Shown here piece after piece: positions 1 to 64,000 of a stretch of 64,000 bases of DNA. The stretch lies in assembly GCF_002742265.1 (NCBI RefSeq), contig NZ_MDGL01000186.1, positions 1-64,000 of the forward strand. Reading direction: 5' to 3'. The notes below the pieces were generated by a model. The model made no database searches. It saw only the letters and a program-made list of their open reading frames with translations, and had not been told where the DNA came from. The position numbers and the translations under genes were made by a program. The DNA comes from Maribacter sp. 4G9. Lineage in GTDB: Bacteria > Bacteroidota > Bacteroidia > Flavobacteriales > Flavobacteriaceae. Numbering within the stretch: position 1 is the stretch's first letter; each line of letters begins with the position of its first letter.

Positions 1-2
1 TA

Positions 3-164
3 ACCATAAGCAATGCCAAAAGGAACCTCTTGGGCAATTACCATAAGATCAAAGGGAAATATCTTCAGCTCTATCTCAACGAGTTCGTTTATAAACTCAA
101 TAGGAGATATTTCGAGGAAAGACTATTCGATAGGCTCGTGATTGCCAATATTACGGGATTATGA
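3..164 (+). mobile_element. 3' end of an IS1595-type (ISXO2-like) transposase gene, cut by the window edge
   Basis: The reading frame is open from the left edge to TGA at 162-164 and gives the last 53 residues. The segments LGNYHKIKGKYLQLYLNEF and RRYFEERLFDRLV match the C-terminal pattern of ISXO2-like DDE transposases of the IS1595 family (a short G-xx-H-K-KG-K-LQ-YLNEF block, then RR and F-RL). Only the tail is visible, so catalytic residues and the left inverted repeat cannot be checked. The bases after the stop show no obvious right terminal repeat. The family call rests on this short tail and is made by eye. Confidence 0.7.
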
Positions 165-705
165 TACTAAACGGACAATCAGTTCTTTTTTAATGATGAA
201 CACCATTTTCTCATCAGCTTTATTATTCTCAAAAAAGGGATTACTGTCGTACAAAATACCCCAAATTCTGAGGTAAGATCATAGGTGTTCAACAAGGAAA
301 GAAATTGGGTTAGTTTGGTTTTATAGTTAATTTGTGAGATAAAAGTAACGGGAAAGAATATCCCTTCGAACAATAATCGTTATTATACCTTGTTCATCGG
401 AAATCCGCTTAGAGCCTATGTTTAAAGGGATGGTCGATTATCGGCATTGTAATATTCATCTTACAATTTCAATGGAAATAGAAGATTTTCTAACTTAGTA
501 CTGTACGAATATGGTAAAGTCTTAAAGGACATATAAGCCTACGATTACAACATAGGTAAAAACAGCCAATTAGGATTTGCTATTTAGGTTTTAAGTAAAA
601 TGAGTGAAAAAAGTTCTGGTTGAAGACCCAATTTAATAAAACCTACAATAAGTAATAAAGGTAGGTCTTGGTAAAATTGTTCATCGTTGAGCGCATTCTG
701 AACAT
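165..705. other. Gene-free stretch of about 540 bases, probably decayed
   Basis: No convincing gene was found on either strand. All frames are dense in stops. Short open pieces, such as a 64-codon minus-strand frame at 179-373, lack recognisable motifs. One plus-strand stretch near 480-600 reads as short protein-like segments separated by stops, which would fit a broken gene, but no family was recognised. The position beside a transposase tail fits insertion and decay; this is inference. Confidence 0.5.
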
Positions 706-1236
706 TTATGGATGCTTCCCCACAACACCCTTAAAATAGGAACTATACTTTTCTATGTCGGCGACTTGATCGCCAGTTGGCATCTGAGGTTTGGAAAACC
801 TGACCTCCTTTTTTCCATAATCAAAAGCGACCATGACAATGGGAACATTCGCCTGTTTAGCAATGTGGTAAAAGCCCGTTTTCCATTTTTCCACTTTTTT
901 GCGGGTGCCTTCCGGGGAGAGGGCCAATCTGAATTTATCCCTGCTTTCAAAAATTTTTACAATCGCACTTACGGTGTCGTTACTTTTACTCCGGTCTATG
1001 GGAGCGCCGCCTGTCCAACGAAAAAACCAGCCAAAAGGGGAGTCAAAAAGACTTTTCTTCCCAATATAATTGATTTCCTCGTTCAATACGCTTCGGACCA
1101 AAAGCCCTAAGAGAAAATCCCACCAACTTGTGTGGGGAACAACGATAAGCACAAATTTATTCAAGCGGGAAGGAAATTCCCCAACCATTTTCCATCCTAA
1201 AAGGTTAAAGTATAAAAAGCGGGAAAGTCTTTGCAT
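706..1236 (-). CDS. 1-acyl-sn-glycerol-3-phosphate acyltransferase family protein (PlsC-like), 176 aa
   Basis: A short PlsC-fold acyltransferase. It carries the acyltransferase signature HX4D at H35-D40 (HTSWWD), a block around 58-80 ending in GGAPIDR, and the acceptor-phosphate motif PEGTR at 108-112. The family moves acyl chains from acyl-ACP or acyl-CoA to lysophosphatidate or related acceptors at the inner membrane. At 176 residues it is shorter than typical PlsC (about 240) and resembles the small flavobacterial acyltransferase group. It is the last gene of the kdsB operon, 48 bases after the dehydrogenase, so a lipid A or outer-membrane lipid acceptor is possible but unproven. The second acyltransferase at 58451-59257 is a longer paralogue. 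Confidence 0.8.
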   Translation of the reverse strand: MQRLSRFLYFNLLGWKMVGEFPSRLNKFVLIVVPHTSWWDFLLGLLVRSVLNEEINYIGKKSLFDSPFGWFFRWTGGAPIDRSKSNDTVSAIVKIFESRDKFRLALSPEGTRKKVEKWKTGFYHIAKQANVPIVMVAFDYGKKEVRFSKPQMPTGDQVADIEKYSSYFKGVVGKHP

Positions 1237-1284
1237 AATTGGTATTAAGTGGGATGGGTTGGAGATGATTTACAATACGGGCCG

Positions 1285-2412
1285 CTAAATTTTTTTATAA
1301 ATGGACTTCAATTTAGCAGGGGTAATCACTGATTTCCAATTTTCACCCAAGGCATTTTCCCATAACGGCTCCATACCCATGGCTATGGATATCATTGCAT
1401 CAAAGTCATGATCACTTAACTTACTACAGACATCTTTTGGTAGCTCAATCTGGTGTTTTTTACGCATCTCATTAAATATGGCCACTCCTTCAGGATAAAA
1501 CTCCTCCAAGTATTGAAATACCAAGCAATTGCCCAGACCATGCTTTATGCCCAATTGATACCCCAAGCCGTAGCTCAAGGCGTGCGCTACGCCTACTTGG
1601 GAATAGGCAATGCTCATACCCCCATGCCATGAAGCCATCATCAACTTGTTTCGGGATTCTTCCTCAGCAATCGTGTCCAAAAAGACTTCCTTGCAGAGGT
1701 CTAAAGCCTTTTCCCCATAGCTCTGGCTGAAGGCATTCAGATAGGTCCCATTGAGGCTTTCTATACAATGGATAAAACAATCCATACCCGTGTAGAACCA
1801 TTGTTCCTTGGGCACTCCCTTGGTGAGTTCCGGATCTAAGATCACTTGGTCAAAAGTGGTATAGTCCGAATTGATGCCCAACTTTTTTTCCGTTCCCAAA
1901 AGCACCGTGGTCCTGGAAACCTCTGCACCCGTACCGCTAATGGTCGGGATGCCAACGTGATACACCGATTCCCTACGAACCAAATCCCAACCCTGATAAT
2001 CGGCCGCGTTACCTTTATTGTTCAATAATATGGCCACGGCCTTGGCGAGATCCAAAAGTGTCCCTCCCCCAATACCTACAATCCCCGATGGCATTTCCAC
2101 ATAGGATTCGCGTATCATTTGTACCAAGGCATCCACTTGTTCCGTTTTGGGCTCCTCATCGGCAGAAATAAAAATTATTTGGTCCGAAAAAATCCGGGGA
2201 ATCCTGGCATGTAGATCGGAATCCTCAAAGACATCATCCACAAGATAGATAATGGGTACATCGGAATTTTTCCGTTTCGGCAATAAAATATCGCCCAATT
2301 GGTCAAAGCTGCCATTCCCAAAAACTACCCTGGGAACCATAGGAAAGTTTCTAAACTTTTGGGATGCCTGTGTAGGTATATTTTTCATTTCCATTTCCTT
2401 GCTTGTCTCCAT
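1285..2412 (-). CDS. Iron-containing alcohol dehydrogenase, KdnB-like (possible Kdo 8-oxidase), 375 aa
   Basis: Member of the iron-dependent alcohol dehydrogenase family. The nucleotide-binding motif GIGGGTLLD is at 113-121, followed by TISGTGAE (157-164). The four metal ligands of the family align as D211, H215, H277 and H291. The neighbouring position that is His in FucO-type enzymes (four after the third ligand) is Y281 here. Its place 9 bases after a HAD phosphatase and next to kdsB points to a Kdo-modifying enzyme like Shewanella KdnB, which oxidises C8 of Kdo before KdnA adds an amino group. No KdnA aminotransferase lies in the window, so the product could be 8-oxo-Kdo, the aminotransferase could be elsewhere, or the substrate could differ. 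Family call is firm; the KdnB role is context-based. Confidence 0.75.
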   Translation of the reverse strand: METSKEMEMKNIPTQASQKFRNFPMVPRVVFGNGSFDQLGDILLPKRKNSDVPIIYLVDDVFEDSDLHARIPRIFSDQIIFISADEEPKTEQVDALVQMIRESYVEMPSGIVGIGGGTLLDLAKAVAILLNNKGNAADYQGWDLVRRESVYHVGIPTISGTGAEVSRTTVLLGTEKKLGINSDYTTFDQVILDPELTKGVPKEQWFYTGMDCFIHCIESLNGTYLNAFSQSYGEKALDLCKEVFLDTIAEEESRNKLMMASWHGGMSIAYSQVGVAHALSYGLGYQLGIKHGLGNCLVFQYLEEFYPEGVAIFNEMRKKHQIELPKDVCSKLSDHDFDAMISIAMGMEPLWENALGENWKSVITPAKLKSIYKKI

Positions 2413-2421
2413 CCGTTCACG

Positions 2422-3120
2422 TTAAAGGTATTCCAAAACATCCGTTAATTTCGATACCGTTATATAGCCACTTTTTTCCTTGGGTTCCGATACCTCCTCA
2501 TGTTGCCACGTGGTATGGAAAGGTACATGGACCGCCTTCGCCCCAATATTCACGAGCGGTAGAACATCGGATTTTAGGGAGTTGCCGATCATCAGGAAGT
2601 TTTTCACATCGATTTCCAAATGATCTAACAAATCCTGATAGTTTTTCTCCTTCTTATCGCTTAAAACCTCCACATGATGAAAGTATTCCGAAAGGTTGGA
2701 CCGTTCCAGTTTTCTTTCCTGATCTAACAGGTCCCCTTTGGTCAACACGATCAACCTGTATTTACCCTGTAGTTTTTCCAACACTTCCAAAACCCCATCC
2801 AATATTTCCACCGGATGCGAAATCATGTGCTTACCAAGATCCAAGATTTTTGAGAGGGTCGCTTGTGATACCTCGTTATTTGATAATTCCAAGGCCGACT
2901 CTATCATGGACAATACGAATCCTTTTATACCGTAACCGTACAACTCCAAATTCTTCATCTCCATCTTAAAGAGCTCCTGATCTATTTTATTTTTTGTTTC
3001 GTACTTTTCCAACAGGTCCGCAAACGCCTCCTCCGCATCACGGAAATAGGTTTCGTTCACCCAAAGGGTATCGTCCGCATCAAAGCCTATGACCTGTATC
3101 TCCTTAAAGTTTATTTCCAT
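2422..3120 (-). CDS. HAD-superfamily hydrolase, 232 aa
   Basis: HAD phosphatase with motif I at D14-x-D16-D17-T (FDADDTLW), motif II near VLTKGD in the middle, and a motif III/IV region [10 protein letters not shown] followed by GAKAVHVP. The helical cap between motifs I and II makes it a C1-cap enzyme of the YjjG/phosphoglycolate phosphatase type, not the capless tetrameric KdsC. It overlaps kdsB by 10 bases and precedes the KdnB-like gene by 9, so the three are co-transcribed. A role as a Kdo-8-phosphate phosphatase is tempting but not supported by fold subtype; the substrate is unknown. Confidence 0.8.
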
Positions 3121-3839
3121 GCTGCCTTGGCCCTTTCCAAATCCTCAGGGGTATCTATCTCGATACCGGTTACGGTAGTCTCTACCATTTTTATTTTTTT
3201 CCCGTATTCCAAATAGCGTATTGCCTCTATTTTCTCGGTTGCTTCCAAAGGTAGCATTGGCAATCGTTGAAAGTCCATCAAGGCCCTTTTTCGAAAGGCG
3301 TATATTCCTTTGTGCTTATAATAACGTGTGTAATCGCCTCTGGCCCGAGGGTACGGGATGGGCGACCTGGAAAAATAGAGGGCAAAATTCCTATTATCAA
3401 CGATCACTTTTACCGTATTGGGATTTTTGATTTCATCATCATCTGTAATCCTTACCATTAAGGATGCCAAATCGATTTCCATATCCAGATCCTGCTTGAA
3501 TACCTCTATCACTCCGAATAGACTCTCCCTATCCGTAAAAGGTTCATCACCCTGTACATTAACAATGATATCCACATCCATGTCCATAACCGCTTCGGCA
3601 ATACGGTCACTGCCACACTCATGCTCCTTTTGGCTCATTAGCACATTCCCCCCTTCCCCTAAAATTGCATCGTAAATGATGTCGCTATCCGTAACAACAT
3701 ACACCGCATCGAACAGGCCCGTATTCACAGCTGCCTGATAGGTCCTCACGATAACGGGCTTTCCCGACAGATCCTGCATGAGCTTCGCAGGGAATCTTGA
3801 GGCCGCGTAACGGGCTGGAATCATTGCTATTATCTTCAC
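3111..3839 (-). CDS. kdsB: 3-deoxy-manno-octulosonate cytidylyltransferase (CMP-Kdo synthetase), 242 aa
   Basis: Activates Kdo with CTP to CMP-Kdo for transfer to lipid A in the cytoplasm. The N-terminal [15 protein letters not shown] block is the CTP-binding signature; [11 protein letters not shown] and VNVQGDEPF are the family's middle motifs, and the C-terminal [13 protein letters not shown] is typical. Length is normal (about 245). The start is GTG at 3839; the next in-frame Met (residue 6) would clip the conserved N-terminal strand, so GTG is preferred. It follows the DUF4126 gene by 4 bases and overlaps the HAD gene. In Shewanella the KdsB paired with KdnB prefers 8-amino-Kdo; specificity here cannot be read from sequence alone. 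Confidence 0.95.
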
Positions 3840-3843
3840 TTTC

Positions 3844-4413
3844 TTATGTTTTTGCCTTAGGCCTTAAACTTCTATAAATCCTAAAAATGATGATCAAAAT
3901 TATAATCACCAACACCGCCGCCAAAATAGGTGCGAATATTGACGCGATACTTACGACCGCTGCCGTTCCCGTTTCTACCGTGGCCAGTATAGGGTTGGCC
4001 AGGCCTCCAGTGGTAGTCGAGGATGCCAATCTGCCCGTGGCCCCCGCTCCGCGTATTGCGGTTGCCGTTCCTCCCCCGGCAATAATAGCCAAGGACCAAG
4101 TAACCACTGGGTCTAAATTTGCCACCGTGGAAACCATTACAGCGGTACCCGCTATTGCGGCCAAGGGCACGGCAAAGCTGTCCAACACGTTGTCAACCCA
4201 AGGAATAAAGTAAGCGAATATCTCCACTATAGTTGCCACTCCCAATGTAATCAAAGCAGCCAAACTACCTATCCATTCCCAATTTTCATTTAAATCCCAC
4301 ACGTTAAAATAAGCGGCCAAACTTAGAGCGAACAATGGCAAAAATACCCTGAAACCCACGGAAGCCGCAAGCCCAACCCCAAGAAAAATACTAATTATGG
4401 TTTCTGATGTCAT
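3844..4413 (-). CDS. DUF4126 family membrane protein, 189 aa
   Basis: Small hydrophobic protein with about five membrane segments, beginning [21 protein letters not shown] and ending in a strong transmembrane helix followed by a basic tail (RSLRPKAKT). The Gly/Ala-rich middle ([23 protein letters not shown]) resembles DUF4126. The function of this family is not established. It is the first gene of the operon and lies 4 bases before kdsB, so a link to envelope or LPS biogenesis is possible, though in other genomes DUF4126 occurs in various contexts. Confidence 0.7.
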
Positions 4414-4488
4414 TGTATGTCATTTGAAGCTTTCATTGGAACTTTTCAGTCCACAGCCATAAAATTCTTTCACTAAAGTAACGGTTTC

Positions 4489-5922
4489 CTATTCAAGAAA
4501 AAAATCGCTTTTGAAGCCAATCAGGTAGAGTTTTTCCTTGGCCCTTGTTACGGCGGTATATAGCCATCTCAAATACTCCCTATCCGGGCCATTTGGCAGA
4601 TAGGGCTGTTCCACAAATACCGTGTTCCATTGCCCTCCTTGGGACTTATGGCAGGTAATGGCATAAGAAAATTTCACCTGAAGTCCATTAAAATATTTGT
4701 TGTTCTTGACGCCCAAAAACTTTTTGAACTTTGATTTCTCTTGGGCATAATCCTTCATTACTTCTTGGTACAGCCTATTTCCATCCTCATAGGAAAGGGA
4801 TGGGGATTCGGCCTTAATGGTATCTAAAAGCAATACGGTCTCAAATGGTTTCATGTTGGGGTAATCGACCATTTGAACTTTGACTTCGGCAAATTTGAAT
4901 CCGTAAAGGTCCTTAAAGGCAAAGATTTCCAAAATTTCTATAATATCGCCATTGGCAATAAAGCCCGCCTCGGAATTTGGCTTAAGCCAGAAATAATTGT
5001 TCTTGACTACCATCATAAAATCGCCAGGTGCCAATTCGTGCTCCAAAAACAAGATACGTTCCCGTATGTTCAAGTTATAAAGATTTGCCCTTTTATTGGA
5101 ACGTACGATGATCGCCGTCTCTTCCTTTCCGTTTTTGGAGTACGATTCATCGATCGCTTCTTGAATATCATGACCGTCTATCAATCGTACAATATCGGAA
5201 TACGGACCAACATCAAACTTAAAAGTGTCAAAATAGCTTCCGTTCAATTGCTCCCTAAGCATGGTGGCATTTATCAAAATTCCAGAATCCTCCGCTTGAC
5301 GGACCACCTCATCAAGCTCCAATCGAATTACTTCCTTGTTATAGGTAAGGGCCAACTTGTCCTCGTCCAAAGCGGGGCTAAGTTCCAAATGAACAGGAGG
5401 TAACTGGGCGGTATCCCCAATTAGAAGTAATTTACAATTATGGCCAGCGTACACGAACATGAGCAAGTCGTCCAACAAAGAACCGTTTTCGAACAATTTG
5501 GAATCCGCTGGGGTATCGGGTATCATGGAAGCCTCATCCACTATAAATATGGTATCCCTGTGCTTATTGGGAGCCATCACAAATTGAACACCGCCTCCAC
5601 TTTGCTTTTTTGGGAAGTATATCTTCCTATGAATGGTAAATGCCTGTGTTTTTGAATAGTTGGACATGACCTTGGCAGCCCTTCCTGTTGGGGCCATTAA
5701 GACCGATTTCATACCTGTTTTCCACAAGCTGTTTACCAAAGTACCTACCAGGGTGGTCTTACCGGTACCGGCAAAGCCCTTAAGAACAAAAACTTCGTCC
5801 TTATTTTTGGAAAGGATAAAGTGAGATAGTTTTTCAAGGGCAATTTGTTGTTTTAGGGTAGGATTATGTGGAAACTTGGTTTCCAACTCTTTAAAAAAAA
5901 TGGCAGGTGTCTGTAACTTCAT
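4489..5922 (-). CDS. RecD/Dda-like superfamily 1 DNA helicase, 477 aa
   Basis: ATP-dependent DNA helicase. Walker A GFAGTGKTT is at 49-57, the motif MAPTGRAAKVM at about 76-86, Walker B IVDEASM at 127-133, then GDTAQLPPV (motif III). The C-terminal part has YAITCHKSQGGQWNTV (motif V) and YTAVTRAKEKLYLIG (motif VI). This order fits the RecD2/Dda group (COG0507), but the long N-terminal region of RecD2 is missing, so it is closer to short Dda-like enzymes. It stands alone on the minus strand. A TATATTTG element lies only 8 bases before the ATG, so the mRNA may have almost no leader. Confidence 0.85.
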   Translation of the reverse strand: MKLQTPAIFFKELETKFPHNPTLKQQIALEKLSHFILSKNKDEVFVLKGFAGTGKTTLVGTLVNSLWKTGMKSVLMAPTGRAAKVMSNYSKTQAFTIHRKIYFPKKQSGGGVQFVMAPNKHRDTIFIVDEASMIPDTPADSKLFENGSLLDDLLMFVYAGHNCKLLLIGDTAQLPPVHLELSPALDEDKLALTYNKEVIRLELDEVVRQAEDSGILINATMLREQLNGSYFDTFKFDVGPYSDIVRLIDGHDIQEAIDESYSKNGKEETAIIVRSNKRANLYNLNIRERILFLEHELAPGDFMMVVKNNYFWLKPNSEAGFIANGDIIEILEIFAFKDLYGFKFAEVKVQMVDYPNMKPFETVLLLDTIKAESPSLSYEDGNRLYQEVMKDYAQEKSKFKKFLGVKNNKYFNGLQVKFSYAITCHKSQGGQWNTVFVEQPYLPNGPDREYLRWLYTAVTRAKEKLYLIGFKSDFFLE

Positions 5923-5929
5923 GGAACCC

Positions 5930-5937
5930 CAAATATA
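5930..5937 (-). promoter_or_regulatory. -7 element TATATTTG for the helicase gene
   Basis: On the minus strand TATATTTG matches the Bacteroidota -7 consensus TAnnTTTG. It ends 8 bases before the helicase ATG (5922), placing the start of transcription at or just before the start codon. No clear TTG at the -33 position was found, so this is a candidate only. Confidence 0.5.
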
Positions 5938-5961
5938 ACAGGATTTTTAGGGTAAAAACTT

Positions 5962-5989
5962 TTGCGATTAAAAAAAAATTGTAGATTTG
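5962..5989 (+). promoter_or_regulatory. Promoter: TTG -33 and TAGATTTG -7, 17-base spacer
   Basis: TTG at 5962-5964 and TAGATTTG at 5982-5989 are separated by 17 bases, within the 17-23 range reported for Flavobacterium promoters. The expected start of transcription near 5994 gives a leader of about 29 bases to the ATG at 6023. It would drive the 6023-8023 operon. Confidence 0.75.
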
Positions 5990-6022
5990 TGACAACCACT
6001 AAATTAAATTAACACTAAAGAA

Positions 6023-6673
6023 ATGAAGACCATAATACAGATTGTACTTTGGATTGCATGTATCGGTTTGGGCTACATGATTTATAAATCGGTAACAGGA
6101 CCAATCGAGTTCAACGAAGTAAAAGTTGAAAGGTTTGGCAAAGTTATCGCAAAACTTAAAGATATTAAAAATTCCCAGGAAGCCTATAAAAGTGCCAATG
6201 GCAAATATGCCAATGACTTTCCTAGCTTAATTCAATTTATCGATACAGGGAATTATGTTATTACACAGCAAAGGGACTCCTCTTTCATGAGGTTTGACAA
6301 AACCTATCAAATAGATTTGCAACAGGACACGGTCATCGTAGATACCCTTGATTTCGTTTCCGTTAAGGATTCTTTATTCAAAAGTGATACCAGATATAAA
6401 GATTTGGCAACAGTACCAACCGCACCCAATGGTGAAAAGTTTACCATGAAGGCGGATATCATAGAGAAAAGTGGTTATAGGGCACCAGTATATGAGGTGA
6501 AGGTTGCAAAAAACGTTGTTTTATATGACCAGCCAAAGGATTTATTGGCTAAGGAAAATTCTCTAATGAGTGTTGAAGAAGTCAGTGGTTCCGAAATTAA
6601 GGTTGGTTCGTTGACCGAAGTTAGTACCAGTGGAAACTGGCCTCCCATCTATGACAAAAAGGGCGATCAATAA
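6023..6673 (+). CDS. Conserved flavobacterial protein with N-terminal anchor and pseudopilin-like segment, 216 aa
   Basis: No named family recognised. Residues 5-24 form one hydrophobic helix (IQIVLWIACIGLGYMIYK). Residues about 48-70, LKDIKNSQEAYKSANGKYAND, resemble the stretch after the N-terminal helix in type IV pilins and pseudopilins (alanine/glutamine helix, then NGKY), but there is no prepilin peptidase site. The rest is rich in beta-type segments and acidic. The role is unknown; a periplasmic membrane-anchored protein is likely. It begins an operon with DUF3822 and rsmD: its stop overlaps the next gene by 23 bases. Confidence 0.7.
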   Translation: MKTIIQIVLWIACIGLGYMIYKSVTGPIEFNEVKVERFGKVIAKLKDIKNSQEAYKSANGKYANDFPSLIQFIDTGNYVITQQRDSSFMRFDKTYQIDLQQDTVIVDTLDFVSVKDSLFKSDTRYKDLATVPTAPNGEKFTMKADIIEKSGYRAPVYEVKVAKNVVLYDQPKDLLAKENSLMSVEEVSGSEIKVGSLTEVSTSGNWPPIYDKKGDQ

Positions 6674-7487
6674 GAATATAGACATAGCAGAAAAAAACTT
6701 TAAGAAATTGTCCATTCAGGTTAGCTTGAATGGACTTTCTTTTTGTATTGCGGATACCGTTTCGCATAGGATACTGCAGTCAGATAACAAATGGTTTTCT
6801 CATGAATTGAATCCGATAGAACTACTGGAGGAAGTAAAAACCCTATTGGACAAACATGGACTGACCGATAAAAATTTCGATGAAGTAGTCGTTGTACATA
6901 CAAACAACCTTTTTACACTAGTTCCCAAGCCACTTTTTAAGGAGGATTTTCTTTTAGATTATCTAAAATTCAATACAAAAATACTTGCAACGGATGCATT
7001 GGCCTTTGATGAGTTGGAAAACTTGGATATAGTGAACATTTATGTTCCGTATATGAACGTAAACAACCACCTTTACGACCTTTACGGGGAATTTACTTTT
7101 GTACATAATGGTACTGTGCTTATCCAGTCCTTGTTGGACCACCATAGTAATCAAAAAGAAGCCGTTTGTTTTGTACATGTAGGTAAAAAACAGATGGATG
7201 TTATCGTTCTAAAACAAAAAAGTCTTTTGTTTTATAATAGTTTTCTATACGAGACCAAGGAGGATTTCGCCTATTATCTCTTGTTTGTATTGGAACAATT
7301 GGAATTGGATACAGAATCCACACCCGTCAAATTTTTTGGAAATATCGAAGAAGATGATGATACATTTCAAATTTGCTATTCCTATATCAAGGACCTCACT
7401 ATATTTGTGCCAACCGCCCCCAGTCATTTGGATCTAGGTTTACCGGACACCTCAACTATTGATTTTACAGTTCTAAGCACTCTATAA
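6651..7487 (+). CDS. DUF3822 family protein, 278 aa
   Basis: Matches the DUF3822 family of Bacteroidota, which is characteristically adjacent to rsmD. Features include FSHELNPIELLEEVK near the N terminus, NLFTLVPKPLF in the first third, and VCFVHVGKKQMDVIVL in the middle; the overall pattern suggests an ASKHA/actin-like ATPase-related fold, without recognisable catalytic residues. The function is unknown. The start at 6651 (MTKRAINKN) is chosen over 6630 because it limits overlap with the upstream gene. Its TAA overlaps the rsmD ATG by one base, indicating translational coupling. Confidence 0.8.
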   Translation: MTKRAINKNIDIAEKNFKKLSIQVSLNGLSFCIADTVSHRILQSDNKWFSHELNPIELLEEVKTLLDKHGLTDKNFDEVVVVHTNNLFTLVPKPLFKEDFLLDYLKFNTKILATDALAFDELENLDIVNIYVPYMNVNNHLYDLYGEFTFVHNGTVLIQSLLDHHSNQKEAVCFVHVGKKQMDVIVLKQKSLLFYNSFLYETKEDFAYYLLFVLEQLELDTESTPVKFFGNIEEDDDTFQICYSYIKDLTIFVPTAPSHLDLGLPDTSTIDFTVLSTL

Positions 7488-8023
7488 TGCGGATTATTTC
7501 AGGCAAACATAAAGGCAGACAGTTGCTGGCACCAAAAAATCTACCGGTAAGGCCAACCAAGGATATGGCCAAAGAGGGACTTTTTAATATACTCAATAAC
7601 CGCTACTATTTTCCAGACCTTAAAGTTCTGGATCTTTTTGCGGGAACGGGAAATATCAGTTTTGAATTTGCCTCGCGAGGCGTGGAGGATATCCTGGCCG
7701 TAGATATGCACTCAGGCTGTGTCAATTATATTTCAAAGATATTAGACGAATTGGAAATGCCAATAAAAACCCTAAAAAGCGATGTATTCTCCTTTATAAG
7801 CCGTAATTCTGAGAAATTCGATATTATTTTTGCCGACCCATTTTATGATATGGAACTGGAAGAATTTAAAAAATTGCCAGCGTTAGTGTTTGAAAACGAT
7901 ATGCTTTTGGAAGATGGCATACTTGTAATTGAACATTCCAAACAGACCCATTTAGAGTCTCTCCCACATTTTGAAAGTTCCAGAAAATACGGAAACAGTG
8001 TTTTCAGTTTTTTCAAACCCTAG
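7487..8023 (+). CDS. rsmD: 16S rRNA (guanine(966)-N2)-methyltransferase RsmD, 178 aa
   Basis: SAM-dependent methyltransferase that modifies G966 of 16S rRNA in the assembled 30S subunit. MRIISGKHKGRQL is the family's N-terminal signature, followed by RPTKDMAKEGLFNIL, the SAM motif VLDLFAGTGNISFE (about 46-59) and the catalytic motif IV in the form ADPFYDM (NPPY-like) near 124. Length is normal. The gene is coupled to DUF3822 through a TAATG overlap. Confidence 0.93.
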   Translation: MRIISGKHKGRQLLAPKNLPVRPTKDMAKEGLFNILNNRYYFPDLKVLDLFAGTGNISFEFASRGVEDILAVDMHSGCVNYISKILDELEMPIKTLKSDVFSFISRNSEKFDIIFADPFYDMELEEFKKLPALVFENDMLLEDGILVIEHSKQTHLESLPHFESSRKYGNSVFSFFKP

Positions 8024-8120
8024 GATTTGAAAAACCCTAGATGTAGAGAGGTAAAATATGGACTTTTAGAGGTTTAAAAGAAGCGGTGATTCCATTATCT
8101 TTAAAATTCAAAATCCTCTC

Positions 8121-9236
8121 ATGAGAAGACTGTTGGTCCAGTTTAGGAATAGTTCCTTCAGAAGTTTTGTTCGTAGACATGGAAAGTATGCCCCGATCTT
8201 ATTCTTTATTGGAGGTTTCATTTTTGATATGCTCACCCTAGGTAGGATAGACAGAACCTATGATTTGGTAATGCTATGTCTCCACATGACCAGTTTAAGT
8301 TTTGTCCTATATCTTTATAATGTAGTGGACGATGGTAAATGGAAAAACACCTTTTTGGAACGTTTTGAGGAATACTTCCCTTTAGCCATCCAATTCTTCT
8401 TCGGGGCGCTGTCCAGTGCCTATGTTATTTATTTTTCCAGGAGTGTATCCTTATCAAAAACAGTATCTTTTTTTTTAATTCTTGTCGCCCTCTTGGTTGC
8501 CAATGAATTTCTCAAGCAAAGGATTTCCAACAAGTATCTTCAGTTTAGCGTTTATTTTTTCTTAAGCTTCACGTTCTTCACCTTCATGATTCCTGTGGCG
8601 ATATCTAAAATGAGCCCCGCGTTATTTTATATTTCCGGAGGTATCAGTCTCCTTTGTACCTTGACCTTGATAATCCTAATTTACTTTTTAAGTCCAAGTA
8701 CCCGAAGTGAAATTCGGCTGGGAAGGCTTCTCGCCATTATCCTGAGTATTTATGTCATCATTAATCTATTCTACTATTTTAGGTTAATTCCGCCCGTTCC
8801 TTTGGCGCTGGACCAAGGTATCGTGGCCCATTATGTTGAAAAGACCGGGAACGAATACACCGTAACTTATGAAAAAAACGACTCTTTTATATTTTGGCGG
8901 GATCATAGACTCAAATTTGTATTTAGTCCGAACGAAAACGTATACATCTATTCCTCAATTTTTGCCCCTACCAATTTGGAGCAATCCATTATTCATAGGT
9001 GGAAATGGTTCAACGTAAAAACTTCCGAGTGGGAACTGATAGAGGATATAGGGTATGAGATAATAGGCGGTAGGGATGAAGGGTATAGGGGGTATACGTA
9101 TAAAAGTAATATTTGGGCAGGTGAATGGAAGGTGGAGGTCATAACCAATGAGGAATTGGTCTTGGGTGTAATCGATTTTGAAATATCCATCGATGAAAAT
9201 CTTGAACCTATAGAATTGGTAGAACGTAAATTTTAA
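8121..9236 (+). CDS. DUF2914 domain membrane protein, 371 aa
   Basis: Inner-membrane protein. A basic N-terminal tail is followed by about seven transmembrane helices (from around 22 to 225), then a roughly 130-residue domain starting about EYTVTYEKN with RWKWFNV, WELIEDIGY, GYRGYTYKS and GEWKVEVIT, which fits DUF2914, a beta-rich domain likely outside the cytoplasm. The molecular function is not known. TATCTTTA at 8096-8103 is a weak -7 candidate. The stop codon lies directly before the 3' end of rnpB on the other strand, so the two are convergent with almost no spacer. Confidence 0.75.
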   Translation: MRRLLVQFRNSSFRSFVRRHGKYAPILFFIGGFIFDMLTLGRIDRTYDLVMLCLHMTSLSFVLYLYNVVDDGKWKNTFLERFEEYFPLAIQFFFGALSSAYVIYFSRSVSLSKTVSFFLILVALLVANEFLKQRISNKYLQFSVYFFLSFTFFTFMIPVAISKMSPALFYISGGISLLCTLTLIILIYFLSPSTRSEIRLGRLLAIILSIYVIINLFYYFRLIPPVPLALDQGIVAHYVEKTGNEYTVTYEKNDSFIFWRDHRLKFVFSPNENVYIYSSIFAPTNLEQSIIHRWKWFNVKTSEWELIEDIGYEIIGGRDEGYRGYTYKSNIWAGEWKVEVITNEELVLGVIDFEISIDENLEPIELVERKF

Positions 9237-9238
9237 AA

Positions 9239-9540
9239 AAGCAGGCCGTAAGCCGGATTCTGTTTTCGTTGAACGAAACCTTATCATTTATCTAGACCAA
9301 AGGTTGCCCCATGGCTCCAACCGCCTACCCTTCGGCTCGGGCGTGCAGCCCTCAAACACCGATTTACATGACGTTTCACCGTATAGAGTTTACCTGATTT
9401 CACTACAGCCTAACTGTACTTGCTTTCTGTTGCACTTGTCCTCGCCTTTCGGCGGACGGGCGTTACCCGCTATACCGCACTATGGTGTCCGGACTTTCCT
9501 CCCCCAATATACATTGGCGGCGATAAGGTGGCCTGCTTGG
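9239..9540 (-). ncRNA. rnpB: RNase P RNA (class A)
   Basis: Catalytic RNA for tRNA 5' maturation. On the minus strand the RNA starts near 9538 with AAGCAGGCC, which pairs with GGCCTGCTT at the 3' end (P1 helix), followed by a T run. Conserved blocks are present in order: GAGGAAAGTCCGGAC (P4/CR I), GGTAACGCC, GCAACAGAAAGCAAGTA, GGTGAAACG, AAGGGTAGG, TAGATAAATGA and ACAGAATCCGGCTTA (CR V, P4 partner). Length near 300 is compact for class A (350-400). It is convergent with the DUF2914 gene and divergent from dnaX. A TACATTTG element lies just upstream. Confidence 0.97.
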
Positions 9541-9542
9541 CG

Positions 9543-9550
9543 CAAATGTA
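9543..9550 (-). promoter_or_regulatory. -7 element TACATTTG of rnpB
   Basis: On the minus strand TACATTTG matches TAnnTTTG. Its last G is about 5 bases before the RNA 5' end predicted from the P1 pairing. This makes rnpB a useful local measure of the distance from -7 element to transcription start. Confidence 0.7.
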
Positions 9551-9615
9551 CTCCAATTGTTGATAACTAAAGATGATCTACGATGTAAATCCCCTACCAA
9601 ATTGACCGCTATTTT

Positions 9616-9623
9616 TATATTTG
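9616..9623 (+). promoter_or_regulatory. -7 element TATATTTG for dnaX
   Basis: TATATTTG matches the -7 consensus. A start near 9628 would give a leader of about 20 bases to the TTG start of dnaX at 9648. No TTG is found at the usual -33 spacing. Confidence 0.5.
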
Positions 9624-9647
9624 TAACTACAGAAAGCTACCTATCAT

Positions 9648-11486
9648 TTGGAACCGTTTATTGTTTCTGCCCGAAAATACAGACCCCAGACCTTTAAGGA
9701 TGTCGTGGGGCAGCAGGCCATTACCAATACGTTACAAAATGCCATAGACAACAATCATTTGGCACAAGCGCTTCTCTTCTGTGGACCAAGGGGGGTTGGA
9801 AAAACGACCTGCGCCCGTATTTTGGCCAAACAGATAAACTCTGATGGCAGCGAACGTGAAGATGAGGATTTTGCTTTCAATATTTTTGAATTGGATGCGG
9901 CCTCCAACAACTCGGTGGACGATATCAGAAACCTGATCGATCAGGTACGTATACCACCTCAAGCGGGAAAATATAAGGTTTATATCATCGACGAGGTCCA
10001 TATGCTTTCCCAATCTGCATTTAATGCCTTTTTAAAAACCTTGGAGGAACCTCCAAAACATGCCATATTTATCTTGGCAACCACTGAAAAGCATAAGATC
10101 ATACCTACGATTCTGTCCAGGTGCCAAATATTTGACTTTAAAAGAATTACCGTAAACGACGCAGCGGAGTACTTAAAATATATCGCCGAAAATCAAGGTA
10201 TCGAAGCGGAGGGTGACGCCCTTCATATCATTGCGCAAAAGGCTGATGGAGCCATGCGGGACGCCCTTTCGATTTTTGACAGGGTCGTTAGTTTTTCGGG
10301 CAAGGAATTGACAAGAAAGGCGGTAACCGAAAATCTCAATGTTCTGGATTATGACACCTATTTTGAGGCGACCGACCTCATCATGAACCATGATATTCCC
10401 AGATTGCTGATTCTTTTCAACAAAACACTTTCCCTAGGCTTTGACGGCCACCATTTTATCGCCGGACTCGCCTCCCACTTTAGGGACTTAATGGTCTGTC
10501 AACATCAGGACACCATATCCCTATTGGAAGTTGGAGAGAATGCCCAAGAGAAATATAAGGAACAATCCAAAAAAACCTCCCCTGGGTTTCTTTTAAAGGG
10601 ACTGGATATTGCAAATGACTGCGACCTGAAATACAAGTCAAGCAAAAATCAGCGACTCCTAGTAGAACTTACCCTAATGAAACTTGCCTCTATCGACTTT
10701 GATGGAGAAAAAAAAAATCCTGAATCACTAGCCCTTCACAATAAAACTATTGATTTCATAGCCCCGGCCGAGTTTTACAAGAACATTCTAAGAAATCCCA
10801 AGGAAAAAGTACAAGAGGTAGTTTCCAAGAACGTAGATTCTGTTCCCGATGCGAAAAAGATGGATGAACCACCCATCGAAAAGGAGAAGAAAACAGAAGT
10901 AACGGAAAATCTGCCAATATCAAAGCCATCCCTAAAAGAGGAGGAACAAAAAAAGGACGAAACCAAAGAAGTACAAATTGTCCAAGAACCGCAGCCGCCT
11001 AGGATAGAAATAACAGCTCCCAAAAAACGGGTTTCAGGTCTATCACTTTCAAGTTTAAAGGCAAAGAGGGAACATGAACTCAACAAAATTGAGGTCATCA
11101 TAGATGAGGAAGATCTACCAAAAGATGATTTTTCAGAGGTTGATCTGCAAAAACATTGGTCGGATTTTGTGGATCAAATCGATAAAAAAGGGCAAAAAAT
11201 ACTGGCTTCCAACCTAAACACGGATAGTCCCAAGCTCGGTAAAGACTACAGTATTCATATTGAGCTCCCCAATAGTACGATGAAAAAAGAGATAGAGCGG
11301 GAGAGTTTTGAGCTTATGGGGTACCTAAGGAGCAAGCTAAACAATCATTTCATTCAATTAAATATAAAGGTGAATGAATCCAGTGCCAAAAAATTTGCCT
11401 TTACCCCAGAGGAGAAATATGAAAAGCTACGGGAAAAGAACCCGGCTATTGATTTGCTAAGGAAAGAATTTGATTTAGACCTTTAA
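9648..11486 (+). CDS. dnaX: DNA polymerase III subunit gamma/tau, 612 aa
   Basis: Clamp-loader ATPase of the replicative polymerase. The AAA+ module has VSARKYRPQTF at 6-16, Walker A GPRGVGKTT at 46-54, FELDAASNNSVDDIR, Walker B YIIDEVHML at 112-120, and LATTEKHKIIPTILSRC with the arginine finger. The four-cysteine zinc module normally found between Walker A and LDAASNN is absent: the segment NSDGSEREDEDFAF replaces it. The C-terminal part is charged and low in complexity (about 380-500), as in tau subunits. The start codon is TTG (MEPFIVSARKY), the only start that keeps the conserved N terminus. The 3' end overlaps the convergent TMEM220-family gene by 12 bases. Confidence 0.95.
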   Translation: MEPFIVSARKYRPQTFKDVVGQQAITNTLQNAIDNNHLAQALLFCGPRGVGKTTCARILAKQINSDGSEREDEDFAFNIFELDAASNNSVDDIRNLIDQVRIPPQAGKYKVYIIDEVHMLSQSAFNAFLKTLEEPPKHAIFILATTEKHKIIPTILSRCQIFDFKRITVNDAAEYLKYIAENQGIEAEGDALHIIAQKADGAMRDALSIFDRVVSFSGKELTRKAVTENLNVLDYDTYFEATDLIMNHDIPRLLILFNKTLSLGFDGHHFIAGLASHFRDLMVCQHQDTISLLEVGENAQEKYKEQSKKTSPGFLLKGLDIANDCDLKYKSSKNQRLLVELTLMKLASIDFDGEKKNPESLALHNKTIDFIAPAEFYKNILRNPKEKVQEVVSKNVDSVPDAKKMDEPPIEKEKKTEVTENLPISKPSLKEEEQKKDETKEVQIVQEPQPPRIEITAPKKRVSGLSLSSLKAKREHELNKIEVIIDEEDLPKDDFSEVDLQKHWSDFVDQIDKKGQKILASNLNTDSPKLGKDYSIHIELPNSTMKKEIERESFELMGYLRSKLNNHFIQLNIKVNESSAKKFAFTPEEKYEKLREKNPAIDLLRKEFDLDL

Positions 11487-11828
11487 TTTTTTTCGTAGCC
11501 TAACGGTATACAAGAACATTACAAGTGCGATAATCAATAATCCAAAAGCCTCACGACCCAATTCAACGGTTTCAATGGCACCATCTTCCAATCCAAAACC
11601 TTGAAAATCTGGAGGATACAAATACATAAAGCCAATAAAACAAACTGTTCCCAATATTAAGGGCACTACGGCCTTCAAACGATTTAAGGAGAAAAGTACG
11701 GAAATAATTGCCGCTATGGTATAAATCAAAATCCATAGGAACGAGTCTGGGTCATTATACTGGACAATGGCCCCCATTGCAAATAGTACGGCAAACAAAT
11801 ATCCAATCGTTTTAAAAAATAGATTCAT
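11475..11828 (-). CDS. Transmembrane 220 (TMEM220) family protein, 117 aa
   Basis: Small membrane protein with four predicted helices. The N-terminal FAVLFAMGAIVQYNDPDSFLW is the hallmark of the TMEM220 family, in which a Q-Y-N-D-P-D motif follows helix 1. The C terminus is basic (RLRKKLKV). No function is established. It starts 6 bases after the eboF stop on the same strand, so it is very likely the last gene of the ebo transcript and may act with that pathway as a membrane partner. It overlaps the 3' end of dnaX. Confidence 0.8.
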   Translation of the reverse strand: MNLFFKTIGYLFAVLFAMGAIVQYNDPDSFLWILIYTIAAIISVLFSLNRLKAVVPLILGTVCFIGFMYLYPPDFQGFGLEDGAIETVELGREAFGLLIIALVMFLYTVRLRKKLKV

Positions 11829-11834
11829 TGTAAA

Positions 11835-13208
11835 TCAGTTTAATACATGGTTTTTGATTAAATCACATACGGCAACGGCGTCAATTTCATTGGTATTAAC
11901 CATGTTGTTCTTATTGGTAATAAAAATTGGAAAATCTTCCCTGTCTTCCGTTTTTCTTCCGTGAGAGCCTTTAATTAGAGTAGCATCCAAGGGAATAATA
12001 TCCAAAACGGATCTAAAGCCCAGTTTCTTTTTTAACAGCTTCCAGCCCACTTTGGCCATTACTAGCTTATCCTTGGGGTCGGTCATCATTTCAACGGGAT
12101 CATATCCAGGTTTTTTATGGATGTCCACCATTCTGGCATAATCCGGTGCCACGGCATCATCCAACCAAAAATAATAGGTAAACCAGGAGTTGGCATCCGC
12201 TACCACTACCAAATCACCACATCTTTCGTGATTTAGGTGTTCGGCCTCCAGTTCATTTTTTATCAATACCCTTTCCACTCCAGGCACTTTGGATACTATT
12301 TTTTTTACTTCTTCCAGTTTACCCATATCCTTCACATAAATATGTGCCACTTGATGATCGGCCACAGCAAAGGCCTCACTAGCCCCAGTATCCAAAAGTT
12401 CCAATCCACGTTCCATGCGAACATGTATGTAGCCTTCCCTTCTTAATACCCTATTTAGGTGAATAGGGTTCTTTACATTGGTAATTCCGTATTCTGACAA
12501 CAACACGATATTGGCCCCCTGTTTTTCGTAATGATTTACCAGCTGTTTGACCACCCCATCAATTTCATTTAAATCCTTTGAAATTTTGTTGAAATCCAGT
12601 CCATAACGCTGCAAATTATAATCCAGATGTGGAAGGTAGATAAGGGTCAAGGTAGGATCGTATTTTTCATCGGTTTTAATAGCACCATTGGCAATCCATT
12701 TGGATGAATTAATGGTCGTACGTGGCCCCCAAAACTCGAACAAAGGAAAGGTACCCAGACTATTTTGAAGCTCGTCCCGCAATGTTGCAGGATAGGAATA
12801 AATATCCGGAATTTTCCGTCCATCAGCCAAATAATTGGGTCTTGGCGTAATGCTATAATCCACATTGGAATACATATTGTACCACCAAAAATGATTGGCG
12901 CAGCTAAAGGAAGCGTCCACTTCTTTAAGGGTATCCCATATTTTTGGTTGTTGTACTAACCTATTGGATTGTCTCCAAAATTTTACTTCCAACTCATCCT
13001 TAAAATACCAACCGTTTCCCACGATTCCATGTTCAGAAGGCCATTTTCCTGTAACGTAGGTCGACTGGACCGAACAGGTTACGGCAGGCAACATGGGTTT
13101 TATAAAGGTATACTCACCATTTTCAAAAAAAGATTTTATGAAGGGTGTATGCTCACCTATTAGGCGTTTGGTCAATCCAACAACATTGATGACGACTGTC
13201 TTTTGCAT
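11835..13208 (-). CDS. eboF: EboF: alkaline phosphatase/nucleotide pyrophosphatase-fold protein, 457 aa
   Basis: Last core member of the ebo cluster. The fold signature PAVTCSVQSTYVTG (41-54) aligns with the nucleophile loop of nucleotide pyrophosphatases, with T44 at the nucleophile position, followed by PSEHGIVGNGWYF. Compared with classical enzymes of the superfamily, several metal ligands differ: V10 instead of the first Asp, Q200 instead of the His four residues after D196, E239-Y240 instead of Asp-His. H285, H289 and H416 (GSHG) remain as possible ligands. Activity may therefore be unusual. It starts one base after eboE. In Nostoc punctiforme the ebo cluster is tied to moving scytonemin precursors to the periplasm. 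Confidence 0.88.
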   Translation of the reverse strand: MQKTVVINVVGLTKRLIGEHTPFIKSFFENGEYTFIKPMLPAVTCSVQSTYVTGKWPSEHGIVGNGWYFKDELEVKFWRQSNRLVQQPKIWDTLKEVDASFSCANHFWWYNMYSNVDYSITPRPNYLADGRKIPDIYSYPATLRDELQNSLGTFPLFEFWGPRTTINSSKWIANGAIKTDEKYDPTLTLIYLPHLDYNLQRYGLDFNKISKDLNEIDGVVKQLVNHYEKQGANIVLLSEYGITNVKNPIHLNRVLRREGYIHVRMERGLELLDTGASEAFAVADHQVAHIYVKDMGKLEEVKKIVSKVPGVERVLIKNELEAEHLNHERCGDLVVVADANSWFTYYFWLDDAVAPDYARMVDIHKKPGYDPVEMMTDPKDKLVMAKVGWKLLKKKLGFRSVLDIIPLDATLIKGSHGRKTEDREDFPIFITNKNNMVNTNEIDAVAVCDLIKNHVLN

Positions 13209-13209
13209 G

Positions 13210-14403
13210 CTATACGTGCGATTTTAACCATTCTATTTCACGGACGATGGAATGCGAAAGATCTTCCTTTAACCCTTCCGGTAGTACATCCCACGTATAG
13301 GTTTCTATTTCCAAATGCTCCGTCAACGAATCCTTTTTTAAATAATCCAAGGTATCCAAAATTTGATCTTGGGTAGAGTCCAACGCCCCAAATCGCTCCA
13401 AAAAGATAGGAACATGATAGTGGGCCCTTAGTTCGTCCACCTCCTTTTTTGCTTCCAATACGATAGGAAGATCATTATAGGTTTTTACCCTATCTCCTAT
13501 TTTTTCAGTTACCTGATGCAAATAGACCGGTTCGTTGAATTTTTCCAGAACCTTCCATACCTCCTCCCGATTCTTACATTTGAATAGAATCTTCAGTGCG
13601 GCACTCACCTGGATTTTCCCAACTTGGATACCCGCTTCCTTAAACTTAGCAAAGGTTTCACCGGGATGCTCATACGCCAGGGAAAAATGGCAAATGTCAT
13701 AACAAATGGTAATATATCGTTTTACCAATTCTTCCAATTGGGAAGCGTCCTTATCCAACGTTTGGGACAATTCCTGTTGTGCAATAGGAATCAGATAGTC
13801 TGAATAAAATGCTAGGACTTCATCCGTATTTTCCAAAAATCCATCAGGTTCCGGCTCAATGTCCAAATGGAGATAGGTCCCTGTCTTTTGTTCCAGTTCA
13901 AAAAGTTGCTTAGCGATTTGGACCATGTGTTCAGCACCTTTTTTAAAAGCTGAATCCTTTTCCATTTCCGAAGCAAACCAATGCTTATAACTAATGGGGG
14001 ATGTGGAAATTCCGCCATTGATTCCTATGGGAACCAATACCGACAATTGTTCAAACAAACGTTGGGTATATATCAAACGCTCCTTGGTGGTCCAATCCGG
14101 CGTGTGGACATCGTCCTTTACCCGTTCACGGTGAAAATTACCATAAGGAAACCCGTTCATGGTGAAAATATACACATCCTCCTCCTGCAACCAATTCTTG
14201 AATTCCGTCATATGGTTTCCCAAAGCGAGTTCCTCACTCGCCTTGTTTGAAAGCCGTAAACCAAGACCAAAGGGACCATCCGGTGAAACCGACTCCTTAA
14301 TACCTGGAACATGTTCCTTAATACTGGAGAAGGTGCTTTCCCAATCCTGACCGGGATGTATGTTCGTACAATAAGAAAGGTGGTATTTGTTTTTTATAAA
14401 CAT
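13210..14403 (-). CDS. eboE: EboE: metabolite traffic protein, TIM-barrel (xylose isomerase-like), 397 aa
   Basis: Belongs to the EboE family, which has the AP endonuclease 2/xylose isomerase TIM-barrel fold. Recognisable segments are LSYCTNIHPG at the N terminus, MNGFPYGNFHRERVK (about 101-115), TYLHLDIEPEPDGFLE, YDICHFSLAYEHPGE and the C-terminal YTWDVLPEGL. The acidic and histidine residues in HLDIEPE and DICH are likely metal ligands of the barrel. The substrate is unknown. It lies 11 bases after eboD and 1 base before eboF. Confidence 0.9.
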   Translation of the reverse strand: MFIKNKYHLSYCTNIHPGQDWESTFSSIKEHVPGIKESVSPDGPFGLGLRLSNKASEELALGNHMTEFKNWLQEEDVYIFTMNGFPYGNFHRERVKDDVHTPDWTTKERLIYTQRLFEQLSVLVPIGINGGISTSPISYKHWFASEMEKDSAFKKGAEHMVQIAKQLFELEQKTGTYLHLDIEPEPDGFLENTDEVLAFYSDYLIPIAQQELSQTLDKDASQLEELVKRYITICYDICHFSLAYEHPGETFAKFKEAGIQVGKIQVSAALKILFKCKNREEVWKVLEKFNEPVYLHQVTEKIGDRVKTYNDLPIVLEAKKEVDELRAHYHVPIFLERFGALDSTQDQILDTLDYLKKDSLTEHLEIETYTWDVLPEGLKEDLSHSIVREIEWLKSHV

Positions 14404-14414
14404 AAGGGGATTGG

Positions 14415-15575
14415 TTATTTAAGGGCCATCTGATGATTTAGCTGCTCAATGGACTGCTTCATTATCGACCTGTCAATTTCATGGACATCATGTTTCTTTC
14501 CCAATCCGGAAATTAATGTGATGGTCAATCTACCGCCCAAATGTTCCCTAAACTCCTCGATACCGGCCAAAAGTTGGTCCACTTCTTTTTCAGAATGCAG
14601 TGGCAAGGATAAATCAAAACCGATTTCCCTCATTACATCAAGAATGGTACTCAATTCTTCCTCTGAAATCAGCCCGATCAACTGCGCATAGGTAACGTCC
14701 AATGCTATTCCCTTCGCCACGGCCTCGCCATGTCTTAACTCGTAATTGGTCATAAACTCCAATTTGTGGGCCGCCCAATGACCAAAATCCAACGGCCTGG
14801 AGGAACCGGATTCAAAAGGATCTCCTCCCTGCGAGATATGCTGCATGTGCATTTCGGCACATTTATAAATGACGTACTGCATGGGTTCCAATTGCCTTTC
14901 CTTAAGGGATATGGCATGGTTTACAATGTATCCGAAGAATTCCTCGTCCTTGATCAAGGCAACTTTTATGGCCTCGGAGATTCCGGCTATCCAATCCCGT
15001 TGCTCCAAGGTCGCCAAGAAATCGCTATCGTTGATTATGGCATAGGGCGGGGCGAACGTTCCCAAGAAATTCTTCTTTTTAAAGATATTCACACTGTTTT
15101 TAACCCCTACGGCAGAATCGTTTTGGGATAGTACCGTGGTTGGAATCCTGATCAATTTAACGCCCCTATGGGCTATGGCGGCAGCATAGCCTACCATATC
15201 GATTACCGCACCCCCTCCGATTACCACCACAAAGGAGTGCCTGCAGATAGCATTTTCATTTATTCCTTTCAGCACAAGGTCAATATATTCTGCATGATTT
15301 TTGGACTGTTCCCCTCCGTCAATAACCAAAGTATCGGTACAGATCAGGTTCCCGGAATACAAACTGCAATAGGCGGAAATTTTGTTCAACAAATCTGGGT
15401 GGCTGTCCGCCACTCCATTGTCGACCACAAAAAACAATTTTACAGGCTCGTGGTCCTTGTACCCTTTTATAATATTGACGAACAGCGGGTTATCAACATG
15501 AAACAAATCCTTTGTAAAGTGGAGTTGGTACTCATATTGAACCGAAAACGACTGTTTGATAGGTTTTAATTCCAT
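14415..15575 (-). CDS. eboD: EboD: 3-dehydroquinate synthase-like protein, 386 aa
   Basis: Sugar-phosphate cyclase homologue. GGGAVIDMVGYAAAIAHRG is the NAD-binding motif, followed by RIPTTVLSQNDSAVGVKNSVN. Zinc ligands of dehydroquinate synthase appear conserved: Glu in GISEAIKVAL, His in DFGHWAAHKLE and His in LRHGEAVAKG. In ebo clusters this gene is not the shikimate-pathway enzyme but a paralogue whose product is unknown; a cyclitol-like ring is plausible. The start at 15575 (MELKPIKQSF) leaves 4 bases after eboC; an alternative Met at 15593 would overlap it by 14. EboC follows this pattern of tight spacing too. Confidence 0.9.
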   Translation of the reverse strand: MELKPIKQSFSVQYEYQLHFTKDLFHVDNPLFVNIIKGYKDHEPVKLFFVVDNGVADSHPDLLNKISAYCSLYSGNLICTDTLVIDGGEQSKNHAEYIDLVLKGINENAICRHSFVVVIGGGAVIDMVGYAAAIAHRGVKLIRIPTTVLSQNDSAVGVKNSVNIFKKKNFLGTFAPPYAIINDSDFLATLEQRDWIAGISEAIKVALIKDEEFFGYIVNHAISLKERQLEPMQYVIYKCAEMHMQHISQGGDPFESGSSRPLDFGHWAAHKLEFMTNYELRHGEAVAKGIALDVTYAQLIGLISEEELSTILDVMREIGFDLSLPLHSEKEVDQLLAGIEEFREHLGGRLTITLISGLGKKHDVHEIDRSIMKQSIEQLNHQMALK

Positions 15576-15579
15576 AGCA

Positions 15580-16479
15580 CTAGGTAACGGCAAAAATTCT
15601 TGAAAGTAACAAAGATAAAGGCAAAAGTAATAAAACCAGCAGTCCCAAATACCAGTGGGTAAAACCGGCTACCCAACAGGCATCCATAACAATGAGGGAT
15701 AAAACCCCGGCCATGACCGCCTTTTTAATATTCTGTGGGGAATTTTCCCTGTACGCGTTCAACAACGGTCTAAAAACCATAAAACCAAACAAGGCAATAA
15801 AGGGTAGGGACACCAAAATATGGTCTGTTTTCAGCGCAATGGTTATCGCGATAAAAGCCAATACCAAAACATATAATAAACCGGCGATCGCAATATGGTT
15901 TTTGTTATCACCATGGACCTCGCCCCTACTGATAAGCGTAATAGCGAAAATATAGATCATTGGTACCAAGGAAACCCACCACAGGTCCAATTGCCCCAAA
16001 ATGGACATTCCCAATAATAGGTTCAGTGCCCTGCAAATTCCCATGACCAATGGCCCAAAAAAGGAATGCTTTTTGGCCAAGGCATCGTAGACAAGGATTG
16101 AAAATATCAAAATGCCGGCAATACCTCCACTTACCTGATGGACCGAAAATGCCAAGTAAAGCCCAAAAACAAATAATAATAAACCCCATATAACAGCCTG
16201 ATTCTTTGGAATGAGTCCGCTGGGTATAGGTCTTTCCGGACGTTCGACAGCGTCCAATTTGGCATCAAAGACATCATTGAAAACCACGCCACCGGCATAT
16301 AGGAACACCGATGCAAATACAAGCGACAAAATACCCTGCCCATTCACCGAAAAAAATTCCGGAATTCCAACAATGGTAGAAAAAAGTGCCAAAGCAATAC
16401 CGGCAAAAATATCCGCTGCCGCGGTAGGTAAGTTGGCAGGTCTTGCCAACCTGGCAAAACCAATGATTTTTTTCACCAT
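15580..16479 (-). CDS. eboC: EboC: UbiA-like prenyltransferase, 299 aa
   Basis: Polytopic membrane prenyltransferase with about eight or nine helices. The first Asp-rich motif is N68-D69-VF-D72-AKLD76, followed by RPERPIPSG, the signature of UbiA-type enzymes that bind prenyl diphosphate through magnesium. The second Asp motif near YDALAKKHSFFG is less canonical. The N terminus FARLARPANLPTAAADI is typical of EboC. In the ebo cluster it is thought to attach a prenyl group to the cluster's small molecule, which would suit membrane transit; this is inference. It is one base from eboB. Confidence 0.92.
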   Translation of the reverse strand: MVKKIIGFARLARPANLPTAAADIFAGIALALFSTIVGIPEFFSVNGQGILSLVFASVFLYAGGVVFNDVFDAKLDAVERPERPIPSGLIPKNQAVIWGLLLFVFGLYLAFSVHQVSGGIAGILIFSILVYDALAKKHSFFGPLVMGICRALNLLLGMSILGQLDLWWVSLVPMIYIFAITLISRGEVHGDNKNHIAIAGLLYVLVLAFIAITIALKTDHILVSLPFIALFGFMVFRPLLNAYRENSPQNIKKAVMAGVLSLIVMDACWVAGFTHWYLGLLVLLLLPLSLLLSRIFAVT

Positions 16480-16480
16480 T

Positions 16481-17389
16481 CTAAGAGATTTGTTCGGAAT
16501 CTATCCGAGGTGTCTGCCCCCTTAAAACGCTATTATCATTAAAAAGTTGTGATTGGTCGATTCCTTTTGGCTTCAACCAGTGTTCCTCCTTCATTCGTCC
16601 GTTTTTGCTGAACGCGTCCAAGGCGTTTTGATAGCAGGTCTTCACAACATCTTCACGTGAAATACCTCTTTTCAGCATCAAGGAAGCTGTTTTGGGTACG
16701 GCCAATGGGTCACTTACGCCCCAATCTGCTGAGCTATCCACAATAATGTTGTCGCTACCAAACTTGCGTACCACTTCAACCATGCGTTCATTGCCCATTT
16801 TTGTTTTGGGATAAATGGTAAATGCAGCAATAAAGCCCCTATCCAGAACCTCTTTAACGGTTTCCTCGTTATTATGGTCAATTATGACATTGGCAGGGTC
16901 CAATCCGTGTTCCAAGCATACCTCCATACTCTTGATGGTACCGGCTTTCTTATCCCTATGCGGTGTATGTACCTGGACCGTCATATCCAATTCCTTGGCC
17001 AGATCCAACTGCATCCTAAAGTATTTGTCTTCGGCAGGGGTTTGGTCGTCATATCCAATTTCCCCAATGGCCACCACATTCTCTTTGTGTAGGTACAGGG
17101 GAAGTAGCTCCACAACCTGCTCCGCTAAAGCTTCATTGTTAGCCTCTTTTGAATTTAAACCAATCGTACAGTAGTGCTTTATACCAAACTGGCTTGCCCT
17201 AAAAGGCTCCCAACCCACCAGACTGCTGAAATAATCCTGAAAAGAACCCACCTGCGTCCTAGGTTGTCCCAACCAAAACGAGGGTTCTATTATGGCTACG
17301 ACTCCCGCTTGTTGCATGGCTTCATAATCATCTGTTGTTCTAGAGGACATGTGTACGTGCGGGTCAATAATCATCAATTTATCTTGCAT
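16481..17389 (-). CDS. eboB: EboB: TatD-like metal-dependent hydrolase, 302 aa
   Basis: Amidohydrolase-superfamily TIM barrel. DPHVHMSSRTTDDY near the N terminus carries the H-x-H metal motif; AIGEIGYDDQTPAE has the bridging Glu; VQVHTPHRDK gives the next His; VIIDHNNEETV and VDSSADWGVSDPLAVP give the last His and Asp ligands. TatD relatives are DNases, but EboB forms a separate branch of unknown substrate. The gene lies 6 bases after eboA and 1 base before eboC. Confidence 0.92.
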   Translation of the reverse strand: MQDKLMIIDPHVHMSSRTTDDYEAMQQAGVVAIIEPSFWLGQPRTQVGSFQDYFSSLVGWEPFRASQFGIKHYCTIGLNSKEANNEALAEQVVELLPLYLHKENVVAIGEIGYDDQTPAEDKYFRMQLDLAKELDMTVQVHTPHRDKKAGTIKSMEVCLEHGLDPANVIIDHNNEETVKEVLDRGFIAAFTIYPKTKMGNERMVEVVRKFGSDNIIVDSSADWGVSDPLAVPKTASLMLKRGISREDVVKTCYQNALDAFSKNGRMKEEHWLKPKGIDQSQLFNDNSVLRGQTPRIDSEQIS

Positions 17390-17395
17390 TTTCTT

Positions 17396-18244
17396 TTAAT
17401 TCTTTAAGTTATTCCAAGTTAGTGTTCCTTCTTCTATCTGCTGATTCAAGTCGGGTCTGCGATGCAGGATTTCCATGGCCTCGGCACTATCGGAATGATA
17501 ACAGCACAAGGCTCCCGCCCTATTCTCGATCAGGTCCCCACTTTCCAATAAGCGTTCCATATCCTTTAGCAAAATCGGATTCAGAAACCTTGCGACCGGG
17601 CGCCAGAACATGGGGTCTATCTTCCTGGAGGCCGCCCATCGTTCGTGGGCGTAATCTGAAATGATTCTGGCTAAATCCACATTGGCACGTTCGTCTACAG
17701 ACGGTATTTTCGAAAGATCTCTCTCCATAAACGCCGCCTTTAGGTACATCTGGTTCCATTGCTGGTCATTGAAGTACTTGGCCGGATAGGGGTTGTTCAA
17801 GGTAATGGCATCAAAAATGACCGATATATTTGTTCTAAGGGCTTCTACTGCCGTAAACTTGAACATTTCAGGATACGGCAAAAGGTCCAGAAACTTAAGA
17901 AAGGTCTCAAGTTCCGTAATATCAGCAACCTGAATGATATTGGCCACTTTGGACCCGTAGAAATCGGTATCGATTTCCATTACCTTCATAAGCAGGTAAA
18001 TCCTAGCTACCTCCAAAAGGTTCGCATCACGCTCGGTTAAAAAGTTCAATACTTCGTCATCCGCACTATCTATTTGTAATTTGGTGTTTTTCCCAAATTT
18101 TGCGGCCAATAAACTATAGGACATGAAAAAGTCACGTACGGATTTGTCCGCTTCCAGTTTTTGTGTTTTTTCAGTCAGCCATTCCAATGACCCTGGATCC
18201 GCTTGGGCCCCAAGCGCTTCCTTAATCCGTTCGCTTACCTGCAT
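17396..18244 (-). CDS. eboA: EboA domain protein, 282 aa
   Basis: First gene of the ebo operon. The largely helical protein contains blocks typical of EboA, such as LNNPYPAKYFNDQQWNQMYLKAAFM, ERDLSKIPSVDERAN and YAHERWAASRKIDPMFWRPVARFL, with no recognised catalytic motif. Its function is unknown. The start at 18244 (MQVSERIKEALG) is chosen because a TATTTTTG element at 18273-18280 would put transcription start near 18268, downstream of the alternative Met at 18295. It is divergent from miaE. Confidence 0.88.
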   Translation of the reverse strand: MQVSERIKEALGAQADPGSLEWLTEKTQKLEADKSVRDFFMSYSLLAAKFGKNTKLQIDSADDEVLNFLTERDANLLEVARIYLLMKVMEIDTDFYGSKVANIIQVADITELETFLKFLDLLPYPEMFKFTAVEALRTNISVIFDAITLNNPYPAKYFNDQQWNQMYLKAAFMERDLSKIPSVDERANVDLARIISDYAHERWAASRKIDPMFWRPVARFLNPILLKDMERLLESGDLIENRAGALCCYHSDSAEAMEILHRRPDLNQQIEEGTLTWNNLKN

Positions 18245-18272
18245 TATTTGTATAATCTTATTTCTCCTTTCC

Positions 18273-18280
18273 CAAAAATA
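18273..18280 (-). promoter_or_regulatory. -7 element TATTTTTG of the ebo operon
   Basis: TATTTTTG on the minus strand fits TAnnTTTG and would give a leader of about 24 bases to the eboA ATG at 18244. The nearest upstream TTG is 14 bases away, shorter than the usual 17-23 spacing. Confidence 0.55.
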
Positions 18281-18302
18281 ATTATTAAAACCCACAAAGC
18301 CC

Positions 18303-18310
18303 TATTTTTG
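18303..18310 (+). promoter_or_regulatory. -7 element TATTTTTG of miaE
   Basis: TATTTTTG on the plus strand fits the consensus and predicts a leader of about 25 bases to the ATG at 18340. Together with the element at 18273-18280 it forms a divergent promoter pair between eboA and miaE. Confidence 0.6.
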
Positions 18311-18339
18311 CATCGCAAACAAGGTTAATAAGCGTTAAA

Positions 18340-18924
18340 ATGATGTTAGGATTAAAATTGCCTACCGATCCAAGATGGGTAAATATCGTGGAAAAAAATA
18401 TTGATGAAATTTTGACGGACCATGCATATTGTGAACAAAAGGCCGCCAGTACGGCCATATCCTTGATCGTTTCCTTTCCGGAATATACAGAATTGGTCGA
18501 AGAAATGGTAGCATTATCCCGGGAAGAAATGGGGCACTTTAAAATGGTACACGACCTAATTTTGGAACGTGGGCAAAAACTAGGGAGGGATAGAAAGGAC
18601 GAATATGTTTTGGAACTGCTCAAATTTTTTCCAAAAGGTGGAAGCCGAACCACTCAATTGATACACCGTCTTTTGTATGCCGCCCTCATTGAGGCCCGAA
18701 GCTGTGAACGGTTTAGACTATTGTCCGAAGAACTACCCGATAAAAAATTGGCCGATTTCTATCACAAACTCATGATCAGCGAAGCAGGGCATTATACCAT
18801 GTTCCTAAAATTCGCCCGAAAATATGGCGACAGAAAAGAGGTGGACCAAAAATGGCAGGCCTTATTGGAATATGAAGCTGAAATCATGAAAAATCTCAGC
18901 AAATCAGAAAAGGTACATGGGTAA
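18340..18924 (+). CDS. miaE: tRNA-(ms2io6A) hydroxylase MiaE, 194 aa
   Basis: Non-haem diiron monooxygenase that hydroxylates the isopentenyl group of ms2i6A37 in tRNAs reading UNN codons. It is a four-helix ferritin-like protein with iron ligands in EQKAAS, SREEMGHFKM (E-x-x-H), EARSCER and ISEAGHYTM (E-x-x-H). The N-terminal LPTDPRWV and the length near 195 match the family. It is divergent from the ebo operon and ends 13 bases before the convergent ppk1. Confidence 0.93.
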   Translation: MMLGLKLPTDPRWVNIVEKNIDEILTDHAYCEQKAASTAISLIVSFPEYTELVEEMVALSREEMGHFKMVHDLILERGQKLGRDRKDEYVLELLKFFPKGGSRTTQLIHRLLYAALIEARSCERFRLLSEELPDKKLADFYHKLMISEAGHYTMFLKFARKYGDRKEVDQKWQALLEYEAEIMKNLSKSEKVHG

Positions 18925-18937
18925 ACCTCGCTATTGT

Positions 18938-21007
18938 TTACTTTTCCTTTAACTTTTTTACATAGTAATCGTAGGTTTCAAACTGTGAACGGTGTTTGGG
19001 TGTTCTAGACCTTCTATAAGCATTGTCTTGTTTCTCGGAAAAGACCCTGGCCTTTAAGTTGTCGCGCCAACAGATTTCAAAGGTATCCATCAATTCCTGT
19101 TTGATGTCCTCGTCATAAATGGGACAGCCTACTTCCACGCGATAATCCAGGTTTCTGGTCATCCAATCCGCTGAGGAAATGTAGACCTTTGGGTTGCCTG
19201 CATTGGCAAAGACGAAAAGTCGGGTATGTTCCAAAAACTTATCAACGATACTAATAGCCTCAATATTCTCGCTCATGCCCTTTACTCCAGGTACCAAACA
19301 GCAAATACCCCTAACGATTAACTGAATCTTGACCCCTGCCCTACTTGCTTCATACAGTTTATCCACCATTTCATAAGATGTAAAGCTGTTCATCTTTATT
19401 TTTATATAGGCTTCCTTACCCACAATGGCATTGGCAATTTCCTGTTCTATGAGCTTGTGAAATACTTTTTTGGTATAATGGGGCGATACTATTAGATGTT
19501 TATACTTGTTTATCTTATAGGTCGTTTCAAAGAAATCGAAGACCTTATTCAACTCCTTTAATATGGGCGGGTGGGAAGTAAACAATGTATAATCCGTATA
19601 TATTTTGGCGGTCGATTCATTAAAGTTACCAGTGCTTATAAATCCATATCGCTTGAGTCCCTCATCCTCTTCACGTTCAATCAAACATATTTTACTATGA
19701 ACTTTAAGACCAGGTACCCCAAATATTAGTTTAACCCCTTCGGCCTGTAATTGCTCCGCATACTCAATGTTGGCCTGCTCGTCAAACCTGGCCTGAAGTT
19801 CAATTTGAACCGTTACCTGTTTTCCGTTTTTCACGGCATTGATAAGTGATGCCGCCACTTGGGAGTTGTTGGCCAAGCGATAAACCGTTATCTTGATAGT
19901 CCGCACTTTTGGATCTAGGGCAGCTTCCCTCAAAAACTTAAGTATATAGGTAAATGTATGATAAGGTGAGTACTGTAAGTAATCCTTGTGGGTTATACTC
20001 TCCAAAATACTCCCTTCAATACTAAGTCCCTTTACGGGCAGAGGCCTAATTTTATCATACAATAAATCGTTCCTGTCCAAACTTGGAAACCCCATGTAAT
20101 CCCTTTTATTATGATACCTACCCCCTGGGATTACACTATCCGTATCCTCAATCTGCATTTTCTCCTTAAGGAATGCCAAAGTGTCCTTGGCAATACTTTT
20201 ATCGTACACAAAACGAACCGGGTCGCTTATTTTTCTATGCTCCACACTTAGGGAAATCTTTTCTATAAAGCTCTTACTAAGGTCATTGTCCATATCCAAC
20301 TCTGCATCCCTGGTTATCTTGATCATGTGCGCGGAAATGGATTCATATTCGAACATGGTAAAAATATTGCTCAGACAATATCTTATCAAATCATCCAGAA
20401 TAATGATGTAATTCTTATCACCTTCCTTGGGCAAAACCACAAAACGGTCTATCCCTTTGGGAATCTCTATAAGGGCAAAACGTTTTTCCTTTTTTACATT
20501 GACACCCTTGATTATCATTTTAACCGCCAAATAGGCAGCAGTGTCCTTTAGGGTAGGAAATCGTGTCAAGTCATTGAGTATGATGGTCATGAGCTGGGGA
20601 CTCACGTTTTGAAGAAAATATTCCTTAACAAATTCCTTTTGATTTTTGTTCAGTGCAGTTTCCCTTATGATAAAAATGTTTTCACGCTCCAGTTCCTCCT
20701 CTATTTGCTTTAGGATGACCAAACTTTTGCTCTGCTGACGGATTACGATTTCTGTAATCTCTTCCAGAAGGTCTTTAGCCTTTTCCCCTCCCAAAACACT
20801 CTTTCCGGTCTTTCCGGCTTCAACGATTCTTTTCACCGTTGCATACCTAACCTTGAAGAACTCGTCCAGATTATTTGAGAAAATACCTAGAAAACGTAGG
20901 CGCTCAATGAGCGGTACATTCTTATCCGCACTTTCCTGGAGTACGCGCTCGTTAAACCATAACCAACTTATCTCTCTATTAACGTACTGATTATTATATT
21001 TTACCAT
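18938..21007 (-). CDS. ppk1: Polyphosphate kinase 1, 689 aa
   Basis: Reversible synthesis of polyphosphate from ATP. The N-terminal YVNREISWLWFNERVLQE, the middle YSPYHTFTYILKFLREAALDPKV, and the phospholipase D-like HxK motifs LKVHSKICLIER (with the phosphorylated His) and IVSPHYTKK are all present, together with ISTGNFNESTAKIYTDYTLFT. Length is normal for PPK1 (about 690). The start overlaps the sixA stop by one base (TAATG), which indicates translational coupling with the phosphohistidine phosphatase. Confidence 0.96.
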   Translation of the reverse strand: MVKYNNQYVNREISWLWFNERVLQESADKNVPLIERLRFLGIFSNNLDEFFKVRYATVKRIVEAGKTGKSVLGGEKAKDLLEEITEIVIRQQSKSLVILKQIEEELERENIFIIRETALNKNQKEFVKEYFLQNVSPQLMTIILNDLTRFPTLKDTAAYLAVKMIIKGVNVKKEKRFALIEIPKGIDRFVVLPKEGDKNYIIILDDLIRYCLSNIFTMFEYESISAHMIKITRDAELDMDNDLSKSFIEKISLSVEHRKISDPVRFVYDKSIAKDTLAFLKEKMQIEDTDSVIPGGRYHNKRDYMGFPSLDRNDLLYDKIRPLPVKGLSIEGSILESITHKDYLQYSPYHTFTYILKFLREAALDPKVRTIKITVYRLANNSQVAASLINAVKNGKQVTVQIELQARFDEQANIEYAEQLQAEGVKLIFGVPGLKVHSKICLIEREEDEGLKRYGFISTGNFNESTAKIYTDYTLFTSHPPILKELNKVFDFFETTYKINKYKHLIVSPHYTKKVFHKLIEQEIANAIVGKEAYIKIKMNSFTSYEMVDKLYEASRAGVKIQLIVRGICCLVPGVKGMSENIEAISIVDKFLEHTRLFVFANAGNPKVYISSADWMTRNLDYRVEVGCPIYDEDIKQELMDTFEICWRDNLKARVFSEKQDNAYRRSRTPKHRSQFETYDYYVKKLKEK

Positions 21008-21492
21008 TATTTCAATTGCTTAGGGAAAATCGTTTCTATTGTTTTGCCTTGGGATATTTCCGCCCAAGAATCTTCTTTGAATTGTATGTGGACAAAACCA
21101 CTTGTGGGAACGTTTTCAATATAGGAATCTCCAAGGGAATTTACTAAATGGGTGAAGGCGTGATTGTGCCCAAAAATCATAATCGCATCTAGACTGTCAT
21201 CTGTTTTCTTGACAAAATCCATAACCTGATCTCCTGAAAAATCATATAAATCCGTAGAAATTTGAAACTTGGCCAACGGATATTTTAAGTTCCGCAAACA
21301 TATCATGGCCGTGTGCAATGCCCTGTTCGCTGGGCTTGAAAACACAAAGTCCGGTTTTATTTGTCCTTTTGATAGTTTACTTCCTACCAAATGTGCATCA
21401 TTTATTCCCCTTTGAGCGAGAGGTCTGTCCTGATCTCCAACATTGAGTTCCCAAGATGATTTTCCATGACGCATGAATAGTAAGTTCTTCAT
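21007..21492 (-). CDS. sixA: SixA-type phosphohistidine phosphatase (histidine phosphatase superfamily), 161 aa
   Basis: Small enzyme of the histidine phosphatase superfamily. The catalytic motif is LLFMRHGKSSW (RHG), followed by RPLAQRGINDA, FSSPANRALHTA and MIFGHNHAFTHLV with the second catalytic His. These match the SixA branch. The start at 21492 (MKNLLFMRHG) is preferred over a Met at 21537 because it lies 11 bases after the pdxH stop and matches the family N terminus. It is coupled by a one-base overlap to ppk1, whose enzyme works through a phosphohistidine; a functional link is possible but unproven. Confidence 0.88.
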   Translation of the reverse strand: MKNLLFMRHGKSSWELNVGDQDRPLAQRGINDAHLVGSKLSKGQIKPDFVFSSPANRALHTAMICLRNLKYPLAKFQISTDLYDFSGDQVMDFVKKTDDSLDAIMIFGHNHAFTHLVNSLGDSYIENVPTSGFVHIQFKEDSWAEISQGKTIETIFPKQLK

Positions 21493-21503
21493 TTTCTTTA
21501 TGC

Positions 21504-22151
21504 TTAAGGTGCTAGCCGTTCCATTTTCCAGTCCCAATCCTCTTGTAGTGTAAATAGGATCCTATCGTGCAATCTGTTTGGTCTACCTTGCCAAAACTCA
21601 ATGGATATGGGTTTCACTAGATAACCGCCCCAGTGATCGGGTCTGGGCACTTCCTTATTTTTATATTCTTCCTCGAGTTTTCTTAGCTCTTCTTCCAATT
21701 GATCCCTGGATGAAATAACACTACTTTGGTTGGAGACCAACGCCCCTAGCTGGCTTCCTTTTGGTCGGGATTCAAAATAACCGTCGGAAAGATTTTCGGC
21801 AACCTTCTCGGCCCTACCTTTTATGATAACTTGTCGTTCCATATTGGGCCAAAAAAAGGAAATACAAATGTTTGGGTTAGCAGCAATGGCCTTTCCCTTT
21901 TCACTTGTATAATTTGTATAGAATATAAAGCCCTCATGGTTAAAGCGCTTTAGCAATACCACCCGGCTTTTGGGAAAACCATCCAGACCAATCGTGGAAA
22001 CGGTCATGGCATTGGGCTCATCAACACCCTCGGAAGCCTCTACCTCATGAAACCATGTCTTGAATAGTTGCATGGGGTTATCAGAGATACAATCCTCCAT
22101 CAAGGCGCTTTTCTCATAAGATTTCCGATAGTTCCCTAAGTCTTTCTGCAT
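21504..22151 (-). CDS. pdxH: Pyridoxamine 5'-phosphate oxidase, 215 aa
   Basis: FMN enzyme that makes pyridoxal 5'-phosphate from PNP or PMP. N-terminal YRKSYEKSALMED, the FMN-binding SRVVLLKRFNHEGFIFYTNY, the phosphate-site region RQVIIKGRAEKV, and the C-terminal EFWQGRPNRLHDRILF are family signatures. Length is normal. It heads a three-gene unit pdxH-sixA-ppk1. A near-consensus GATCTTTG lies about 27 bases upstream. Confidence 0.95.
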   Translation of the reverse strand: MQKDLGNYRKSYEKSALMEDCISDNPMQLFKTWFHEVEASEGVDEPNAMTVSTIGLDGFPKSRVVLLKRFNHEGFIFYTNYTSEKGKAIAANPNICISFFWPNMERQVIIKGRAEKVAENLSDGYFESRPKGSQLGALVSNQSSVISSRDQLEEELRKLEEEYKNKEVPRPDHWGGYLVKPISIEFWQGRPNRLHDRILFTLQEDWDWKMERLAP

Positions 22152-22197
22152 ATTCTAATCTGAAAAAACAAGATACTCAAAGATCAATAAAAATAAC

Positions 22198-22232
22198 AAG
22201 ACCCCAAAAGCTTTAATCACCTTTGGGGTCTT
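22198..22232 (-). terminator. Intrinsic terminator after the 22253 lipoprotein gene
   Basis: An 11-bp inverted repeat (AAGACCCCAAA with TTTGGGGTCTT) separated by 13 bases and followed on the minus strand by a T-rich run. It closes the lipoprotein gene and separates it from pdxH. Confidence 0.75.
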
Positions 22233-22252
22233 ATTAAACAATTAAATTTAAC

Positions 22253-22753
22253 CTATTCAGCTCTTTTAAAACTCATTTGGGTCTGTACAGGTGCATCGGC
22301 AGGATATGAAATATAATACAAGGTCAATGTTTCGTTCTTTATGGAAAACCGATTCCCATAAGCTTCTCCATTTATTTGGATGGTCTCAGGCTTCGGCTTA
22401 AATCCTTTTTCCCAAGAAGTATTTTCAAAAACCCTCATGAAAACACTATCGTTGTTAACTTCAAAAGTTCCTTTATTCTCGGATTGCCCCATTAGTTTAT
22501 TTGGGTTCTCATCCTTAAAACCATAGTAATTCACTTTATAGGTGTAGGTTCCATCCAACTCGAAGGTATGCAAAGTCTCCACATCGAAATACCGATAATC
22601 CTCCCGTATACCGCCACTAGGTATTTCATCGATACGGTTCCAAGTCCCGATGATAGCACTACCTCGAAACTCCGCGGTTATTCCATCTTCTTTTTCACAA
22701 GAAATCGATGTAAACAATAGAAATATGAAAGTCAATAAAATGGTATTCTTCAT
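22253..22753 (-). CDS. Hypothetical lipoprotein, 166 aa
   Basis: The N terminus ILLTFIFLLFTSISCEKEDG is a lipoprotein signal with the lipobox Cys at 19. The mature part begins with a GTWNRIDEI segment and continues with alternating hydrophobic strands (FELDGTYTYKVNYYG, GTFEVNNDSVFMRVFE, RFSIKNETLTLYYISY), as in lipocalin-like small beta-barrels of Bacteroidota. No specific family or ligand is claimed. It appears to be transcribed alone and has its own terminator. Confidence 0.7.
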   Translation of the reverse strand: MKNTILLTFIFLLFTSISCEKEDGITAEFRGSAIIGTWNRIDEIPSGGIREDYRYFDVETLHTFELDGTYTYKVNYYGFKDENPNKLMGQSENKGTFEVNNDSVFMRVFENTSWEKGFKPKPETIQINGEAYGNRFSIKNETLTLYYISYPADAPVQTQMSFKRAE

Positions 22754-22804
22754 GCCAATATTTATAAGAAGATATTCCTATTAACCTTTGGTTGCGTGCA
22801 TGAT

Positions 22805-23713
22805 TTAAATAAACTCGAAAGATTTGCCATCATCTGCCAATTCCACCTGATCAAAAACCTGGAAAGCCTCTTCCTTAAAAGCTTCGATGGAGGTGTATCG
22901 GGTGGAATAATGCCCCAAAATCAATTTACCTACGGAAGCTTCCTTTGCTATTTTTGCCGCTTGTTTGGCCGTACTATGCTTTGTTTTTTTTGCCAAATCT
23001 GTTTCCGATTCCAAAAAAGTAGCCTCATGATATAAACAATCAACACCCTTGATTAGCGGAACAATATCAGGATTATAGGCCGTATCGCTACAGAAGGCGT
23101 ATGAAGTAGGTGCGGGAGGATCAAAAGTCAATGCTTTATTGGGAATGATTTCGCCTATTTCAGTAACGATATCCTTTCCCTTCTTAATGATGTTGTAATA
23201 GGCCCTATCAATTTCATAATACTTAACGGCCTCCACGTTCAACTTCCTTTCGCCCGGTTTTTCACTGAATAAAAATCCATTGGTATAGACCCTATGATCT
23301 AAAGGTATGGTACGAACGCATACGTTGGGATCCTCAAAAATAAGTTCGCTTTCAGCTGAAGTCAATTCATGAAAATGCAAGGGATAGTTGGTCCAGGAAT
23401 CCCCAAGTTTTAACAACAAGGTAATGGCCTCCTTAATTCCTTTGGGGCCATAAATGTTTAGTTTCTTTTCCCTTCCCAATAATCGGAACGTAGAAATCAA
23501 ACCAGGAAGTCCAAAGAAATGGTCTCCGTGCAAATGGGAAATAAATATGTGATTGATTCTTGAAAATTTTATCCCATGTCTGCGCAGCTGAACCTGGGTG
23601 CCTTCACCACAATCTATTAGAAACATATGGTTCTTGACCTCCAATACCTGAGAGGTTGGATTGGTCAATATTCTGGGCGTGGCGGCATAACAACCTAATA
23701 TGGTCAATTTCAA
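22805..23713 (-). CDS. rnz: Ribonuclease Z, 302 aa
   Basis: Metallo-beta-lactamase-fold endonuclease that matures tRNA 3' ends. FISHLHGDHFFGLPGL carries the H-x-H-x-D-H zinc motif; FCSDTAYNPDIVPL, LYHEATF and LILGHYSTRY supply the remaining ligands. Length is normal. The start is TTG (MKLTILGCYAATPRI), since the family begins with this strand and no nearby ATG fits. The TTGA overlap of 4 bases couples it to the small upstream gene. Confidence 0.94.
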   Translation of the reverse strand: MKLTILGCYAATPRILTNPTSQVLEVKNHMFLIDCGEGTQVQLRRHGIKFSRINHIFISHLHGDHFFGLPGLISTFRLLGREKKLNIYGPKGIKEAITLLLKLGDSWTNYPLHFHELTSAESELIFEDPNVCVRTIPLDHRVYTNGFLFSEKPGERKLNVEAVKYYEIDRAYYNIIKKGKDIVTEIGEIIPNKALTFDPPAPTSYAFCSDTAYNPDIVPLIKGVDCLYHEATFLESETDLAKKTKHSTAKQAAKIAKEASVGKLILGHYSTRYTSIEAFKEEAFQVFDQVELADDGKSFEFI

Positions 23714-24042
23714 AGCTCCAAATCCCTTTCTATCTCATCCATTTCAATTATATCCTTCGCCTCCTGTAAGGTTGGTGCGACAATGATTTCATCGGGGACC
23801 TCGTTATAGCTTACCTTATCCGTAACGATTACAAAGGATCTACCCGATTTTCGATGTTTATTGGAAATTTCCAAAAACTCCATAACATCCCCAGAAGTCA
23901 ATTTATCGAATGTAAATAGGTTGATTATGAGATTATCGTTTCTCACCTCCGAATATTTTTCATCCAGGTTTTTTAAAAAGATGGAAAGTGATTTTTTTTC
24001 CTGATATATTATGGTTGTAGTTCCGTCCTTATCAAAAATCAT
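23710..24042 (-). CDS. STAS-like small protein between pyrB and rnz, 110 aa
   Basis: A small acidic protein with the alternating strand-helix pattern of STAS/anti-anti-sigma-like domains: DNLIINLFTFDKLTSGDVMEFLEIS, then RSFVIVTDKV and a C-terminal helix TLQEAKDIIEMDEIE. A serine for phosphorylation is not obvious at the STAS site. In flavobacteria this protein is conserved beside rnz and sometimes labelled ribonuclease Z by proximity, which is not justified by its sequence. It lies 5 bases after pyrB and overlaps rnz by 4. Confidence 0.65.
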   Translation of the reverse strand: MIFDKDGTTTIIYQEKKSLSIFLKNLDEKYSEVRNDNLIINLFTFDKLTSGDVMEFLEISNKHRKSGRSFVIVTDKVSYNEVPDEIIVAPTLQEAKDIIEMDEIERDLEL

Positions 24043-24047
24043 AAAGC

Positions 24048-24977
24048 CTATTGTTTAATCTTTGAAGCTAACAAATAAATCACTGCCATACGCACCGCGA
24101 CTCCATTTTCTACTTGATTGAGTATGATAGACTGTTTGGAATCTGCCACATCGCTCGTTATTTCCACGCCGCGGTTGATAGGACCGGGATGCATGATAAC
24201 GATTTCCTTGTCCAAACTATCCAAGAGTCTTTTATTCACCCCAAACTGTTGTGTGTACTCCCGTGTCGTTGGAAAGTAGCTGATATCCAAACGTTCGTTT
24301 TGTATACGCAACATATTGGCTACATCGCACCATTCCAACGCCTTTCTCAAATCCATCTCCACCCCTACCCCTAAGGATTCCACATACTTGGGAATCAATG
24401 TTTTTGGACCGCAAACCTTCACGTTTGCCCCTTGAAGTTTCAACGCAAATATGTTGGAAAGTGCCACCCTTGAGTGCAAAATATCACCTACGATAACGAC
24501 GTTTTTGCCTGCTACATCCCCTAATTTCTCCCGAATGGAAAAAGAATCCAGCAAGGCCTGGGTGGGATGCTCATGAGCACCGTCACCGGCGTTTATGATC
24601 GATGCCTTTACATGTTTGGCCAAAAAGATACCTGCTCCGGGATTGGGATGCCTCATCACTACCATATCCACTTTCATGGATAAAATATTGTTTACAGTAT
24701 CGATAAGGGTTTCTCCTTTTTTAACCGAGGACTGACTTGCGGAAAAGTTGAGCACATCCGCAGAAAGCCTTTTTTCTGCAAGCTCGAAGGACAATTTCGT
24801 CCGGGTGCTATTTTCAAAAAATATATTGGCGATGGTGATGTCCCTGAGTGAAGGCACTTTTTTAATGGACCTGTTGATGACCTCCTTAAAATGATCCGCT
24901 GTTTCAAAAATGAGCTGAATATCCGACTCGTTCAAATATTTAATTCCTAGCAAGTGATTTACACTCAGTTCGCTCAT
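24048..24977 (-). CDS. pyrB: Aspartate carbamoyltransferase catalytic subunit, 309 aa
   Basis: Condenses carbamoyl phosphate and aspartate in pyrimidine synthesis. The carbamoyl-phosphate motif FFENSTRTKLSFELA (S-T-R-T) is present near residue 53, with the loop SSVKKGETL, the HPTQALLD segment, and HPGPINRGVEI near the C terminus. No PyrI regulatory subunit is adjacent, as is usual in organisms with PyrR control. The gene lies 5 bases after pyrR. Confidence 0.96.
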   Translation of the reverse strand: MSELSVNHLLGIKYLNESDIQLIFETADHFKEVINRSIKKVPSLRDITIANIFFENSTRTKLSFELAEKRLSADVLNFSASQSSVKKGETLIDTVNNILSMKVDMVVMRHPNPGAGIFLAKHVKASIINAGDGAHEHPTQALLDSFSIREKLGDVAGKNVVIVGDILHSRVALSNIFALKLQGANVKVCGPKTLIPKYVESLGVGVEMDLRKALEWCDVANMLRIQNERLDISYFPTTREYTQQFGVNKRLLDSLDKEIVIMHPGPINRGVEITSDVADSKQSIILNQVENGVAVRMAVIYLLASKIKQ

Positions 24978-24982
24978 TTTAA

Positions 24983-25522
24983 TTACCTATTTATCAAGTA
25001 TATTAAGTCCTCCCCATCATTTTCCTTCCACATCACCTTTACCTTCTCATTGTCTATGGCGTCCACTTGCCTTCCCCGATAATTGGGCTGTATGGGTAGA
25101 TGCCTACTAAAACGCCGATCTATTAAAGTCAATAACTCCACCTCTTTGGGTCTCCCAAAAGACTGTAAAGCTGTCAATGCGGCATTGATGCTTCTTCCCG
25201 TATACAGTACGTCGTCAATCAACACCACCTTTTTGTCCTCAATCAAAAAGTTGATTTTCGTCTTGGTCGCTTCCAAAGTCTTCTCGCCCCTTCTAAAATC
25301 GTCCCTATAAAAGGTAATATCCAAAAAACCTAAATCTATGTGCTTCACCTTATATTCTTTCAATAGAATTTTAACCAATCTTTCAGCAACATAAATTCCC
25401 CTGGGTTGTATCCCAATGAGTACAGTATCTTTAAAATCTTCATGATTTTCAAGCAGTTGACAGGCCAAACGGTGAAGGATGATGTTTATTTCCTTGGAAG
25501 AGAGTAAGACTTTTTGACCCAT
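24983..25522 (-). CDS. pyrR: Bifunctional pyr operon regulator/uracil phosphoribosyltransferase PyrR, 179 aa
   Basis: PRPP-binding protein. The PRPP motif VVLIDDVLYTGRSINAAL is clear, and LIGIQPRGIYVAERL and LTLIDRRFSRHLPIQPNYRG are family blocks. PyrR binds UMP and attenuates pyr mRNA in Gram-positives; here no anti-terminator loop is seen before pyrR, so the RNA-binding role is uncertain. The start at 25522 (MGQKVLLSSKEI) is selected: a TATTTTTG element at 25550-25557 would start transcription after the alternative Met at 25552. Confidence 0.92.
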   Translation of the reverse strand: MGQKVLLSSKEINIILHRLACQLLENHEDFKDTVLIGIQPRGIYVAERLVKILLKEYKVKHIDLGFLDITFYRDDFRRGEKTLEATKTKINFLIEDKKVVLIDDVLYTGRSINAALTALQSFGRPKEVELLTLIDRRFSRHLPIQPNYRGRQVDAIDNEKVKVMWKENDGEDLIYLINR

Positions 25523-25549
25523 AGTTCGTAAGACATGCTTTGAACGCGA

Positions 25550-25584
25550 CAAAAATAGGGAATAAACTTCAAATAGTCAGACAA
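25550..25584 (-). promoter_or_regulatory. Promoter of the pyrR-pyrB-rnz operon
   Basis: On the minus strand, TTG (25582-25584) is followed after 24 bases by TATTTTTG (25550-25557). The spacing is one base beyond the usual 17-23. The expected leader to the pyrR ATG at 25522 is about 23 bases. Confidence 0.6.
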
Positions 25585-25915
25585 CATTTTTTATTCAATT
25601 TTGCGTGGTAACCCAGTATAAGATTGAAAACCGAAACTAAAAATACTAAGCCCTGAATTTGACAATGATTATATAAAATTAAAATGGCTTCCTATCTCAA
25701 TGATTCTTGGAATTAAGAAAGTTGAGATTTTTAGTAAAAATCTTGTTAAAATACCAATTAAATATCCTATAAATTTATAATTTGTTAAGCATCAATCATA
25801 TTTAATATTTTGGAACAGGCCGTGGCCAATGCTGATGAACCCCGAAGGTTTTTTAGCAAAACTACATCATCGGGCGGCAAGGCATGATCGATTAAAAACA
25901 ACAAATTCCAGCATT
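25585..25915. other. AT-rich intergenic region between pyrR and the plug-domain gene
   Basis: About 330 bases without a supported gene or RNA. It must hold the promoter for the plus-strand gene at 25916, but no exact TAnnTTTG match with proper spacing was found. An upstream in-frame start at 25829 would add 29 residues before the signal peptide and is judged not real. Confidence 0.5.
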
Positions 25916-28435
25916 ATGAAGAAAATTGTCCCTACGATTATTTTAGGCCTCCTAACCATTTTTTTGGTCCAGTCCTATTCGGAAATTTCCCAAGAGTATG
26001 TTTTGCTGGAAAAAATAAAGACCAGGCTCGTTGACTACAGGCAGAATCTTGCCCCGGAAAAAACCTACCTGCATACGGACAAGGACGTTTATACCAATGG
26101 CGATACCATATGGTTCAAGACCTATCTTCTTGATGGGATAACACACGACATTTCAAGTAAAAGCAAAGTGGTCTATGTGGACTTGGTAAATGAACAGGAA
26201 AGTGTCGTGGCACAACGGAAGTTGTTCGTTGACGAAAAAAGCGTTGCAGGGGATATTCAAATAGACGAGAAAATCCCCCAGGGAAATTACACGCTGCGTT
26301 CCTATACCAAATATATGCTCAATGAAGAGGAACCTGTTATATTCGAAAAGGAGATTCCCATAATCGTCCAAAAATTGGAACAAGGTCCCACCCTGGACAG
26401 CTCAATGCCAAATAGGGCCTTCGAGGGGTTTGGGGCCACTACGCCAACATCAATTTCAGGTATCCCCAAAATCAAATTCTATCCCGAAGGTGGCGATTTG
26501 GTCACAGGCCTTCCAGGTACCCTTGGTATGGAAGTATTGGACGATAACGGAAACGGTGTTGCCATAGAGGGCGAGATCAGAAGTTCCGATAACGAGGTCG
26601 TGACCACCTTTGAGAGCCATGAATTTGGTTTGGGAAGGGTTCGCTTCATCCCAAGGGAGGGCAAACAATACCATGCCAGTTTCAATATCGATGGGAAGGA
26701 ACATAGCTATCCCGTGCCACAGGCAATTCCCTCAGGATATCTGCTCAACATCCAGAACAGGGAGGACCACTTATTGGTCCAAGTGGCCAGTAGCCCTGAC
26801 CGTACTTTGGAGGGTACCCTTTTGGTAGGCCATCTGCGTGGAGATCTCATTTTCAAAAGAATCGGGGAGCCTTCGGACAAATCGTCCTATGCCACAAGGA
26901 TTTTTACCAGCGAGCTAAGGGATGGCGTGGCGCATTTTACGTTGTTCGCAAGCAATGGAGAGCCTCTTGCAGAACGGTTGGTATATGTAGACCACCCCGA
27001 CAACGATGCACAGATGGCTTTATCCGCCCCGGCCAAAGTTTATGGGAAAAGGGAAAAGGTGAATCTGGACGTGGTTCTGACCGATGCGGACGGCAGCCCG
27101 TTGAAAGGGGACTTCTCCGTGGGGGTCGTTTCCAAAAATGGCATTGACCAAAGCCATGCCAACTCATTTAAAAGTTGGCTGCTCCTCAATTCCGATTTGG
27201 GAGGAAGGATTGCAAATCCAGATTATTTCTTCGAGGACGGTTCCAAGCACCGTAGGTTTTTGTTGGACGCACTTATGCTTACACGGGGTTGGCGAAGGTT
27301 CGTTTGGAAGGACATGCTTTCGGACAGTTTGGCGCGGTTGCCAAAAATTTCCCCGGAAAAAGGTATCATGGTACATGGAAAGACCACTAAGTTTAAACTA
27401 CCGAATAGACCAAAGGAGACATCCGTTACCCTGAATCTATACTGGGTCGATCTGATCAATTCAAAGCAAAAAACCAATGAGCAAGGCCAATTCTCATTCG
27501 GGCCCTTTTATTTTACGGATAGCCTGGAGGCCACGGTAGAAGCACATGATTCCCTTGCTAAATGGGACTCGAAAAAAAGTAATTTTTCCATTGCCCTAGA
27601 TGAACAATGGCCAAGGGTGGCCACAACGACAAAGGGCCAACAGGCCCAAAACACGATTCAACTATTAAGGGAATACGCCAAGGAAGAATACCAAAGAAAG
27701 GTTACGGATTATATGTACGACCCGGTCGGCGTGACCCAATTGGAAGAGGTAACGGTCACCGATAAGGACAAAAGGTTGACCAGACACCAAATGGCGACAA
27801 AGGCCAATCCAATGTCTAAAATGACCACAGGGCCATTTTCAAGTCGGCTTTTCAGGGAAGATGTAACTGGGAACGAAGCAATGAGCGTTATGGATTTAAT
27901 GGCTAGAGTACCAGGCATATTAGTTAAAGGAGCATTTCCCAATCAAGAACTTTTTATTCCTGCATCCTTAGGAGGAGGTCCCCCGTTGATTCTTGTAGAT
28001 GGTACAACTACAACAGTAGATTTTCTGCAACAATTACGGGCGATTGAAATAGAGTTTGTAGATGTTGTTAAAGGACCAGATTCGTCTCTTTTTGGTTCAA
28101 GAGGAGCTGGCGGTATCATTGCCATTTATACGAACAAGTCCTACGAAGAACTGGTTAATCAAGAAATATACCCGGGAGTGGTTTCCTTTACAATACCCGG
28201 CTTTTATAAAACGAGGGAATTCTATGCCCCTGACTATTACGAAGAAGACCCAAAAAAACCTGATTATCGTACGACCCTGTATTGGAATCCGGATTTGGCC
28301 TTTAGCGATGCAGGGCTATCCAACATCGATTTCTTTACTGGGGACAAAACCGGAATGTTCCAGGTAAGGGTGGAAGGCATCACACAGGACGGCAGGCCCA
28401 TGGCCGGTCTATATGATATTGAAGTGGTGGAGTAG
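25916..28435 (+). CDS. Secreted MG2-like and TonB-receptor plug-domain protein without a beta-barrel, 839 aa
   Basis: The signal peptide is MKKIVPTIILGLLTIFLVQS. PEKTYLHTDKDVYTNGDTIWFK (about residues 47-68) is typical of the macroglobulin MG2 domain in large Bacteroidota surface proteins. A TonB-dependent receptor plug-like domain lies near residues 660-745, with VPGILVKG, PPLILVDGTTT and VVKGPDSSLFGSRGAGGIIAIYT. No 22-strand barrel follows, so the protein is not itself a transporter; it may sit at the outer membrane and contact a receptor or sortilin-like partner. The start at 25916 is set by the signal peptide. The plug segment (27880-28130) is more AT-rich than its flanks, which suggests recombination. 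Confidence 0.8.
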   Translation: MKKIVPTIILGLLTIFLVQSYSEISQEYVLLEKIKTRLVDYRQNLAPEKTYLHTDKDVYTNGDTIWFKTYLLDGITHDISSKSKVVYVDLVNEQESVVAQRKLFVDEKSVAGDIQIDEKIPQGNYTLRSYTKYMLNEEEPVIFEKEIPIIVQKLEQGPTLDSSMPNRAFEGFGATTPTSISGIPKIKFYPEGGDLVTGLPGTLGMEVLDDNGNGVAIEGEIRSSDNEVVTTFESHEFGLGRVRFIPREGKQYHASFNIDGKEHSYPVPQAIPSGYLLNIQNREDHLLVQVASSPDRTLEGTLLVGHLRGDLIFKRIGEPSDKSSYATRIFTSELRDGVAHFTLFASNGEPLAERLVYVDHPDNDAQMALSAPAKVYGKREKVNLDVVLTDADGSPLKGDFSVGVVSKNGIDQSHANSFKSWLLLNSDLGGRIANPDYFFEDGSKHRRFLLDALMLTRGWRRFVWKDMLSDSLARLPKISPEKGIMVHGKTTKFKLPNRPKETSVTLNLYWVDLINSKQKTNEQGQFSFGPFYFTDSLEATVEAHDSLAKWDSKKSNFSIALDEQWPRVATTTKGQQAQNTIQLLREYAKEEYQRKVTDYMYDPVGVTQLEEVTVTDKDKRLTRHQMATKANPMSKMTTGPFSSRLFREDVTGNEAMSVMDLMARVPGILVKGAFPNQELFIPASLGGGPPLILVDGTTTTVDFLQQLRAIEIEFVDVVKGPDSSLFGSRGAGGIIAIYTNKSYEELVNQEIYPGVVSFTIPGFYKTREFYAPDYYEEDPKKPDYRTTLYWNPDLAFSDAGLSNIDFFTGDKTGMFQVRVEGITQDGRPMAGLYDIEVVE

Positions 28436-28486
28436 ATACATGCTTCCAACTAGGTATTTATGAATCAAATAAAGTAGCTATAATAA

Positions 28487-28516
28487 AAAAACCTTGACCA
28501 TATGGTCAAGGTTTTT
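28487..28516. terminator. Bidirectional terminator, 30-bp perfect palindrome
   Basis: A perfect palindrome with CCTTGACC/GGTCAAGG arms and A5/T5 ends lies between the convergent plug-domain gene and rpsA, so it can stop transcription from either side. Confidence 0.85.
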
Positions 28517-28538
28517 ATAAGAAGTCTAAAAAAGAAAA

Positions 28539-30383
28539 TTACTTCTTCTTTTTGGAATCCGCTTCCATTTTATCCTTTAACGCTTGCAATGCATCGTTGG
28601 CATCCCCTAAAGTTGGTTTTGCCTCGTCTGCTGCTGTTGCCTGTCTTTGGGCCGCTGCTTTTACGTTGCGTTGTTCCTCTTCCCTAAAAATAGCGGTGTG
28701 GCTAGCTACAACACGCTTGAAGTCTTTGTTGAACTCAATAATCTTGAATTCTGCTTCATCGCCTTTGCCTAGTTTTTTACCATCTTCCTTTTCAAGGTGA
28801 CGCTGTGGAATGAATGCTGTGATATCCTCGTTAAAGTCTATGGTAGCACCTTTATCCACGACATCTGTAATAGTCGCTTTGTGTACAGTTCCTACTGCAA
28901 ACTCCGTTTCGTATTTATCCCATGGATTTTCAGTAGTTTGTTTGTGGCCCAAGCTCAATTTACGCCCATCAACATCCAATTCCAGAACCTCAACCTCTAA
29001 CGTATCACCAACATTGGTGAACTCGGAAGGATGTTTGATTTTCTTGGTCCAAGAAAGATCGGAGATATAAATTAAACCGTCAATACCTTCTTCCAACTCA
29101 ACAAAAACTCCAAAGTTGGTAAAGTTTCGTACGATTCCTTTGTGCCTTGAACCTACAGGATATTTGGAAGTGATATCGGTCCATGGGTCAGGAGTCAACT
29201 GCTTGATGCCCAAAGACATCTTACGATCTTCCCTATCCAAGGTCAATACAACCGCTTCAACCTCGTCCCCAACCTTTACGAAATCCTGAGCGGAACGTAA
29301 GTGTGTGGACCAAGACATTTCAGAAACGTGGATCAAACCTTCAACACCTTCAACAACTTCTATAAATGCACCGTAGTCTGCAATAACAACTACTTTACCT
29401 TTAACCTTATCGCCAACCTTAATTTCATCACTTAGGGCCTCCCAAGGATGTTTTTCCAATTGCTTAAGACCTAGCTGAATTCTTGATTTGTTTTCATCAA
29501 AATCAAGGATTACAACATTCAATTTTTGATCTAGTTCAACAACCTCGTTCGGGTGGTTGATCCTGCTCCAAGAAAGGTCGGTAATATGTACAAGACCATC
29601 AACGCCTCCAAGATCGATAAAGACACCGTAGGAAGTAATGTTCTTAACGACACCTTCCAACACTTGTCCTTTCTCCAATTGGCTGATGATTTCCTTTTTC
29701 TGTTCTTCAATATCAGCTTCAATAAGTGCTTTGTGCGAAACAACAACGTTCTTAAACTCGTGGTTGATCTTAACAACCTTGAACTCCATTGTTTTGTTCA
29801 CATATTGATCGTAGTCCCTAATCGGCTTCACATCGATTTGAGAACCTGGCAAGAACGCCTCAATACCAAATACATCCACGATCATACCACCTTTGGTCCT
29901 GCATTTTACAAAACCGGATACGATTTCCTCTTTGTCATGAGCGGCATTTACCCTGTCCCAAGCTTTGATGGTACGTGCCTTTCTGTGAGACAAAACCAAC
30001 TGTCCGCTTTTGTCCTCACGGATGTCAATCAAGACCTCAACCTTGTCACCAACCTTCAAATTAGGGTTGTAACGGAACTCGTTCAAGGAAATAACCCCTT
30101 CAGACTTGGCATTTATATCGATAATCGCCTCCCTGTCGGTTAAATAAACTACCGTACCTTCCACTACTTCCTCATCGGCAGTATCCACGAAATTTTCGGC
30201 AACCAATTCTTCAAACTCCTTTAGCTTGGAATCGTCTACCCTTTCGATTCCCTGCTCGTATTTTTCCCAATTAAAATTTTCCAAAAACTCCTGTGGGTCC
30301 TGCTTAGGGGTTTCCTGTGCAGCTTCTTGTGTAGTAGCATCTGTAGTTTCTTCTACTTCCGCTGTTGTTTTTTCTTCAGCCAT
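28539..30383 (-). CDS. rpsA: 30S ribosomal protein S1, 614 aa
   Basis: Six S1 RNA-binding domains can be read in order, from EGTVVYLTDREAIIDIN, through VSGFVKCRTKGGMIVDV, EGVVKNITSYGVFIDLGGVDGL, KGKVVVIADYGAFIEV and KGIVRNFTNFGVFVELEEGIDGL, to KATITDVVDKGATIDF. Domains 3-5 have the strongest RNA-binding pattern. The N terminus is acidic and low in complexity (EEKTTAEVEETTDATTQEA) and the C terminus is basic. In Bacteroidota, where Shine-Dalgarno sites are scarce, S1 is important for initiation. The start at 30383 (MAEEKTTAEV) is preferred over 30416. The leader is about 117 bases and can form a long-range stem. Confidence 0.97.
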   Translation of the reverse strand: MAEEKTTAEVEETTDATTQEAAQETPKQDPQEFLENFNWEKYEQGIERVDDSKLKEFEELVAENFVDTADEEVVEGTVVYLTDREAIIDINAKSEGVISLNEFRYNPNLKVGDKVEVLIDIREDKSGQLVLSHRKARTIKAWDRVNAAHDKEEIVSGFVKCRTKGGMIVDVFGIEAFLPGSQIDVKPIRDYDQYVNKTMEFKVVKINHEFKNVVVSHKALIEADIEEQKKEIISQLEKGQVLEGVVKNITSYGVFIDLGGVDGLVHITDLSWSRINHPNEVVELDQKLNVVILDFDENKSRIQLGLKQLEKHPWEALSDEIKVGDKVKGKVVVIADYGAFIEVVEGVEGLIHVSEMSWSTHLRSAQDFVKVGDEVEAVVLTLDREDRKMSLGIKQLTPDPWTDITSKYPVGSRHKGIVRNFTNFGVFVELEEGIDGLIYISDLSWTKKIKHPSEFTNVGDTLEVEVLELDVDGRKLSLGHKQTTENPWDKYETEFAVGTVHKATITDVVDKGATIDFNEDITAFIPQRHLEKEDGKKLGKGDEAEFKIIEFNKDFKRVVASHTAIFREEEQRNVKAAAQRQATAADEAKPTLGDANDALQALKDKMEADSKKKK

Positions 30384-30414
30384 TTGCTGATTAAAGATTT
30401 GTATTCCATAACCC

Positions 30415-30484
30415 AATCAAGATCTAAGCAATGGCCATGAAAGTTGTTAAATTTATTTGTTTTTATCCCTTTTCTATCTTGATT
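30415..30484 (-). promoter_or_regulatory. Possible structured leader of rpsA
   Basis: A 9-bp inverted repeat (AATCAAGAT at 30476-30484 and ATCTTGATT at 30415-30423 on the minus strand) lies within the long rpsA 5' leader, enclosing about 52 bases. S1 represses its own translation through the leader in E. coli; a similar control here is speculation. Confidence 0.35.
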
Positions 30485-30504
30485 CTCTTGCTAAAAAAGG
30501 AGTG

Positions 30505-30535
30505 CAAAAATACAACTAAATTCCTTAATACACAA
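30505..30535 (-). promoter_or_regulatory. Promoter of rpsA: TTG, 20 bases, TATTTTTG
   Basis: On the minus strand TTG (30533-30535) and TATTTTTG (30505-30512) are spaced by 20 bases, a textbook Flavobacterium arrangement. Transcription start is expected near 30500. Confidence 0.75.
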
Positions 30536-30649
30536 TATGTTGTAGGGCATCTAATACGCAGGTTTCAGTATTTTTTGTTTTTTGGAAGGTTTTGCTCAAA
30601 TATTAGTACCTTCACCGCATAAATATTAACCGTTAAATTGTTATAAATT

Positions 30650-31030
30650 ATGAGTGTAAAGGCAAAGTATCAACCAGTTTTAGACCTTGGGGAACAACTT
30701 GGTATCAAGGATGGAAATGTGACCGTTGAAGGTGATATCCTAAAGGTAAAAGGAATGGCGAAAACCCAATATGAGAAAAACATTATTTGGGACAAAATAA
30801 AGGAAATTGGAGGTGAAAGCCCATCCGATATAAAAGCGAACATTACCGTGGAGGACGATTCCGTTTATCATAGACATACCGTTAAAAGCGGCGAATCCCT
30901 AAGCAAAATCGCAAAGCACTATTATGGAGACCCCATGAAATACAAACAAATTTTCGAGGCCAATACCGGTATATTGAAAAATCCAGATCTAATACACCCA
31001 GATCAGGTTTTGGTCATCCCAAATTTGTAA
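30650..31030 (+). CDS. Kbp/YgaU-like BON-LysM protein, 126 aa
   Basis: The C-terminal half is a LysM domain (HTVKSGESLSKIAKHYYGDP to HPDQVLVIPNL). The N-terminal half, with NVTVEGDILKVKGMAKTQYEKNIIWDKI, fits a BON domain. This pairing and the absence of a signal peptide resemble E. coli Kbp (YgaU), a cytoplasmic potassium-binding protein, here somewhat shorter (126 against 149 residues). Whether it binds potassium or peptidoglycan is not shown. It is divergent from rpsA; TACCTTCA about 40 bases upstream is a weak -7 candidate. Confidence 0.8.
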   Translation: MSVKAKYQPVLDLGEQLGIKDGNVTVEGDILKVKGMAKTQYEKNIIWDKIKEIGGESPSDIKANITVEDDSVYHRHTVKSGESLSKIAKHYYGDPMKYKQIFEANTGILKNPDLIHPDQVLVIPNL

Positions 31031-31046
31031 GGATGTTTCCTTGAAG

Positions 31047-31079
31047 AAAAAAACCGTTAGTCTTCCTGACGGTTTTTTT
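31047..31079. terminator. Bidirectional terminator between kbp-like gene and cmk
   Basis: Perfect 11-bp arms AAAAAAACCGT and ACGGTTTTTTT with an 11-base loop. The T run serves the plus-strand gene and the A run serves cmk on the other strand. The cmk stop codon overlaps the distal arm. Confidence 0.85.
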
Positions 31080-31773
31080 ATTGGTTCTTCTCGATCACTC
31101 GAAGCACATGTTCATAGATGCGCTCAAATTGCTGCACCAATCCCATATCACTATTATCAAATTCTATGGCACCCTCCGCTTTTGTTAGCGGTGAGGTTTC
31201 TCTATGGGAATCAATGTAGTCCCTTTTTTGAACGTTCTCCAAAATATCCGCATATGTTATATCCTCGCCCCGATCCAAGAGTTCCTTGTAGCGTCTCACC
31301 GCCCTTTTTTCTGGACTGGCGGTCATGAAAATTTTAAGTTCCGCTTCGGGAAAAACGACGGTTCCAATATCCCTGCCATCCATGACCACGCCCTTATCCT
31401 TGCCCATATCCTGTTGTAGGGCAACCAGTCTGGTCCTTACTTCCTTAATCTCGGCGACCTGACTTACATTTTTTGAAACGTCTAAGGTCCTTATTTTCCT
31501 CTCTACATTCTCATCATTCAAGTACATTTCGGCAAAGCCCAAATGGGGATTGAACACAAACTTTAATACAATGCTGTCCAAATCCTTGATGAGACCATCT
31601 TTATCAATTTGACCATCCTCAACAAAACCATTTTCCATTGCATACAGCGTGACGGCCCTATACATGGCCCCTGTATCTACATACACATATTCCAGTTTTT
31701 TGGCCAGCTGTTTCGCCAAGGTGCTTTTACCCGTTGAAGAAAATCCGTCAATGGCAATAGTGATTTTGTTCAT
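31078..31773 (-). CDS. cmk: Cytidylate kinase, 231 aa
   Basis: Phosphorylates CMP and dCMP. The P-loop IDGFSSTGKSTLAKQLA is at 8-24, followed by YVDTGAMYRAVTLYA, the DGRDIGTVVFPEA block and the C-terminal SPLTKAEGAIEFDNSD motif. Length is normal. It lies 26 bases after lon and likely shares its transcript. The 3' end lies in the bidirectional terminator. Confidence 0.95.
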   Translation of the reverse strand: MNKITIAIDGFSSTGKSTLAKQLAKKLEYVYVDTGAMYRAVTLYAMENGFVEDGQIDKDGLIKDLDSIVLKFVFNPHLGFAEMYLNDENVERKIRTLDVSKNVSQVAEIKEVRTRLVALQQDMGKDKGVVMDGRDIGTVVFPEAELKIFMTASPEKRAVRRYKELLDRGEDITYADILENVQKRDYIDSHRETSPLTKAEGAIEFDNSDMGLVQQFERIYEHVLRVIEKNQ

Positions 31774-31799
31774 TGTATAAATATAGTTGAAAAAACCCG

Positions 31800-34250
31800 C
31801 TATAGCTTTTTGGCGTTCTTTACTTTTTGGTTCGTAATTGCAATATCGATGACTTCGGACATTTCCGTAACATAATGGAACTTTAGCCCTTTTAAATAGG
31901 ATTCCTTTATTTCCTTGATGTCACGCTCATTTTCCGCACAAAGGATAATTTCCTTTATACGCGCCCTTTTTGCCGCAAGAATTTTTTCCTTAATGCCACC
32001 AACGGGCAATACCTTACCACGTAGTGTAATCTCCCCGGTCATGGCCAAACTTTTCTTGATTCGCTTTTGGGTGAATAAAGACACCAAGGATGTCAACATG
32101 GTAATACCCGCACTGGGGCCGTCCTTTGGAGTGGCCCCTTCCGGCACATGAATATGTACGTTGTACTTCTCAAATATAGAGGGGTCTATACCAAACCTCT
32201 GGGCATTGGATTTAATATATTCCATGGCAATGGTGGCTGATTCCTTCATCACCTTACCTAGATTACCCGTTATACTTAAATTGCCCTTTCCTTGTGACAA
32301 TATGGATTCTATAAAGAGGATATCCCCACCAACACTGGTCCAGGCCAAACCGGTAACCACACCGGCCACTTCATTGTTCTCATATTTGCTGCGTTCCATT
32401 TTTGGCGCACCCAAAACTTCTTCTACATCCGTATTGCTAATCTTCACATTGTATTGTTCTTCCGTGGCAATGGATTTTGCGGCATAGCGAACCATTTTTG
32501 CGATTTGCTTCTCCAAAGAGCGCACACCGGATTCCCTGGTATAACCTTCGACAATTTTGTCCAACTGGGGTTTTCCAATTTTCAGGTGGGTCGAGTTCAA
32601 ACCATGCTCCTCCAATTGTTTGGGCAGCAAATGTCTTTTTGCTATTTCCACCTTTTCCTCTATGGTATAACCGCTAACATTGATAATCTCCATTCGATCC
32701 CTTAAAGCGGGCTGTATATTCCCCAGATTGTTCGCGGTAGCCACGAACATCACCTTGGATAGATCATAACCCATTTCCAGGAAGTTGTCATAAAAATCGT
32801 TGTTCTGTTCAGGATCCAGAACCTCCAGCATTGCTGAGGAAGGGTCTCCTTGATGGCTATTGGACAGCTTATCGATCTCATCCAAAATAAAGACAGGATT
32901 GGAAGTACCCGCCTTTTTAAGATTTTGAACAATTCTACCGGGCATAGCTCCTATATATGTTTTTCTATGCCCGCGAATTTCAGCCTCATCGCGTAGACCA
33001 CCCAAGGACATACGCACATATTTTCGGCCCAAGGCCTCGGCAATGGATTTTCCCAAAGAGGTTTTACCCACACCTGGAGGTCCATATAGGCAAAGTATGG
33101 GAGATTTCATATCGTTTCGCAGTTTTAAAACCGCCAGATACTCTATGATTCTTCTTTTAACGTCCTCAAGTCCATAATGATCCCTGTTGAGGATGCGTTC
33201 CGCACGTTTTAAATCGAATTTATCCTTGGAAAACTTATTCCATGGCAAATCCAACAGCAGGTCCAGATAGTTTCTTTGAATGGAATATTCCGCCACTTGC
33301 GGGTTCATTCGCTGCATTTTGGCAAGTTCCTTTTCAAAATGCTCCTTTACTTTTTTACCCCACTTTTTCTTTTTCGCACGCTCGCGCATTTCCTCCAGTT
33401 CCTCATCATAAGAAACCCCGCCAAGTTCCTCTTGGATGGTCTTCATCTGTTGATGGAGAAAATATTCACGCTGTTGCTGGTCCAAATCGCTGCGCACCTT
33501 GGACTGAATATCGTTTTTCAACTCCAATTTCTGGAGCTCGATGTTCATATATTTTAATGTGGCCAATGCCCTATCCTGCAAGTTCCCAATTTCCAATAAC
33601 TCCTGTTTCTCCTTTACTGGTAAATTGAGGTTGGAGGAAACAAAGTTTATCAAAAAGGAATCGCTCTGGATATTTTTAATGGCGAAAGAAGCTTCACTTG
33701 GAATATTTGGATTGTCCCTAATTATCCTCAAGGCCAAATCCTTAATGGAATCGATGATCGCCAAAAATTCACTGCTCCCCTTATCCGGCCTAATTTCATC
33801 GGTTTCACGCACAGTTGCCGTGATATATGGCTTTTTGGTCAATACTTCCGCGATCTCAAAACGTTTTTTCCCTTGGATAATTACGGTTGTATTCCCATCG
33901 GGCATCTGCAATACCCGTAAAATACGGGCAACCGTACCCAACGTATTGATATCCTTGATATCTGGGTTTTCCGTTTCCTCATCCTTTTGGGACACCACCC
34001 CTATCACTTTACTACCGTTATTGGCATCCTTTATCAATTGGATGGACTTGTCCCTTCCGGCGGTAATTGGAATTACGACACCGGGAAACAAAACCGTATT
34101 CCTAAGGGGTAGGATAGGTAAGGTTTCGGGCAATTCCTCACTATTCATTTGCTCCTCGTCCTCTGCGGTAAGCAACGGAATTAACTCGGAATCCTGATCG
34201 ATGCCCTGTAAAGACATATTGTCAAAATTTGAAAATTTAGAATCTTCCAT
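31800..34250 (-). CDS. lon: ATP-dependent protease La (Lon), 816 aa
   Basis: Cytoplasmic AAA+ serine protease. An N-terminal substrate domain starts with [19 protein letters not shown]; Walker A is [13 protein letters not shown]; Walker [11 protein letters not shown]; the protease domain has the Ser in [16 protein letters not shown] and the Lys in [13 protein letters not shown], forming the catalytic dyad. It has a short acidic N-terminal extension and the usual length of about 800. No heat-shock operator was recognised upstream. A hairpin at 34310-34346 separates it from the upstream gene. Confidence 0.97.
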
Positions 34251-34309
34251 ACTTATATATCGGTCATTCTGTCATTAAACAGCGTACACTTTTTTTATCG
34301 TTCAAAATT

Positions 34310-34346
34310 CAAAAACCCTCGAAAGACCATGCTTACAGGGTTTTTG
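34310..34346 (-). terminator. Terminator after the O-acetyltransferase gene
   Basis: Perfect 10-bp arms CAAAAACCCT and AGGGTTTTTG with a 17-base loop, T-rich on the distal side of both strands. It lies between the acetyltransferase gene and lon. Confidence 0.7.
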
Positions 34347-34451
34347 TCGTTTTAATTGTCTTTCTATGCCCTATTCATTTCAATTCCTGTGCCATTTATA
34401 TAGTAACCTATATTGTATTTCTTGGTTACTATAAAACAAAGGATACAATTA

Positions 34452-35027
34452 CTAAAGTTCTCTTATGACCCTGCACGGATTGCCAAAGGCAAGCGTATTA
34501 TCCGGTATGTTCTTGGTGACGACACTTCCTGCCCCAATAGTAACATTTTCACCTACGATAACCCCGGGACAAATAACGGTGTTGCCGCCAATCCAGACAT
34601 TATCGCCAATTGTTACGGGCAAACTTTTAGTTATATAGGGCGCACCGTCATTCTTATTTGCCAATATCCTCTCAGAGGCCCTTAAAGGATGGGAAGCCGT
34701 ATAAATCTGAACGTAAGGTGCTATGAGCACATTTTTTCCAATGCTAATCTTATTATTGTCCAAAAAGGTGCAGTTCATATTCACGAAAGTGCCTTCATCA
34801 ATCGAAATATTATTCCCATATTCACAAAAGAAAGGAGATTCTATCCATACCCCTTTTCCTATATTCTCAAAAAGTTGGGATAAGATTTCTTGGCGTTCCA
34901 ACACTAGTTCAGCATCCAAATCGTTGAACTTCTTGACTAGACTTCTTGCACTAAAATACCTCTCCAAAAGTTCAGGATCCCTGGAATTATAGACCTTTCC
35001 CTGAAGCATTTTTTCCCTTTCCGTCAT
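34452..35027 (-). CDS. Sugar O-acetyltransferase (maltose/galactoside acetyltransferase type), 191 aa
   Basis: A left-handed parallel beta-helix acetyltransferase. The N-terminal MAC-type domain (MTEREKMLQGKVYNSRDPEL, then ARSLVKKFN) is followed by hexapeptide repeats with the segments NISIDEGTFVNMNCTFLD and IGDNVWIGGNTVICPGVIVGENVTIGAGSVVTKNIPDN. The catalytic His is in YTASHPL. Members acetylate maltose, galactosides or other glycosides using acetyl-CoA; the acceptor cannot be told here. It is not clearly in an operon. Confidence 0.9.
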   Translation of the reverse strand: MTEREKMLQGKVYNSRDPELLERYFSARSLVKKFNDLDAELVLERQEILSQLFENIGKGVWIESPFFCEYGNNISIDEGTFVNMNCTFLDNNKISIGKNVLIAPYVQIYTASHPLRASERILANKNDGAPYITKSLPVTIGDNVWIGGNTVICPGVIVGENVTIGAGSVVTKNIPDNTLAFGNPCRVIREL

Positions 35028-35059
35028 CGCGTAAATTTATTGTTGGTCCAAATTTAGTA

Positions 35060-35106
35060 TGTAACAAAATTTAATTTATAAAAACTTTTCGGTCAAAACT
35101 GTAACA
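35060..35106 (+). promoter_or_regulatory. Two TGTAACA boxes upstream of the first ECF sigma gene
   Basis: TGTAACA occurs at 35060-35066 and 35100-35106. The second is 48 bases before the TTG start codon. The same heptamer lies 53 bases before the other ECF sigma gene (57248-57254). It may be the -35 element of an ECF-type, self-activated promoter; a -10 partner resembling GTCAT lies 13 bases after the second box. Confidence 0.4.
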
Positions 35107-35147
35107 ATAGGTAAATTGAGTCATCTCTTAGACAAACCAATCACTTT

Positions 35148-35702
35148 TTGAGCCAAAGTAAGGTACATATTGATGATTTATTGCAATCGTGCAAGGAAGG
35201 TAAGCAAAGTGCACAACTAGAGGTTTACAATAGGTACTACAAAGCTATGTACAACACTGCTTTGCGAATTGTAAAACATAGTGCAGAGGCCGAAGACATT
35301 ATGCAGGAGTCGTTTTTGAACGCGTTTACGAAACTGGATACTTTTAGGGGCGAGGTTACTTTTGGAGCATGGCTTAGGAGAATTGTAGTGAACAACAGTA
35401 TTTACCATTACAAAAAGCAACGGAAAAAGAATGAAGTTGCGCTGGACGATTTAATGTACAAGGTCGAAGATAATGACGGAATTGCTTCGGATCATGTGTT
35501 TGCTGAACAAAAGGCTCAAAAAGTAATGGAAACCATGAAACGCTTAAAAGACAATTACAGAATTTCTTTGACCTTACATTTGATCGAGGGTTACGACTAC
35601 GAGGAAATTAGTTCCATAATGAATATGAGCTATGCCAATTGTAGGACCACCATTTCAAGGGCAAAGGAAAGTCTTAGAAAAGAATTATTAATTGCGAACT
35701 GA
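35148..35702 (+). CDS. ECF-type RNA polymerase sigma factor, 184 aa
   Basis: Region 2 is clear (VYNRYYKAMYNTALRIV, EDIMQESFLNAFTKLDTFRG, TFGAWLRRIVVNN) and region 4 has EGYDYEEISSIMNMSYANCRTTISRAKESL, a helix-turn-helix. No region 3 is present, as in ECF factors. The start codon is TTG (MSQSKVHIDD); no ATG lies upstream in frame and the next Met would cut region 2. The stop overlaps the next gene by one base, and three secreted or membrane genes follow in the same direction, as in many flavobacterial sigma/anti-sigma loci. Confidence 0.92.
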   Translation: MSQSKVHIDDLLQSCKEGKQSAQLEVYNRYYKAMYNTALRIVKHSAEAEDIMQESFLNAFTKLDTFRGEVTFGAWLRRIVVNNSIYHYKKQRKKNEVALDDLMYKVEDNDGIASDHVFAEQKAQKVMETMKRLKDNYRISLTLHLIEGYDYEEISSIMNMSYANCRTTISRAKESLRKELLIAN

Positions 35703-36268
35703 TGGAAAAAGATAATCTAGAGGATTTGTTCAAAACACTACAAGGCCGTTTTGATACGGAAGAACCAGCATTGGGGCACCAAGAACGTTTTTTGGCCAAA
35801 ATGAACAAGGCAAATCAAACCGTTGCATTGTCCAAAACGCACTTCAATTGGTGGAAACCTTTGTCCATAGCGGCTTCCATGGCGCTTTTGGTTGCATTGG
35901 CGTATGGAGCGATGGATTCTAATCCCAGTTTGGAGGAGCAAGTAGCTGAAATCTCGCCCGAAGCGGCCAATACCCAGTTTTACTTTGCAAGTCTCATCGA
36001 GCAGCAAGTAAAGGAGTTGGAAGCTGAGGAAACCCCTGAAACAAGGAAAATAATTTCAGACACCATGGACCAGCTTAAAAAACTGGAACAGGACTATAAA
36101 ATGTTGGAAAATGAGTTGTTAAACGGGGGTAACAGCAAATTAATACTAAGTGCCATGATTACCAATTTCCAGACAAGGATCGACTTGCTGAACGACGTTT
36201 TAAACCAAATCGAAACTATTAAAAATTTAAAAAATTACGATAATGAAATGAACCAAAATATTCTTTGA
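35702..36268 (+). CDS. Putative anti-sigma factor, single-pass membrane protein, 188 aa
   Basis: The N-terminal cytoplasmic part (MEKDNLEDLFKTLQGRFDTEEP, then QERFLAKMN) precedes a single membrane helix at about 58-75 (PLSIAASMALLVALAYGAM). The periplasmic part is a long helical or coiled-coil segment with repeated charged residues (EQQVKELEAEETPETRK, DQLKKLEQDYKMLENELL). No zinc-binding H-x3-C-x2-C motif is seen, so it is not a classical ZAS protein. The one-base overlap with the sigma gene supports an anti-sigma role, by context. Confidence 0.75.
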   Translation: MEKDNLEDLFKTLQGRFDTEEPALGHQERFLAKMNKANQTVALSKTHFNWWKPLSIAASMALLVALAYGAMDSNPSLEEQVAEISPEAANTQFYFASLIEQQVKELEAEETPETRKIISDTMDQLKKLEQDYKMLENELLNGGNSKLILSAMITNFQTRIDLLNDVLNQIETIKNLKNYDNEMNQNIL

Positions 36269-36331
36269 TCTATCAAAGACCAATAAACGGTTCATTGCTT
36301 TTGTCCACTAAAAACAATAAAAAACATACAA

Positions 36332-37426
36332 ATGAAAACATTACTATTTAAATATAGCCTTTTGCTAGTCTTCCTTTTTCCGGCGATACTATTGGCCGAT
36401 AATGGCGGAAAACACAACGGTAAGTACACCAAGGAAAAGACCATTAAAAAAGAGTTCAACGTAAATCCCGATGCTCTTTTGAAGGTAGATAACAGCTATG
36501 GGAATTTGAACATTACTTCATGGAACGAAAATAGGATCATGATCGAGGTCCATATTAAGACCAATGGCAACAACGAGGAAAAAGTACAGGAAAAGCTGGA
36601 TGAAATTTCAGTGAATTTTGACGCTAGTAGCTCTATTGTATCCGCAGAAACGAAATTTAACGACAACAAAAATGGATGGGGCTGGAATTGGGGCAGAAGC
36701 AACAATGTGAACATGCAGATTAACTACACCATTAAACTTCCCATCAAAAACAGTATAAATCTTGACAATGACTACGGATCCATAATATTGGACAGAATAG
36801 ACGGCCATGCCAAGATCAGTTGTGATTATGGAAGGCTGGAAATTGGGGAACTCAGGGGGAGAAACAATCAATTGAATTTTGATTACACCTCAAACTCCAC
36901 CATAGGATTCATAAACAGCGGTGAGATCAAAGCGGATTATTCAGGCTTCACCATCGAAAAAGCGGGAAACCTAAAAGTCAATGCCGATTATACAAATGTC
37001 AAAATAGACCAGATGGAAAACTTGGATTACGGCAGTGATTATGGAAAAATGGAAGTTGGGGATGCAAAAAATGTACAGGGAAATGGCGACTACATTACCA
37101 TAAAATTGGGAAGTATCCATGGGAATGTCGATATTTCATCGGACTATGGCTCCATACGGATCGAGGAACTGGCCCAGGATGCAGGCAATGTCAATATCAG
37201 GTCAGATTACACTGGGGTTAAAATAGGGTATGACGCCAACTACCACTTCGACTTCGACATCACCACCAGTTATGCGGGCGTGAGCGGAAAAGATGATTTT
37301 GTTATCAATATCAGTGAGGAAAAGTCGACCTCCAAGCACTATAAAGGCTACTATGGAAGCCAAGGAAATGGAAATATGGTTACCTTGAACAGTGACTACG
37401 GAAGCATCAGTTTTACCAAAAATTAA
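36332..37426 (+). CDS. Secreted DUF4097-type beta-repeat protein, 364 aa
   Basis: A signal peptide (LLFKYSLLLVFLFPAILLADNGG) is followed by a chain of short repeats, each ending in a D-Y-G/S or D-Y-T motif (NSYGNLNITSW, DNDYGSIILDRIDG, CDYGRLEIGEL, NADYTNVKIDQM, SDYGKMEVGDA, SDYGSIRIEEL, SDYGSISF). Such repeats form a beta-solenoid in the DUF4097 group. The function is unknown; a periplasmic or surface role in envelope homeostasis is likely. It is 63 bases after the anti-sigma candidate and probably in the same operon. Confidence 0.8.
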   Translation: MKTLLFKYSLLLVFLFPAILLADNGGKHNGKYTKEKTIKKEFNVNPDALLKVDNSYGNLNITSWNENRIMIEVHIKTNGNNEEKVQEKLDEISVNFDASSSIVSAETKFNDNKNGWGWNWGRSNNVNMQINYTIKLPIKNSINLDNDYGSIILDRIDGHAKISCDYGRLEIGELRGRNNQLNFDYTSNSTIGFINSGEIKADYSGFTIEKAGNLKVNADYTNVKIDQMENLDYGSDYGKMEVGDAKNVQGNGDYITIKLGSIHGNVDISSDYGSIRIEELAQDAGNVNIRSDYTGVKIGYDANYHFDFDITTSYAGVSGKDDFVINISEEKSTSKHYKGYYGSQGNGNMVTLNSDYGSISFTKN

Positions 37427-37472
37427 TATCAATCAAAAGCTGAACAATGTTCAGTTCAAAATCAATTAAAAA

Positions 37473-38198
37473 ATGAAAAAAATCACAGCACTAGCCATTG
37501 TTTTGGCCATGACAGTTTCCTGCTCTGCACAATGGGGCAAAAGAGTTAACGGTAACGGAGACCAAGTTACCATCAATAGAAATACCAGCGACTACGATGC
37601 CATTGGTGTATCGGGTTGGTTCGATGTACATTTGGTAGATGGCAAAGAAGGTCAATTGACACTTACGGGGGAATCGAATCTATTGGAATACATTATTACC
37701 GAAGTAAAAAATGGAAAATTGGAAATCAAGACGGAAAAAGGAGTCAACTTAAAGCCTTCCTCTTGGAAAAATGGTATCACGATAACCGTTCCCGTTGAAA
37801 GCGTGGATGCCATTGCCCTCTCCGGATCTGGGGATATCGTTGGCAAGACCACCATTAAAACGGATCATTTGGAAACGGCCATGTCCGGATCCGGGGATAT
37901 AACCTTGGATGTGGATACTGATAAGGTAAGTGCCAGTATGTCCGGGTCTGGGGATATTACCTTAAGTGGCAGTACCCAGGACTTTGAAGCTACCATTTCA
38001 GGAAGTGGGGATATTAAGGCCTTTGATATGGAAGCCGATAATGTGGATGCTACGGTATCCGGCTCGGCGGACATAAAAGTGACCGCTAATAAAATGCTAA
38101 AAGCGAGGGTATCCGGTTCCGGGGATATTACCTACAGAGGAAATCCTGAAAAGATAGACACCAAAACTTCAGGTTCCGGAGACATTTCCAAAGGATAA
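37473..38198 (+). CDS. Head-GIN domain protein (DUF2807), 241 aa
   Basis: Signal peptide MKKITALAIVLAMTVSCSA, with a Cys at 17 that may be a lipobox. The first strand region (DYDAIGVSGWFDVHLVDG) is the head-GIN signature. Then S-G-S-G/A-D-I repeats recur (ALSGSGDIVG, AMSGSGDITL, SMSGSGDITL, TISGSGDIKA, TVSGSADIKV, RVSGSGDITY, KTSGSGDISK), each making one turn of a right-handed beta-solenoid. It follows the DUF4097 gene by 46 bases. The repeated codons make short direct DNA repeats, which are coding, not a CRISPR. Confidence 0.88.
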   Translation: MKKITALAIVLAMTVSCSAQWGKRVNGNGDQVTINRNTSDYDAIGVSGWFDVHLVDGKEGQLTLTGESNLLEYIITEVKNGKLEIKTEKGVNLKPSSWKNGITITVPVESVDAIALSGSGDIVGKTTIKTDHLETAMSGSGDITLDVDTDKVSASMSGSGDITLSGSTQDFEATISGSGDIKAFDMEADNVDATVSGSADIKVTANKMLKARVSGSGDITYRGNPEKIDTKTSGSGDISKG

Positions 38199-38229
38199 AA
38201 TCAAACTGCGAACAATCAACAACTGTGGA

Positions 38230-38255
38230 AAGGCCTCTTATTCAAGGGGTCTTTT
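38230..38255 (+). terminator. Candidate terminator after the head-GIN gene
   Basis: An 8-bp stem with two G-U pairs (AAGGCCTC and GGGGTCTT) followed by five Ts. It ends the sigma operon and overlaps the 3' end of the convergent MFS gene. Confidence 0.55.
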
Positions 38256-39569
38256 TAGTTGTTTGACCCGTGTAAGCAACAACATACCAACGAGAAAAAA
38301 AACACCTAGAAAAATAATCGCATTTCGCATACTACCCGTAAACTGTGCAATAAAGCCATACAAAAAGGTACCTATGATGATTCCTATTTTTTCGGCAACA
38401 TCATAGAAACTAAAAAACGAGGTGGTATCCTTGGTCTGGGGAATGAACTTGGAATACGTAGAACGGGACAAGGCTTGAATCCCCCCCATGACCAATCCAA
38501 CACATCCGGCGGCTATATAAAAATCCATCGGTGTAATCAAAAAATAAGCATATACACATATGACGACCCAAAGTGCGTTTACCACGATAAGCGTTTTTAT
38601 ATTTCCAAAATTCTTTGAGGCCCAAGCTGTAATGGAAGCCCCAAATATGGCCACAATTTGAATGACCAGAATACTTACGATCAAACCTGTAGTTCGTTCG
38701 GCATCAGAGCCCCAACCTATTTCTTCCTCCCCAAAATAAGTAGCGATCAACATTACGGTCTGCACGGCCATACTGTATACAAAGAATGCCCCTAGATATC
38801 GCTTTAACCGAGTCTGATTTCCTAACTGGTGCCATACACTTTTTAACTCCTTAAAACCGTTCAAAATAACATTGGTCCGTTCTCCTTCCCGCTTGTTCCC
38901 CTTGGGAAGGTAGTAAAAACTATACTGTGCAAAGACTATCCACCAAATGCCAACGGAAACAAATGAATATTTCATGGCCTTTATTTCGGCCACACCATCG
39001 GCATCCGTGGCAATCCCAAAAACTTCCGGTTTCATGACCATGGCCAGGTTCACCAATAACAGCAAAACACTGCCTATGTATCCTAAGGAAAACCCTTTTG
39101 CACTAACGGCGTCCTGTTGTTCTGGATAGGCCACATCCGGCAAATACGAATTATTGATGGCAAAACTTACCCAAAACCCGACAAGGCCAAAAAAGTAACA
39201 AAGCAGTCCGAAATAAATATTTTCAAGTGAAAACCAACTTAGACCAATGCAGGACAAGCCACCTAAATAACAAAAGAATTTCATGAAGATTTTCTTGTTC
39301 CCTAAATAATCCGCTATCCCGGAAATCAATGGGGTAATGATCGCGATAAATACAAAGGCTAAGGATGTTGTATAACTTATGAGCGGGGCCCTTGCCATTT
39401 CTACTCCAAATACAGTAACTCTTTCTATTTCTGCAACACGAAAAAGCGCTCCGTAAAATATAGGGAATACTGCTGATGAGATTACCAAGCTATAGACGGA
39501 ATTGGCCCAGTCATAGAACGCCCAAGCGTTCAATAGTTTTTTACTTCCTTTTAAAACCAGTGTTTTCAA
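38238..39569 (-). CDS. UMF1-family MFS transporter, 443 aa
   Basis: Membrane transporter with 12 predicted helices. LLNAWAFYDWANSVYSLVISSAVFPIF at the N terminus is the UMF1/Atg22-like signature (AWAFYDWANS). The internal PEQQDAVSAKGFSLGYIGS and the late GGIQALSRSTYSKFIPQTKDTTSFFSFYDVAEKIG are family blocks. The substrate is unknown, though amino acids are likely by analogy to Atg22. The start codon is TTG at 39569, as no ATG precedes the conserved segment. A strong terminator lies directly upstream (39585-39606). Confidence 0.88.
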   Translation of the reverse strand: MKTLVLKGSKKLLNAWAFYDWANSVYSLVISSAVFPIFYGALFRVAEIERVTVFGVEMARAPLISYTTSLAFVFIAIITPLISGIADYLGNKKIFMKFFCYLGGLSCIGLSWFSLENIYFGLLCYFFGLVGFWVSFAINNSYLPDVAYPEQQDAVSAKGFSLGYIGSVLLLLVNLAMVMKPEVFGIATDADGVAEIKAMKYSFVSVGIWWIVFAQYSFYYLPKGNKREGERTNVILNGFKELKSVWHQLGNQTRLKRYLGAFFVYSMAVQTVMLIATYFGEEEIGWGSDAERTTGLIVSILVIQIVAIFGASITAWASKNFGNIKTLIVVNALWVVICVYAYFLITPMDFYIAAGCVGLVMGGIQALSRSTYSKFIPQTKDTTSFFSFYDVAEKIGIIIGTFLYGFIAQFTGSMRNAIIFLGVFFLVGMLLLTRVKQLKRPLE

Positions 39570-39584
39570 TATTGGGTAAAATAA

Positions 39585-39606
39585 AGGCCGTTCCTTAGAA
39601 CGGCCT
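39585..39606 (-). terminator. Terminator after the M48 protease gene
   Basis: A perfect 9-bp stem (AGGCCGTTC and GAACGGCCT) with a 4-base loop, followed on the minus strand by a T-rich run. Confidence 0.8.
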
Positions 39607-39630
39607 GAATATACAATAAAAATGTATGTT

Positions 39631-40440
39631 TTATTTAAAACTGGTCACTCCAAATTTAGCGGCCTCTGCTGCGGCTTCCGGTGCCCACACGGTTAGGTTG
39701 TTAATCCTGGTATCATTGGATGGGTGCGTACTCATAAATTCAGGTGGTGCCTGCCCCCCACTCTGGGCCTTCATTCGTTTCCAAAGCTCCGCAGCTTCAT
39801 AAGGGTTATAACCTGCGATGGCCATTATTTGCAATCCAATGCGATCGGCCTCCGTTTCATGGCTGCGGCTAAAAGGCAACATAGCTCCCAGTTGTGAGCC
39901 TATACCATAGGCCTGATTGAACATATTCCTTTTCTGGGGATCCTGAATGGCAATGTTGCCGGCAACCGCGCCCAACTGCTGTAAAGTACCGGCACTCATC
40001 CTTTGTGCGCCATGATCTGCCAAGGCATGGGCAACCTCATGGCCCATGACCACGGCTACACCGGTCTCCCCATTGCAAATGGGCAGTATACCTGTGTAGA
40101 AAACTATTTTTCCACCAGGCATACACCATGCGTTTACCGTTTCATCCTTTACCAAATTGTATTCCCACTTATAGTCGTTCAAATAACCTGGGTGCCCGTT
40201 AGCGGAAAGCCAACGCTCCGCAGCCGATGAAATTCTTTGTCCTACCCTAGTTATCATGTGTGCCTCCGTGGTTCCCTTAACTACATTGTTTTCGCCCAAA
40301 AATTGATCATATTGGGCAAAGGCCATTGGAAAAATTTGACTGTTAGGATAAAAATTCAATGTTTTTTGACCTGTAAAAGGATTTACCTTACAAGCGGAAA
40401 CCCCGAAAAACAGGGCAATTATTAAAACTATTCTTTTCAT
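39631..40440 (-). CDS. M48-family metalloprotease, lipoprotein, 269 aa
   Basis: Signal peptide with lipobox Cys17 (IIALFFGVSAC). The zinc motif H134-E-x-x-H138 (VMGHEVAHALADHG) is followed by RSHETEADRIGLQIMAIAGYNP with the third ligand Glu. These match the periplasmic M48 group (BepA/LoiP-like), which helps quality control of outer-membrane proteins. The C-terminal TPR domain of BepA is lacking, so it is closer to LoiP/YcaL. Its promoter overlaps the 3' end of the upstream GH31 gene. Confidence 0.92.
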   Translation of the reverse strand: MKRIVLIIALFFGVSACKVNPFTGQKTLNFYPNSQIFPMAFAQYDQFLGENNVVKGTTEAHMITRVGQRISSAAERWLSANGHPGYLNDYKWEYNLVKDETVNAWCMPGGKIVFYTGILPICNGETGVAVVMGHEVAHALADHGAQRMSAGTLQQLGAVAGNIAIQDPQKRNMFNQAYGIGSQLGAMLPFSRSHETEADRIGLQIMAIAGYNPYEAAELWKRMKAQSGGQAPPEFMSTHPSNDTRINNLTVWAPEAAAEAAKFGVTSFK

Positions 40441-40473
40441 GGTATTAGTGTTTTTCAGTGTTTTCGAAAATTA

Positions 40474-40502
40474 CAAAAATATTATTTTGGGGTTATGTGC
40501 AA
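40474..40502 (-). promoter_or_regulatory. Promoter of the M48 protease gene: TTG, 18 bases, TATTTTTG
   Basis: TTG (40500-40502) and TATTTTTG (40474-40481) on the minus strand are spaced by 18 bases. The -33 box lies inside the last codons of the GH31 gene and the -7 box directly after its stop. The expected leader is about 29 bases. Confidence 0.7.
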
Positions 40503-42881
40503 AAGGGTAAAGTTTTTGTCTATCAACATGGAATTATTCTTAGTGAACTGTATGGAATTCAAATCCACTTCCTCATTGTCCACTAAGACTTTACCAATTT
40601 TAAACGGCAGACCATAAATGTTGAATTTAAACTTTTCATAACTCGTAACAAAACTACCATCCTTGAACTGCTGGATGGTCAAAGACTTTTCCTTACCGTT
40701 CAATTTAAAGTTTCGCAACGAATACCTGCCCTTTTTATAGTCATAGCCATCCTGAGCGTCCTCGTACACCTCAGAGGTTTCCATCCCATTCTTGAAATAG
40801 GTATCCAATATCAACTCTGTTATCTTTATTTGACCTACATATTGCTGAACCGGATATTTTGGTATCACGGCCCCCTCTTTTACATATATGGGAATTTTGT
40901 CCAATTCGGCGGTCACCCATCGCTCCTTACCACCGCTCAAAAATTCCTGGTTCCAAAAATCATACCAGTTTCCTTTTGGAAAGTACATTCTCCTTCCTTG
41001 GGCATTTGGTTCTTGTATGGGACATACCAATATTTGATTTCCAAAAATGAACTCGTCCGTTCTGAAATGGGTCTGGGTGTCTTCTTGGTCATAATATACC
41101 AATGGTTTCAACATAGGAACATGGTCCTTACTGTACTTATGGAACATGGTATATAGGTATGGTAATAACTGATACCGAATTTCCACGAATTTTCGAACGA
41201 TATCCGTAATATCCGCCCCAAAGGACCAAGGCTCCTGATCACCGTGATCTCCACTGGAGTGCACCCTACAAAATGGATGGAATACGCCCAACTGAACCCA
41301 TCTTGCAAATAGTTCTCCATTGGGTTGCTCCGCGAAGCCTCCTATATCCGACCCCACAAATGAATAGCCGCTCATGCACATGCGCTGCACCTGCACATTG
41401 GCAATCCACAAATGCTCCCAGGTGGCAACATTATCCCCTGTCCATGTAGATGAATATCTTTGGGTACCAGCAAATGCGGCCCTTGTAATGACAAAAGGTC
41501 TTTTTGGGTATACATATTTTTTAACGCCCTCATAGGTTGCCCTTACCATTTGCATTCCATAAACGTTGTGTGCCTTTCTATGAGTACAGGGATGTCCATC
41601 GTAATTATGACGGGTATCCAAAGGAGCTGTCTTGCTGGGAACTTCCATCACTGCGGGCTCGTTCATATCGTTCCAAACAGCATGTACCCCAATGTCCGAC
41701 ATAAATTCCTTATACAGTTCCGCCCACCATTCACGTACCTCGGGATTCGTAAAATCCGGAAAATTACATTCCCCGGGCCACACCTTTCCATGCATCAAAG
41801 GACCATCTCCCCGCTTACAGAAATAATCGTTCTCCAAGGCCTCTTGATACACCCAATAATCACGATCAATTTTAATACCGGGATCGATCATCACAACCGT
41901 CTTAAAGCCGTCCTGCTCCAATTCCGATATCATTCTTTTTGGGTCCGGAAAATGGTTCTTGTCCCACGTAAAACATCGGAAACCATCCATATAATCGATA
42001 TCCAAGTAGATGGCATCACACGGGATTTTGTGCTCCCTAAATTGTTGGGTAATTTCCTTTACATTACTTTCTGGGTAGTAACTCCATTTAGACTGGTGAA
42101 AACCAAGGGCCCAAAGAGGTGGCAGCTCCGGAGTTCCCGTTAAATTGGAGTAAGCAGATACCACGGTTGCCATATCGGGGCCATAGAAAAAATAATAGTC
42201 CATTTCGCCACCATCCGCCCAAAAACTGGTAATATTTCTTTTCTCGTAGGCAAAATCAAAATGGGTCTTAAAACTATTGTCAAAAAAAATACCATAGGCC
42301 CTTCCCCTGTTCAATCCAATATAAAAGGGAATGGCCTTATAGAGTGGATCTTGGTCCTTCCCATAGGCGTAGGAGTCCGTCACCCAGTTCTCAACACGTT
42401 TTCCCTTTAAATTGCTATGGGTAGATTTATCGCCCATACCATAGTAACTTTCACCGGTAGGGGTCATTTTACTCATTTTTACCGTATTGCCGCCATATTC
42501 ATAATTTTCCTCCCAATGAAATCCAGCTTCATCTTCGTTGATTATGTTTCCCTCCAAATCAGAAATCTGGGTACGCATTGACATCTTATCCACCAAAAGC
42601 TGCAATCTGGCAGTCTTAACAAGATATTCCGTTTCGGTTTCGGTTACTTCCAGAATACTGTAGCCCAGTGAAGCATCTTCATCTATGGCATAGGAAAAAT
42701 CTGGCTCAAATACATGGTTCGTGGCATATCTGAACCTGAGCACACTCCCTCGCAAAATGGTCACCTGAAGAATTACCCCGTTTTCCGAGGTAAAATATAG
42801 TTTATCATTGTCCTGTTTAAATTCGACAATGTGATTGGGATACAAATTTCCTTTATATTCCAGCTCCGTATTTGTAATCAT
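40482..42881 (-). CDS. Glycoside hydrolase family 31 alpha-glucosidase, 799 aa
   Basis: GH31 TIM-barrel enzyme that removes alpha-linked glucose from oligosaccharides. The N-terminal beta-domain is followed by PPLWALGFHQSKWSYYPE, DAIYLDIDYMDGFRCFTWD, and the nucleophile motif HAVWNDMNEPAV, in which the Asp after Trp-Asn is the nucleophile. RRPFV/RAAFAGTQRYSSTWTGDN and GSDIGGFAEQPNGELFARWVQLGVFHPFCRVHS follow. No signal peptide is apparent, so it is likely cytoplasmic and works on glycogen-derived or imported malto-oligosaccharides, in keeping with glgB 101 bases upstream. Confidence 0.94.
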   Translation of the reverse strand: MITNTELEYKGNLYPNHIVEFKQDNDKLYFTSENGVILQVTILRGSVLRFRYATNHVFEPDFSYAIDEDASLGYSILEVTETETEYLVKTARLQLLVDKMSMRTQISDLEGNIINEDEAGFHWEENYEYGGNTVKMSKMTPTGESYYGMGDKSTHSNLKGKRVENWVTDSYAYGKDQDPLYKAIPFYIGLNRGRAYGIFFDNSFKTHFDFAYEKRNITSFWADGGEMDYYFFYGPDMATVVSAYSNLTGTPELPPLWALGFHQSKWSYYPESNVKEITQQFREHKIPCDAIYLDIDYMDGFRCFTWDKNHFPDPKRMISELEQDGFKTVVMIDPGIKIDRDYWVYQEALENDYFCKRGDGPLMHGKVWPGECNFPDFTNPEVREWWAELYKEFMSDIGVHAVWNDMNEPAVMEVPSKTAPLDTRHNYDGHPCTHRKAHNVYGMQMVRATYEGVKKYVYPKRPFVITRAAFAGTQRYSSTWTGDNVATWEHLWIANVQVQRMCMSGYSFVGSDIGGFAEQPNGELFARWVQLGVFHPFCRVHSSGDHGDQEPWSFGADITDIVRKFVEIRYQLLPYLYTMFHKYSKDHVPMLKPLVYYDQEDTQTHFRTDEFIFGNQILVCPIQEPNAQGRRMYFPKGNWYDFWNQEFLSGGKERWVTAELDKIPIYVKEGAVIPKYPVQQYVGQIKITELILDTYFKNGMETSEVYEDAQDGYDYKKGRYSLRNFKLNGKEKSLTIQQFKDGSFVTSYEKFKFNIYGLPFKIGKVLVDNEEVDLNSIQFTKNNSMLIDKNFTLLHITPK

Positions 42882-42982
42882 ATCATTTTGGTTATTGATA
42901 TCCGCAAAAGAAGAACAATATCGGGTAACTTTAAAAACATTGTTTTAAAAATAGGCTATAAAGACCGAAGCAAAAATGAATT

Positions 42983-44881
42983 TTATTTCATAATAACGAT
43001 ACCCAAGGGGGGAATTGTAATCTCTACCGATTTTTTTTGCCCATGCCATGGCTTGTTCGCGATCTTTAAATTGGCATTCACTCTGTCCGTTCCTCCATAT
43101 TTAGCAGCGTCACTGTTCAATACCTCCTTCAACTTCCCTTTTTTTGGCATGCCAATCCTATAATTTTCCCTTACCACAGGGGTAAAATTACAGGCTATGA
43201 CCAGGTCGTTCTCCGCATCATGGCCCTTTCTGATGTATGTAAGTACGGAATTTTCATGGTCCCCATAATCTATCCATTGAAAACCTTCAGGACTGAATTG
43301 CTTTTCATACAAGGCAGGTGAATTTTTATAAAGTGCATTTAAATCTTTCACAAATTGCTGTACACCCATATGTGGTTCATAGTGCAGCAAATGCCAATCC
43401 AAGCTATTCTGAAAGTTCCATTCTGCCGTCTGGCCAAATTCTCCTCCCATGAACATCAATTTGGTTCCTGGATGCGTGAACATATAGCCAAACAACAACC
43501 TCAAATTGGCAAATCGTTGCCATTCATCCCCTGGCATACGATACACCAAGGACTGCTTGCCATAAACTACCTCGTCATGGGAAAATGGCAGCATGAAATT
43601 CTCCGTGAAGGCATAGGTCATACTAAAAGTAAGGTCGTTCTGATGATGCTTTCTGTAGATGGGTTCTTTCTTAAAGTATTCCAGGGTATCGTGCATCCAG
43701 CCCATCATCCATTTCATCCCAAAACCAAGACCTCCGTATTCCACGGGTCTTGATACCCCAGAAAATGCAGTGGACTCTTCCGCAATGGTTTGAACCGCAC
43801 CTTGAAAGCTAGCCTGCACCTCTTGATTGAGCTCCCTAATGAAGGACATGGCCTCCAAATTTTCGTTATTACCATACATATTGGGTTCCCATTCGCCATC
43901 TTCCCTGGAATAATCCAAGTATAACATAGAGGCAACGGCATCCACCCGTAAGCCATCCACATGAAATTGATCGAGCCAAAAAAGCGCATTGCTTATCAAG
44001 AAGGCCCGCACTTCATTCCGTCCATAATTGAAAATCAAACTCTTCCAATCTGGGTGGTATCCCTTTCTTCTGTCAGGATGTTCATAGAGGTGGGAACCAT
44101 CAAAATAACCCAATCCATGGGCATCTTCCGGGAAATGGGATGGCACCCAGTCCAAAATGACCCCAATATCATTTTGATGAAATGTATCTACCAAAAACTT
44201 GAACTCTTCGGGCGTACCAAACCTGGAGGTTGGCGCAAAATATCCGGTCAATTGATATCCCCAGGAAGGGTCGTACGGATATTCCATCACGGGCATGAAC
44301 TCCACATGCGTATATCCCATTTCCTTTACATAGGAAACCAGCTCTTTGGCCAACTGCTTATAGCTGAGCACATTATTGCCCGCGTCTCTTTTCCAAGAGC
44401 CCATATGGACTTCATAGACGGAATAGGGCCTGTCCAATCCATTTTTATCTTTTCTGTAGCCCATCCAATCAGAATCCTTCCAATTATAATCTGCAGACCA
44501 AACAATCGATGCCGTTTTAGGCGGGTGCTCGCAGAATCGGGCAAAGGGATCTGCCTTTTCCGTCCAAATATCATTATTATGGGATTGGATTTTATACTTA
44601 TAAACGGCTCCTTTTTGGACATTGGCGATAAAACCTTCCCAAATACCACTGGAATCCCAGCGAACGTTCAATTTGTGTTCATCGGCATTCCAATAATTAA
44701 AATCACCAACGACCGATACGGATTTGGCGGACGGGGCCCAAACAGCAAAATAGGTGCCCTTTATGCCGTCAACTTCTATAATATGGGACCCCATTTTATC
44801 ATGTAAACGATAGTGTTTGCCTCCTTTAAAAAGGTCGATATCAAAATCTGTAAACAGCGAATGAGGTATTACTTTGGACAT
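42983..44881 (-). CDS. glgB: 1,4-alpha-glucan branching enzyme, 632 aa
   Basis: GH13 enzyme that adds alpha-1,6 branches to glycogen. An N-terminal CBM48 domain (GSHIIEVDGIKGTYFAVWAP) is followed by YSVYEVHMGSW, the catalytic region DGLRVDAVASMLYLDYSR with the nucleophile Asp, TIAEESTAFSG with the acid/base Glu, and LPFSHDEVVYGKQSL. At 632 residues it lacks the extra N1 domain of E. coli GlgB (728), as usual for shorter branching enzymes. It probably shares a transcript with the GH31 gene. No glgA, glgC or glgP is nearby. Confidence 0.95.
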   Translation of the reverse strand: MSKVIPHSLFTDFDIDLFKGGKHYRLHDKMGSHIIEVDGIKGTYFAVWAPSAKSVSVVGDFNYWNADEHKLNVRWDSSGIWEGFIANVQKGAVYKYKIQSHNNDIWTEKADPFARFCEHPPKTASIVWSADYNWKDSDWMGYRKDKNGLDRPYSVYEVHMGSWKRDAGNNVLSYKQLAKELVSYVKEMGYTHVEFMPVMEYPYDPSWGYQLTGYFAPTSRFGTPEEFKFLVDTFHQNDIGVILDWVPSHFPEDAHGLGYFDGSHLYEHPDRRKGYHPDWKSLIFNYGRNEVRAFLISNALFWLDQFHVDGLRVDAVASMLYLDYSREDGEWEPNMYGNNENLEAMSFIRELNQEVQASFQGAVQTIAEESTAFSGVSRPVEYGGLGFGMKWMMGWMHDTLEYFKKEPIYRKHHQNDLTFSMTYAFTENFMLPFSHDEVVYGKQSLVYRMPGDEWQRFANLRLLFGYMFTHPGTKLMFMGGEFGQTAEWNFQNSLDWHLLHYEPHMGVQQFVKDLNALYKNSPALYEKQFSPEGFQWIDYGDHENSVLTYIRKGHDAENDLVIACNFTPVVRENYRIGMPKKGKLKEVLNSDAAKYGGTDRVNANLKIANKPWHGQKKSVEITIPPLGIVIMK

Positions 44882-45124
44882 AATTTCACGTTTGGTTTGC
44901 CTGTAAATCTAATCAACTTTGAGCGATAATAGGGATTTATATGTTCCGAAGCCCGCTTCAAAATCAAAATTTAGTTCCTTTTTATACGTTTGTGGACCTA
45001 TTCTCAGTTTTAATGTAAACCGATTTATTATCCGCAGCATATATTTTCTAAAATACTAAAATTGGAACGCTTTTTGAATAACTTGGGTAAAATTAATAAT
45101 GGTGAACCCAAAAAATTAAATATC

Positions 45125-45715
45125 ATGAAAAAAACAACGATTCTACTCAGTACATTTTTGGCATTCTTTTTTATGGCCTGCGAAGGACCTCAGGGGCCTC
45201 CGGGTTTTGATGGTTTGGACGGACGTGATGGTTTGGACGGACGTGATGGTTTGGACGGTTTGGATGGCCAGGACGGTGTAAACATACTGGGCAAAATAAT
45301 CGACATTGAAGGAACTTTTGATGCCGGTAATGAATATTCCATATTTTATGAATTTCCGCAAAGCATAGAGGTTTTTGAGACCGATGTCATATTGGTTTAT
45401 CTTTTATGGGACCAAACAGAGGACGGCAATGGCGACCCCGTGGATATTTGGAGGTTGATGCCACAGACCAGAATAATTGACCAAGGGTTGCTTCAATACA
45501 ATTATGATTATACATTTTTTGATGTAAGCATCTTCTTGGAGGCGGATTTTGATTTGGGCACTTTACTGCCCGGGGATACGGACAACCAAGTATTTAGGAT
45601 AGCGGTTTTACCTGCCGAAGCTGCACAAAGCGGAAAATTGGATGTTTCCAATATTAACTCGGTCATGAGCAGACTGGGAGTCACTGAAAAGGATGTTCAA
45701 AAGGTCGTTTTATAA
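45125..45715 (+). CDS. Collagen-like lipoprotein, 196 aa
   Basis: Signal peptide with a lipobox ending in FFMAC (Cys 19). The mature N terminus is a Gly-x-y tract of about 12 triplets: GPQGPPGFDGLDGRDGLDG and so on, rich in G-L-D and G-R-D. This can form a short collagen-like triple helix. The C-terminal domain (about 60-196) is beta-rich and not recognised (ALDIEGTFDAGNEYS-like opening, YDYTFFDVSIF, LPGDTDNQVFRIAVLP). The Gly tract is encoded by three 18-bp tandem repeats at 45209-45262. The start at 45125 is set by the signal peptide. Confidence 0.82.
   Translation: MKKTTILLSTFLAFFFMACEGPQGPPGFDGLDGRDGLDGRDGLDGLDGQDGVNILGKIIDIEGTFDAGNEYSIFYEFPQSIEVFETDVILVYLLWDQTEDGNGDPVDIWRLMPQTRIIDQGLLQYNYDYTFFDVSIFLEADFDLGTLLPGDTDNQVFRIAVLPAEAAQSGKLDVSNINSVMSRLGVTEKDVQKVVL
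45209..45262 (+). repeat. Three 18-bp tandem repeats coding for D-G-L-D-G-R
   Basis: Units at 45209-45226, 45227-45244 and 45245-45262. The first two are identical and the third differs only in the last bases. Copy-number change would alter collagen tract length by whole triplets without shifting the frame. Confidence 0.9.
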
Positions 45716-45738
45716 TAAAAGCTCAAAAATAGAACTGT

Positions 45739-45766
45739 AAACCTCCGATATTTCGGGGGTTTTTTT
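45739..45766 (+). terminator. Terminator after the collagen-like gene
   Basis: An AACCTCCGA stem pairing with TTCGGGGGTT, a short loop, and seven Ts. It closes the collagen-like lipoprotein gene. Confidence 0.75.
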
Positions 45767-45814
45767 ATGATTATTGTTTAGAAAACCTTAACTAAAAGTT
45801 CTACGTATCTAAGT

Positions 45815-45822
45815 TAACTTTG
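45815..45822 (+). promoter_or_regulatory. -7 element TAACTTTG of msrB
   Basis: TAACTTTG fits TAnnTTTG and lies 42 bases before the msrB ATG, giving a leader of about 37 bases. No TTG is present at the expected -33 spacing. Confidence 0.5.
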
Positions 45823-45864
45823 AAAGGTTACTGAAAAAATATCGACACATTAAAAAAAACACTC

Positions 45865-46365
45865 ATGAAAATCTCTGCACTACTTATGGTTTTGACACTT
45901 TTAACCGGTTGCAAAGGCGTCTCACAGGAAAAAGATATGGTCATAGATGAAGGCCAGAAACAGAGCAAAAGCTTCAAGGTTGAAAAAACAGAGGCGGAAT
46001 GGAAAGCGGAATTGACGGATGCCGAGTTTTATGTCTTGAGAAAAGCCGCAACGGAGAATCCATTTACAAGTGAACTCTTGGAGAACAAAAAAAAGGGAAC
46101 CTATATTTGTGCTGGATGCGGTACCCCGCTTTTTAAAAGTAATACCAAATTTGATTCCGGTACCGGATGGCCCAGTTTCTACCAGGAGATAGAAGGAAAC
46201 GTGGGCTACGACGTTGACTACAAAATCGGTTACAAAAGAACCGAAGAACACTGCGCTACGTGCGGTGGCCACTTGGGACATGTTTTTGAGGATGGCCCTG
46301 CCCCAACCGGTCTAAGACATTGCATTAACGGTGTAGCGCTAAATTTTGTAGAAGATAAAAACTGA
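45865..46365 (+). CDS. msrB: Exported peptide-methionine (R)-S-oxide reductase, lipoprotein, 166 aa
   Basis: Reduces methionine-R-sulfoxide in proteins. The N terminus ISALLMVLTLLTGCKGV is a lipoprotein signal with the lipobox Cys at about 17. The MsrB fold shows both zinc-binding pairs (ICAGCGTPLF and CATCGGHLGHVF), FDSGTGWPSF, and the catalytic Cys in LRHCINGVALNF. An exported MsrB would repair oxidised envelope proteins. No msrA is adjacent. A terminator hairpin follows. Confidence 0.93.
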   Translation: MKISALLMVLTLLTGCKGVSQEKDMVIDEGQKQSKSFKVEKTEAEWKAELTDAEFYVLRKAATENPFTSELLENKKKGTYICAGCGTPLFKSNTKFDSGTGWPSFYQEIEGNVGYDVDYKIGYKRTEEHCATCGGHLGHVFEDGPAPTGLRHCINGVALNFVEDKN

Positions 46366-46411
46366 TGTAAGGCCTTCACCTTTGATTGCGCCTTGATTGT
46401 CAGCAAAATCC

Positions 46412-46455
46412 ATCACCTAAGAATTTCAAACTATGGGAGTTTTAGGTGATTTTTT
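46412..46455 (+). terminator. Terminator after msrB
   Basis: Perfect 9-bp arms ATCACCTAA and TTAGGTGAT enclosing a 21-base loop, followed by five Ts. Confidence 0.7.
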
Positions 46456-46528
46456 ATTCCCATCACAATACCTCATGATTTAATACGTTATTTTGTAAGT
46501 TTTTTCTTATTTTTTTTATAAAAAGAGC

Positions 46529-46951
46529 ATGCAAAAAATCAACGTAATCATGATGGTGGATGACGATATAATGACCGCCTTCATCAATAAAAGAATTCTA
46601 AAAATAATCGGATATACGGGCAGAACCGTTGTATTTCATAATGCGCATGATGCATTGCTATACCTCCAAAACGCCTCTTCCAAGAAGGAAGACCTGCCGG
46701 ACCTGATATTTACCGATATCAATATGCCTAAAATGAACGGATGGCAGTTTTTAGACGAATTTTCAAAAATGCATACCATAAACAAGCAAATCAGTGTGAT
46801 GATGCTTACAAATTCCGTAAATCAGGAAGATACCATTAGAAGCAGTCAATATGGAATGGTGGATCATATCCTGAACAAGCCGTTGACTGAATTCGAACTG
46901 AAAAAGTTACTAAAAATGCATGCTTCGGACGAGAAACTGATTGCCAGCTAA
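46529..46951 (+). CDS. Single-domain response regulator (receiver), 140 aa
   Basis: A stand-alone CheY-like receiver domain. VDDD (acidic pocket) is near the N terminus, the phosphoacceptor Asp is in FTDINMPKMNGW, the Thr/Ser switch region is MMLTNSV, and the conserved Lys is in ILNKPLTEFEL. No output domain is present. The partner kinase is not in the window. It is preceded by a T-rich segment and is probably transcribed alone. Confidence 0.92.
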   Translation: MQKINVIMMVDDDIMTAFINKRILKIIGYTGRTVVFHNAHDALLYLQNASSKKEDLPDLIFTDINMPKMNGWQFLDEFSKMHTINKQISVMMLTNSVNQEDTIRSSQYGMVDHILNKPLTEFELKKLLKMHASDEKLIAS

Positions 46952-47084
46952 CCTGCCGTGGCACTTTTTTTCTTCAACCAAAAATTATACCCTTGTTTTT
47001 CGGCAGTAGCACGTAAAGCCGAAGGGTTCTAAATCTCCATGGTAGAAATCTTTTTGTGCGGGATATAATTCCGATTTGGTTTTG

Positions 47085-47092
47085 TATTTTTG
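47085..47092 (+). promoter_or_regulatory. -7 element TATTTTTG of lpdA
   Basis: The match predicts a leader of about 29 bases to the ATG at 47126 and argues against the upstream TTG at 47090, which would lie within the promoter element itself. Confidence 0.6.
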
Positions 47093-47125
47093 CACCTCAA
47101 TTTTCAACCACAAAAAGATTTATAT

Positions 47126-48517
47126 ATGAGCACTTTTGATATCATTGTTTTGGGTAGTGGTCCCGGTGGCTATGTCACCGCCATTAGAGCCTCCCAGCTA
47201 GGTTTTAAGACCGCCATTATTGAAAAGGAAAATCTGGGCGGGGTGTGTCTAAATTGGGGATGTATACCAACCAAAGCATTGTTGAAGTCGGCTCAAGTAT
47301 TCGAATATCTGCAGCACGCCGGTGACTATGGTCTTAAAGCGGAAGGTGTGGATAAGGATTTTGACGCCGTGATCAAAAGAAGTAGAGGTGTTGCCGATGG
47401 CATGAGCAAAGGAGTCCAATTCTTGATGAAAAAGAATAAAATAGAGGTTATCAACGGTTTTGGTACGTTGAAACCAGGGAAAAAAGTCTCCGTAAAATCA
47501 GAGGATGGCAAGGAAACCGAATATATCGCGGAACATATCGTCATCGCTACAGGGGCCCGTAGCAGGGAATTGCCCAGTTTGCCTCAGGATGGAAAGAAGA
47601 TAATCGGTTATCGGGAAGCCATGACCCTCGCCGAGCAACCCAAGAAAATGATCGTTGTAGGTAGTGGGGCCATAGGTATCGAATTTGCCTATTTCTATAA
47701 CTCCATGGGTACCGAGGTAACTGTTGTGGAATATTTGCCCAACATCGTTCCCGTTGAGGACGAAGATGTATCCAAGCAATTGGAACGTAGCTTTAAAAAG
47801 GCGGGGGTAAAAATCATGACTTCTGCGGAAGTAACATCCGTGGATACATCCGGAAATGGTGTTAAAGCGACGGTAAAAACGGCCAAAGGTGAAGAAGTTT
47901 TAGAAGCGGACATCGTCCTTTCCGCCGTTGGAATCAAAACAAACATTGAAAATATAGGTTTGGATGACGTAGGAATCGCTACGGATAGGGACAAGATTTT
48001 GGTGAACGATTATTACCAAACCAATATTCCTGGGTATTACGCGATTGGAGACGTAACACCGGGACAAGCTTTGGCCCATGTAGCATCGGCAGAAGGAATT
48101 CTTTGCGTAGAAAAGATTGCGGGAATACATGTAGAGCCGTTGGATTATGGCAACATCCCAGGATGTACCTATTGCAGCCCTGAAATTGCTTCCGTGGGAC
48201 TTACCGAAAAACAGGCCAAGGAAAAAGGTTTTGATATCAAGGTTGGAAAGTTTCCTTTTTCGGCCAGTGGAAAAGCAAAGGCTTCAGGAGCTTCTGATGG
48301 TTTCGTGAAAGTAATTTTTGATGCAAAATATGGTGAGTGGCTAGGTTGCCACATGATAGGTGCCGGTGTTACTGATATGATTGCCGAAGCCGTTGTAGCA
48401 AGAAAGTTGGAAACAACCGGTCATGAAGTCTTAAAAGCCGTACATCCCCATCCAACCATGAGCGAAGCGGTCATGGAAGCCGTGGCTGATGCCTATGACG
48501 AGGTAATTCACTTATAA
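47126..48517 (+). CDS. lpdA: Dihydrolipoyl dehydrogenase, 463 aa
   Basis: Flavoprotein E3 component of 2-oxoacid dehydrogenase complexes. The FAD motif IIVLGSGPGGYVTAIRASQLG begins at residue 6. The redox disulfide is in GGVCLNWGCIPTK, the NAD motif in MIVVGSGAIGIEFAY, and the C-terminal active-site HPHPTMSEAVMEA supplies the His-Glu pair of the dimer. The start at 47126 (MSTFDIIVLG) is set by the family and the promoter. The gene ends with a strong terminator. No E1 or E2 genes are adjacent. Confidence 0.96.
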   Translation: MSTFDIIVLGSGPGGYVTAIRASQLGFKTAIIEKENLGGVCLNWGCIPTKALLKSAQVFEYLQHAGDYGLKAEGVDKDFDAVIKRSRGVADGMSKGVQFLMKKNKIEVINGFGTLKPGKKVSVKSEDGKETEYIAEHIVIATGARSRELPSLPQDGKKIIGYREAMTLAEQPKKMIVVGSGAIGIEFAYFYNSMGTEVTVVEYLPNIVPVEDEDVSKQLERSFKKAGVKIMTSAEVTSVDTSGNGVKATVKTAKGEEVLEADIVLSAVGIKTNIENIGLDDVGIATDRDKILVNDYYQTNIPGYYAIGDVTPGQALAHVASAEGILCVEKIAGIHVEPLDYGNIPGCTYCSPEIASVGLTEKQAKEKGFDIKVGKFPFSASGKAKASGASDGFVKVIFDAKYGEWLGCHMIGAGVTDMIAEAVVARKLETTGHEVLKAVHPHPTMSEAVMEAVADAYDEVIHL

Positions 48518-48529
48518 AATATTGGTTAG

Positions 48530-48555
48530 GCGAAGTGCCTGGGCACTTCGCTTTT
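48530..48555 (+). terminator. Terminator after lpdA
   Basis: A perfect 10-bp GC-rich stem (GCGAAGTGCC and GGCACTTCGC), a 2-base loop on paper, and TTTT directly after. Confidence 0.85.
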
Positions 48556-48573
48556 ACTTAATTCCATTTTGAT

Positions 48574-48846
48574 ATGCTAAAAGCCTTTAGAATCACTGCA
48601 ATATTAGAAGGAATATCCTATTTGGCCTTATTTGGAGTGACCATGCCCCTGAAGTATTGGGCGGAAATTCCTGGGCCCAACAAATGGGTTGGGTATGCCC
48701 ATGGCTTTTTGTTTATTGCCTTTATTTTATTGGCCATCATTGTTTGCTACAACAAAAAATGGGGATTTAAACGCTTGGCAATTTTTGGAATTGCCTCCTT
48801 GCTTCCATTTGCAACTTTTTATGTGGAGGAAAAATATCTACGGTAG
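48574..48846 (+). CDS. DUF3817 family small membrane protein, 90 aa
   Basis: Two or three hydrophobic helices. The N-terminal FRITAILEGISYLALFGVTMPLKYW and the middle GYAHGFLFIAFILLAIIVCY are the hallmarks of DUF3817, a group of short integral membrane proteins of unknown function. The 3' end overlaps the convergent sugar dehydrogenase gene by 9 bases. Confidence 0.85.
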   Translation: MLKAFRITAILEGISYLALFGVTMPLKYWAEIPGPNKWVGYAHGFLFIAFILLAIIVCYNKKWGFKRLAIFGIASLLPFATFYVEEKYLR

Positions 48847-50013
48847 ACTTTGTTCAACTACCTTGTAAATTTTACCATCAAAACTACAAATATAGAGTTC
48901 GTTGTCTTGATCCGTTCCAAAGGAGGCGATAGGCAGACCGGTTTCAAACAATAATTTGTTAGTAGGCCCAGCCCCGGATACATTGTCCAATGCCCATATC
49001 CTGCCGGATATGAAGTCCCCATAAATATAATACCCAACCAAGGAAGGGTTTAGGTTTCCCCTATACACATAACCGCCCGTCACAGACCTATCATTATTGC
49101 CATGACCATATTCAAAAACGGGGGCAATCCTACCGGTTTCGTCACAATCCTGGGCGTTATAGCACGAAGTTCCCTCCAAGATGTTCCAGCCATAATTTCC
49201 TCCAATTTCTATAATATTGATTTCCTCTTTTTCCCCTTGACCAACATCGCCTGTCCATAAATTCCCGTTCCGTACATCAAAAGAAAACCGCCACGGATTT
49301 CTAAGGCCATAGGCATAGATTTCAGGTCTGGCATTTTCAGTGGTTACAAAGGGATTATTAGCGGGTATGGCATAGTTCAAGCCGGAATCCGTATTGTCAA
49401 CATCGATACGTAAAATGGCACCCAACAGGTTTTCCAAATTCTGCGCATTGCCATCAGGATCGCCGCCAGAACCTCCATCGCCAGATGCAATGTACAGATA
49501 GCCATCAGGTCCAAATCCAAGCTGACCTCCGTTATGGTTGGTGTAAGGTTGGGGAATTTGCATCAAAAGTGTCTCACTGCTTGGATCGGCCATATTAGGA
49601 TCGATATCCATTGTTTTAAAACGGGAAACTACACTCAAATCGCTCGATGGAGTATAGCAAACGTAAAAGTAACCGTTCGATTCAAAATTTGGGTGAAACG
49701 CCAGGCCCAATAACCCCAGTTCGTCTGAACTGGCTATGTTTCCGCTCATATCAAGAAACGTACTTGATTCTGTGACTTCAGTATTGTTTTCGAATACCTT
49801 TATAGTACCTCGTTGTTCCACCACAAAAATCCTATCGGTACCATCATTGGGGCTTTGCAGATCTAAGGGCCTTGAAAAGGAAAGATTGGGAAAGGCATTT
49901 ACTATGGAAATGCTTTCATCCTCAATTGGTTTAAGATTTATATCATCGGAATTACTACAGGATGAAAAAAAGAATATTAAAACAAGGAATAAAATTGAAA
50001 TAGGTTTGTTCAT
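48838..50013 (-). CDS. PQQ-dependent sugar dehydrogenase-like lipoprotein, 391 aa
   Basis: The signal peptide ends with the lipobox FFSSC (Cys 19). The six-bladed beta-propeller of the soluble glucose dehydrogenase/Asd group is indicated by RPLDLQSPNDGTDRIFVVEQRG, LLGLAFHPNFESNGYFYVCYTP, NHNGGQLGFGPDGYLYIASGDGGSGGDP, YAYGLRNPWRFSFD, and GNYGWNILEG. The His of the catalytic motif (NHNGGQL) is present. The cofactor and sugar are not proven. It would oxidise aldoses in the periplasm or at the surface. Confidence 0.88.
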   Translation of the reverse strand: MNKPISILFLVLIFFFSSCSNSDDINLKPIEDESISIVNAFPNLSFSRPLDLQSPNDGTDRIFVVEQRGTIKVFENNTEVTESSTFLDMSGNIASSDELGLLGLAFHPNFESNGYFYVCYTPSSDLSVVSRFKTMDIDPNMADPSSETLLMQIPQPYTNHNGGQLGFGPDGYLYIASGDGGSGGDPDGNAQNLENLLGAILRIDVDNTDSGLNYAIPANNPFVTTENARPEIYAYGLRNPWRFSFDVRNGNLWTGDVGQGEKEEINIIEIGGNYGWNILEGTSCYNAQDCDETGRIAPVFEYGHGNNDRSVTGGYVYRGNLNPSLVGYYIYGDFISGRIWALDNVSGAGPTNKLLFETGLPIASFGTDQDNELYICSFDGKIYKVVEQSLP

Positions 50014-50077
50014 AGCATAAAATTTTATGTATCTACGAAAAACAAAGGCTCCTTGGATCTATCTGAATAATTTCCTT

Positions 50078-50491
50078 TTATAAAAAACTGCGGATGGCCA
50101 AGTCGTAACTCTGTAGCCCAAAACCTAAAATCACCCCTTTGGCCCCTGGAGAAATGTAGGACACATGCCGATAATCCTCCCTGTTATAAGTATTGGAAAT
50201 ATGCACCTCCACCACTGGTGTCCCAATGGCCTTAACGGCATCACCCAAGCCTACCGAAGTGTGGGTATATGCGGCGGCATTAAGGACTATACCATCATAC
50301 TCAAAACCTACTTCCTGCAGTTTGGTAATCAATTCACCTTCAATATTGGATTGAAAATACTCCAATTCCACATCCTTAAATCGGAATTGAAGTTCAGAAA
50401 AGTAATCTTCAAAGGTTTTGTGGCCGTATACTTCGGGTTCCCTTTTTCCCAATAGGTTGAGATTGGGGCCATTGATAATGATAATCTTCAT
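50078..50491 (-). CDS. aroQ: 3-dehydroquinate dehydratase, type II, 137 aa
   Basis: Third step of the shikimate pathway. IINGPNLNLLGKREPEVYG (with the active-site Tyr and Arg), FQSNIEGELITKLQ, LNAAAYTHTSVGLGDA and VEVHISNTYNREDYRHVSYIS are signature blocks. The start at 50491 (MKIIIINGPN) is preferred; the longer frame from 50533 has no family support. Length is normal (about 145). Confidence 0.95.
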   Translation of the reverse strand: MKIIIINGPNLNLLGKREPEVYGHKTFEDYFSELQFRFKDVELEYFQSNIEGELITKLQEVGFEYDGIVLNAAAYTHTSVGLGDAVKAIGTPVVEVHISNTYNREDYRHVSYISPGAKGVILGFGLQSYDLAIRSFL

Positions 50492-50516
50492 GAAGTTAAA
50501 AGTACTAATTATTTGA

Positions 50517-50549
50517 ACAAAAAAAAGTGGCATTCAAGGAATACCACTT
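50517..50549 (-). terminator. Terminator after the 50574 beta-barrel gene
   Basis: On the minus strand a 10-bp stem (AAGTGGTATT and AATGCCACTT, one wobble pair) is followed by eight Ts. It lies between the beta-barrel gene and aroQ. Confidence 0.75.
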
Positions 50550-50573
50550 ATAAAATAATTCTCTCGAAATCTT

Positions 50574-51092
50574 CTAAAACAGGAACAAATACCCTAAAAG
50601 TACCGTACCAAAAGTTACGTCATCAGTAACAGCCATATAGGATATATTCAATTCTGAGGAACCTCCGCTCAAGTCGATACCTATGGACGGTCTATAATAC
50701 AATCCACCTTTATTACCTTCATTTATCCCGATGGCATAGCCTACATCCCCACCAAATTTAAAACCAGAGGTAGGATAGATTCGTACCGAGGCACCGGCCG
50801 GAATAAACTGTATATTGTCAAATTCCGATTCTACCGAAACACTCCCAGAAGAAATGGTCTGTTTTTCTCCAAAGGCATTCATAAAGCCCGTAGTAAGACC
50901 CAAGTCTATTTCCTTGGAAATACCCCAATGGTGATAGATATCCAAACCTAAATTTAAGCTATAAGCCTCGGAATAATCTCCCACTACAATACCTCCGACC
51001 AATCCGGCCCTGAAATTTGTACGGTCTACATATTGAGAAGTACCATAGAACCCTATTCCAACTATAAATAAAAATGTCGCTAAACTTTTCAT
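50574..51092 (-). CDS. Small outer-membrane beta-barrel protein, 172 aa
   Basis: Signal peptide MKSLATFLFIVGIGFYGTSQ. The remainder alternates polar and hydrophobic residues as in outer-membrane beta-barrels of 8 strands, and ends in LLGYLFLF, an aromatic terminal strand expected by the BAM machine. No specific family or substrate is recognised. It is the first of four similar genes in 50.6-54.3 kb. Confidence 0.7.
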   Translation of the reverse strand: MKSLATFLFIVGIGFYGTSQYVDRTNFRAGLVGGIVVGDYSEAYSLNLGLDIYHHWGISKEIDLGLTTGFMNAFGEKQTISSGSVSVESEFDNIQFIPAGASVRIYPTSGFKFGGDVGYAIGINEGNKGGLYYRPSIGIDLSGGSSELNISYMAVTDDVTFGTVLLGYLFLF

Positions 51093-51247
51093 GGTTGTTG
51101 TTTATTACACAGTAAACATAATGTGATTTTGACAACTGGCTAATTTTAAGTTGTGACAGTGGAAATAATGGTGGTAAAAAAGGGGATATTAAAGGTGTTG
51201 TATATTGAAAGACTTCGAAATAACCCCAACTTACCCAAGTACAAAAA

Positions 51248-51271
51248 AAGGCGAAGGTGTCCCTTCGCCTT
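51248..51271 (-). terminator. Terminator after the 51292 porin gene
   Basis: Perfect 10-bp arms (AAGGCGAAGG and CCTTCGCCTT), a 4-base loop and a run of Ts on the minus strand. Confidence 0.85.
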
Positions 51272-51291
51272 CAAATACAGATATATTTTAT

Positions 51292-51858
51292 TTATAGAAA
51301 ATAAACCACGGAGATAGCAAAAACCCTGTTTTTAGTCTTTAAATCCTTAATTGCATTGACGAATCCATTAGAATACCTAGCTTGAAAATAGAAATTTTCG
51401 TCCAAACGATATCCGGCACCTATTCCCAAGCCCAAGTCAAGACCGTTCGTTTGGTCAAAGGTCTGACCCCCTACAAAAGTGTTTCCGTCCAAATTATTGG
51501 ACAACATTAAACCAAGATAGGGTCCTGCCTCTATATACAGTTCGTCAAACACATTATATTTTGCCATTACAGGAATGTTTAAATACCAAAAATTTAAATC
51601 ATCCTGAAAAAAACCCCCACTTCCTTGGAGTGAAATAAGCGCTTCTGGCTGTATCATAATGTTATCACTAAAAGGAATCTCCAAAACCCCTCCAAGATGA
51701 AAGCCAGCCTTTGGGTCAAAACTATACAGGGCATCCCCTCCTAACGTGGAAAGGTTCAATCCCGCTTTGGCCCCAAATCTTGTAACATCCTGCGCTTGGA
51801 TTGCGTAGCATCCCAGTAATACGAAGGACGCCATAAAAACTATTTTTTTCATGTTCAT
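51292..51858 (-). CDS. Porin-family outer-membrane beta-barrel protein (PorT/OmpX-like), 188 aa
   Basis: Signal peptide KKIVFMASFVLLGCYAIQAQ. The mature part opens with RFGAKAGLNLSTLGGDA and contains PKAGFHLGGVLEIPFSDNIMIQPEALISLQG and YLNIPVMAKYNVFDELYIEAGPYLGLMLS, the pattern of the outer-membrane beta-barrel (OMP_b-brl_2) family of Bacteroidota. It ends in FAISVVYFL. The function is not known. Met3 at 51852 is an alternative start. Confidence 0.82.
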   Translation of the reverse strand: MNMKKIVFMASFVLLGCYAIQAQDVTRFGAKAGLNLSTLGGDALYSFDPKAGFHLGGVLEIPFSDNIMIQPEALISLQGSGGFFQDDLNFWYLNIPVMAKYNVFDELYIEAGPYLGLMLSNNLDGNTFVGGQTFDQTNGLDLGLGIGAGYRLDENFYFQARYSNGFVNAIKDLKTKNRVFAISVVYFL

Positions 51859-52120
51859 TATTTTAAAGGTTGCTTTTTCAAATATATTAATCTTTGATTA
51901 TCTGTTTCATAGTTTTACGATTCCAGAAAGCCAATACTAAAAATTACCCAATCCCATAAGCTACGGGTTTTTATTAAGGGGAACAAGAATACGTACCATC
52001 ATAAAAGTGGATACCAATGAACCACCATTACGTTTTAAATGGCTGATGAACCCAGATGACCAAACACCTAAAAATGTTTGATACCCCAAAGTCTTCGTTT
52101 TTGTTTAATTTAAGTCGCTC

Positions 52121-52714
52121 CTAAAAAAAGTATAGCACCCCAATTTGTAGTGTGGCATTGTTTACATCCAAAGAACCACCTAAGGGACCATCGTACCTGT
52201 CAGTTAAGGAAATACCGTACCTCCCTTGAACAGTAAACTGATCCGTAACATCAAATCCCAAACCAAAGCCAAGTTCAATAGCCGTTGACTTCAACACGTC
52301 ATCAATGTTGCCATTGCTACCAACAACACCTTGTATGTCACGTATAGACTGTTTAATGTCGTTGAGGTTAGTAGAAAAACTAAATTGGGGTCCGGCCTGT
52401 AAAAAGAACTTGCCTGCCGCATAGTATTTAGCCATAACGGGGAGGTAAACAAATCCTAAATCACCCGCACTGCCATAAGTAAGTTCCGGTTGGATATGAA
52501 ATTTTTCAGAAGCTGCAATATCGCCGGCAACACCAATATAGAAACCGGTTTTGTTAATGGCATCAATATTGGCCAAGTTAAATCCAAGTGCAGAAATGTT
52601 TATGTCCGCATTGGTGTTCAAAAGACCACCTGAAAGTCCAAATTTAACGGGGGTTTGGCCTTGAGCCGATGAAAGGCAAATTACCAAAACAAAAAAAAGC
52701 ATTACATTTTTCAT
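52121..52714 (-). CDS. Porin-family outer-membrane beta-barrel protein, 197 aa
   Basis: Signal peptide KNVMLFFVLVICLSSAQG. The block PVKFGLSGGLLNTNADINISALG, followed by FYIGVAGDIAASEKFHIQPELTYG, YLPVMAKYYAAGKFFLQAGPQFSFSTNL and the end LQIGVLYFF, follows the same plan as the 51292 protein (IQPE, VMAKY, AGP). The two look like diverged paralogues. No substrate is known. Confidence 0.82.
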   Translation of the reverse strand: MKNVMLFFVLVICLSSAQGQTPVKFGLSGGLLNTNADINISALGFNLANIDAINKTGFYIGVAGDIAASEKFHIQPELTYGSAGDLGFVYLPVMAKYYAAGKFFLQAGPQFSFSTNLNDIKQSIRDIQGVVGSNGNIDDVLKSTAIELGFGLGFDVTDQFTVQGRYGISLTDRYDGPLGGSLDVNNATLQIGVLYFF

Positions 52715-52843
52715 AGTGTAAAAGTTAGTGTTATTACTATTTCAAATATAAAGAACTTGTGTTAATCCCAACGACCTTGAACACAATTTGAGAAATGGGA
52801 CATTCCAAATAACACTGCAACTACAACATATGGCCCTAAACCC

Positions 52844-52851
52844 TATCTTTG
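52844..52851 (+). promoter_or_regulatory. -7 element TATCTTTG next to the xerD start codon
   Basis: TATCTTTG ends 5 bases before the xerD ATG (52856). With the spacing seen at rnpB, transcription would begin on the start codon. No TTG is present at the -33 spacing. Confidence 0.45.
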
Positions 52852-52855
52852 ACCT

Positions 52856-53752
52856 ATGGAATGGAAAGAGGCCTTAAGGGACTATGAGCACTTTTTAAGA
52901 CTAGAGCGTGGATTGGCGGCCAACTCGATAAAAAACTACAAATGGGACGTTGAAAAGTTGATCGTTTACCTTACAAAACATCAAATTAAGACATCGCCCC
53001 AAGCAATTTCAAAGGATATCTTACAACAATTTATTTACGAGACGGCCAAAGTAGTAAATCCACGTTCCCAAGCCAGAATTATATCCGGGCTCAAAAGTTT
53101 TTTCAACTATATGGTCTTCGAGGATTACAGGGAGGACAACCCGTTGGATTTGATTGAATCCCCTAAAATAGGCAGAAAATTGCCAGACACCCTTTCCGAA
53201 TCCGAAATTAACAAGCTTATTGAAAATATCGATTTAAGCAAACCCCAAGGAGAACGTAACCGGGCCATGTTGGAGACCTTGTATGGTTGCGGCCTGCGGG
53301 TATCCGAACTTATTGGCCTAAAACTATCGGACCTTTATTTTGAGGAGGATTTTATTAAAGTAACGGGCAAAGGAGACAAACAACGGTTCGTGCCCATTAG
53401 TGACATCAACAAAAAATATATTAATATTTACCGAAAGGAGGTACGCGTGCACCAAGAAATAAAAAAGGGGTTTGAGGATACCCTTTTCCTGAACCGAAGG
53501 GGCAAGCAATTGACAAGGGCCATGGTTTTTACGATTATTAAAAACCTGGCGGAAAAAATTGGCCTACATAAGAACATAAGCCCACATACTTTTCGTCATT
53601 CCTTTGCCACCCATTTATTGGAAAATGGTGCCGATCTTAGGGCGATCCAACAAATGCTGGGACATGAGAGCATTACGACAACGGAGGTATACATGCACGT
53701 TGATAGAACGCATTTGGCAGAAGTTCTAAATAAATTCCATCCAAGAAAATAA
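52856..53752 (+). CDS. xerD: Site-specific tyrosine recombinase XerD, 298 aa
   Basis: Resolves chromosome dimers at dif with a partner Xer. The N-terminal SAM-like domain starts LRDYEHFLRLERGLAANSI; the catalytic domain has Arg in TLYGCGLRVSELIGL, His-x-x-Arg in SPHTFRHSFATHLLENGADL, His in QQMLGHESI and the Tyr in TTEVYMHV. All active-site residues are present and the length is normal. It is abutted by the convergent 53753 gene with no spacer. No XerC is in the window. Confidence 0.93.
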   Translation: MEWKEALRDYEHFLRLERGLAANSIKNYKWDVEKLIVYLTKHQIKTSPQAISKDILQQFIYETAKVVNPRSQARIISGLKSFFNYMVFEDYREDNPLDLIESPKIGRKLPDTLSESEINKLIENIDLSKPQGERNRAMLETLYGCGLRVSELIGLKLSDLYFEEDFIKVTGKGDKQRFVPISDINKKYINIYRKEVRVHQEIKKGFEDTLFLNRRGKQLTRAMVFTIIKNLAEKIGLHKNISPHTFRHSFATHLLENGADLRAIQQMLGHESITTTEVYMHVDRTHLAEVLNKFHPRK

Positions 53753-54271
53753 TCAAAATTTAATCTTTCCCTTAAGCGTATATACCTGGGGCATGGGTAT
53801 CAAATGTTCTCCATAGGCTCCTATGGGAGCGTTATTTATTTGGAAATTACTTTGAGCCTCCATGGTAAAGTTTTCATTGACTTCATACCCTAAACCGGAG
53901 ATAACACCAATCCGTGGAGGGGCCTGTTTCCGGGATTCTAAACCTGGATATTTATTAAAGCTAAATTCTGATTCTATACCAGAAAACAAATACCAATTAT
54001 CATCCAAATATTTTTTTAACTGAATATCGGTTCTAATACGGTCAGATAGAATATAGGTGTCGTAAAAAGTATTGAGCTCTGCCCTTATGGTATTTGTAAT
54101 GGGATATTTCAAATGAAAGGAACTGTGTTGTTCCCCGCCAAAGAAAATAGGATACCCAAATGATTCCAGTTGTAGGCCTTCATTTGGTCTAGGTTCCCCT
54201 GGCAATCCAATATTTTGGGAAAATACATTGGCACCTAGAAAGAAAAGTATACATGTATGACGTAGGTCCAT
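53753..54271 (-). CDS. Hypothetical outer-membrane beta-barrel protein, 172 aa
   Basis: Signal peptide DLRHTCILFFLGANVFSQ. The body shows alternating strands (YPITNTIRAELNTFYDTYI, DIQLKKYLDDNWYLFSGIESEF, FTMEAQSNFQINN) and ends in YTLKGKIKF. It looks like a small barrel or translocated beta-rich protein, but no family was recognised. The stop directly abuts the xerD stop on the other strand. Confidence 0.65.
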   Translation of the reverse strand: MDLRHTCILFFLGANVFSQNIGLPGEPRPNEGLQLESFGYPIFFGGEQHSSFHLKYPITNTIRAELNTFYDTYILSDRIRTDIQLKKYLDDNWYLFSGIESEFSFNKYPGLESRKQAPPRIGVISGLGYEVNENFTMEAQSNFQINNAPIGAYGEHLIPMPQVYTLKGKIKF

Positions 54272-54357
54272 AAGCCTATACCGTTCCTATAAAGAAAAGA
54301 TAAAATGATATTCAATGGACCTTGCTTATGAAAAGTTTAACGAAGGATATTGCTATA

Positions 54358-55650
54358 TTAATCCCTAAACTGGTCGTAATTTCTTTTAAACGGACGGATA
54401 ATTAGTCTCGCCTCGCGATCAAATCGGATATAATTATACACCCAGTTAATAAATACCACAACCCTGTTTCTAAAGCCTATAAGGAAAAATAGATGCACGA
54501 ACATCCAAACAAACCAAGCAAAAACACCTTGAAACCGAATATTCTTTAAATCACATACGGCCTTATTTCTCCCCACTGTGGCCATGCTGCCCTTATCCTT
54601 ATAAACAAATGGTCTTAGAGGCTTGCCATTGATCAATCGTACCAAATTTTCCCCTAAATTTCTTCCCTGTTGTATGGCCGGCTGTGCCATCATGGGATGC
54701 CCCCTGGGAGCCTCTTCACTTTGCATACAGGCAATATCCCCTATGGCAAATATCTCAGGATAGCCTATTACCTGATTGAATTCATTAACGGACAATCGAT
54801 TGCCACCAGCAATCAACTCCTTAGCATCCAATCCTTTAATAGTGGCCCCCTTGACCCCTGCCGCCCAAATTAATGTAGCGGTCTCAAAGGTCAAATCGGT
54901 TTGGGTTCGTACCGTTTTACCATCATATCCCGTGACCCTAACATTTTTCCAGACCTGAACTCCCAATTCCTCGAGAAAATCCTCGGCCTTTTTGGATGCC
55001 TGCTCGCTCATGGCGTCCAAAATCCGGTCTCTGCCCTGTATTATATTTATCTGGGCCCTACGTGTATCCAAATCGGGATAGTCCTTGGGCAAAATTCCCT
55101 TTTTTATTTCTGCCAAGGCTCCGGCCAGTTCCACTCCCGTGGGACCTCCTCCTACGATTACAAAATTCATAAGAGCGTCGCGTTCATGATACTCATCCGT
55201 GAGTAGTGCCTGCTCAAAATTCTCTAAAATGAGACTCCTAAGATTCAAGGACTGTGGAATGGATTTCATGGCCATGGCATGTTTTTCCAATTCCGTATTC
55301 CCAAAGAAATTGGTATGGGAACCCGTGGCTACGACCAAGTAATCATAGAAAAGTTCACCAATGGTGGTTTGTAGCAACTTCTTTTCAGGAATAATTTCAA
55401 TCACTTCGGCAAGTCTAAAAAAGAAATTATCGTAACCTATCAATACCTTTCTTAAGGGATAGGCGATGGAATCCGGTTCCAATCCGCCAGTGGATACTTG
55501 ATAAAGCAAGGGCTGAAACGTATGATAATTGTTCTTGTCCAAGAGTACCACCTGTACTTCTTGTTTCCGTAGTTTTTGAGCCAAGGCAATTCCTCCGAAG
55601 CCCCCTCCAATGATGACAACTCTGGGATTATTGGAACGAGGTATGTTCAT
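54358..55650 (-). CDS. ndh: Type II NADH:quinone oxidoreductase (NDH-2), 430 aa
   Basis: FAD enzyme that passes electrons from NADH to quinone without pumping protons. The FAD motif VVIIGGGFGGIALAQKLR is at the N terminus; the NAD motif FVIVGGGPTGVELAGALAEI follows; IFAIGDIACMQ and the quinone-site region HPMMAQPAIQQGRNLGENL are present. The C-terminal amphipathic membrane region is WFVWMFVHLFFLIGFRNR. The start at 55650 (MNIPRSNNPRV) is preferred over 55692. It is divergent from the M20 gene. Confidence 0.93.
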   Translation of the reverse strand: MNIPRSNNPRVVIIGGGFGGIALAQKLRKQEVQVVLLDKNNYHTFQPLLYQVSTGGLEPDSIAYPLRKVLIGYDNFFFRLAEVIEIIPEKKLLQTTIGELFYDYLVVATGSHTNFFGNTELEKHAMAMKSIPQSLNLRSLILENFEQALLTDEYHERDALMNFVIVGGGPTGVELAGALAEIKKGILPKDYPDLDTRRAQINIIQGRDRILDAMSEQASKKAEDFLEELGVQVWKNVRVTGYDGKTVRTQTDLTFETATLIWAAGVKGATIKGLDAKELIAGGNRLSVNEFNQVIGYPEIFAIGDIACMQSEEAPRGHPMMAQPAIQQGRNLGENLVRLINGKPLRPFVYKDKGSMATVGRNKAVCDLKNIRFQGVFAWFVWMFVHLFFLIGFRNRVVVFINWVYNYIRFDREARLIIRPFKRNYDQFRD

Positions 55651-55752
55651 AGTATAAAAGTAAGCCCCAAAATTAAACAAACGAGGTTCCAATAGAAAAG
55701 AATATAACGATTTTAGTAACTTTAAGGACTAATTCAAATAAATAACCCTAGC

Positions 55753-57180
55753 ATGCGAAAATCAATACCAATGCTCTTAGTTTTTTGTACCTCTGTACTT
55801 TCTATGAGCGCCCAAAACACCAAAAAGGATGTACTGCAATCCATAGATCAAAAAAGTGAATCCTACGGTGAGATCTCACAGGCAATTTGGAACCTGGCCG
55901 AGATGGGCTACCAAGAGGAAAAAAGCTCTGCCCTATTGCAAAAAACGTTGGAAGAGGCCGGTTTTACTATCAAAACGGGGGTGGCCGGAATACCAACAGC
56001 CTTTATTGCGGAGTATGGCAGCGGCAGTCCCATCGTTGCGATTATGGGCGAATATGACGCCTTACCCGGACTCTCGCAAGAGGCGGTTGCGGAGAAAAAA
56101 TCGGCGGGTGGCGCTGCAGGACATGCCTGTGGACACCATTTATTTGGAACGGCTTCCACCGCTGCCGCCATTGCCACCAAGGACTGGATGGTGGCCAACA
56201 ATAAACAAGGTACTATTAGGTTTTATGGAACGCCGGCTGAAGAAGGAGGATCTGGTAAGGTATATATGGTAAGGGCGGGACTTTTTAATGATGTGGATAT
56301 AGCATTGCACTGGCATCCGGGTGCCCAAAATGCGGCGAATGCGGGTGCGGCATTGGCCAATAAATCGGCCAAGTTTCGTTTCCACGGATTTTCGGCACAT
56401 GCCGCTGCCGCTCCAGAACAGGGCCGTTCCGCCTTGGACGGTGTTGAGGCCATGAACATGATGGTCAATATGATGCGCGAGCATGTATTGTCGGATGCCC
56501 GAATTCATTACGTTATAACTTCCGGAGGAAAGGCACCTAACGTGGTACCCGATTTTGCAGAAGTTTACTATTATGCCCGTCATGCGAAAAGAGATGTGGT
56601 CATAGATATTTTTGATAGGATCGTGAAAGCTGCCGAAGGCGCCGCGTTGGGAACTGGAACGACTATGGATTATGAGATGATAGGCGGCACCCATGAATTG
56701 TTGCCTAACCTTACCTTACAAAAAGTAATGTTTGACAATCTGACCGAGGTAGGCGGTTTTGACTATACCCTAGAAGAAAAAGCATTTGCAGACAAAATTG
56801 CGAAATCCTTGGGCAAGGATAATGCCGATATCAGTGTCGCCAAAAACATACAACCCTATAAAACCGAAGCTAAACCAGGAGGTTCCACGGATGTTGGGGA
56901 TGTAAGTTTTACGGTTCCCACCGTAGGTATGAGTGCTGCCACTTGGGTGCCGGGAACTCCAGCACATAGTTGGCAGGCCGTAGCCGCCGGAGGCACTTCC
57001 ATAGGTAAAAAGGGAATGATGGTCGCTGCCAAGACCTTGACCCTTACAGCCATCGATATTTTTTCCGACAAAAAACTGGTTGAGGCCGCCAAAACCGAAT
57101 TCAGGGAAAAGCGGGGATCTGATTTCAAATACATTCCGCTTTTGGGAGATCGGGAGCCTGCCTTGGATTATAGGAATTAA
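55753..57180 (+). CDS. Secreted M20-family amidohydrolase (AbgB-like), 475 aa
   Basis: Signal peptide MRKSIPMLLVFCTSVLSMSAQ. The peptidase M20/D4 fold has IMGEYDALPGLSQE, the metal motif AAGHACGHHLFG (H and D ligands), PAEEGGSGKVYMVRAG with the catalytic Glu, LHWHPG, and GGSTDVGDVS with the last ligands. The lid domain lies between FRFHGFSAHAAAAPEQGRSA and the C-terminal part. It resembles AbgB-type p-aminobenzoyl-glutamate amidohydrolases, but in the periplasm. The substrate is uncertain. Confidence 0.92.
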   Translation: MRKSIPMLLVFCTSVLSMSAQNTKKDVLQSIDQKSESYGEISQAIWNLAEMGYQEEKSSALLQKTLEEAGFTIKTGVAGIPTAFIAEYGSGSPIVAIMGEYDALPGLSQEAVAEKKSAGGAAGHACGHHLFGTASTAAAIATKDWMVANNKQGTIRFYGTPAEEGGSGKVYMVRAGLFNDVDIALHWHPGAQNAANAGAALANKSAKFRFHGFSAHAAAAPEQGRSALDGVEAMNMMVNMMREHVLSDARIHYVITSGGKAPNVVPDFAEVYYYARHAKRDVVIDIFDRIVKAAEGAALGTGTTMDYEMIGGTHELLPNLTLQKVMFDNLTEVGGFDYTLEEKAFADKIAKSLGKDNADISVAKNIQPYKTEAKPGGSTDVGDVSFTVPTVGMSAATWVPGTPAHSWQAVAAGGTSIGKKGMMVAAKTLTLTAIDIFSDKKLVEAAKTEFREKRGSDFKYIPLLGDREPALDYRN

Positions 57181-57197
57181 TATGCCCCTAATCATAG

Positions 57198-57229
57198 AAA
57201 GTGCACAGGTAATCTACTGTGCACTTTTT
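57198..57229 (+). terminator. Terminator after the M20 amidohydrolase gene
   Basis: A perfect 11-bp stem (AAAGTGCACAG and CTGTGCACTTT), loop of 8 bases, and a T run. Confidence 0.85.
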
Positions 57230-57247
57230 ATTTATTTGGGTATTCTT

Positions 57248-57254
57248 TGTAACA
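57248..57254 (+). promoter_or_regulatory. TGTAACA box upstream of the second ECF sigma gene
   Basis: The same heptamer as at 35100-35106, 53 bases before the start codon of another ECF sigma gene. It may be an ECF -35 element. Confidence 0.4.
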
Positions 57255-57300
57255 TTTCCCAATTATCAACTACTAATACCACAACAACAACCAACCATTA

Positions 57301-57795
57301 GTGGATAAAGAACTGGAACATAGTTTTGTGACAGAGCTGCAGGACAATCAAAATATTGTCCACAAAGTATGTACGTTGTATACAAATGACAAGGAATCTC
57401 ACAATGACCTGTTTCAAGAAATAACCATTCAATTATGGAAGGCATACCCCAAGTTTAGGGGAGAGGCCAAGTTCAGCACTTGGATGTACAGGGTAGCATT
57501 GAATACTGCGATTACCCTTTATAGAAAATCCAAAAGAAGAATAGATACGCAGGATTATGAGTCGGTCATTTTTAAAATAAAGGCCGATGAATATGATGAA
57601 ACGGAAGAGCAACAATTAAAATTGATGTACAAGGCCGTACGGCAATTGGGCGATATTGACAAAGCGTTGGTATTTATGTATCTCGAAGACAAAAACTATA
57701 CGGAAATCGCAGAAACATTGGGTATTACAGAGGTGAATGCCCGTGTAAAGATGAACCGTATCAAAACAAAATTAAGAACCATTTTGAACCCCTAG
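57301..57795 (+). CDS. ECF-type RNA polymerase sigma factor, 164 aa
   Basis: Region 2 is represented by KESHNDLFQEITIQLWKAYPKFRGEAKFSTWMYRVALNT and region 4 by YLEDKNYTEIAETLGITEVNARVKMNRIKTKL, a helix-turn-helix. The start is GTG (57301). The frame ends 3 bases before the ATG of the next membrane protein, which is its likely anti-sigma partner. It is a different subgroup from the 35148 factor (shorter, with KSKRR in the linker). Confidence 0.93.
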   Translation: MDKELEHSFVTELQDNQNIVHKVCTLYTNDKESHNDLFQEITIQLWKAYPKFRGEAKFSTWMYRVALNTAITLYRKSKRRIDTQDYESVIFKIKADEYDETEEQQLKLMYKAVRQLGDIDKALVFMYLEDKNYTEIAETLGITEVNARVKMNRIKTKLRTILNP

Positions 57796-57798
57796 GTT

Positions 57799-58449
57799 AT
57801 GACGGATGAGTTGGACTTATTAAAAAGGGATTGGCAGAAAAAGGAAGTAAACCTGCCCAAGCTTTCCTATTCAGACATTCATAAAATGATTTGGAAGAAA
57901 TCTTCTTCTATCGTTAAATGGATATTGATTATCAGTATTTTGGAATTTGCCCTGCCCCATTTGCTGTATCTTCTTCCATCTATGCAAGAAGGAATGGAAG
58001 TTTATAGGAAAATTGGTGTGTCCAAGTATTTATTTTGGGCATCCGTAATAACCTATGCGGTAATTTTTTATTTCATCTTCCAATTCTACCAGAGATTCAA
58101 GGAAATTTCAGTATTGGATAGCTCAAAAAATCTAATGCGTAAAATCATAAGAACAAGAAGAACGGTAAAACATTATGTGATTTTTTCCCTTTCGATGGTA
58201 CTGGTAAACGTTTTAATCATGGTCGTTGGAATTGCCCTGAGTGATAGCGTTCTCAGTGCTTTTCCAGAATTAAAGGATAAGCTTGGACACATCTCTCCAG
58301 ACAATTTAAAAGTCACCTTGATGTTATCGGTTGGAATTTTTGGGATAGTATTGACCTTTTTTATGGGAGGTGTTTATTTTCTTCTTTACGGATTACTGCT
58401 AAGAAAACTGCACAAAAATTATAGGGAGTTGAAGCAGTTGGAATTATAA
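57799..58449 (+). CDS. Polytopic membrane protein, probable partner of the second ECF sigma factor, 216 aa
   Basis: An N-terminal cytoplasmic segment (MTDELDLLKRDWQKKEVNLPKLS) is followed by four membrane helices at about 37-58, 74-96, 128-150 and 175-200. The short charged N terminus with DLLKRDWQ and LSYSDIHKMIWKKS fits a sigma-binding region as in flavobacterial anti-sigma candidates. No zinc motif is present. The role is inferred from its position 3 bases after the sigma gene. Confidence 0.7.
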   Translation: MTDELDLLKRDWQKKEVNLPKLSYSDIHKMIWKKSSSIVKWILIISILEFALPHLLYLLPSMQEGMEVYRKIGVSKYLFWASVITYAVIFYFIFQFYQRFKEISVLDSSKNLMRKIIRTRRTVKHYVIFSLSMVLVNVLIMVVGIALSDSVLSAFPELKDKLGHISPDNLKVTLMLSVGIFGIVLTFFMGGVYFLLYGLLLRKLHKNYRELKQLEL

Positions 58450-58450
58450 G

Positions 58451-59257
58451 CTAACTACTTTTCCAACGTCTTTGTTGGTTCTCTTCCTCATAGGCCAGCA
58501 ACTCCTCTTTGGAAATGACTTTTAAGAAGGAAGGGTGCTGTTCAATGGCATATTCCAATTTCTCTATGATGGATTCCGTCGACTCGTTTTCATAATCGAT
58601 TTCCAACGGTTCTTTGATGACCATGGATTGCAAAATCCCTTTCTTTTTGACCCGTAGCCCCTTTTTATCAAAGGAGCGTCTAAAACCATCGATAACTACG
58701 GGAACCACTATGGGCTTGTATTTTTTTATGATATGGGCCGTACCTTTTCTAAGGGGTTTCCAAGCAGTGGTGGTTCCTTGGGGAAAGGTAATGACCCAAC
58801 CGTCCTTAAGTGCAATACCAATATTGGAAATATCGCTCATTTTTACCTGTCTGTTCACTTCTTTGCCCTCAGACCTCCAAGTTCTTTCTACGCTGATAGA
58901 ACCAGCATAGGCCAAAATCTTCGTCAGTAGGCTTTTTTTCATGGTTTCCGCTGCGGCGATGTAATACATATTGAGCTTGGGCTGCCAAATATAGCCTACA
59001 TTCTTTATCGAATCCTCCCTACCGCTTAAGCTAGCGTTAAAAACATGGAACATGGCCACCACATCCGCAAAATAGGTCTGGTGGTTGCTTACAAAAAGGA
59101 CATTGGTATCGGGCAGGTTACGAATAATCTCCGATCCCTCTATCTCCAACTTATTAAATCGCTTATACCTTTGGTGGGACATGAGGCCTAATATCCGTAT
59201 CAACCATTTTTTTAGATAAAGGTTATGCCCAAAAGGGTTTTTCTTAAACAATCCCAT
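58451..59257 (-). CDS. 1-acyl-sn-glycerol-3-phosphate acyltransferase family protein, 268 aa
   Basis: PlsC-like acyltransferase with the HX4D motif in SNHQTYFADVV, a middle block RTWRSEGKEVN, and FPQGTTTAWKPLRKGTAH, where the usual EGTR is replaced by QGTT. At 268 residues it is of standard length. The altered acceptor motif suggests a distinct substrate. It follows the Nudix gene by 24 bases and is probably co-transcribed. Convergent with the 57799 gene, one base apart. Confidence 0.85.
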   Translation of the reverse strand: MGLFKKNPFGHNLYLKKWLIRILGLMSHQRYKRFNKLEIEGSEIIRNLPDTNVLFVSNHQTYFADVVAMFHVFNASLSGREDSIKNVGYIWQPKLNMYYIAAAETMKKSLLTKILAYAGSISVERTWRSEGKEVNRQVKMSDISNIGIALKDGWVITFPQGTTTAWKPLRKGTAHIIKKYKPIVVPVVIDGFRRSFDKKGLRVKKKGILQSMVIKEPLEIDYENESTESIIEKLEYAIEQHPSFLKVISKEELLAYEEENQQRRWKSS

Positions 59258-59281
59258 AGTCGCTAAAATACTAAATACTAC

Positions 59282-59923
59282 TTATAACACTTGCTTTAAT
59301 AAATCTTTAATCTCGCTCAACATCATGGCAGTGGCGCCCCAAATAATATAATCGTTTAATTTAAAGGCCGGTACGTCAATTTCCTTGGCGTACGAGGTAC
59401 TCATTTTTTTTGTGGTCAGGTTGATATCCCCTAAAAAATCCGTCAAGGAAATCTCCAATAGGGAGGCTACTTCAGATTCCTGAATCTTGAACGGTTTTGG
59501 TTTTTTATACAGACCGATAAAAGGTTGGACCTCAAAATTACTTGGAGGAATATACACTTCTGAAATAGTCCGAACAATTTCCACATCCTTGGGATTCACC
59601 CCAACCTCCTCATAAGTTTCCCTTAGAGCGGTAATTCTTAGGTTCCCATCTTCCTTTTCCGCCTTACCCCCTGGGAATGCCACCTGATTGGAATGTACCC
59701 CTTCATATGTTTTCCTTAAAATACACAAAAGTTGTGTCCTATTTTCATTTCCTGGATAAAATAGGGCCATCACCGCCGCCTTGCGAGGATTGTCCCTAAC
59801 CATCCTACCTTCCATTAACTCCCTTATCCTAAACTCTGGGGCCATTTTGTAATGCGAAATTTCGCCTGGAAGTGGTAAATCCTTTATTTTTGAAATCCGT
59901 TGCTCAAAAAAGTTGAAATCCAT
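59282..59923 (-). CDS. Nudix hydrolase, CoA pyrophosphatase type, 213 aa
   Basis: The Nudix box reads GGKAEKEDGNLRITALRETYEEVGV, with G-x5-E-x7-R-E-x-x-E-E-x-G intact. LLCILRKTYEGVHSNQVAFPGG upstream matches the NuBI/CoA pyrophosphatase motif (UPF0035 group). It probably cleaves CoA or oxidised CoA to phosphopantetheine and 3',5'-ADP. The ATG shares the CATG of the divergent PPIase gene, so the two start codons overlap by 2 bases. Confidence 0.88.
   Translation of the reverse strand: MDFNFFEQRISKIKDLPLPGEISHYKMAPEFRIRELMEGRMVRDNPRKAAVMALFYPGNENRTQLLCILRKTYEGVHSNQVAFPGGKAEKEDGNLRITALRETYEEVGVNPKDVEIVRTISEVYIPPSNFEVQPFIGLYKKPKPFKIQESEVASLLEISLTDFLGDINLTTKKMSTSYAKEIDVPAFKLNDYIIWGATAMMLSEIKDLLKQVL
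59885..59892 (+). promoter_or_regulatory. -7 element TATTTTTG for the PPIase gene, inside the Nudix gene
   Basis: TATTTTTG on the plus strand lies within codons 11-13 of the Nudix gene and predicts a leader of about 25 bases to the PPIase ATG at 59922. No TTG is found at the -33 spacing. Confidence 0.5.
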
Positions 59924-60638
59924 GCGTATAAAGACTTTCTACTATTTTTTCATATTCCTTACGGTACCATTCATCAGTTGTAAAGATAAGCCTCAAAAAT
60001 CTGAAACCCCATTGAAAACCGAAATAAAAGAAGTGGATTCTTCTGCCCAGGCGACCCAAGAAACCAAGGAGGTGGAAGAAGATACCTTTGAACTCACGGA
60101 AGAGAACGCCATCGATTTTTTCTTCAATTACCAAAAAGACCTCAAGGTCAACAAGGTAAAAATGACCACGAATTTTGGAAGCTTTGTCATACAGCTCTAT
60201 GACGATGTTCCCTATCACAAGGCCAATTTTATCTATTTAACGAGAAAAGGATATTTTGACTACACCCAATTCCACCGTGTCGTAAAGGATTTTATCATAC
60301 AAGGGGGCAGTTCGGACGATCAAAAAACGGCCGACAAGCGATGGGACATTGGTAGATACCTGCTTCCACCGGATACAAAAAAAGGATACAGCCACCACAG
60401 GGGAACCGTGTCCATGCCCAGTAGTGAAATGGACAATCCGCACAAACTGGCCTCCCCTTATGAATTCTTTATTGTGGTCACCGATCCGGGTTCCTATCAT
60501 TTGGATGGGGATTTTACGCCTTTTGGGAAGGTAATCGAAGGGATGGACGTTGTGGATAAGATTAATTCCCAACCCGTTGGCAAGGGAGACTGGCCCCAAC
60601 AGAACATCTATATTACCAAGGCAGAGGTTATGGAGTAA
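59922..60638 (+). CDS. Cyclophilin-type peptidylprolyl isomerase, lipoprotein, 238 aa
   Basis: Signal peptide MRIKTFYYFFIFLTVPFISC with the lipobox Cys at 20. A charged linker (about 20-70) is followed by the cyclophilin domain: VKMTTNFGSFVIQLYDDVPYHKANFIYL, QFHRVVKDFIIQGG (catalytic Arg, Phe, Gln), and DFTPFGKVIEGMDVVDKI. Several active-site residues are kept, with a longer loop (KKGYSHHRGTVSMPSSEM). It would fold envelope proteins. The ATG at 59922 is chosen over TTG at 59913 because of the promoter and the signal peptide. Confidence 0.9.
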   Translation: MRIKTFYYFFIFLTVPFISCKDKPQKSETPLKTEIKEVDSSAQATQETKEVEEDTFELTEENAIDFFFNYQKDLKVNKVKMTTNFGSFVIQLYDDVPYHKANFIYLTRKGYFDYTQFHRVVKDFIIQGGSSDDQKTADKRWDIGRYLLPPDTKKGYSHHRGTVSMPSSEMDNPHKLASPYEFFIVVTDPGSYHLDGDFTPFGKVIEGMDVVDKINSQPVGKGDWPQQNIYITKAEVME

Positions 60639-60642
60639 CGCA

Positions 60643-61248
60643 TCATTTGGCGTAAATACTGGGCAGGGCTATCTTAAATTTCACTGCCAAGAGCCGCAAA
60701 ACTATGATACAGATAATTCCCGTGATGTTCGCAACGTCTGGATTTACGGGGAATCGGAGCATCAAAAAATAGATACCGCCACCCAGGATACATACCGTCG
60801 CATAAATTTCTCGTCTAAAGATTACGGGGATTTCATTGCAAAGTATATCCCTAATTACCCCTCCAAAACAGGCGGTCATCGTACCCAAGGCAATACACAT
60901 AATGGGCAATAAACCCGCATCCAGCCCTTTTTGTATCCCGATCATCGTATAAAGACCAATGTCGATGGTATCAAAAAGAAACAGGGATTTTCTAAAATAC
61001 TTTAACCGTCCGGCAAAAAGAATGGAAAAAATGACGGTTACGATAATAATGATAGTATAGTTTGGCTGGGTCATCCAGCCAACAGGCGTGTTGCCGATCA
61101 ATACATCCCGCAGGGTACCTCCACCAACTGCGGTCACAAAGGCAATTATGAAAACCCCAAAGACATCCAAGCGCTTGTCCATGGCCACCAGTACGCCCGA
61201 TATGGCAAAGGCGATGGTTCCTAAAACGTCGATAAGGGAGTAGAGCAT
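60643..61248 (-). CDS. TRIC-type cation channel family protein (UPF0126), 201 aa
   Basis: Seven membrane helices. The two copies of the family motif are VLGTIAFAISGVLVAMDKRLDVFGVFIIAFVTAVGGGTLRDVLIG and TIDIGLYTMIGIQKGLDAGLLPIMCIALGTMTACFGGVIRDILC, with the GGG(T/V)xRD signature in each. TRIC proteins are potassium-permeable channels; some members of UPF0126 have other proposed roles. The gene ends 4 bases after the convergent PPIase gene and lies 3 bases after the RDD gene. Confidence 0.93.
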   Translation of the reverse strand: MLYSLIDVLGTIAFAISGVLVAMDKRLDVFGVFIIAFVTAVGGGTLRDVLIGNTPVGWMTQPNYTIIIIVTVIFSILFAGRLKYFRKSLFLFDTIDIGLYTMIGIQKGLDAGLLPIMCIALGTMTACFGGVIRDILCNEIPVIFRREIYATVCILGGGIYFLMLRFPVNPDVANITGIICIIVLRLLAVKFKIALPSIYAK

Positions 61249-61251
61249 ATA

Positions 61252-61968
61252 CTAAAGTTGCCGCGTATAATAACTGTAATCCTTGATAACGATATCCACA
61301 AATTCTATGGGTTGCAGGTCGCTAGAGATTTCGGTTACTTTTTTTATGCGGTTGTTCAACGACAAAATTACACGATGGTTTCCATTTCTTCGGGCGTTAT
61401 CGTACAAGTTTTTGATGGTCTGCATCTCATTGTCCTTAAAAACCGTAACCTGTGGAAATTTTGGTGTGTAATCCGAAGGTAGTTCACGAAGTAGCGTATC
61501 CCTCAAAAAAACCTTTCTTTTCTCGCTGATGACCGTAGTACCGGCAGCTATGTCGCCCACCCGTTGTCCTTTGCCCCGTATTAATATCGTAAAAACGGCT
61601 ATGCCCCCTGATGTTAGGGTGATGTCCAACATCCGTAGGATCCATCGGATAAAATAACTGGAAAACCCCGGTTTTGTCCCATCCAACTTAACCACCCTTA
61701 TGCCCAAAAAATTCTTTCCTATGGTCTTCCCGTCCATAAAGGTCTCCAGCAAAAAATAGTATAAGAAGGCAGGCAGGCTTAACAGCAAATAAATGGCCCA
61801 GGAATCACCTGGCTCCACATCCAGGGCCAACAGCAGCCAAAACATGAGAACGTAGTAAATAACAATGATGAGGGTGTCTATGATGTAGGCCAGGATACGG
61901 TCCCCAAGATGGGCCGTATTCTGGGCAATGCTTATATTTTGAGCTGTTTCTATTTGAAATTGTTCCAT
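61252..61968 (-). CDS. RDD family membrane protein, 238 aa
   Basis: An N-terminal cytoplasmic segment is followed by GDRILAYIIDTLIIVIYYVLMF, the R-x4-x-D motif of RDD domains, and a second helix WAIYLLLSLPAFLYYFLLE, then TFMDGKTIGKNFLGIRVV and YFIRWILRMLDITLTSGG. The C-terminal tail is soluble. RDD proteins often accompany MoxR/SpoIIM clusters. The start at 61968 is set by MEQFQIETAQN. It is divergent from the SpoIIM-like gene across a 33-base spacer. Confidence 0.88.
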   Translation of the reverse strand: MEQFQIETAQNISIAQNTAHLGDRILAYIIDTLIIVIYYVLMFWLLLALDVEPGDSWAIYLLLSLPAFLYYFLLETFMDGKTIGKNFLGIRVVKLDGTKPGFSSYFIRWILRMLDITLTSGGIAVFTILIRGKGQRVGDIAAGTTVISEKRKVFLRDTLLRELPSDYTPKFPQVTVFKDNEMQTIKNLYDNARRNGNHRVILSLNNRIKKVTEISSDLQPIEFVDIVIKDYSYYTRQL

Positions 61969-61980
61969 TCTTTTGTTTCT

Positions 61981-61994
61981 TTGGTATAAACCAA
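61981..61994. promoter_or_regulatory. Palindrome TTGGTATAAACCAA between divergent RDD and SpoIIM-like genes
   Basis: TTGGT and ACCAA arms separated by ATAA lie in the middle of the 33-base divergent spacer. The site could bind a dimeric regulator for both genes. No known operator is recognised. Confidence 0.35.
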
Positions 61995-62001
61995 GTAGCC
62001 A

Positions 62002-62979
62002 ATGCGCGAAGCCGCCTTTGTAAAGCAAAATAAGGACAAATGGTCAACTTTTGAAAGCGCCTTGGCTAACAAAACGAATCTGGACCCAAATGTATTGTCC
62101 GATTTATACATAGAGGTTACGGACCATCTAAGCTACGCCAAAACCTTCTACCCCAAAAGCAATACGGAGCTCTATCTCAATTCCCTCGCTTCCCAGGCAC
62201 ATCAAAAAATATACAAGACGAAAAGGGAGCCCAAAAGCCGCATCATTAGCTTTTGGAAAACCGAGTTTCCCTTGATGTTCAAGCATCATCACCGTGAGCT
62301 GCTCATCGCTTTATTGGTGTTTCTTTTTTTCTCCTTAGTAGGAGCCTATTCAGCAGCGAACGAAGGTGATTTTGTGCGGTCGATACTAGGTGACGCCTAT
62401 GTGAACATGACCTTAGAAAACATTGAAAAGGGCGACCCCATGGCCGTTTACAAGCAAATGGGGGAATTTAACATGTTCTTGGGCATTACCATAAACAATA
62501 TCAGGGTGGCCCTGATGGCCTTCGTATATGGAATTATGCTGGGCGTGGGTACTCTTGTAGTAATGTTACAGAACGGGATCATGCTTGGAAGTTTTCAATA
62601 TTTCTTCTATGAAAAAGGGCTGCTCTGGGAATCTGTCCGTACCATTTGGATACACGGAACCATTGAAATATCCGTCATAATAATTGCCGGTTGCGCCGGG
62701 CTCGTCTTGGCCAATGGCATGTTGTTTCCCGGGACCTTTACCCGTTTGGAATCCTTTAAAAGAGGTGTTAAAAATGGACTTAAAATCATGGTAAGTACCA
62801 TACCTTTCTTTGTGGTTGCGGGATTCTTGGAAGGCTTCGTCACCAGGCACACGGAAATGCCGGATTGGCTTGCCATTTTGATTATTTTGGCATCACTCGT
62901 ACTAATACTCTTTTACTACGTTATATATCCATACCAACTCCATAAAAGACATAGATTAAATGAAGCCAAATTTCATTGA
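62002..62979 (+). CDS. Stage II sporulation protein M-like membrane protein, 325 aa
   Basis: A cytoplasmic N terminus (FVKQNKDKWSTFESALANKTNLDPNVLSDLY, then EVTDHLSYAKTFYP) is followed by membrane helices at about 102-122, then ITINNIRVALMAFVYGIMLGVGTLVVMLQNGIMLG, IWIHGTIEISVIIIAGCAGLVLANGMLFPG and two more near the C terminus. These are SpoIIM-family motifs (NNxRVA, HGxxE). In sporulating bacteria SpoIIM takes part in engulfment; here, in a non-sporulating phylum, it is part of a MoxR-type gene cluster. It overlaps the next gene by 20 bases. Confidence 0.88.
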   Translation: MREAAFVKQNKDKWSTFESALANKTNLDPNVLSDLYIEVTDHLSYAKTFYPKSNTELYLNSLASQAHQKIYKTKREPKSRIISFWKTEFPLMFKHHHRELLIALLVFLFFSLVGAYSAANEGDFVRSILGDAYVNMTLENIEKGDPMAVYKQMGEFNMFLGITINNIRVALMAFVYGIMLGVGTLVVMLQNGIMLGSFQYFFYEKGLLWESVRTIWIHGTIEISVIIIAGCAGLVLANGMLFPGTFTRLESFKRGVKNGLKIMVSTIPFFVVAGFLEGFVTRHTEMPDWLAILIILASLVLILFYYVIYPYQLHKRHRLNEAKFH

Positions 62980-63841
62980 GTTCAAAAAACAACGTGACCT
63001 TGGGGAAATTATATCGGACACGTTTGCCTTTCTTAGGGCCGAGTTCAAACCCTTTTTTAGTACTTTTTTCAAAATCGTAGGCCCCTTTCTTGCCGTGATG
63101 ATCGTAGCCCTTGTGGCCTACCTCTATTTTATTGGAAATAGTTTCAACTTTTTAATTCAGACAGACAATGAGGCGGCCGGCTTTGCGACCATTTTCGTTG
63201 TCGTTATCGCATATTTAGCATCGGTAATAACGGTCTATACCATGTCCCAATCCACCGTATTGCACTATATAAAATCCTATACTCAGGGTCAGGGCACTAC
63301 GGATTTTAATACCATACGAAAAGAGGTTTATGGAAGCTTTGGGAGCTTTATAGGACTCGGTATCATGGTAGGGCTCTCAGTAATGATAGGCCTTATGGTC
63401 TGTATACTGCCTGGCGTATATCTTTATGTTCCTTTGGCATTATCCTTTAGTATTATGGTGTTTGATAAAATGGGCGCATCGGACTCCTACAGCTATTCCT
63501 TTAAGTTGGTAAAGGATGAATGGTGGATATCCTTCGCGACCATCTTCGTCATAGGGATTATACTTTATATAGCCGCCTTGGCTTTTTCATTGCCTACCGT
63601 AATATACCAATGGGCAAAAATGGGCATCCTTTCTGGGGAGGTAGATGCGGAAAATGTATTTGAAATCACCACGGATCCCGTGTACATCCTATTCAATATC
63701 ATTGGAACCGTTGCCCAGTTTTTGCTGAACCTTATTAGCATTATTTCTCTGGCCCTTATTTATTTCAACCTGAACGAAAAAAAGAATTTCACCGGTACTT
63801 TTGAACAAATAGAAAATCTGGGGAAATCAGTCGAAGAATAA
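62960..63841 (+). CDS. Polytopic membrane protein of the MoxR/SpoIIM cluster, 293 aa
   Basis: Starts with a conserved cytoplasmic segment (NFIEFKKQRDLGEIISDTFAFLRAEFKPFF) followed by about six membrane helices from residue 35 to 275, with short loops such as YTQGQGTTDFNTIRKEVYG between them. The N-terminal LGEIISDTFAFLR motif is typical of glycerophosphodiester-phosphodiesterase-associated membrane domains/DUF4013-like proteins. The function is unknown. It overlaps the SpoIIM gene by 20 bases and is followed after one base by the next gene. Confidence 0.75.
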   Translation: MKPNFIEFKKQRDLGEIISDTFAFLRAEFKPFFSTFFKIVGPFLAVMIVALVAYLYFIGNSFNFLIQTDNEAAGFATIFVVVIAYLASVITVYTMSQSTVLHYIKSYTQGQGTTDFNTIRKEVYGSFGSFIGLGIMVGLSVMIGLMVCILPGVYLYVPLALSFSIMVFDKMGASDSYSYSFKLVKDEWWISFATIFVIGIILYIAALAFSLPTVIYQWAKMGILSGEVDAENVFEITTDPVYILFNIIGTVAQFLLNLISIISLALIYFNLNEKKNFTGTFEQIENLGKSVEE

Positions 63842-63842
63842 T

Positions 63843-64000
63843 ATGCCAAAATGGGTCCTATTGGTGTTATCTGTATTCCTGTCCAATTTCATGTTGGCCC
63901 AACAGGATTCGTTGGCCGTAAAATATGACACTACGGAAATAACGCCTGTATCCATTAGCGATTCCGACTTGGAATCCTTTCGGAACGACCCTAAGTTCGA
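63843..64000 (+). CDS. Start of a DUF4129-type secreted or membrane protein, cut by the window edge
   Basis: Open from ATG at 63843 to the window end (52 codons). The N terminus MPKWVLLVLSVFLSNFMLAQ is a signal peptide, followed by QDSLAVKYDTTEITPVSISD and DLESFRNDPKF. The last motif and the gene order match DUF4129 proteins that follow SpoIIM in Bacteroidota MoxR operons. Only the first part is visible. Confidence 0.7.
   Translation, partial: MPKWVLLVLSVFLSNFMLAQQDSLAVKYDTTEITPVSISDSDLESFRNDPKF

Follow-up and report, generated by a model that had tools for sequence, protein, structure and literature searches.

The ebo pathway, whose product is unproven, is scattered over plastids and bacterial phyla. 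The six-gene ABCDEF operon of Bacteroidetes and eustigmatophyte plastids was described by Yurchenko et al. 2016 (PMC5133447), who also proposed a prenylated cyclitol as its product; both the operon type in Bacteroidetes and this hypothesis are already known. In Nostoc punctiforme, which has homologues of EboA, B, C, E and F, the ebo mutants share a phenotype and retain the scytonemin monomer in the cytoplasm, and the pathway was proposed to transfer small molecules to the periplasm, perhaps via a lipid carrier (Klicki et al. 2018, PMC6282210). A full ebo cluster is also described within the EDB cluster of Pseudomonas fluorescens NZI7 (PMC6282210), which, unlike the locus described here, contains further genes and has been connected with C. 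elegans-repelling indoles (PMC9655573). The closest studied relative that we found is the UbiA-297/ebo region of Maribacter sp. MS6, where a marine flavobacterial EboC was studied in its ebo cluster (PMC9235831). Only EboC was assayed in that study, and its Results list eboA–E and no TMEM220.

Here, we analysed a 64,000-nucleotide stretch of DNA (the window) that holds an ebo locus in a Maribacter-like genome. The six genes, their order and the EboA–F families are the same as in the ABCDEF operon of Bacteroidetes. In contrast to N. punctiforme, with which it shares EboA, B, C, E and F, the locus has eboD inside the operon and an added TMEM220 membrane protein. Three features go beyond the published ebo accounts as far as their accessible text extends: the link of TMEM220 to ebo, a fixed change of the EboF active site, and an inositol-phosphate synthase in actinobacterial ebo clusters without EboD. 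The main text of PMC5133447 contains none of the terms 'TMEM220', 'active site' and 'inositol'.

Gene order and neighbourhood of the ebo locus

The six genes eboA–F were found consecutively on the minus strand (positions 11835–18244; Table 1), in the order given by the initial annotation. The gaps eboA-B, B-C, C-D, D-E and E-F were 6, 1, 4, 11 and 1 bases, respectively, with the eboC-eboD gap measured to the eboD ATG at 15575. This spacing of 1–11 bases supports the view that eboA–F may act together as an operon. The count of six was right for the ebo genes, but the run of genes on this strand comprises seven: because the annotated interval started at 11475, it took in a further co-directional ORF, encoding a TMEM220-family protein, that had been left unnamed. 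The end of this ORF is overlapped by the convergent dnaX over 12 bases.

Table 1. Features of the ebo locus and its flanks (window positions).
Feature	Position	Strand	Remarks
eboA	17396-18244	-	NF035938 domain model
eboB	16481-17389	-	TatD/amidohydrolase-like, PF01026
eboC	15580-16479	-	UbiA-superfamily membrane prenyltransferase, NF035940
eboD	14415-15575	-	probable sugar-phosphate cyclase, PF01761 + NF004852
eboE	13210-14403	-	xylose-isomerase-like TIM-barrel, NF035939
eboF	11835-13208	-	alkaline-phosphatase/NPP fold, remodelled active site, PF01663
TMEM220-family gene	11475-11828	-	PF15071; proposed seventh ebo component
Divergent intergenic region, eboA/miaE-like	18245-18339	.	95 bases; presumed promoter region
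miaE-like gene, outside ebo	18340-18924	+	PF06175, E 6e-44
dnaX, convergent, outside ebo	9648-11486	+	NF011531, 722.8 bits (cut-off 685)

A divergent promoter had been annotated in front of eboA. The divergent gap itself was present, but a pattern representing Bacteroides-type promoters had no match in its 95 bases; over the whole window, this pattern gave 5 matches against 3.9 expected, which is not above chance. The gene on the other side of the gap scored 101 with the NCBIfam MiaE model (cut-off 320), and it was a frequent neighbour at the same position in many related Flavobacteriaceae among the best 80 of 567 loci. In agreement with the annotation, no typical secondary-metabolite gene was found in a Pfam scan of 38 further window ORFs, a set of larger, non-overlapping frames, and none of the window ORFs scanned was scytonemin-labelled. 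The annotation suggested that the cluster may suffice for a small molecule of its own.

EboA, EboB, EboC and EboE

The identification of the locus as ebo was confirmed by gene order and family models. Comparison with Ebo-named NCBIfam models supported it for three proteins: EboE (NF035939, 480.8 bits, cut-off 250), EboC (NF035940, 367.5 bits, cut-off 250) and, at the level of the domain model only, EboA (NF035938, 151.1 bits, cut-off 50), which scored 183.8 with the narrower NF035937 (cut-off 320). No Ebo-named model was returned for EboB, EboD or EboF, and the identity of these three therefore rests on homology and operon position, as in relatives.

EboB was TatD-like (PF01026, E 3e-19). Its residues H11, H13, E110, H141, H172 and D222, which we take to be the metal ligands of the TatD/amidohydrolase family, were invariant in 22/22 sequences and in 8/8 plasmid-borne EboB, so by sequence the family metal ligands are intact. 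EboC carried the Asp-rich prenyl-diphosphate motif of UbiA prenyltransferases, with N68, D69, D72 and D76 invariant in 22/22. EboA was predicted to be all-helical and may be a HEAT/ARM-like solenoid (structure prediction from the window's EboA sequence and 50 of 67 selected locus sequences).

The altered active site of EboF

EboF matched PF01663 (E 2e-62), a family whose phosphodiesterase two-metal site we take to be D, T, D, H, D, H, H. Four of these seven positions were altered in EboF, leaving the canonical two-metal site incomplete. In the alignment, T44 and D196 were kept, whereas H was replaced by Q200, D by E239 and H by Y240; the aligner misplaced the two ends of EboF, where the D-to-V10 change and the retained H416 were therefore assigned by visual motif matching. 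The altered site was fixed: V10, T44, D196, Q200, E239, Y240, D284, H285 and H289 occurred in all 114 aligned rows, and H364 and H416 in every row with a residue there. This set comprised ORFs above 500 bits (above 200 bits for plasmid loci), with some genomes counted twice.

EboF could be a catalytically dead phosphodiesterase that serves as a binding or scaffold subunit, which we regard as possible, although somewhat doubtful. The presence of V10, Q200, E239 and Y240 at canonical ligand positions throughout the 114 rows would agree with a dead enzyme, but more drift would be anticipated in that case, and here the replacement residues are themselves invariant. Moreover, EboF keeps the nucleophile T44, E239 could still bind metal, and D284, H285, H289 and H364 are new invariant residues. 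These data are explained at least equally well by a new chemistry that uses a single metal or none. The initial annotation spoke of hydrolases in the plural, which is doubtful because most of the phosphodiesterase metal site of EboF is changed. In the accessible text of PMC5133447, EboF is treated as a putative hydrolase. In view of this fixed non-canonical site, annotating EboF proteins as phosphodiesterases is probably a mistake.

EboD and the cyclitol core

EboD scored 547.4 bits with NF004852 ('3-dehydroquinate synthase', cut-off 333) and also matched PF01761. A second PF01761 gene elsewhere in the genome scored 143.9 bits, compared to 122 for EboD. When aligned with the dehydroquinate synthases 6lk2 and 3okf, EboD had H242, D262 and R342-E343 in place of Lys, Asn and Lys-Lys. 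The Lys, the Asn (LN.GH motif) and the Lys-Lys pair are presumably the substrate positions of dehydroquinate synthases, and EboD thus lacks the substrate residues of these enzymes. In contrast, D262 and H344 of EboD align with D and H of the valiolone synthase ValA (4p53). H242, D262, E343 and H344 were invariant in 23/23 EboD sequences, and H242, D262 and H344 were kept in 6/6 plasmid EboD. EboD is therefore probably a sugar-phosphate cyclase, and a role as dehydroquinate synthase is unlikely.

Inositol-3-phosphate synthase was present and EboD absent at 6/7 actinobacterial ebo loci, and the same combination was found in a gemmatimonad ebo cluster (Gemmatirosa); 60 of 79 inositol-phosphate-synthase records were covered. 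Together with the EboD residues, these clusters lend support to a cyclitol core, and the actinobacterial synthase is comparative evidence that would narrow the ebo product to the cyclitol class. The suggestion of a prenylated cyclitol-like compound thus gained comparative support for its core, but as an idea it had been published in 2016 (PMC5133447). A prenylated cyclitol may be the actual ebo product, as an unproven hypothesis.

An alternative for the product is a prenylated aromatic compound derived from quinoline or indole, with 8-hydroxyquinoline-2-carboxylate-like or tryptophan-derived acceptors of EboC and with EboD as a cryptic enzyme of an aromatic pathway. According to the accessible portions of the papers, 8-HQA is farnesylated by EboC of Maribacter, which also accepts quinaldic acid, and by homologues from Zobellia and Algoriphagus (PMC9235831), indoles have been connected with the EDB cluster (PMC9655573) and scytonemin is an indole alkaloid (PMC8879130). 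That a related EboC farnesylates quinolines in vitro is not easily reconciled with a prenylated cyclitol. However, all 14 acceptors tried on EboC were aromatic, with no cyclitol among them (PMC9235831), and both the EboD residues, unlike those of dehydroquinate synthases and partly common to ValA, and the actinobacterial clusters that have inositol-phosphate synthase instead of EboD speak against an aromatic product. We consider it unlikely.

The seventh gene encodes a TMEM220-family protein

The TMEM220 gene begins 6 bases past eboF, is co-directional with it and encodes 117 amino acids. The protein matched PF15071 over the whole domain (73.6 bits, cut-off 27; profile positions 1–99 of 100) and thus shares a family with human TMEM220. 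Human TMEM220 is reported to be Golgi-resident, and its knock-down to disturb the Golgi and protein secretion (accessible text of PMC6979480). Four transmembrane helices were predicted (AF2 helices 3–25, 29–47, 54–70 and 85–116; pLDDT 91.3), with the TMEM220 sequence of the window and 36 of 42 selected locus sequences as input. A conserved cluster, ND.D..W and E..RE..G, was defined from our own alignments: N25, D26, W32, E89, R92, E93 and G96 occurred in 31/31 rows and D28 in 29, in a set that includes copies away from ebo and counts the window twice. Structure comparison gave no match pointing to the role of TMEM220, and no report on the function of bacterial TMEM220 was found in our literature searches.

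Association of TMEM220 with ebo across genomes

TMEM220 was linked to ebo within the phylum sampled. In the family of the window, it was present in 64/70 genomes with EboE and in 32/327 without (by genus, 44/48 compared to 22/189), and in 56 of the 70 it lay beside ebo on the same strand (49 downstream, 7 upstream). A phylum-wide draw gave 18/24 EboE-positive and 22/272 EboE-negative genomes with TMEM220; the other 6 of the 24 were without it. In keeping with the link, TMEM220 was missing from three genomes in which eboE is the only ebo gene left. On the basis of this co-occurrence, TMEM220 is proposed to be an unrecognised ebo component.

In named genomes, the best 80 of 567 confirmed EboE loci were surveyed. 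TMEM220 occurred in 42 of these 80, in several arrangements; among the 61 loci flanked by 3 kb or more at each end, 36 held it. For 33 of the 38 without TMEM220 in the locus, it was found elsewhere in the genome (some of these loci end at contig ends). Matches below 50 bits were left out of the locus count and those below 85 bits out of the tree; locus L239, a short duplicate, was excluded, the locus of genome G920 (L297) fell under the length filter, and L128, of the same length, runs no further than eboF. The EboE tree required 4 or more changes among TMEM220 arrangements and at least 16 over all states. Among the same 80 loci, TMEM220 adjoined ebo in other arrangements in Mucilaginibacter, Daejeonella, Salegentibacter, Sporocytophaga, Chitinophaga and two Cyclobacteriaceae/Flammeovirgaceae MAGs.

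The locus might also be an ordinary ABCDEF-type Bacteroidetes operon next to an irrelevant flanking gene, since it agrees with the published type in gene order and protein families (PMC5133447) and a Maribacter ebo region has been published (PMC9235831); this is improbable, as the association of TMEM220 is strong, its arrangements recur, and it is absent from the accessible ebo literature. Less probable still is that TMEM220 is a syntenic passenger without any relation to ebo, a small membrane gene kept by descent in the dnaX-miaE neighbourhood of Flavobacteriaceae: one arrangement does account for 30/43 adjacent rows (window included), all in a single 38-row clade of the EboE tree, and ebo in Flavobacteriaceae often has conserved dnaX, miaE and ppk genes around it too (best 80 of 567 loci), but TMEM220 adjoins ebo in other places and orientations (Mucilaginibacter, Chitinophaga and others), remote co-occurrence as in those 33 genomes is not what a passenger should show, and no other family was found in more than 6 of the loci around 38 TMEM220 genes away from ebo.

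The association was not strict. Genome G811 has a complete eboA–F without TMEM220; G840 also lacks it, and the 14 kb fetched from this genome showed eboB–F but no eboA. No TMEM220 turned up in the sequence fetched for 16 plasmid-borne ebo loci, of which 15 lie outside Bacteroidota (40 of 47 plasmid EboE records were taken in), and a plasmid search with the TMEM220 protein of the window found nothing; TMEM220 may thus be a Bacteroidota speciality. None of the 32 family genomes with TMEM220 and no EboE had a true EboF, and from this occurrence without EboE, TMEM220 has or had another role.

Proposed function of the seven-gene locus

Taken as a whole, we tentatively explain the locus as a seven-gene ebo operon, eboABCDEF plus TMEM220, that makes and handles a membrane-anchored cyclitol lipid, a reading that could well be right but of which we are not confident. 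By ring closure of a sugar phosphate (sedoheptulose 7-phosphate being the probable one), EboD would form a cyclitol, which EboE and EboB could trim or isomerise. The membrane enzyme EboC would then attach a prenyl chain to give the membrane-anchored lipid. EboF may act on a phosphorylated intermediate, by binding or turnover, through a mechanism different from two-metal phosphodiester hydrolysis, and EboA could be a helical scaffold.

The published lipid-carrier model for small-molecule export by ebo borrows an existing capsule ABC permease, and none of the published ebo models, in their accessible text, includes a membrane-crossing component that belongs to ebo itself. TMEM220 is a testable candidate for this part in Bacteroidota and would provide a dedicated membrane step for the lipid-carrier model by receiving, flipping or docking the lipid or its cargo at the periplasm. 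More speculatively, and with rather low probability as a joint proposal, TMEM220 would be the Bacteroidota ebo membrane component that accepts or flips a prenylated cyclitol lipid at the periplasmic face, the eukaryotic TMEM220 proteins (human, Golgi) would be distant relatives that handle, in a comparable way, a cyclitol-like compound of lipid-linked or isoprenoid type within the secretory pathway, and EboF would be a new enzyme type on the alkaline-phosphatase fold. Through the TMEM220 link, a human gene whose mechanism is unclear becomes connected with a bacterial pathway amenable to knock-out. TMEM220 would lie in the inner membrane with its invariant N-D-D-W/E-R-E-G cluster facing the periplasm; K+R were richer on the side opposite this cluster in 34/37.

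Layout and gene content of the ebo operon

Seven tightly spaced genes were found on the minus strand within 11475-18244 of the window. The initial annotation had described this stretch as a complete six-gene cluster with eboA-F in order. The six genes do follow one another in this order, which is the published one (gaps of 6, 1, 4, 11, and 1 bases from eboA to eboF), and the identities of their proteins agreed with family profiles, with EboE, EboC, and the EboA domain passing Ebo models. The gene count has to be revised, as a TMEM220-family gene, which starts 6 bases past eboF, is the seventh member of the packed run. A miaE-like gene is divergent from eboA across a 95-base gap, and dnaX, which is convergent, shares 12 bases with the end of the TMEM220 gene. 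When 38 further ORFs of the window were scanned with Pfam, no typical secondary-metabolite gene appeared, in agreement with the earlier statement that none lies nearby.

Genes of the ebo run and the RNA gene flanking dnaX
Feature	Position	Strand	Family match
eboA	17396-18244	-	EboA domain passes NCBI Ebo model
eboB	16481-17389	-	matches TatD
eboC	15580-16479	-	passes NCBI Ebo model for EboC
eboD	14415-15575	-	passes dehydroquinate-synthase model
eboE	13210-14403	-	passes NCBI Ebo model for EboE
eboF	11835-13208	-	matches PF01663
TMEM220-family gene	11475-11828	-	117 residues; PF15071, 73.6 bits (cut-off 27)
RNase P RNA	9234-9539	-	RF00010, 205.5 bits; directly upstream of dnaX

Maribacter litopenaei was the closest named relative via EboE (83%) among the best 80 of 567 confirmed EboE loci, and the window was accordingly assigned to Bacteroidota and Flavobacteriaceae for the phylum and family counts below. 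In its record (L094, 6105-14710), matches to eboA, eboF, and dnaX are each seen in several frames, perhaps because of sequencing indels. In genome G179 (locus L079, 5561-8661), EboE matches fall in two frames, and the eboF frame overlaps both.

Association of TMEM220 with ebo

Among 397 genomes of the Flavobacteriaceae, TMEM220 was present in 64 of 70 EboE-positive versus 32 of 327 EboE-negative genomes (Fisher p 3e-42) and, when counted by genus, in 44/48 versus 22/189 (Fisher p 1e-26), both p values taking no account of common descent; of the 96 TMEM220 genomes, one scored below cut-off. Similar counting in 296 genomes drawn from the phylum gave 18/24 versus 22/272, with the EboE and TMEM220 lists compared by hand and one of the 40 TMEM220 genomes below the curated cut-off. 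In 56 of the 70 EboE-positive family genomes, the TMEM220 gene and eboE share a strand and lie no more than 8 kb apart (TMEM220 downstream in 49, upstream in 7); TMEM220 was located elsewhere in 8 and was absent in 6. In three of these six (G646, G865, and G871; loci L292, L295, and L296), eboE is all that is left of ebo in the slot flanked by dnaX and the miaE-like gene, and TMEM220 is missing from it too. Here, TMEM220 is thus lacking where the operon itself decayed; eboE, left alone with its frame still open, points to either a remnant or a role of its own. As for the remaining three genomes, the contig of G920 ends at the end of eboF, G840 contains eboB-F and no eboA was detected within the 14 kb fetched, and G811 contains complete eboA-F without TMEM220. 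True EboF was found in none of the 32 TMEM220-only genomes of the family, and no other family occurred in more than 6 of the neighborhoods of 38 TMEM220 genes not adjoining ebo.

Among 567 confirmed EboE loci, the best 80 named ones were compared. TMEM220 lay within 42 of these 80, and within 36 of the 61 that have 3 kb or more of sequence on each side. It was found on the eboE strand, no more than 200 bases downstream (29 loci) or upstream (8), convergent within 200 bases downstream (2), divergent upstream at 405 and 453 bases (2), or opposite at 2.2 kb downstream (1); distances were measured between open frames and are therefore approximate. The other 38 genomes carry TMEM220 elsewhere in 33 cases, which brings the total to 75 of these best 80; several of the 38 loci are cut by contig ends, and "elsewhere" may conceal some TMEM220 neighbors. 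The underlying genome-wide query was positive in 34 of 39 genomes, including G302, which already had TMEM220 adjacent. The TMEM220-ebo link arose more than once. The EboE tree (81 rows; a quick search, with 20 of 78 inner branches drawn open) requires at least 4 changes among TMEM220 arrangements and 16 over all states, and the downstream same-strand type makes up 30 rows of one 38-row clade. Two TMEM220-like genes are located upstream of eboA in each of two loci, one of the pair being short in L303 (2680-5460) and one several kb away in L132 (406-5900).

The stretches fetched around 16 ebo loci on plasmids, 15 of these loci from outside Bacteroidota, contained no TMEM220. In this comparison, which represents the other phyla by plasmids, the TMEM220-bearing form may be a Bacteroidota version of ebo.

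Conserved features of TMEM220

The AlphaFold2 model of TMEM220 comprises four helices (pLDDT 91). Residues F16, N25, D26, D28, W32, E89, R92, E93, and G96 are invariant in 37 ebo-linked sequences. In a wider 31-row set, which includes copies away from ebo and counts the window twice, N25, D26, W32, E89, R92, E93, and G96 are also invariant and D28 is not. By helix order, both conserved clusters would lie on one face. This face is probably periplasmic, because positive residues are richer on the opposite face in 34 of 37 sequences (positive-inside rule). The nearest structural alignments, to an Fc receptor chain and VKOR, were no better than can be expected from unrelated helical bundles. Human TMEM220 is reported to reside in the Golgi, and its knock-down to impair both this organelle and protein secretion (PMC6979480); any relation of this role to ebo is speculative.

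Altered active site of EboF

The alignment of EboF included a neighbor gene in locus L067 and two PF01663 proteins encoded in the same genome as EboF. The metal site of this family consists of seven residues, D, T, D, H, D, H, and H. EboF retains T44 and D196, and Q200, E239, and Y240 replace H, D, and H. The aligner misplaced both ends of EboF, and V10 (first D position) and H416 (last H) were assigned by motif, by eye. Alignment with phosphonoacetate hydrolase concurs at T44 and E239-Y240. An eleven-residue pattern, which includes the new D284, H285, H289, and H364, is complete in 112 of 114 aligned rows (Bacteroidota, Deinococcota, Pseudomonadota, Actinomycetota, and Gemmatimonadota), with gaps and no substitutions in the other two. 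These residues set EboF apart from standard phosphodiesterases. So fixed an altered site favors a new chemistry over decay, but EboF may instead serve in binding, and a metal could still be bound by E239. The L067 neighbor (711-2078) is a canonical-looking PF01663-type protein with PDxxGH and DHG motifs, ~600 bases upstream of a TMEM220-eboABCDEF run.

EboD and the ebo product

In alignment with dehydroquinate synthases of known structure (6lk2 and 3okf), H242 of EboD takes the place of Lys, D262 that of Asn in LN.GH, and R342-E343 that of Lys-Lys (numbered from the residue after the initiator Met). D262 and H344 are shared with the valiolone synthase ValA (4p53), H344 lying outside the Lys column of dehydroquinate synthases. 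H242, D262, and H344 are invariant in 23/23 EboD proteins and 6/6 plasmid EboD proteins. The same holds for E200, H265, and H281, which presumably bind the metal. A separate PF01761 gene is located elsewhere in the same genome.

Plasmid ebo clusters of Streptomyces, Nonomuraea, and Embleya contain an inositol-3-phosphate synthase (one verified by Pfam), an SCO3242-type prenyltransferase, and a sugar-phosphate isomerase. In six of the seven actinobacterial loci examined, this synthase is present and EboD was not found; the seventh has neither. The Gemmatirosa plasmid cluster (L242, 4111-11230) has an inositol-phosphate synthase and an isomerase, with no EboD or EboA detected. By listed coordinates, the synthase lies within 5 kb of EboE in 23 of 24 actinobacterial EboE records among those listed, many of them near-duplicates. 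Since a cyclase of a different family occupies the same cluster, these sequences provide a good argument for a cyclitol core, but flavobacterial EboC preferred quinoline acids in vitro (PMC9235831), which counts against it. The prenylated cyclitol-like product suggested in the initial annotation thus gains support for its core from the EboD residues and the actinobacterial synthase, but the idea was already proposed in 2016 (PMC5133447).

Beyond the association and the residue patterns, which were observed, the most likely steps are inferred as follows. EboD would produce a cyclitol, which EboE and EboB would modify and EboC would prenylate in the membrane. EboF would act, unusually, on a phosphorylated intermediate, EboA would be a scaffold, and at the periplasmic face TMEM220 would handle the lipid or the cargo that it carries.

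The ebo operon itself is not new: the ABCDEF type that characterizes Bacteroidetes has been in the literature since 2016 (PMC5133447), and a 2022 study addressed a Maribacter ebo region together with its EboC (PMC9235831). In Nostoc ebo mutants, the scytonemin monomer stays in the cytoplasm (PMC6282210). According to a review (PMC9655573), expression of the P. fluorescens NZI7 EDB cluster in E. coli yielded isoindoles as well as two indoles with moderate repellence toward C. elegans. A full-text search, with subscription papers mostly outside it, returned no paper with both TMEM220 and Flavobacteri- and none combining eboC, inositol, and Streptomyces. TMEM220 and inositol are both absent from PMC5133447 as far as its main text goes, supplementary tables aside; earlier notice of the TMEM220-ebo or actinobacterial inositol link is possible.

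Two Streptomyces ebo clusters have further neighbors: a "ScyD/ScyE family protein" and a multicopper oxidase in L236 (2993-4192, 13121-14599), and a phosphopantetheinyl transferase and an ABC transporter in L238 (9558-13990).
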